The notes under the pieces were generated by a model. That model made no database searches. It saw only the letters and a program-made list of their open reading frames with translations, and was not told the origin of the DNA. The translations under genes were made by a program, and so were the position numbers. Positions 1 to 19,241 of a stretch of 19,241 nucleotides of DNA are shown here, in pieces. The stretch is from Pseudomonadota bacterium. GTDB lineage: Bacteria > Bdellovibrionota > Bacteriovoracia > Bacteriovoracales > Bacteriovoracaceae. The first letter of the stretch is position 1. Every line of letters starts with the position of its first letter. The stretch is taken from NCBI GenBank assembly GCA_023432655.1, contig JAEYUK010000184.1, forward strand, positions 1 through 19,241, given 5' to 3'.

Positions 1-3000
1 ATGTACCGGCCGGCACCGTCCAGTTGTAGGTAAATAAAGTGCTGGCGTGAGGCCCTGCTTGTGAAACCGGGTGATCTGGCGCTGCCGTCCAGGTGGCCCC
101 GTTATCAAGGGAGTAATGAATTTTAAAAACAGAAGCCGCTGATACAGAAGCCTCAGTAAGTCGCCATTTAACCGGGTAAACAATGCCATTAGGAAGAGTC
201 GGGATATTTTCTATCACGATTTGTGGTGCCGTCGTATCGTAGATAAAGTTAATTAACTGGGCACTGGAAATATTGTCGTAGGGATCACGGCCGTAAACTC
301 TGAGAGTTCTAAAGCCTTGGGCATTGGTAATAGTTGGATCAAAATTTAAGGCCCCAGCTAAAGTCGAACAGCTCTGCCAGCCACTATCAGTCGGCAGTGG
401 TGCAGTTGATTCCTCCTGGATTTTAACAAAGCTAATATCGGTACAATTGGGAGCGGTTAACGTGAGCAAGGCGGCCGTCGTAGAGACAGTCGGTGTGAAG
501 TTTGCCGGAGTTAAGGCCGGAACCGTTGGTGTTTTATCTTCCACATCGATAGTTATCGTCGCCACTGAACTAGAATCAAATTCATCATCATAGACAAGAT
601 AGGTAAAGGTTACTGGGCCATGGTAATGAGCTGGGGCCTTGTAGGTACACGTTCTGTCTGTAGTATAGGTCGTCGTATCAATACAATTAGTGAGTGTTCC
701 CGCACTTGGAGGTGTAACGAGTTTATACTTAAGGGAAGAGATCGGAGTATCGATGTCACTTCCTTGATTTATCGTGAAATTAAAATCGAAATTATCTCTG
801 GTTAAAAAACTCTGATCGATGGCCACTTGTGGTTCATCATTGACGGGAACGACGGTAATCGAAGCTGTGATCGCGCCGGCCGAAGTCAGAACGCCATCAT
901 TGACCCTATAAGTGAAAGAATCTGAACCATTGTAATCTGGATGAGGAAGATAGCTGCAGTTAAGAGTCGTTGCCATCGGACAAGTTAGAGTTCCATGAAG
1001 CGGCGGGGTGACGATAACATAAGAAAGAGTATCTAAATCAACATCGCTTCCAGGAACTAAATCAAAATCAAGTTGAGTGTCTTCATTCGTTGAAAGAGAT
1101 AAGATGCCAGTGAGTACAGGAGCATCGTTTACAGGGATAATTGTGAGTGAAATCGTACTCGTGTTGGAGTAATTCATTCCATCATAAGTTCTGAAAGTGA
1201 AAGAGTCACTGCCGTTATAATTTAAAACCGGCGCATACTGACAGAGATAATCCCCGCCGCTTACATGACAGTTAGAAAGCGATCCATTTGAGGGGTTTGT
1301 CGGGAAACTAAAAAGAAGACTGTCTCCATCCATATCTAGGATGCTACCAAGATTTATATAGAAAGGAGTATCTTCTAAGGTCGTGTGGGAGTTGGATGCT
1401 GTCACAGGAGGATTGTTGCCTGATTCAATAATCAGAGGTGTCGTATAGGTATCATTTCCGCAGGTGATGGTCGCAAAGGCCCTTCTGGTAGATTTCTCCA
1501 ATGGTGAGGCCATCACAGTCATTGGACAAGATCCCTGGGCCGGTATCAGAGTGTTTGAACAACCGTCACTTGTCATCATGAACTCGGAGACCTCCGGTCC
1601 AGATAAAGTTACCGGTGAGCAGAGCTTTGATGGAGCAAGACCCAGGTTAGTGAAATTGAAATTCATGGTCTTGGAACTTTTATTCAAGGCCGTCCCCATA
1701 TTAATCGTTAACGGACTTGAACTAAGATTCGGTCTATAAACGTTAAAGTTTGGAGTTTCGACGACAGTACTAAGTCCTAAGGAGTCAGCATAAGTAAGGC
1801 GGAATTTCCCATTGATAATATTGGTATTTGGGAAAGTGAATGGAAACCCAAATAGAGTTTCATTATGAGGCCCGGACGTGAGAGGCTGTGTCCCGATCTG
1901 CACCCACGAGGTTCCATTGAATAATTCGATATTAAAGTTTTGTGTTGGGACAGAATGATCTTCTTTTAAAGTCCACTCTAGTGTGGAGAGCGAATCTGCG
2001 ACATAGCTTGGAGGAAGGTTAATGAATTTGATGATAGGAGCGGTGGTATCAATGACCACACTCAGCTCTCGAGGTGTCTGTGAAACTCTTCCTTCAATAT
2101 CCTTTGACCAGAACTTTAAGACATGTGTCCCATCTCCCAAAGTGTTAAGGGGATAAGTGAAAGAATCAACCCCGCTTTCAACACAAGATCTATTAAAGGT
2201 CGCAGTGTTAAGGGTCTGATCGTTTTCTGTAATAGCGTAAGTTGAAAAAGTTTCGCAGCTGCTTCCTCCTTGAACCTCAAGCAACAGATCACGAGTTGAA
2301 GAAGGATTTACAAACAAAGAAGAGAAGCTTACCAGAGGGGCTTCGGCCGGGAATGTATCCTCGATATCTACATCCCAATCAATTTCATGATAAGGGTAAG
2401 AAGTGTCGATTTTCCCATTTGGTAAGGCCTTCCCCGTCGTAAGTGTAACTTTTTGTTGAAGGGGATTATTCGCCGAGGGACTATAGTTCATAATAGGTGC
2501 TGTGGAAGCTACAGCACCGTCAACTTTCCATTCGTAAGCAACTTGATAGTTTGAATCCCAGTGAGAGGCCTTAACTTCAAATTGATAAGATTTTTTTTCA
2601 GCTGCTTTCGTATGGTATTTAATTTCATTTATGTCAGGTGCCGTCTTTTTTAAATCAGTCAGCGAATTTTCAGGGAAAGCATTTACGAAAAGATTATCTA
2701 CTTTTCCTATGTCTTTAATGGCATCGTAAATGGAATTAAAGTCTTCACTGCCCCCAGCTTCTTTATTTATGACGGCATAGAGATCATCAAGATTTTTTGG
2801 GTTCGTTCCTTCAGATAAACCATTTTCAGTATTGATGATTTTGGAGATCATAGTTGTGATGAAGTCCAAATCTTGAGGAGTATAAAATGACGTCACAATC
2901 CGTTGGTAGTTTGTTTCACATCCAGAAGTGTGAAGCAGGTATCTGGTAGGTGTTTTGATTTCCAGTTTGAGTTCAATAGGATCAAAAGTAAAAATCGCTT

Positions 3001-3757
3001 CACCCTTAATAATCTCCTCTGAAAGTGGATTGTCTAGTAGGATGGACATATCTTTTAAGTCAAACAACAGGATACGGGGGTTGACACAAGTATTAGCAGC
3101 GTAAGCTGAGGAGATGAATGGGTTAAAAAAGTGGGAAGTGATAAGCCCTGACAGAGGTTTAACCTTACCAAAAAGAGAAGGAACTGGTTCAGGAGTCGAT
3201 TCAGCTTCATCAGATTTATTGTCCTTAGAATCAGTCATTGATCCTTGAGAGTTTCCTGAATCTGTAGAAGATGTTGAAGGAGGTAATAGACTTCCTCCTG
3301 CCATTGAAGTTGGAGCTGAACTCGTACTTCCTGAGGGAGCTTGGGAAGAACCCTGAACTCCAGACGAATCCGAACTGTAACCTTGTCTGCGAGAGTTTCT
3401 TGATCCATTTTGAGAAAAGTCGGAAGCCCTGGAGATAGTAGCACTCACCCCATTACTTGAAGTTCTTTCTTCACTACCTGAAGCATAGTGCGAGTCCGTA
3501 TCATTATACCTTCTTGTAGGCACAGATGAGGACTCAAGGTTCATTGGGCGTCTGATGACCGCGGCTGGACTTCGATAGGATTTAATGACTTTATTATTAA
3601 CTTTCAGTTTATGGCCGTAGGAAGGGCCTGATTCCTCGGTCGTTTCAGGCCCTTCAAGAACAGGCCTAGTCGAAAGTTTAGTACCTAAGAAGGCCAGTAG
3701 CCCTAAGGCCACCACCATTAATCCAGGTTTTAAGTATTTTCCTAATTCTTCTCTCAT
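1..3757 (-). CDS. Giant membrane-anchored modular protein with Ig/cadherin-like (tandem-95) repeats, C-terminus cut by window edge
   Basis: The reverse strand is open without a stop from the ATG at 3757 to base 1 (1,252 codons). Residues 1-11 are charged and 12-25 are one hydrophobic segment (LMVVALGLLAFLG) without an obvious cleavage site, suggesting an inner-membrane anchor. Residues about 70-190 are a Ser/Gly/Pro-rich linker. An Ig/PKD-like segment surrounds W410 (YEWKVDG). A DTTAP-type Ig-like module starts near D570, an ASH/choice-of-anchor-D-like module spans about 675-780, and three cadherin-like modules run 781-1074. A second DTTAP Ig-like module starts at D1174. Such modules usually serve adhesion or envelope scaffolding; the substrate is unknown. 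The start is supported by an AAGAAG stretch just upstream. No enzyme domain is visible in the part present. Confidence is high for a real gene and low for its role. Confidence 0.9.
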   Translation of the reverse strand, partial: MREELGKYLKPGLMVVALGLLAFLGTKLSTRPVLEGPETTEESGPSYGHKLKVNNKVIKSYRSPAAVIRRPMNLESSSVPTRRYNDTDSHYASGSEERTSSNGVSATISRASDFSQNGSRNSRRQGYSSDSSGVQGSSQAPSGSTSSAPTSMAGGSLLPPSTSSTDSGNSQGSMTDSKDNKSDEAESTPEPVPSLFGKVKPLSGLITSHFFNPFISSAYAANTCVNPRILLFDLKDMSILLDNPLSEEIIKGEAIFTFDPIELKLEIKTPTRYLLHTSGCETNYQRIVTSFYTPQDLDFITTMISKIINTENGLSEGTNPKNLDDLYAVINKEAGGSEDFNSIYDAIKDIGKVDNLFVNAFPENSLTDLKKTAPDINEIKYHTKAAEKKSYQFEVKASHWDSNYQVAYEWKVDGAVASTAPIMNYSPSANNPLQQKVTLTTGKALPNGKIDTSYPYHEIDWDVDIEDTFPAEAPLVSFSSLFVNPSSTRDLLLEVQGGSSCETFSTYAITENDQTLNTATFNRSCVESGVDSFTYPLNTLGDGTHVLKFWSKDIEGRVSQTPRELSVVIDTTAPIIKFINLPPSYVADSLSTLEWTLKEDHSVPTQNFNIELFNGTSWVQIGTQPLTSGPHNETLFGFPFTFPNTNIINGKFRLTYADSLGLSTVVETPNFNVYRPNLSSSPLTINMGTALNKSSKTMNFNFTNLGLAPSKLCSPVTLSGPEVSEFMMTSDGCSNTLIPAQGSCPMTVMASPLEKSTRRAFATITCGNDTYTTPLIIESGNNPPVTASNSHTTLEDTPFYINLGSILDMDGDSLLFSFPTNPSNGSLSNCHVSGGDYLCQYAPVLNYNGSDSFTFRTYDGMNYSNTSTISLTIIPVNDAPVLTGILSLSTNEDTQLDFDLVPGSDVDLDTLSYVIVTPPLHGTLTCPMATTLNCSYLPHPDYNGSDSFTYRVNDGVLTSAGAITASITVVPVNDEPQVAIDQSFLTRDNFDFNFTINQGSDIDTPISSLKYKLVTPPSAGTLTNCIDTTTYTTDRTCTYKAPAHYHGPVTFTYLVYDDEFDSSSVATITIDVEDKTPTVPALTPANFTPTVSTTAALLTLTAPNCTDISFVKIQEESTAPLPTDSGWQSCSTLAGALNFDPTITNAQGFRTLRVYGRDPYDNISSAQLINFIYDTTAPQIVIENIPTLPNGIVYPVKWRLTEASVSAASVFKIHYSLDNGATWTAAPDHPVSQAGPHASTLFTYNWTVPAGT
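536..1417 (-). repeat. Three tandem cadherin-like (tandem-95) modules within the giant protein
   Basis: Protein-level repeats begin at residues 781, 879 and 975 and end near 1074. Each of the first two has an early acidic ED box (LEDT, NEDT), a D-x-D calcium-type motif (DMDGD, DVDLD), a Y/H-x-G-S/P-x-x-F-T segment (YNGSDSFTF, YNGSDSFTY, YHGPVTFTY) and a closing V/I-P-V-ND or VED linker. The third keeps the later motifs but its ED box is degenerate (TRDN). Each module also carries a close Cys pair (C-x9-C, C-x8-C, C-x12-C). This is the pattern of calcium-binding cadherin-like tandem-95 domains. At DNA level the repeats are diverged, so they are not a recent duplication. Confidence 0.85.
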
Positions 3758-3786
3758 ACTTCTTTTTTAGAATAAACGCATTCACG

Positions 3787-3802
3787 TACTTATCGATAAG
3801 TA
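3787..3802. promoter_or_regulatory. Perfect 16-bp palindrome upstream of the giant modular protein gene
   Basis: TACTTATCGATAAGTA reads identically on both strands. It lies in the 121-bp gap between the glycosyltransferase stop and the giant gene, 30-45 bp upstream of that gene's ATG. A dimeric regulator binding site is the natural reading. I could not place a convincing -35/-10 pair next to it. Confidence 0.4.
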
Positions 3803-3853
3803 GATAGAATCTATTAAGAAACTTAAGATGAATTAAGATTAAAATGAACAGTT

Positions 3854-3871
3854 TGCCTCTTTTTAGAGGCA
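3854..3871 (-). terminator. Hairpin after the glycosyltransferase gene, possible intrinsic terminator
   Basis: TGCCTCT-TTTT-AGAGGCA gives a 7-bp stem with a 4-base loop, starting 7 nt after the glycosyltransferase stop codon. On the minus strand it is followed only by a scattered T-rich stretch, so termination may be weak. Its position right at the end of the gene supports the call. Confidence 0.45.
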
Positions 3872-3878
3872 GTTTGAA

Positions 3879-4706
3879 TTACCTGATGAAATCACCCACT
3901 AAAGTCATGATTTCCTGATGTTCCTGAAGTTTTTGATGTTTAAGGTAACCACTCAGAAGAATGGGGGCTTTTTGTTTAATTTCTTCAAGGACTAAAAGTC
4001 GTTTCTCTGAACTAAGTTCTGGAATAAGAGCTAATTTGGCCAGAGAGCGGAGCCGCCAATAGTCCATTGCTGGGTATCGAGTTGATAACTGGTCTTCATG
4101 GCCCCCATACTTAGTAATGAGAAATTCATCACTAAATCCGACGTCCTCAGTCGATAAAACTTTAAGCCACAAGTCATAATCTTCGCAGATAACAAATTCT
4201 TCATCAAAGTGACCTTTCTCCTCGGCTAATTCTCTTTTCAGGATCACTGTGGACGGAGAGATAAGGCATGTTTCTAGAGATCGTCGAAAAATGTCTCGAC
4301 TACTTTTATCAAATTTCTTAGGGGGGTTCACACGTTTCCCGTTTCGTACCCATATTTCGTTTGAATGAAAAAAACGTAGATGCGGATGCTTTTCGATCAT
4401 CTCCATCTGTCGTTCTAATTTTTGCGGCATCCACTCATCATCCGAATCAAGAAAGGCGATCCACGGTGAATGAGATGATCTTATCCCCAGATTTCTGGCC
4501 GCACTGACCCCTTTATTAAGCTGGGACAAGATGAAAACATGAGGGAGATTTTGATAATTTTTTAAAAAATCAGACGTATGGTCGGTTGAACCATCATCTA
4601 CAATATATAGATTATAATGTCGGTAAGTCTGTTTAAGAACAGACTGAATTGATCGCTCAAGTAAATGCGCCCGGTTATGGGTCGGAAGTATTACATCAAC
4701 CTTCAT
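3879..4706 (-). CDS. Family 2 (GT-A fold) glycosyltransferase
   Basis: This 275-residue protein has the full signature of an inverting GT2 transferase. It starts with the nucleotide-sugar binding strand VDVILPTHNR (residues 3-12). It then has VDDGST at 36-41, the metal-binding DSDDEW (DxD type) at 87-92, and an ED-containing acceptor/catalytic region CEDYDLWLK at 174-182, followed by GGHEDQLS at 201-208. No transmembrane segment is visible, so it probably acts on the cytoplasmic face, transferring a sugar to a glycan, lipid or protein. Donor and acceptor cannot be read from sequence. It is divergent from the BON gene and is not in an obvious polysaccharide cluster. The start has no strong Shine-Dalgarno, but the conserved N-terminal strand begins immediately after it. 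Confidence 0.9.
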   Translation of the reverse strand: MKVDVILPTHNRAHLLERSIQSVLKQTYRHYNLYIVDDGSTDHTSDFLKNYQNLPHVFILSQLNKGVSAARNLGIRSSHSPWIAFLDSDDEWMPQKLERQMEMIEKHPHLRFFHSNEIWVRNGKRVNPPKKFDKSSRDIFRRSLETCLISPSTVILKRELAEEKGHFDEEFVICEDYDLWLKVLSTEDVGFSDEFLITKYGGHEDQLSTRYPAMDYWRLRSLAKLALIPELSSEKRLLVLEEIKQKAPILLSGYLKHQKLQEHQEIMTLVGDFIR

Positions 4707-4782
4707 AAATGTTTAAGTGTACGCTTTGCTCCTTGGTTCTTGCAACATTTAAGTCTTAAATAAGAAAAGAAGAGGAGGAAAT

Positions 4783-5160
4783 ATGAATCGATATGCTGGT
4801 TCTTCGGACAACGATGACAATATTTTTTTAGACCGTGATTACAGTGTGGGTGGAGGAGTGAGTATGGAGAATACAGAATGGGACCGAGGCTTCGGGCACC
4901 AAACTCCAAGCTACTACGGAGTGGGACCTAAGGGATGGCATCTTTCGGATGAAAAAATCAGAGATAACATTTGCGAAGCTCTGGCACGTAATATCCACCT
5001 GGATGCTTCGGGACTTGAGGTGGAGGTAAGTGATGGTGTTGTTCATTTGAAAGGAGAAGTGAACGACAAACTCATGAAGCGAGAAGCCGAAAAAATTGTG
5101 AATAACCAGTTTGGCGTTAAAGATTATAAAGATGAGATTACTTTACGGCATGAAGTTTAA
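4783..5160 (+). CDS. BON-domain protein
   Basis: The protein is 125 residues long. Residues 55-122 form a BON domain, including DGVVHLKGEV (84-93) and the following helix. It is preceded by the GxGPKGWxxSDEKI segment (46-59) that often leads into BON domains in small bacterial proteins. The N-terminal 45 residues are acidic, Gly-rich and probably disordered. BON domains bind phospholipid or other envelope surfaces and often appear in stress proteins. No signal peptide is visible, so this copy looks cytoplasmic or membrane-peripheral. The start is well supported: GAGGAGG at 4772-4778 sits 4 nt before the ATG. The last 23 bases overlap the end of the convergent Hsp70-like gene. Confidence 0.85.
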   Translation: MNRYAGSSDNDDNIFLDRDYSVGGGVSMENTEWDRGFGHQTPSYYGVGPKGWHLSDEKIRDNICEALARNIHLDASGLEVEVSDGVVHLKGEVNDKLMKREAEKIVNNQFGVKDYKDEITLRHEV

Positions 5161-6403
5161 GAGCGAAATGGGCCAGACCATTAACCACTGATTGATAAAT
5201 ATTATGCTCAAGAATTTTCTGTTCTCCGAATTTCTCTTTTAGATGTTTTTGAATGAGAGGGAATTGTGAAGTTCCCCCTGTGAGACAAACTTGATCAACG
5301 TCATCTGGGATTAAACCCGACTGTTCGAAAACTTTCATCATCGAATCCATTACCTCATCAATGGTTGGAATAAGACTTTGATTGAAGGCCTCTGATGTTA
5401 CAACTTGTTCGACAAATAGATCCAAAAACTTATAAGAGAAAGTCGAACTTGTATTTTTACCTAAGCTCACTTTTACCCGCTCAATTTCATTAAAGAGCGG
5501 GAACCCTAGCTGGCATTCAACCAAGGTAAAAAGATTATTCATATGAACCTGGTCTTCTGGTGTAAGACCAAATTTATTTATGTGCTGAAGAAATTCCCAG
5601 GTATCTTTCTCTCTTAAGTGAGTGATGTGGGCGGGGGAGCATATTTTTTTCAAAAGGTTCCTCGGAAACTGAAGGATATTGTTTCCGCCAGGAATCTGAT
5701 ACTCAAATTGTGAGCCAAAATGAGGGGAGATGAAATCTTTCATCATGATCCCATCCAGGGCATCTCCCGCAACAAAAAGGCCTGAAAGTCCCAGAATATC
5801 ATCTTGGGAATAAGGGCGATCATGAAACTTCATTAGGGTAAAGTCCGAAGTCCCCCCGCCAAAGTCGCAGATCAGAACTATCTTTTCCTTTTTTTCTTCG
5901 CTCTGATAATCCAGTCCAGCGGCAATTGGTTCCGGACAGAATACAACTTCTTCAAAGCCCGCCAGACGACAGGCCTTTTCCATGCGGTCCTGGGCGAGTT
6001 GATCATGTTCTTTATTTAAAGAATACAATGCTGGTCTACCCATCACCACCTTGGTGACTTTCTTTCCCACAAAAAGATCAGCGCGTTTTTTCATCTCTCC
6101 TAGAAAGATAGAGATTAGTTCTGAGATATTAATATTCCTGTTGTGAACCGAAGTCCCTGTATAACCAGGTTCTGGGAGGAATTTTTTAATGGAGCGAAAG
6201 AACCTTCCCGCTCCCTCTTCAGAAACATAGTTGGTGATGGCCTCGCTGCCAAAATACCATTTATTTTTTTCCGGAGTATAAAGGAGCGAGCGCAAAACTG
6301 GCCCACTAATTGGATCAAGCGGCACTTGAGTGATTGTTCCGGTATCGGAAACATGAGCGAGAAGGGAGTTAGAGGTACCAAAATCAATTGCATAATAGGC
6401 CAT
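5138..6403 (-). CDS. Hsp70/actin-fold ATPase of the YegD type (truncated Hsp70-like)
   Basis: From the ATG at 6403 the protein has 421 residues, the length of YegD-like proteins, which keep the Hsp70 nucleotide-binding domain but lack a normal substrate-binding domain and lid. Visible motifs are phosphate-1 IDFGTSNS (6-13), EPIAAGLDY (158-166), phosphate-2 CDFGGGTSD (179-187) and adenosine LTGGTSQFP (374-382). All ATP-site elements look intact, so it should bind and probably hydrolyse ATP in the cytoplasm. The client is unknown. An in-frame TTG at 6436 would add 11 residues, but family members begin right at the YYAIDFGTS strand, so the ATG is preferred. It is divergent from rbgA and converges with the BON gene. 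Confidence 0.88.
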   Translation of the reverse strand: MAYYAIDFGTSNSLLAHVSDTGTITQVPLDPISGPVLRSLLYTPEKNKWYFGSEAITNYVSEEGAGRFFRSIKKFLPEPGYTGTSVHNRNINISELISIFLGEMKKRADLFVGKKVTKVVMGRPALYSLNKEHDQLAQDRMEKACRLAGFEEVVFCPEPIAAGLDYQSEEKKEKIVLICDFGGGTSDFTLMKFHDRPYSQDDILGLSGLFVAGDALDGIMMKDFISPHFGSQFEYQIPGGNNILQFPRNLLKKICSPAHITHLREKDTWEFLQHINKFGLTPEDQVHMNNLFTLVECQLGFPLFNEIERVKVSLGKNTSSTFSYKFLDLFVEQVVTSEAFNQSLIPTIDEVMDSMMKVFEQSGLIPDDVDQVCLTGGTSQFPLIQKHLKEKFGEQKILEHNIYQSVVNGLAHFALKLHAVK

Positions 6404-6476
6404 AAATGTAGTGTACGGAGAAATGGTCACATGCAAATAACTTTTTACGGACTTCCAAGCGTTTTTATCGTCTATT

Positions 6477-6520
6477 GAGGAGTAATTATGCTACATTGGG
6501 GGCATGAGAAGAGAAAATGA
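6477..6520 (+). other. Possible 10-codon minigene overlapping the rbgA start
   Basis: GAGGAG (6477-6482) is ideally spaced (5 nt) from the ATG at 6488, which opens a 10-codon frame (MLHWGHEKRK) ending in TGA at 6518-6520, inside the start of rbgA. The rbgA ATG at 6504 is 21 nt from that Shine-Dalgarno and has only a GGGGG run directly against it. The arrangement suggests translational coupling or a leader peptide, but chance is possible. Confidence 0.3.
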
Positions 6521-7394
6521 TCCTAGCGGGCCTTCAAAGGCCCTTTTTAACTGGTACCCAGGTCACATGGCAAAGGCCTTGCGGGAAATCAAAAAAAAGC
6601 TCAACACAGTTGATATCGTTTTAGAAATCCGTGATGCCCGGGCCCCATTGGTTTCCAGCAATCAGCACATGTACGAAGGTCTAGGCCAAAAGCCGAGACT
6701 TATTATTTTAAATAAAGTGAATCTGGCCGACCCTAAGATGGTCGCTGAGTGGACCGCGTGGTTTGAAAAACAAGGGGAGCCTTTTTTCTTTGTGAACTGC
6801 TTTGATAAAAATGCGCTAAAAAAAGCGATTACCCAGTCCCGAGACATCGTCGAAAAAAAACGCCGCGCCTGTAATCCGGAACTGCTTGAGTCGAAGGGTA
6901 AGCTCAGGCTTATGATTATCGGTCTTCCGAATACGGGAAAATCAACCATCATTAATCAATTAGCTAATAAGAGTGCGACCAAAGTTGCTGACAAGCCTGG
7001 ACAAACCCAGATGCAACAATGGATTACTGTTGATAGTAACATCGAACTTTTAGATACCCCAGGAGTCATGCCTCCCCAGGTGGATCGGGAAGAGCATGGA
7101 ATTTGGCTTAGTGCTATTCATGCTATTCCGGATGATATTGCTGGTGAAGAGACCGTTGCTCTCTATGTGATTAAGCATCTGATGAAACACAAAGCTCCAG
7201 AATTTTTAGAGCGTTTCAAACTAACGTCATTTGAATTAAGTGTTGATGATGTTCTTCTCCAGATTGCAAAAGTTCGCGGCTGCCTTCGTCAAGGAGGAGT
7301 CGCCGATTTAGACCGTGTTTATAAACTCGTCCTGGCGGAATTCCGTAAAGGTGATTTAGGTAAAGTTTGTTTTGGTGTTCCTCCGAAAGTTTAA
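6504..7394 (+). CDS. rbgA: Circularly permuted ribosome-assembly GTPase, RbgA/YlqF family
   Basis: This 296-residue protein has the family hallmark WYPGHMAKA (17-25), DARAP (44-48), and GTPase motifs in permuted order: G4 NKVN (70-73), G1 GLPNTGKS (140-147), G2 PGQT (165-168) and G3 DTPG (184-187). A C-terminal helical RNA-binding region follows. RbgA-type GTPases act in late assembly of the large ribosomal subunit in the cytoplasm. The fourth residue of G4 is Asn rather than the usual Asp that reads the guanine base, which is unusual. The first 15 residues before the conserved tryptophan are an extension. The start at 6504 lacks a well-spaced Shine-Dalgarno, but no better in-frame start exists before M22. 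Only 23 bp separate it from the oxidoreductase gene, so the two are probably co-transcribed. Confidence 0.93.
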   Translation: MRRENDPSGPSKALFNWYPGHMAKALREIKKKLNTVDIVLEIRDARAPLVSSNQHMYEGLGQKPRLIILNKVNLADPKMVAEWTAWFEKQGEPFFFVNCFDKNALKKAITQSRDIVEKKRRACNPELLESKGKLRLMIIGLPNTGKSTIINQLANKSATKVADKPGQTQMQQWITVDSNIELLDTPGVMPPQVDREEHGIWLSAIHAIPDDIAGEETVALYVIKHLMKHKAPEFLERFKLTSFELSVDDVLLQIAKVRGCLRQGGVADLDRVYKLVLAEFRKGDLGKVCFGVPPKV

Positions 7395-7417
7395 TCTCAT
7401 TTTAAAGCAGGTACATT

Positions 7418-8473
7418 ATGTCAGTTCTTTTTACTGAACTTAAAGTCGGCCCCCTTCATCTTAAAAACCGTATCATCATGGCCCCTCTTACAAGATCCCG
7501 CGCCGATAACCCTGGCCGCGTACCAACTGATCTTATGGCCCAGTATTACGCGCAAAGAGCGAGTGCTGGACTTATTATTTCTGAGGCCACGGCCGTGACA
7601 CCTATGGGGGTGGGGTACGCAGATACACCGGGGATCTGGTCTGATGAGCAGGTTGAGGGATGGAAGAAAATCACCAAAGCGGTCCATGATAAAGGTGGAC
7701 TCATTGTTATGCAGTTGTGGCACGTGGGAAGAATTTCTGATCCGATGTTTTTAAATGGAGAGTTGCCTGTGGCCCCTTCGGCCGTTGCTCCCTCGGGACA
7801 TGTGAGCTTAGTAAGACCAGTGAAGGCCTACGTGACCCCTAGGGCCCTCGAGACTCATGAAATCCCTGGGATCGTTGAGGCCTACCGAAAAGGCGCTGAG
7901 AACGCCAAGAAGGCCGGGTTTGATGGAGTTGAGATTCATGCGGCCAATGGATATCTCATTGATCAATTTCTTCAGGATGGAACGAATAAACGGACTGACC
8001 AGTATGGTGGATCCATTGAAAATCGCTCTCGCTTTCTATTAGAAATTACCGACGCTTTAATTTCAGTCTGGGGTGCTGACCGGGTGGGGGTGCATCTCGC
8101 TCCCCGTGGCGACAGTCATGATATGAAGGACTCCAACCCTCAGGCGCTCTTTGAACACGTGGCACGTGAACTTGGTAAGAGAAAGATTGCTTTCATCTTT
8201 GTGCGTGAATATCAAGGGGAGGACAGTTTAGGGATTAAGATTAAGAACGCCTTTGGTGGTGTCTATATTGCCAATGAAAATTTTTCTAAGGAAGCTGCGG
8301 AGAAGGCCATAGAAAATCATCACGCTGATGCTGTTTCTTTTGGAAAGAATTTTATTTCTAATCCTGATCTCCCACGACGATTGAAAGAAGGGTTACCGCT
8401 CAATGAGGTTAACTTTGAGACGGTTTATGCCCGAGGGGCAGTCGGTTACACTGACTACCCGGAGCATTCTTAA
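7418..8473 (+). CDS. Old Yellow Enzyme-type FMN-dependent ene-reductase (NemA-like)
   Basis: This is a 351-residue TIM-barrel flavoprotein of the NADH:flavin oxidoreductase/OYE family, at normal length. Visible signatures are MAPLTRSRA (21-29, FMN contacts), QLWHVGR (99-105), the substrate-binding pair in HAANGY (His174, Asn177), and QFLQDGTNKRTDQYGGS (183-199) followed by IENRSR. Near the C-terminus are FGKNFISNPDLPRRL (308-322) and GYTDYP (343-348). Such enzymes use NAD(P)H to reduce activated alkenes, and often nitro compounds or nitrate esters, in the cytoplasm. The physiological substrate cannot be read from sequence. It follows rbgA by 23 bp with a weak GCAGG ribosome site. Its stop codon overlaps that of the convergent hydrolase gene by 4 bp. 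Confidence 0.93.
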   Translation: MSVLFTELKVGPLHLKNRIIMAPLTRSRADNPGRVPTDLMAQYYAQRASAGLIISEATAVTPMGVGYADTPGIWSDEQVEGWKKITKAVHDKGGLIVMQLWHVGRISDPMFLNGELPVAPSAVAPSGHVSLVRPVKAYVTPRALETHEIPGIVEAYRKGAENAKKAGFDGVEIHAANGYLIDQFLQDGTNKRTDQYGGSIENRSRFLLEITDALISVWGADRVGVHLAPRGDSHDMKDSNPQALFEHVARELGKRKIAFIFVREYQGEDSLGIKIKNAFGGVYIANENFSKEAAEKAIENHHADAVSFGKNFISNPDLPRRLKEGLPLNEVNFETVYARGAVGYTDYPEHS

Positions 8474-9453
8474 ATTTTCGGATTTAATTTTGGAAGTATA
8501 AGACGTAAGAGGGTCGTGGTGGTGTGTTCTTTACTATAGTTCTCAAAAGGAATGTTAAGTACCATTTCACCATGATCCACTTCGTAGAGTAAGACAGAGT
8601 CAGCAGATTCCAGAAACGAGCTCTTGAGCGGAACCATACCATCCCCTTGATCGTAAGGACCTTTGTAAATCGTTCCGGTTAAGCAGCCAGGCGAAGTAAT
8701 TTTTCGAATACATCCTTCATCTAAAATTTCCAGGAGCGGCTTAAAAATAGAAGCCGAACCATTGGCCACACCAGAAACTGTAATCACAGGCACCTGACTG
8801 ATGAGTTTTTTGACTCCAGACTGATGCTTTTGCATAAACTTATTCCGCGTCCCTGGACGTAAGTAATCCATTGTGCCTTCACTAATATTTAAATAGGGAA
8901 GTAGCGGTTTTATGTATTTTTCTAATTGATAGGGATTTTCCATCGTAAGATCTGCCAGGGCCGATCCATAGAATGGGGATTGGAGAAAAATGATTCCTCC
9001 TACGACCTTTTGATATTTAGGGTTAATCAGAAGCTCTTCCAGAAGGGCCAGCCCTCCTAACGAATGGGAGATAAAGATGGGCTTACGTTCACTTTTAATC
9101 GATTCTTCCAAAACAAAACGAATATTATGGCGGGTTTCCTCCACATCCTTTGATGAAGTTGAAAGTCTCTTGCTGGTAAACTTGTACTTATCCTGAAGAA
9201 ATCTCACTTGTGTTGAAAAATAATCACGAGTGACAAGTGAAAGATCAATATAGGAGCGCTTATCTGACCAAATAAATGATTCTGCTAAAATGCCTGGGAT
9301 AAAGTAAAAATCGAACTTACTCAAAACGTTTCTTTCACTAGAGGTTAGGTCATCTTTTTGATGATAAATCTTTTGAAAGTCAGATGTGAGATCTGCCGCT
9401 TTCAGGTGATTGTTAAAAATGAGACTGATTAAAGTGAAGAGGAGTAATTTCAT
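8470..9453 (-). CDS. Exported alpha/beta hydrolase (lipase/esterase-like)
   Basis: The protein has 327 residues. Residues 1-19 are a signal peptide ending HLKA, so the product is periplasmic or secreted. The nucleophile elbow is HSLGG with Ser131 (130-134). A catalytic Asp fits GDGMVP (Asp271) and a catalytic His fits VDHGE (His294), giving a complete Ser-Asp-His triad in the right order. An oxyanion-region FIPGI (51-55) lies early in the fold. The shape is closest to triacylglycerol-lipase or PGAP1-like esterases; the substrate is unknown. Cys248 and Cys257 could form a disulfide. It sits 39 bp downstream of the small exported protein gene on the same strand and may be co-transcribed with it. 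The start has no strong Shine-Dalgarno, but the signal peptide begins directly there. Confidence 0.85.
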   Translation of the reverse strand: MKLLLFTLISLIFNNHLKAADLTSDFQKIYHQKDDLTSSERNVLSKFDFYFIPGILAESFIWSDKRSYIDLSLVTRDYFSTQVRFLQDKYKFTSKRLSTSSKDVEETRHNIRFVLEESIKSERKPIFISHSLGGLALLEELLINPKYQKVVGGIIFLQSPFYGSALADLTMENPYQLEKYIKPLLPYLNISEGTMDYLRPGTRNKFMQKHQSGVKKLISQVPVITVSGVANGSASIFKPLLEILDEGCIRKITSPGCLTGTIYKGPYDQGDGMVPLKSSFLESADSVLLYEVDHGEMVLNIPFENYSKEHTTTTLLRLILPKLNPKI

Positions 9454-9492
9454 TTAACCATTTTAATGAGTAAAGTTAATTTCGGCAATATT

Positions 9493-9699
9493 TCAGTCTT
9501 CTTTGCGCTTTTCTGCTTCTTTCCTCTCCTTTCTTTCTTTCATTTTTTCTTTACCTTTTTTGATGACCTTACGAGTGCCTTCATCGATTTTTTCAGCACT
9601 TTCATTAATCACCTTTTTCGTTTTATCCCACGTCTCATTGGCCAAAAGTTGTGGAGAAGAAAAGGACGTTATAAAAGTAACTATTAATACTAGCTTCAT
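9493..9699 (-). CDS. Small exported Lys/Glu-rich protein of unknown function
   Basis: The protein has 68 residues. It begins with a signal peptide (MKLVLIVTFITSFSSPQLLA, cleavage near residue 20). The mature part of about 48 residues is almost all charged and helix-forming, dominated by Lys and Glu, with no recognisable family. The ATG at 9699 is chosen over the one 15 bp upstream because GGAGG lies 8 nt before it and the signal peptide starts there. It is upstream of the exported hydrolase on the same strand and divergent from the TetR gene. The opposite strand is also open here, but that reading is Phe/Ser-rich and typical of an antisense shadow. Confidence 0.7.
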   Translation of the reverse strand: MKLVLIVTFITSFSSPQLLANETWDKTKKVINESAEKIDEGTRKVIKKGKEKMKERKERKEAEKRKED

Positions 9700-9727
9700 A
9701 TCTAGGTCCTCCATTTATTTAGATTTT

Positions 9728-9748
9728 AAATCAGTTGTTTGAAATCAT
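9728..9748. promoter_or_regulatory. Putative TetR operator in the tetR promoter
   Basis: AAATCAGTTGTTTGA (9728-9742) followed directly by AATCA matches, at 12 of 15 positions, AAAGCAACTGTTTGA (10454-10468) in front of the TolC gene, on the same strand. TTGAAATCAT inside it is nearly palindromic (TTGA-N2-TCAA with one mismatch). It overlaps the likely -35 element of tetR, consistent with autorepression. This is inferred from sequence sharing. Confidence 0.45.
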
Positions 9749-9767
9749 CCTGTACAACCATCTTAAT
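9739..9767 (+). promoter_or_regulatory. Likely promoter of tetR
   Basis: TTGAAA (9739-9744; 5 of 6 to consensus) is separated by 17 bp from CTTAAT (9762-9767; 4 of 6). It lies about 35 bp upstream of the tetR start. Confidence 0.45.
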
Positions 9768-9792
9768 TTCACGATAAATTAAACTTATCTTT

Positions 9793-9805
9793 GGAGGTAT
9801 TCATT
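9793..9805 (+). promoter_or_regulatory. Ribosome binding site that places the tetR start at an ATT codon
   Basis: GGAGG at 9793-9797 is followed, after 5 nt, by ATT at 9803-9805. The only other possible start, TTG at 9791, overlaps the Shine-Dalgarno itself and has no ribosome site upstream. No in-frame ATG or GTG exists between the stop at 9764 and the conserved domain. Confidence 0.6.
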
Positions 9806-10396
9806 AATACGAAAGAAGTCATCCTAAAGAAGGCCCGTAAGCTTTTTGCTAAACATGGTTTTGACGGAGTCAGCATTAGAAATATTTGCGACAAAGTTAA
9901 TTGCAATGTGAGTGCAATTTCCTACCATTTTGGTAGCAAAGGTGAACTCTATCACGCTTGTCTAAAAGAAGAAGGCAAGAGTGTAATGGCCCTAATTCAA
10001 TCAGTTTTGACAGATCCAGAAGATCAGGCCGATTTTAAGGCCAAGCTCAAGCTTTTCATAGATCAGTTTTTCGAGCACTCTTATAATAACCGTGAAGCTA
10101 TTCTCATCATCAGTAAAGATGCTGGTTCAAGATCCACGATGAAACACGTTGAAAATATTTTTAACGAAATCCCTTTAGGCATTACTGCTTTCTTGGAAGC
10201 TGCGCAGAAGAAAGGTATCATTCGAGAAGATCTGGATGTTGGACTCATATGCAGTAGTATTCTAGATCCTATTTTTATGAAAGTACTGTTTGCCGACCTG
10301 CCTAAAAATATTAAACGCAAGGACATAAACGATCCAGCCGTTCGCCATGAATTTGTGTGTCAGCAGGCGGACATTCTGACTCGTGGTTTATTTTAA
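9803..10396 (+). CDS. TetR-family transcriptional regulator
   Basis: From the ATT start the protein has 197 residues. The N-terminus (NTKEVILKKARKLFAKHGF, residues 2-20) and the helix-turn-helix ending ISYHFGSKGELY (about 39-50) are classic TetR DNA-binding sequence. The rest is a helical ligand-binding and dimerisation domain that I cannot assign to a subfamily. It lies just upstream of, and in line with, the TolC/fusion/RND operon, the usual position for a local repressor responding to the pump's ligand. A shared sequence element in both upstream regions supports control of itself and the operon. The apparent ATT start codon is rare in bacteria and would keep its level low; a TTG start 12 bp earlier is the alternative. 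Confidence 0.9.
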   Translation: MNTKEVILKKARKLFAKHGFDGVSIRNICDKVNCNVSAISYHFGSKGELYHACLKEEGKSVMALIQSVLTDPEDQADFKAKLKLFIDQFFEHSYNNREAILIISKDAGSRSTMKHVENIFNEIPLGITAFLEAAQKKGIIREDLDVGLICSSILDPIFMKVLFADLPKNIKRKDINDPAVRHEFVCQQADILTRGLF

Positions 10397-10414
10397 GGTC
10401 TTTTTAATTCTTTA

Positions 10415-10424
10415 TTGATTTCAA
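10415..10424. promoter_or_regulatory. Palindromic box upstream of the TolC operon promoter
   Basis: TTGATTTCAA is an inverted repeat (TTGA-N2-TCAA), the same form as the near-palindrome in the tetR promoter. It lies just upstream of the -35 region implied by the -10 box at 10447. It may be an additional regulator site, but it is short and A+T-rich. Confidence 0.3.
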
Positions 10425-10452
10425 GTGTTTACATACTTTACTCAAATATAAT
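10424..10452 (+). promoter_or_regulatory. Likely promoter of the TolC-MFP-RND operon
   Basis: A perfect TATAAT (10447-10452) lies 70 bp upstream of the TolC start. The -35 position (AGTGTT at 10424-10429, 17-bp spacing) is poor, so an activator or the regulator may matter. TTTACA at 10428-10433 is a better hexamer but is only 13 bp away. Confidence 0.45.
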
Positions 10453-10453
10453 T

Positions 10454-10480
10454 AAAGCAACTGTTTGATTTTTTCAATCA
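10454..10480. promoter_or_regulatory. Putative TetR operator just downstream of the operon -10 box
   Basis: The segment AAAGCAACTGTTTGA shares 12 of 15 bases with the tetR promoter site. It continues into the inverted repeat TGATT-N5-AATCA (10466-10480). Its position over the expected transcription start fits repression by blocking RNA polymerase. Confidence 0.5.
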
Positions 10481-10522
10481 TTTGTTTTAAAGTTCCACTT
10501 ATCAAAAATGATGGGAGTATTT

Positions 10523-11788
10523 ATGCATAAAATATCAGCGACCTTGCTCGCTGTATCAATGACCGGGGCCTTAAGTGCGCAAACTCCCGGTCTCTTGAAA
10601 GAATCTGACGTTATTCAAATGGCCCTCGAAAGAAATGAGATCAGTGCCATCACTAAGAACCAAATTGAGCAGGCCGAAATCCGCATTAAGCAGGCCCGCT
10701 CTTATATGTTTCCAACCTTGAAGGCCAATGCTACCTGGTCAAAAATGTATGTCCTTCCGGAAAAACGCTTGCCAGGTGGGATTGAGACTCGTTCAGGTGA
10801 AGTTAGCCTGACACAACCTATTTATACGTTTGGAAGATTGAGTACGGGAGTGGAGCTGGCCCGCTTGGGTAATGATATTACTAAAAACACCGCGAAGGCC
10901 ACGGTTGCGGAAATTGTGAAAACGGCCAAGCAGCTTTATTATAGTGCTGCCTTTAATAAGAATGTGCTCAAAATTGCCCAGGAGTCCCTGGCCAATGCTA
11001 ACAGCAACAAGAGTGCTTTAAATGAGCGGGTATCATTCGGTCGTATCAATCAGAATGATAACATTAAAATGCAGGCCGATGTGGCAAGCCGTAAACCGCT
11101 TCTTTATGAGGCCACTAAAGGTTATGAATCAGCATTGCAGGATCTTTCATCCTTCTTAGATATTCCGGTAGAACAAATCCAGAACATCGATGCCAATCTT
11201 GCAGACACTTCACGTGAACCGTTGACTGAAAAAAATGTTGATCACTTCGTTGATGTTGCCAATGCTGCCAATCAGAGAAAACTCTCTGCGGCCCAAGAGA
11301 AGCTGGCAAAAGATGATTACATGCCAACGCTTTCTGCTTTTGCAAGTTATGCCCCAACCAATGCAGATTTATCATTACCGGGAGTGCTTCTCACTGATAC
11401 TGCAAAATTTGGTCTGCGCTTAGATTTTGAACTGCCTTTAGGTGGGACTAAAATTCAAGAACGGAAAATTAAGAGTATTGATCGGGCGAATGCCGAGCTT
11501 AATCTTAGACGCGTGAGACGAGAGGCCGCTAAGGACCAATCATCTCTGATTCAGCAATATATGACTCTCGAAGATAAAAACAAATCAATTGAAGAAGCTG
11601 TTCAGTTGGCCGAAAGATCCTACCGGGTGGCCCTGCGCTCATTTCGAAATGGATCCATTAGCCAGTTGCAACTCAATGATTCTGAATTACTTTTAACCAA
11701 CAACAAAATTGCCCGGGCCCAGAACCTTTTACAAATGAAGCTCATTAGAACTGAACTCGAGCGTCTTCAAACAGAAGGGAAAAGATAA
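10523..11788 (+). CDS. TolC-family outer-membrane efflux protein
   Basis: The start is set at the ATG at 10523, 5 nt after GGGAG, giving 421 residues; an ATG 15 bp earlier is less likely. Residues 1-19 are a signal peptide ending ALSA. The mature protein has the two-fold repeat of outer-membrane efflux proteins: long amphipathic helices separated by beta segments such as SLTQPIYTFGR (about 95-105) and LRLDFELPLGG (about 300-311), the characteristic strand sequences of TolC relatives. Length is normal. Trimers form an outer-membrane channel with a periplasmic tunnel. Its stop overlaps the next start (TAATG), so translation is coupled to the fusion protein. Nothing in it looks degenerate. Confidence 0.93.
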   Translation: MHKISATLLAVSMTGALSAQTPGLLKESDVIQMALERNEISAITKNQIEQAEIRIKQARSYMFPTLKANATWSKMYVLPEKRLPGGIETRSGEVSLTQPIYTFGRLSTGVELARLGNDITKNTAKATVAEIVKTAKQLYYSAAFNKNVLKIAQESLANANSNKSALNERVSFGRINQNDNIKMQADVASRKPLLYEATKGYESALQDLSSFLDIPVEQIQNIDANLADTSREPLTEKNVDHFVDVANAANQRKLSAAQEKLAKDDYMPTLSAFASYAPTNADLSLPGVLLTDTAKFGLRLDFELPLGGTKIQERKIKSIDRANAELNLRRVRREAAKDQSSLIQQYMTLEDKNKSIEEAVQLAERSYRVALRSFRNGSISQLQLNDSELLLTNNKIARAQNLLQMKLIRTELERLQTEGKR

Positions 11789-12462
11789 TGAAATATCTAA
11801 GTATTGGTATTGTTTTTCTGGCCCTCTATGCCGGGAGCCTCTTTTGGAAGAACAAACAAATTGAAATAAAAAATAGCGCCTATCTGCCGACCACATATGA
11901 ATTACAAAAGAAAAACGGAATTCCGGTTTTTGTAGCAGAAGTGAAGAAAGATAAATTCCAGGATTTTATCACCATTACTGGAAGTTTTAAAAGTGGACAG
12001 TTAAAAAGTGCAGTGGCCCCGATGGTGAGAAACAAAATTAAAATCGGTGCTCGTGCAAAGCTTGAACTTGATAATGGTGAGAGAAAAATTTGGGGGCGTG
12101 TAGTTTCTGTCAGTTCCTCTCCAAACTTACTTACTGGATTGTATGAGGTTTCAGTCTCCTTTGAGGGTAAAATCCCTGGGAATTTAGGTGCAGTTACAGT
12201 GGACATCCCTGTGAGGGAAGTAAGTGGTGTTTTGGTGGTGCCCCGTGAGTCGGTCAATATTCGTGGAGAAAAACCTGCTCTTTTTGTTTTGGAAAATAAT
12301 AAATTATTGAAAAAGAATGTAGAGATTGCCGGTGCTAATGCCGATGTCTTTTGGATTAAGTCTGGCGTTAAAGAAAATGAAACCATTGTCATCAGTGATA
12401 CTCGATATTTTTCTGGTGGCGAATTTGTCAAAGTGATGACCCAAGCAAGGAATGAAATATGA
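11788..12462 (+). CDS. Minimal membrane-fusion (periplasmic adaptor) protein lacking lipoyl and hairpin domains
   Basis: The protein has 224 residues; RND adaptors are usually 350-420. Residues 4-19 are a membrane anchor or signal sequence. FITITGSFKSGQ (60-71) resembles the first adaptor strand. The chain then passes directly into a beta-barrel-like part (about 80-141, with GARAKLEL and WGRVVSV). LVVPRESV (149-156) marks the usual barrel to membrane-proximal junction, followed by a membrane-proximal-like domain to the end. The two lipoyl halves and the coiled hairpin that normally lie between are absent. The start overlaps the TolC stop and the stop overlaps the RND start (ATGA), so no coding room is missing. 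Assignment rests on position plus the C-terminal pattern. Confidence 0.8.
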   Translation: MKYLSIGIVFLALYAGSLFWKNKQIEIKNSAYLPTTYELQKKNGIPVFVAEVKKDKFQDFITITGSFKSGQLKSAVAPMVRNKIKIGARAKLELDNGERKIWGRVVSVSSSPNLLTGLYEVSVSFEGKIPGNLGAVTVDIPVREVSGVLVVPRESVNIRGEKPALFVLENNKLLKKNVEIAGANADVFWIKSGVKENETIVISDTRYFSGGEFVKVMTQARNEI

Positions 12463-15400
12463 TTGAAACCTTTATCCGTCGCCCGGCAACGACGATCATT
12501 TTTATTGCCGTCTTCATGGTGCTGGGTCTTTCCTCTATTGGGAACATGATCATTGAGCCTACTCCTAAAGTAGAATTCCCTCTAGTTTCAATTGAGACCA
12601 TTTATCCGGGAGCTTCGCCGGATGAAATTGAAACTCAGATTCTGAAAAGAATCGAGGACGCCATCTCCGAAGTTTCTGAAATTAAGAAGATCAACGGTAT
12701 GGCCCGGGAAAACTTCGGGATGGTCATGGTAGAGTTTAATATCGAAGCCGATGTTAACGTAAAGTCCATTGAGATTAAAGATAAGGTTGAGGCCATCTTG
12801 GATGATTTCCCATCAGGGGCCGAACGACCGGTGATTGCTAAGTTTGACCCTCTTCTATTACCCATAGCTGCTTTGATTCTTACCAGTGATAAGCACGACA
12901 TGACTCAGCTTTATGAGTTCTCAGATAAAAAGCTGAAAACGCTACTGACTTCAATTAATGGTGTCGCTTCGGTTGATATTTCAGGAGGGCGTGAAAGACA
13001 AATTAACGTCTGGCTAGATAACAACCTTTTGATTAAAAATTATCTTTCTATTCAAAACGTCACCCGGGCGATAGAGGAGAAAAACCTCAATATTCCTGGT
13101 GGATCCATTGATCGACAAGATAATAAAGTAACCGTTCGTTTCGTGGGTGAGTTCCAATCGGTTAAAGATATTGAAAATCTTAAGATCACCTCTAATGAGG
13201 GGCGAACCTATCTTTTAAAAGAGATTGGCCGAGTCGAAGATAGTTATAAAGAAATTGAAAAAGTCGCTCGCTTCAATGGAGAAGAGGTTGTCGCTCTCTC
13301 GGTAAAAAAACTCTCTGATGGGGATGCCGTAAGGATTGTATCGAGTCTTAAAAAGAAGTTGCCTGAAATTCAAAAGTCTCTACCGGAAGGTATGAACCTA
13401 AGAATGGGTATTGATACCACAGAGATTACATTAGATGAGACAGTCGGAACGGTAAAAGGTATTGTCCTTGGTGTTGGTTTAACCGTACTTACGATTCTCT
13501 TTTTCTTGGGTGATTGGCGCGGGGCGATTATTTCTGCCATCGTTATTCCCACATCTATTATTTCGACATTCTTTATAATGGACATGCAGAATTTCTCCAT
13601 TAACAACATGACACTTCTGGCCTTCGGAACCTGTTTGGGGACCCTGATTGCCAACGCTCTTTTGATCATTGAGAACGTCTATAAACACTTACAGATGGGT
13701 AAGGATTCCATTAGAGCATCGGTCGATGGAACCAAAGAGGTGCTCTTAGCGGTTCTCGCCGGTTCAGGAACTAATATTGTGGTGTTCTCACCACTTGCCT
13801 TGATGGGGGGGATCATTGGTAAATTCATGATTCAGTTCGGGATGACTGTAGTTTATGCAACTCTCTTCTCGATTTTAGCATCAATTACTCTGACCCCTAT
13901 GCTTTGTGCCTATCTTCTTAAAGACCCAAAGAAACTTAAGGGACCTTTTGTCCGTTTTGCCTCCGGACTTGATAAAGTGCTTGATCGGATGATGGGATTT
14001 TTTAAGACTCCCTTCGATTTCATGATGAAAAGACCGATCGTCTCAATCGCTCTGGTGATTGCTCTTTTCCTAAGTATTCAGTATCCGGCCTCCCGGATTG
14101 GTTCAGAATTTATTCCACGCTCTGATCGGGATGAATTCACAGTAGAACTAGAAATGCCTGATGGAACACCAGTGGAAAAAACCACTGAGACGATTAAACA
14201 ACTAGAAGCAGATATTAAAGTCTATCCAGAAGTCATTAATTATTTCTCTGATATCGGTTATGATGGAGAGGATAAGGGACGTATTACGGTTAAACTAACT
14301 CCTAGTAAAACCCGTGAGCGTTCTTATGAAGCCATCATGAATGATCTCCTTCCAAAAACGGCCCTCTTACCAGAGGCGAAAGTTTATCTCTCAGGTGGTA
14401 ACAAGACTAACGATGGTCTAGGAGATATTACCATTGATATCCGAGGCGATAATATTCAAGATATGGCCGTAGTTTCTGAAAAGTTCTCTGCCATCATGAA
14501 TGAGACAGGGTATTTTAGTGGTATTAAATCCAGCTACATCCGCCCTAAAATGGAAGTTCGTTTTGAACCAAATCCTGAAGCCGTGATTCAACAAAGACTT
14601 ACCAACGCTGCAGTCGGTTCTGTTATCCGAGCTCTGGTTAATGGTAATGATGAGTCAGTCTATAAGGAAGGCGGAGAAGAATACGACATTAATGTGACCT
14701 TAGATAAGGGCTTTAAAAAGACTCCTGAAGACTTCAACCAGTTTTTGATTATGGGTAAGGATGGTCTCATTCCGATCTCATCACTGGGTGAAGTTAAACA
14801 AGTTGAGGCCACTTCGCCGGTTAAGCGTCGTGATAAATCTAAAATCATTCAGCTTAACGGATTTTTAAATAAATCGAGTGCCGGGGTTGTCATGGGACAA
14901 CTTGCGGAGTCCTTCAAGGATGTTGAAATGCCGGAAGGCGTTTCCTACCGCTATACCGGTAAGGCCGAAAATCAGGAAGAGTCTGCCGCCGAGATTGGTA
15001 AGGCCTTTTTACTTGCCACTATTTTAACCTACATGCTTTTAGTGGCGGTATTAAACTCCTTCATTTATCCCATTTCAATTTCGAGTTGTATTGTGACATC
15101 CTTTTTAGGCGTGTTTCTGATGCTCTATTTCTTTGATGGATCTGTGAACATCGGTTCGATGATGGCCTTTGTAATGGTCGTGGGTCTAGCAGTGAACAAC
15201 GCCATTCTTTTGGTTGAATATGCTCACCAATTAATGGACCAAGGGATGAAGGCGGAAGACGCTTTATGGGAGTCGGCCAAGTCGAAAATTAAACCGATTC
15301 TTATGACATCGATTGCGATTATCACTGGTACTATGCCTCAGGCCTTTGATGCTGATAAAATTAAGGCCTCCATGGGATTAGTGGTGATTGGGGGGATGCT

Positions 15401-15545
15401 AGCGTCCATCGTTTTCACTTACGTTATGACTCCTCCGGTTCACATACTCCTTATGAGAATTAAAAAGTTTGCTGCTCGCTTTAAATCTCGGCAGGTTGGT
15501 AAAGATATTCCTGAGATTGTTGCCAGTGTGAAGCACGCTGAATAA
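12459..15545 (+). CDS. RND-superfamily (HAE1/AcrB-like) inner-membrane protein without the proton-relay residues
   Basis: The protein is 1,028 residues, normal for the AcrB family, with TM1 at about 8-28, a first periplasmic loop, TM2-6 at about 333-485, TM7 at about 528-545, a second periplasmic loop, and TM8-12 at about 847-1005. Family landmarks include FIRRPATT (5-12), the TM4 region ending ALLIIEN (400-406), and KPILMTS in TM11. Where AcrB has Asp407-Asp408 in TM4, this protein has Ala398-Asn399 (LIANALLIIEN). Where AcrB has Lys940 in TM10, it has Asn913 (GLAVNNAILLVEY). These residues carry proton coupling in AcrB, so a normal proton-driven cycle is unlikely. It overlaps the adaptor by 4 bp and ends before a strong terminator. 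The reading frame is intact. Confidence 0.93.
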   Translation: MIETFIRRPATTIIFIAVFMVLGLSSIGNMIIEPTPKVEFPLVSIETIYPGASPDEIETQILKRIEDAISEVSEIKKINGMARENFGMVMVEFNIEADVNVKSIEIKDKVEAILDDFPSGAERPVIAKFDPLLLPIAALILTSDKHDMTQLYEFSDKKLKTLLTSINGVASVDISGGRERQINVWLDNNLLIKNYLSIQNVTRAIEEKNLNIPGGSIDRQDNKVTVRFVGEFQSVKDIENLKITSNEGRTYLLKEIGRVEDSYKEIEKVARFNGEEVVALSVKKLSDGDAVRIVSSLKKKLPEIQKSLPEGMNLRMGIDTTEITLDETVGTVKGIVLGVGLTVLTILFFLGDWRGAIISAIVIPTSIISTFFIMDMQNFSINNMTLLAFGTCLGTLIANALLIIENVYKHLQMGKDSIRASVDGTKEVLLAVLAGSGTNIVVFSPLALMGGIIGKFMIQFGMTVVYATLFSILASITLTPMLCAYLLKDPKKLKGPFVRFASGLDKVLDRMMGFFKTPFDFMMKRPIVSIALVIALFLSIQYPASRIGSEFIPRSDRDEFTVELEMPDGTPVEKTTETIKQLEADIKVYPEVINYFSDIGYDGEDKGRITVKLTPSKTRERSYEAIMNDLLPKTALLPEAKVYLSGGNKTNDGLGDITIDIRGDNIQDMAVVSEKFSAIMNETGYFSGIKSSYIRPKMEVRFEPNPEAVIQQRLTNAAVGSVIRALVNGNDESVYKEGGEEYDINVTLDKGFKKTPEDFNQFLIMGKDGLIPISSLGEVKQVEATSPVKRRDKSKIIQLNGFLNKSSAGVVMGQLAESFKDVEMPEGVSYRYTGKAENQEESAAEIGKAFLLATILTYMLLVAVLNSFIYPISISSCIVTSFLGVFLMLYFFDGSVNIGSMMAFVMVVGLAVNNAILLVEYAHQLMDQGMKAEDALWESAKSKIKPILMTSIAIITGTMPQAFDADKIKASMGLVVIGGMLASIVFTYVMTPPVHILLMRIKKFAARFKSRQVGKDIPEIVASVKHAE

Positions 15546-15559
15546 ACACAAACCTAGTT

Positions 15560-15588
15560 GGGCCCCTTTCTTAGGGGCCCTTTAGTTT
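15560..15588 (+). terminator. Intrinsic terminator of the TolC-MFP-RND operon
   Basis: GGGCCCC (15560-15566) pairs with GGGGCCC (15574-15580) across a 7-base loop, and TTTAGTTT follows. It begins 14 nt after the RND stop codon. Confidence 0.85.
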
Positions 15589-15608
15589 CTTCGGGACAAT
15601 GACCCCCC

Positions 15609-15935
15609 TTAAAGAGGCAATCCGTGGTCATGTATTGAAATTAATTTACATTTTGGGAGAGACATCTTTACTTGCATGCGATGAGTGATACCGCTTGTAT
15701 TAAGACGGAAAATATGAATTTCCACTGGATTACTGGTTGAGTTCCAGACTTCTTCTCCAAAGATCATTGTTTCGTCTTTGGGTTCTAATCTGATAGATCC
15801 TTCTAAACGCACTATATTTGTCACTGAGTGATTGATAACTTCATTTAAGCGAAGTTTGGCTTCATTAGAACATTGTGAACTAGCAAACGATGAAGTGCAT
15901 ACGACTAAGCTCATAAAAGCGACTAATTTTTTCAT
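15609..15935 (-). CDS. Small secreted protein of unknown function
   Basis: The protein has 108 residues with a clear signal peptide (residues 1-19, ending SSFAS). The mature part of about 89 residues contains two cysteines, Cys22 near its N-terminus and Cys96 near its C-terminus, which could form one disulfide closing a small beta-rich domain (alternating strands such as VEIHIFRL and MQVKMSL). AGGAG lies 7 nt before the ATG, supporting the start. I do not recognise a family. It converges with the RND operon, whose terminator lies beyond its stop, and is downstream of the urea transporter on the same strand with an 80-bp gap, so it probably has its own promoter. Confidence 0.75.
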   Translation of the reverse strand: MKKLVAFMSLVVCTSSFASSQCSNEAKLRLNEVINHSVTNIVRLEGSIRLEPKDETMIFGEEVWNSTSNPVEIHIFRLNTSGITHRMQVKMSLPKCKLISIHDHGLPL

Positions 15936-16015
15936 GCGAGTCTCCTGTTGGTTTGGTGAGTGGTCATATCACGATTCAGGATGAAGCAAATGAAAATGAG
16001 AAATGTGAACAAATT

Positions 16016-16909
16016 TTATAGGGTATTGGTTCTTTGAAATAACATCCGAGCGCCCAGTATCGTCCATACAGCGAAAACAAAAGGTGCCGTTAAGGTAGGA
16101 AGTTCATAATATGCCAAAACATCACCTAAAAACTCTTGATAAATCAGAGTTAGCGCTATCCCCATAATCGTACCAATCATTGCCTCTTTGCTTTTTTCCA
16201 AGAAGACGCTTCCTAAGGCTATGGCCGTCAAAATTGCATTATAACTAAAGAGCCCTTTACCTAAAAGCTCGGGACTTAATCCCCTTCCATAGGCCACCAA
16301 AAAAGTAAGAACCACGGCCAAGAGAGAATAGAAACCTCCCAACCATGAAGTTAAGAAGAGACCTATAAGTATTAGTGCCCCCGTAAATGAATCTTCTAAA
16401 AGAAAGACTTGGGAAAAACTATTCAAAGGTCCTTGGATAAAGACATCAGTGGATGAAGAAGAAGGGGGAATTCCTTTTAGTTCAGGAAAATAGTTTTGAA
16501 CAAGAGAAAGTATTACCCAGGTTATAAGCAAAAAAGGGAATGTCAGGGCCGGAAAGTTCATTTTCTTTGGGGCCTTTTCCAAAACTAAATACATCAAAAG
16601 TACTGATAGAATTGCGCCCATGACGAGTAGACTGGCCATCAATGCAGATGGCCTTAGAAAAACTGCTCCCGCTATTCCAATTAGAACAGCGTTATACCCA
16701 TAAAGTCCATTTCTGATAAATTGAAGATTGGCCCTCAAAAGAAAGGCCGCGAAATTGGCGATTATAGCGCAGGAAAGAGCGCATACTAAAATACCAAACT
16801 CTTGATTTACAAAACATGCCAGTCCTATGCCGATTAAAAAGAGTCCTCCTGTTAAAGGGGAGTCCTGAAACATCACTTGGGCCACATTTCTTAAAATAAT
16901 AAAATTCAT
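16016..16909 (-). CDS. Urea transporter (UT family)
   Basis: This 297-residue integral membrane protein shows the internal duplication of UT proteins. The first half has GLYGYNAVLIG (68-78) and FPALTFPF (119-126). The second half has GLFSYNAILT (219-228) and LPTLTAPFVF (270-279). Each half begins with a matching helix (VAQVMFQDSPLTGGLFLIG and FSQVFLLEDSFTGALILIG). UT proteins form trimers with a channel-like pore per subunit and pass urea down its gradient across the inner membrane. No urease or nickel genes lie in the window, so the use of urea cannot be placed. The start lacks a clear Shine-Dalgarno, but the first repeat begins right after it. It is divergent from the JmjC oxygenase gene, with 86 bp between. 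Confidence 0.92.
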   Translation of the reverse strand: MNFIILRNVAQVMFQDSPLTGGLFLIGIGLACFVNQEFGILVCALSCAIIANFAAFLLRANLQFIRNGLYGYNAVLIGIAGAVFLRPSALMASLLVMGAILSVLLMYLVLEKAPKKMNFPALTFPFLLITWVILSLVQNYFPELKGIPPSSSSTDVFIQGPLNSFSQVFLLEDSFTGALILIGLFLTSWLGGFYSLLAVVLTFLVAYGRGLSPELLGKGLFSYNAILTAIALGSVFLEKSKEAMIGTIMGIALTLIYQEFLGDVLAYYELPTLTAPFVFAVWTILGARMLFQRTNTL

Positions 16910-16995
16910 GATTTTATTTTGATCGAAAGATCGTTCAATGTAAAAAAAGTTATTTGCTTATCGATGAATCCAGAAACGTGCTAAGTTAGATATCT

Positions 16996-17889
16996 ATGAA
17001 AAAAGGTCTATCTCTCATTAATCCTTATACCCTTACTGAATTTCTTGTTCATTATGAAAAAGATGAACCTTTTATGGTTCGTCCTCAACACGAGATCATT
17101 AAACCTTTGCTGGAATTACCCTTCCTCGTCTCTTTGAACTCCCTTCTGAATTCCTGGCCTCACATTATACAGGCCCATCTACCTGATGTTCGTGATGAAG
17201 CTAGTTCCATAGATACCACAACCAAAGATGCCCTTAAGCTTTTTAATAATGGAATGGGACTCCTTTTTAATGAAGCTCATACCATTTCTCCGCTTTTAAA
17301 TCAGTGGTTGGATGATCTTAGAAAGGATTTGGGGTTATCAGCAATGACTATTGGTCGTTGTCTTATTTACGCCACTCCTGATGGTAAAGGGACAGCTACT
17401 CATTTTGATCAGAACATAAACTTTGTCTTACAGGTTCATGGGACAAAGAAATGGAAAATGGCTCCCAATCAAGATGTGGTGAATCCCCTGACAAGGCATA
17501 CGATGGGTATGGATCCAGATCCGGAAATGATGAGTTATCTGGATGGACCTCTGCCAACTCAAATGCCGGAGGACGCTCAGGAGTTTGTTCTCACTCCTGG
17601 TTCAGTATTATTTGTACCGAGAGGATATTGGCATTCTACTGAAGCCGAAGGTGATGCTTTGGCCCTTAATTTTACCTTCACACCACCCACCTGGATTGAT
17701 CTCTTTACCGCCGCCATGAGAAGTCGTCTCGCCCTTATCCCTGAGTGGCGAGAAACAGCAGACGGGGTAAGCGATGAAGCACGAAGGGCCCAGGCCCAGC
17801 AGAAGTTTGACTTTTTATTGGCGACCCTCGCGCAGGAGCTTCCACATTGGAGAGCAAGCGATGTGCTGGAAGCGACAGATCCACTCTGA
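16996..17889 (+). CDS. JmjC/cupin-4 type Fe(II)/2-oxoglutarate oxygenase
   Basis: The protein has 297 residues. The double-stranded beta-helix core carries an iron-binding HxD pair, His136 and Asp138, in ATHFDQNINFVLQVHGTKKW (134-153). The distal His213 is in PRGYWHSTEAEG (208-219). These motifs resemble the RoxA/MINA-like cupin-4 family, whose members hydroxylate ribosomal proteins; E. coli RoxA modifies an arginine of L16. This protein lacks the longer C-terminal winged-helix region of RoxA. The target could therefore differ, and a ribosomal role is only a family-level guess. Expected location is cytoplasm. No clear Shine-Dalgarno precedes the ATG. It ends 7 bp from the convergent lipoprotein gene. 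Confidence 0.85.
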   Translation: MKKGLSLINPYTLTEFLVHYEKDEPFMVRPQHEIIKPLLELPFLVSLNSLLNSWPHIIQAHLPDVRDEASSIDTTTKDALKLFNNGMGLLFNEAHTISPLLNQWLDDLRKDLGLSAMTIGRCLIYATPDGKGTATHFDQNINFVLQVHGTKKWKMAPNQDVVNPLTRHTMGMDPDPEMMSYLDGPLPTQMPEDAQEFVLTPGSVLFVPRGYWHSTEAEGDALALNFTFTPPTWIDLFTAAMRSRLALIPEWRETADGVSDEARRAQAQQKFDFLLATLAQELPHWRASDVLEATDPL

Positions 17890-17896
17890 TTCTTAT

Positions 17897-18427
17897 TTAA
17901 GTACTCTCTGGCACCAAAATAACCATAACCAAAGAAGCCCGATCCTCATCGAGTTTTTGGATCTCAAGAGACTTCTTTGTTTCTGATTTATCATCTCGCT
18001 GGGCCATGTTGATCTTCTTGATTTGAGCTTCCTTACTTAAATTTTTCAGATAGTCTTCAACCACCTTGGCGCGGTTATCAGCGAGTTTCACTTCTTTGGG
18101 GGAAAGGCTTTTATTTTTTGAAGGATAGTCTTGATCTGACCACGAAATAATCTGAACCGACTCAAGTTTTTGTGACCGGGCCTTATTAAAAAGTTTCTTT
18201 AATTCTTCTCGGTGGTGATTATTTAATTTGGTCGCATTTTTATTAAAACGAAGTTCGGTGACAAGATTACTGCCCATTTCACCTGCAATCTGTTTGGCCG
18301 CGACACTGGGTGTTTTGGGATTGGTGGTATTTACTTCAGGATTTTCCTTGGAGTAAATGATCGGTTTCTTTTTAGGTTTTTCTGAACTGCAGCCAAGAAG
18401 AATGAGCGATAAGATAAAATATTTCAT
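17897..18427 (-). CDS. Lipoprotein with an OmpA-like C-terminal domain
   Basis: The protein has 176 residues. A lipoprotein signal (MKYFILSLILLGC) puts the lipid-modified cysteine at position 13, so the product is anchored in the inner or outer membrane. A Lys/Pro/Asn-rich linker spans about 17-50. Residues about 58-172 have the outline of an OmpA-like domain: an opening strand ELRFNKNATKL (58-68), VQIISWSDQD, and the LADNRAKVVEDYLKN helix (115-129), the equivalent of the conserved NRA segment that contacts peptidoglycan. The match is weak, so binding to peptidoglycan is inferred. Its ATG overlaps the stop of the DUF748 gene (ATGA), showing translational coupling. Confidence 0.8.
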   Translation of the reverse strand: MKYFILSLILLGCSSEKPKKKPIIYSKENPEVNTTNPKTPSVAAKQIAGEMGSNLVTELRFNKNATKLNNHHREELKKLFNKARSQKLESVQIISWSDQDYPSKNKSLSPKEVKLADNRAKVVEDYLKNLSKEAQIKKINMAQRDDKSETKKSLEIQKLDEDRASLVMVILVPEST

Positions 18428-19241
18428 TTTTCCTCCTGGGCCTCTTTTAAATCGATACTATTTTCTATCCCCCGGCTTTGTTCCTGAATAAAACCATGGG
18501 AAATCATTTTTCCGATTGTTTCTCCACCATCAACTTTAAATTCTTTATCCAGGGTAAAGGGAATTCTCGTGGCCATTGTTTCCTGGGCCTTAAAGGTCGT
18601 GTTCCCAATGGCCGAAATAATTTCAATGATCCAGTGTTTTGGGCCCTTAAAGTTTTCATCCTTTTTAATGACGTCAAGACCTGTAATAAAAGGCTTGAAA
18701 TAACCCTGGATAGATTGACCTTCGGATTTCGCCTCTGCATAAAGATCAAGTTCTCCTCTGGTGAATGTTAAAGGCAACTGTTCTTTAAGAAAGCGATTAA
18801 GGGTTGTGAGATCGAAATTAAGAATCTCCGTATCTATCGTCCATTGGGGCCTCTCTTTAGACATACTCATCTCACCTTCGATTTTTAACTGGCCACTTCC
18901 AATTAGTGTCCCGTTTATATTAAAGGGACTGAAAGGTGCATTCTTATCCGGAATGAGGTTGGTGACTCTGGCATTTAAATCTGAGAGGAGGATTCTTTCT
19001 TTGGTCGTGAGTGACGGAATATAGTCAGTACTCACTTTGGAATTGATTAAATCCAGTCGAGGAATACGGACTCGGTTTTTTTCTTTTTTCTCTGTTTTAT
19101 CTAAACTTGCCAGATGCTCTTTAATTGCTGGCATAAGTCCTGGAGTGACATTCATTTCCAGGTTTTTAATGAGGATTTTGCTTGAAATGAGACCGTTTAT
19201 TAACTCTTTCCATGAAAGAGAAGTGTTGACTGTGGCAATGG
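18424..19241 (-). CDS. AsmA-like DUF748-family envelope protein, 5' end outside window
   Basis: The frame is open to the right edge, so only the last 271 residues are visible; a methionine at 19155 is internal. The visible part begins with an AsmA-like repeat segment (VNTSLSWKELINGLISSI). The C-terminus carries the DUF748 pattern: GYFKPFITGLDV, a helical WIIEIISAIGNTTF segment, and MATRIPF, followed by a final beta region. DUF748 and AsmA relatives are long inner-membrane-anchored periplasmic proteins linked to lipid movement and envelope integrity. The gene overlaps the OmpA-like lipoprotein gene by 4 bp, so the two products probably act together at the envelope. Family assignment is by motif recall, not by alignment. 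Confidence 0.78.
   Translation of the reverse strand, partial: IATVNTSLSWKELINGLISSKILIKNLEMNVTPGLMPAIKEHLASLDKTEKKEKNRVRIPRLDLINSKVSTDYIPSLTTKERILLSDLNARVTNLIPDKNAPFSPFNINGTLIGSGQLKIEGEMSMSKERPQWTIDTEILNFDLTTLNRFLKEQLPLTFTRGELDLYAEAKSEGQSIQGYFKPFITGLDVIKKDENFKGPKHWIIEIISAIGNTTFKAQETMATRIPFTLDKEFKVDGGETIGKMISHGFIQEQSRGIENSIDLKEAQEEK

Follow-up and report, generated by a model that had tools for sequence, protein, structure and literature searches.

RND pumps are regarded as being driven by the Asp-Asp-Lys relay. For pumps of the HAE1 type, GX3DX6E is given as the motif of TM4 in two papers (PMC2891726, PMC5719797), and in the latter P906, G930, N941, R971, T978 and G1010 are named within the proton path of AcrB. 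With regard to the adaptor, BesABC of Borrelia burgdorferi, whose adaptor has no alpha-hairpin, was reported as a functional drug exporter (PMC2279261, PMC3807786); a reduced adaptor is therefore compatible with export. Among the papers that a literature search listed, none dealt with RND permeases in which both TM4 acids are missing, which does not imply absence from print, as most subscription papers lay outside the coverage of the search.

The window, that is the whole analysed stretch of 19,241 nucleotides, carries on its forward strand an operon encoding a TolC-like outer membrane factor of 426 amino acids (10508..11788, matching OEP in two stretches), a mini periplasmic adaptor or membrane fusion protein of 224 amino acids (11788..12462, assigned by profiles and a model) and an RND permease of 1028 amino acids starting with ATG (12459..15545, assigned by its open reading frame, PF00873, the AcrB alignment and the predicted fold). 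The adaptor gene shares 1 base with the channel gene and 4 bases with the permease gene. Upstream of the operon a TetR-family regulator is encoded on the same strand (9791..10396, family match). The permease matched PF00873 (ACR_tran) with 676.6 bits, against a cut-off of 28, over residues 1-998, and its predicted fold is AcrB-like with 12 TM helices, porter and docking domains and a TM-score of 0.91 to AcrD (8f3e_B). In this fold and in the PF00873 match over nearly the whole length the protein resembles HAE1 pumps (AcrB, AcrD, MdtB/MdtC), and the resemblance extends to the outer membrane factor and adaptor in the operon, the TetR regulator and the Gly and Glu of GX3DX6E. On the reverse strand, positions 2-3757 of the window encode a large incomplete protein with repeated domains, which we take, by eye, to be cadherin- or VCBS-like.

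The permease was aligned with AcrB, CusA, MdtB and MdtC of E. coli K-12. TM4 of the window permease reads GTLIANALLIIEN and TM10 reads GLAVNNAILLVEY, and in the alignment with AcrB A398 and N399 (codons 13650..13655, +) take the places of D407 and D408, while N913 takes that of K940 (15195..15197; 15195..15200, + strand, together with N914, the counterpart of N941). The codons of all three replaced residues fall within the interval 13626..15224 given in the preliminary description. Furthermore, T950 corresponds to T978, K943 to R971 and E405 (13671..13673, +) to E414. The window permease departs from AcrB at D407, D408, K940 and R971, at the last position merely by Lys. The preliminary description had proposed a full-length RND pump with the relay replaced by Ala398, Asn399 and Asn913 and with Glu405 retained at the position of AcrB Glu414; the AcrB alignment confirmed both, and alignment with the HAE1 and HME references (AcrB, MdtB, MdtC, CusA) placed no acid of the permease at the relay positions. 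Where HAE1 pumps have Asp407-Asp408 in TM4 and Lys or Arg in TM10, this protein has A398, N399 and N913, and of GX3DX6E it keeps G394 and E405 with Ala in place of the Asp. Nor does it agree with the HME type, as the first TM4 Asp is absent and TIGR00914 reached 311 bits against a cut-off of 701.45. CusA, an HME protein, resembles the pumps described here in having no Lys at AcrB position 940, where Glu was aligned, but differs in that the first TM4 Asp is kept. The permease matched 14 NCBIfam models but reached the curated cut-off of none, scoring 413 bits against 940.35 for TIGR00915 and 603.8 against 1250 for NF033617, the best of them. By predicted fold and Pfam the protein is an RND permease, and it is outside the residue definitions of both HAE1 and HME. 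We refer to it and its relatives as ANN pumps, after the residues at 398, 399 and 913; other RND proteins are named likewise by their residues at AcrB positions 407, 408 and 940.

Close relatives share the Ala/Asn/Asn replacement. Homologues were compiled from the best 120 of 5837 and the best 120 of 3198 matches passing E 0.001, which gave 196 distinct proteins; the first 120 of these share between 98% and 45% identity with the window permease, while the ranking of the remaining 76 was based on an alignment of distant members. An acid at 398 or 399, or a Lys at 913, does not occur in any of the 196 proteins listed, one being a fragment in which TM10 is missing. The residues at 398/399/913/914 are ANNN in 111, SNNN in 5, ANND in 3 and AN-- in 1 (the fragment) of the first 120, and ANNN in 51, SNNN in 19, ANND in 3 and ANNG in 3 of the 76 further proteins. 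N399, T438 and N439 in TM5 (13770..13775, +; AcrB V448-L449) and E845 at the start of TM8 (14991..14993, +) are invariant in all 196, as are N913 and the TM11 residue Q961 (15339..15341, +; AcrB L989) in the 195 with a letter there. In six of the 196 (P0107, P0108, P0115, P0220, P0276 and P0277) an Asp stands at the position of AcrB N941, adjoining the lost Lys site. Source labels, where present, name Bacteriovoracaceae, Halobacteriovorax, Elusimicrobiota, Omnitrophota/Omnitrophica and one Syntrophales, with the labels of MAGs possibly being wrong.

For the comparison of loci, the window, five named relatives and 20 stretches from Bdellovibrionota genomes were combined. The permeases of these 26 loci are 42-92% identical to that of the window (L091 and L092 are 99.7% alike; the partial members G083 and G300 were left out), and all 26 read A-N-N-N at 398/399/913/914, using four Ala codons and both Asn codons at the relay sites. 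A single base change turns the Asn codons or GCC/GCT into an Asp codon, and two are required for GCA/GCG; being so near and yet absent, Asp is presumably kept out by selection. The dN/dS of the window gene was 0.032 against L005 and 0.058 against L004, figures which are rough because dS was high (1.7 and 2.0), and a third pair (L001) gave no value. Of 368 Bdellovibrionota genomes at least 26 carry a member of the clade at E 1e-250; the count is a minimum, as G021, which yielded a fragment, is not one of these. One genome (G002) holds two members (L024 and L029), 73% and 46% identical to the window permease and each with a short adaptor of its own. Plasmid records matched in 119 cases at E 1e-100 and phage records in 58, all with less than 60% identity (at best 29.6% among the 25 plasmid matches listed and 28.6% among the ten phage matches listed), and therefore no close member was seen there; viral contigs scanned with the clade alignment yielded no relative. 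Spread by plasmids or phages was rejected on these matches.

The relationship to other RND classes was examined in a tree of 72 proteins from which the columns of TM4, TM5 and TM10 had been removed. All 41 ANN/SNN rows (the window, 10 locus rows and 30 of the first 120 homologues, none being from the 76) formed a single clade beside the Asp-Asp-Lys HAE1 pumps, with an SH-aLRT of 100 and a stem length of 0.98, in a tree built by a quick method with no mixture model and no bootstrap and with a long-branch warning elsewhere. The other 31 rows are RND proteins of relative genomes and four from E. coli. Every one of them has Asp at the position of AcrB 407, and they belong to the classes DDK, DDR, DGL, DGI, DAL, DAE and DNN.

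More of the proton wire is changed than the three residues of the preliminary description. At the position of AcrB P906, occupied in the window by V879 (15093..15095, +), Pro was found in none of the 41 ANN rows vs all 31 others. The position of G930 holds Ala in 26 and Gly in 11 of the 41 ANN rows, against Gly in 24 and Ala in seven of the 31 others, and that of R971 holds Lys in 35 and Arg in five of 41. Kept within the ANN rows are N941 (Asn in 40 of 41), T978 (Thr in 39 of 41) and G1010 (Gly in 41 of 41). In the ANN pumps both TM4 Asp residues of HAE1 pumps, the first being that of GX3DX6E, are replaced, and so are the TM9 Pro and the TM10 Lys. We defined as clade-conserved those residues which are present in at least 90% of the 41 ANN rows and in fewer than half of the DDK rows, 13 in number. 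These form a mostly neutral polar membrane core composed of T328 and T331 (TM2), S369 (TM3), T391 and T395 (TM4), T438 and N439 (TM5), T468 and S475 (TM6), T857 (TM8), T880 (TM9) and Q961 (TM11); at the place of S475, 13 of the 18 pumps from other classes have Ser as well. The clade has also gained charged residues close to the ends of TM8 and TM12, namely E845, K848 and K969. The last of these, situated where TM12 begins (15363..15365, +), is Lys in 194, Arg in one and Glu in one of the 196 homologues listed. As buried acids E405 (TM4) and E920 (TM10) are still present.

The adaptor likewise goes beyond the earlier reading, as it is without lipoyl domain and alpha-hairpin, the parts that characterize canonical adaptors of the AcrA/MexA type, and consists of an N-terminal helix, a membrane-proximal and a beta-barrel part only. 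Its C-terminal half matches TIGR01730 at positions 187-321, below the cut-off of the model, and a full-length adaptor profile of 368 positions was matched at 38-75 and again at 223-365, which means that some 150 positions, those of the lipoyl domain and the hairpin, are missing. For the limits of these domains on the profile we assumed those of AcrA. Pfam gave nothing for the window adaptor at E 0.001, and for 30 short adaptors at E 0.05 weak matches only, the best with E 0.0005. The structural model (pLDDT 83.8) shows strands and a single N-terminal helix but lacks a hairpin; among solved structures, BesA of Borrelia burgdorferi matched it best (4kku, E 1.8e-11, TM-score about 0.6). In PMC3807786 BesA is described as having no alpha-hairpin, like the mini-adaptors, but it keeps the lipoyl domain, which is absent from them. 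The window adaptor is thus not of the BesA type, its lipoyl region being absent too.

Evidence on adaptor and operon derives from the Bdellovibrionota loci. In all 26 the gene of the outer membrane factor is followed by that of the short adaptor and then by that of the ANN pump (in L095 with a channel gene shortened at the contig end), and a gene similar to the TetR regulator of the window was present in 19 of the 26 stretches. The adaptors comprise 219-240 amino acids at 25 loci and 140 at L097, and at all 26 a strong match to the full-length adaptor profile starts only at positions 200-297, with no lipoyl or hairpin region seen in any of them. A profile search of the protein database placed 22 short adaptors (P0121-P0142, 176-241 amino acids) well above the rest. 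Length controls were confined to L006 (379 amino acids), E. coli AcrA and MdtA. The nine proton-type (DDK) RND loci L099-L107 of Bdellovibrionota genomes have no adaptor gene in the stretch examined (9/9, two adaptor profiles) and are therefore unusable as a control of adaptor length; they may represent two-part systems. TolC-like neighbours of DDK loci were detected by family search at L009 (the same as L099), L105, L106 and L107, and by eye at L100, L101 and L103. The adaptor of L097 (10112-10534, reverse strand) is shorter still, with positions 62-151 of the 222 in the profile left out of its match. His/Asp-rich genes at L007 (811-1476, 221 amino acids) and L008 (4608-5153, 181 amino acids) lie upstream of RND genes grouping with CusA and show a weak similarity to the mini-adaptor profile (E-values for 11 sequences).

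As the loss of the relay and the stripped-down adaptor are kept unchanged in an old family, the pumps probably run otherwise. The explanation we favour, plausible and of nearly even probability on the sequence data, is that of an old and strictly conserved RND subfamily in which the proton-binding Asp-Asp-Lys core would have given way to a neutral core rich in Asn, Thr and Gln, and which would act together with a TolC-like channel and the mini-adaptor, AcrB-type protonation being unusable and coupling to a cation putative. Protonation of carboxylates as in AcrB would not be able to energise an ANN pump, and the substrate would still be moved from the periplasm to the outside. With less confidence, we suggest that the neutral residues conserved in TM4, TM5, TM10 and TM11 might coordinate a monovalent cation, e.g., Na+, at a site placed by alignment and pseudo-symmetry. 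This cation would take over the role of the proton, and the rocking of the two TM repeats would still be coupled to the porter domain. The cation site is preferred because buried polar residues would otherwise not be expected to be invariant at 45% identity. Docking to the channel probably occurs via direct contact between permease and channel, as modelled in print for BesABC. Somewhat more tentatively, the clade may constitute a third energetic class of RND exporters beside the proton-driven HAE1 and HME, ancient and distributed over several phyla, with a neutral Asn/Thr core, another cation or none, TolC-like channels and a mini-adaptor of membrane-proximal and beta-barrel parts. Having lost the relay under strong purifying selection with pump body and channel kept, the clade offers a natural test of the drive from membrane to porter domain. 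It also bears on the questions whether RND proteins can use other ions or act as unpowered ducts and how small the adaptor of a tripartite system can be.

As to energisation, we would rank the neutral cation site first and an unenergised conduit second. In the latter case the membrane domain would not be driven at all: the neutral core would pin the two TM repeats in one state near the protonated O state, and the protein would serve as a passive, perhaps substrate-gated conduit or as a structural bridge from the inner membrane to the outer channel. This is possible, if on the whole unlikely. According to PMC4359379 the Asp pair of AcrB is protonated in the O state, and structures of the D407N and R971A variants are shifted from T towards O. 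The TM cores of ANN pumps carry fewer charges, with a mean of 3.5 acidic and 1.9 basic residues vs 6.8 and 5.7 in the 13 DDK pumps, and the mini-adaptor is without the parts that contact the channel in AcrA; both would suit an unpowered duct. Several top matches of the permease model are moreover O-state entries or AcrB chain C, a likeness of little weight, as no control protein was predicted and the conformational state of most matched AcrB-type chains was presumed by us. A mere scaffold, however, would need neither the invariant T438, N439, N399, N913 and Q961 of the listed homologues nor the intact porter domain of the predicted fold.

Coupling to protons could also have persisted and moved to E405 (TM4), to E920 (TM10) or to E845, K848 and K969 at the membrane edge, which we regard as improbable. 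E405 is acidic throughout the 196 listed homologues (195 Glu, one Asp) and E845 is always Glu, where the 13 DDK pumps have Ser (11) or Gln (2). T950 and N914, which belong to the AcrB wire, are retained, and change at the position of R971 is conservative, with Lys or Arg in 40 of 41 rows. The position of E405, however, is just as conserved in Asp-bearing pumps (Glu in 29 and Asp in two of 31), so that E405 is no new substitute, and E845 would lie near the start of TM8, away from the space between TM4 and TM10.

RND heterotrimers such as MdtB/MdtC are known, and the preliminary description had considered the permease as an inactive subunit paired with a second RND protein; such a partner would be proton-driven and encoded elsewhere in the genome. 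Five relative genomes do hold several RND matches, 6 to 13 each and 50 in total including fragments. Against such a partnership, no second RND gene adjoins the pump in the 26 neighbourhoods; at L005 and L086 a separate RND gene lies 4-5 kb away on the other strand, with a TM4 of the DDR class at L086. The nearest non-ANN RND protein aligned from the five relative genomes (loci of 30 matches given) shares only 27.9% identity with the window permease, and the nearest DDK pumps seen in other Bdellovibrionota genomes reach 31-32%. We therefore consider the heterotrimer very improbable; of the earlier interpretation, the full-length pump without relay stands, its suggestions of work without AcrB-type proton coupling, of another ion and of a passive conduit are possible readings, and the inactive partner is disfavoured. 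That the gene is an ordinary pump gene recently inactivated, or misread in sequencing, was rejected, no support having been found for it: the relay is kept in 0 of the 196 homologues listed, synonymous codons vary at its sites, and dN/dS is 0.03-0.06.

Two relative genomes encode RND proteins of the DNN class (L030 and L034), with Asp-Asn in TM4 and Asn in TM10. These share with the ANN pumps the Asn at AcrB positions 408 and 940; they differ from them in keeping the Asp at 407 and are placed elsewhere in the tree.
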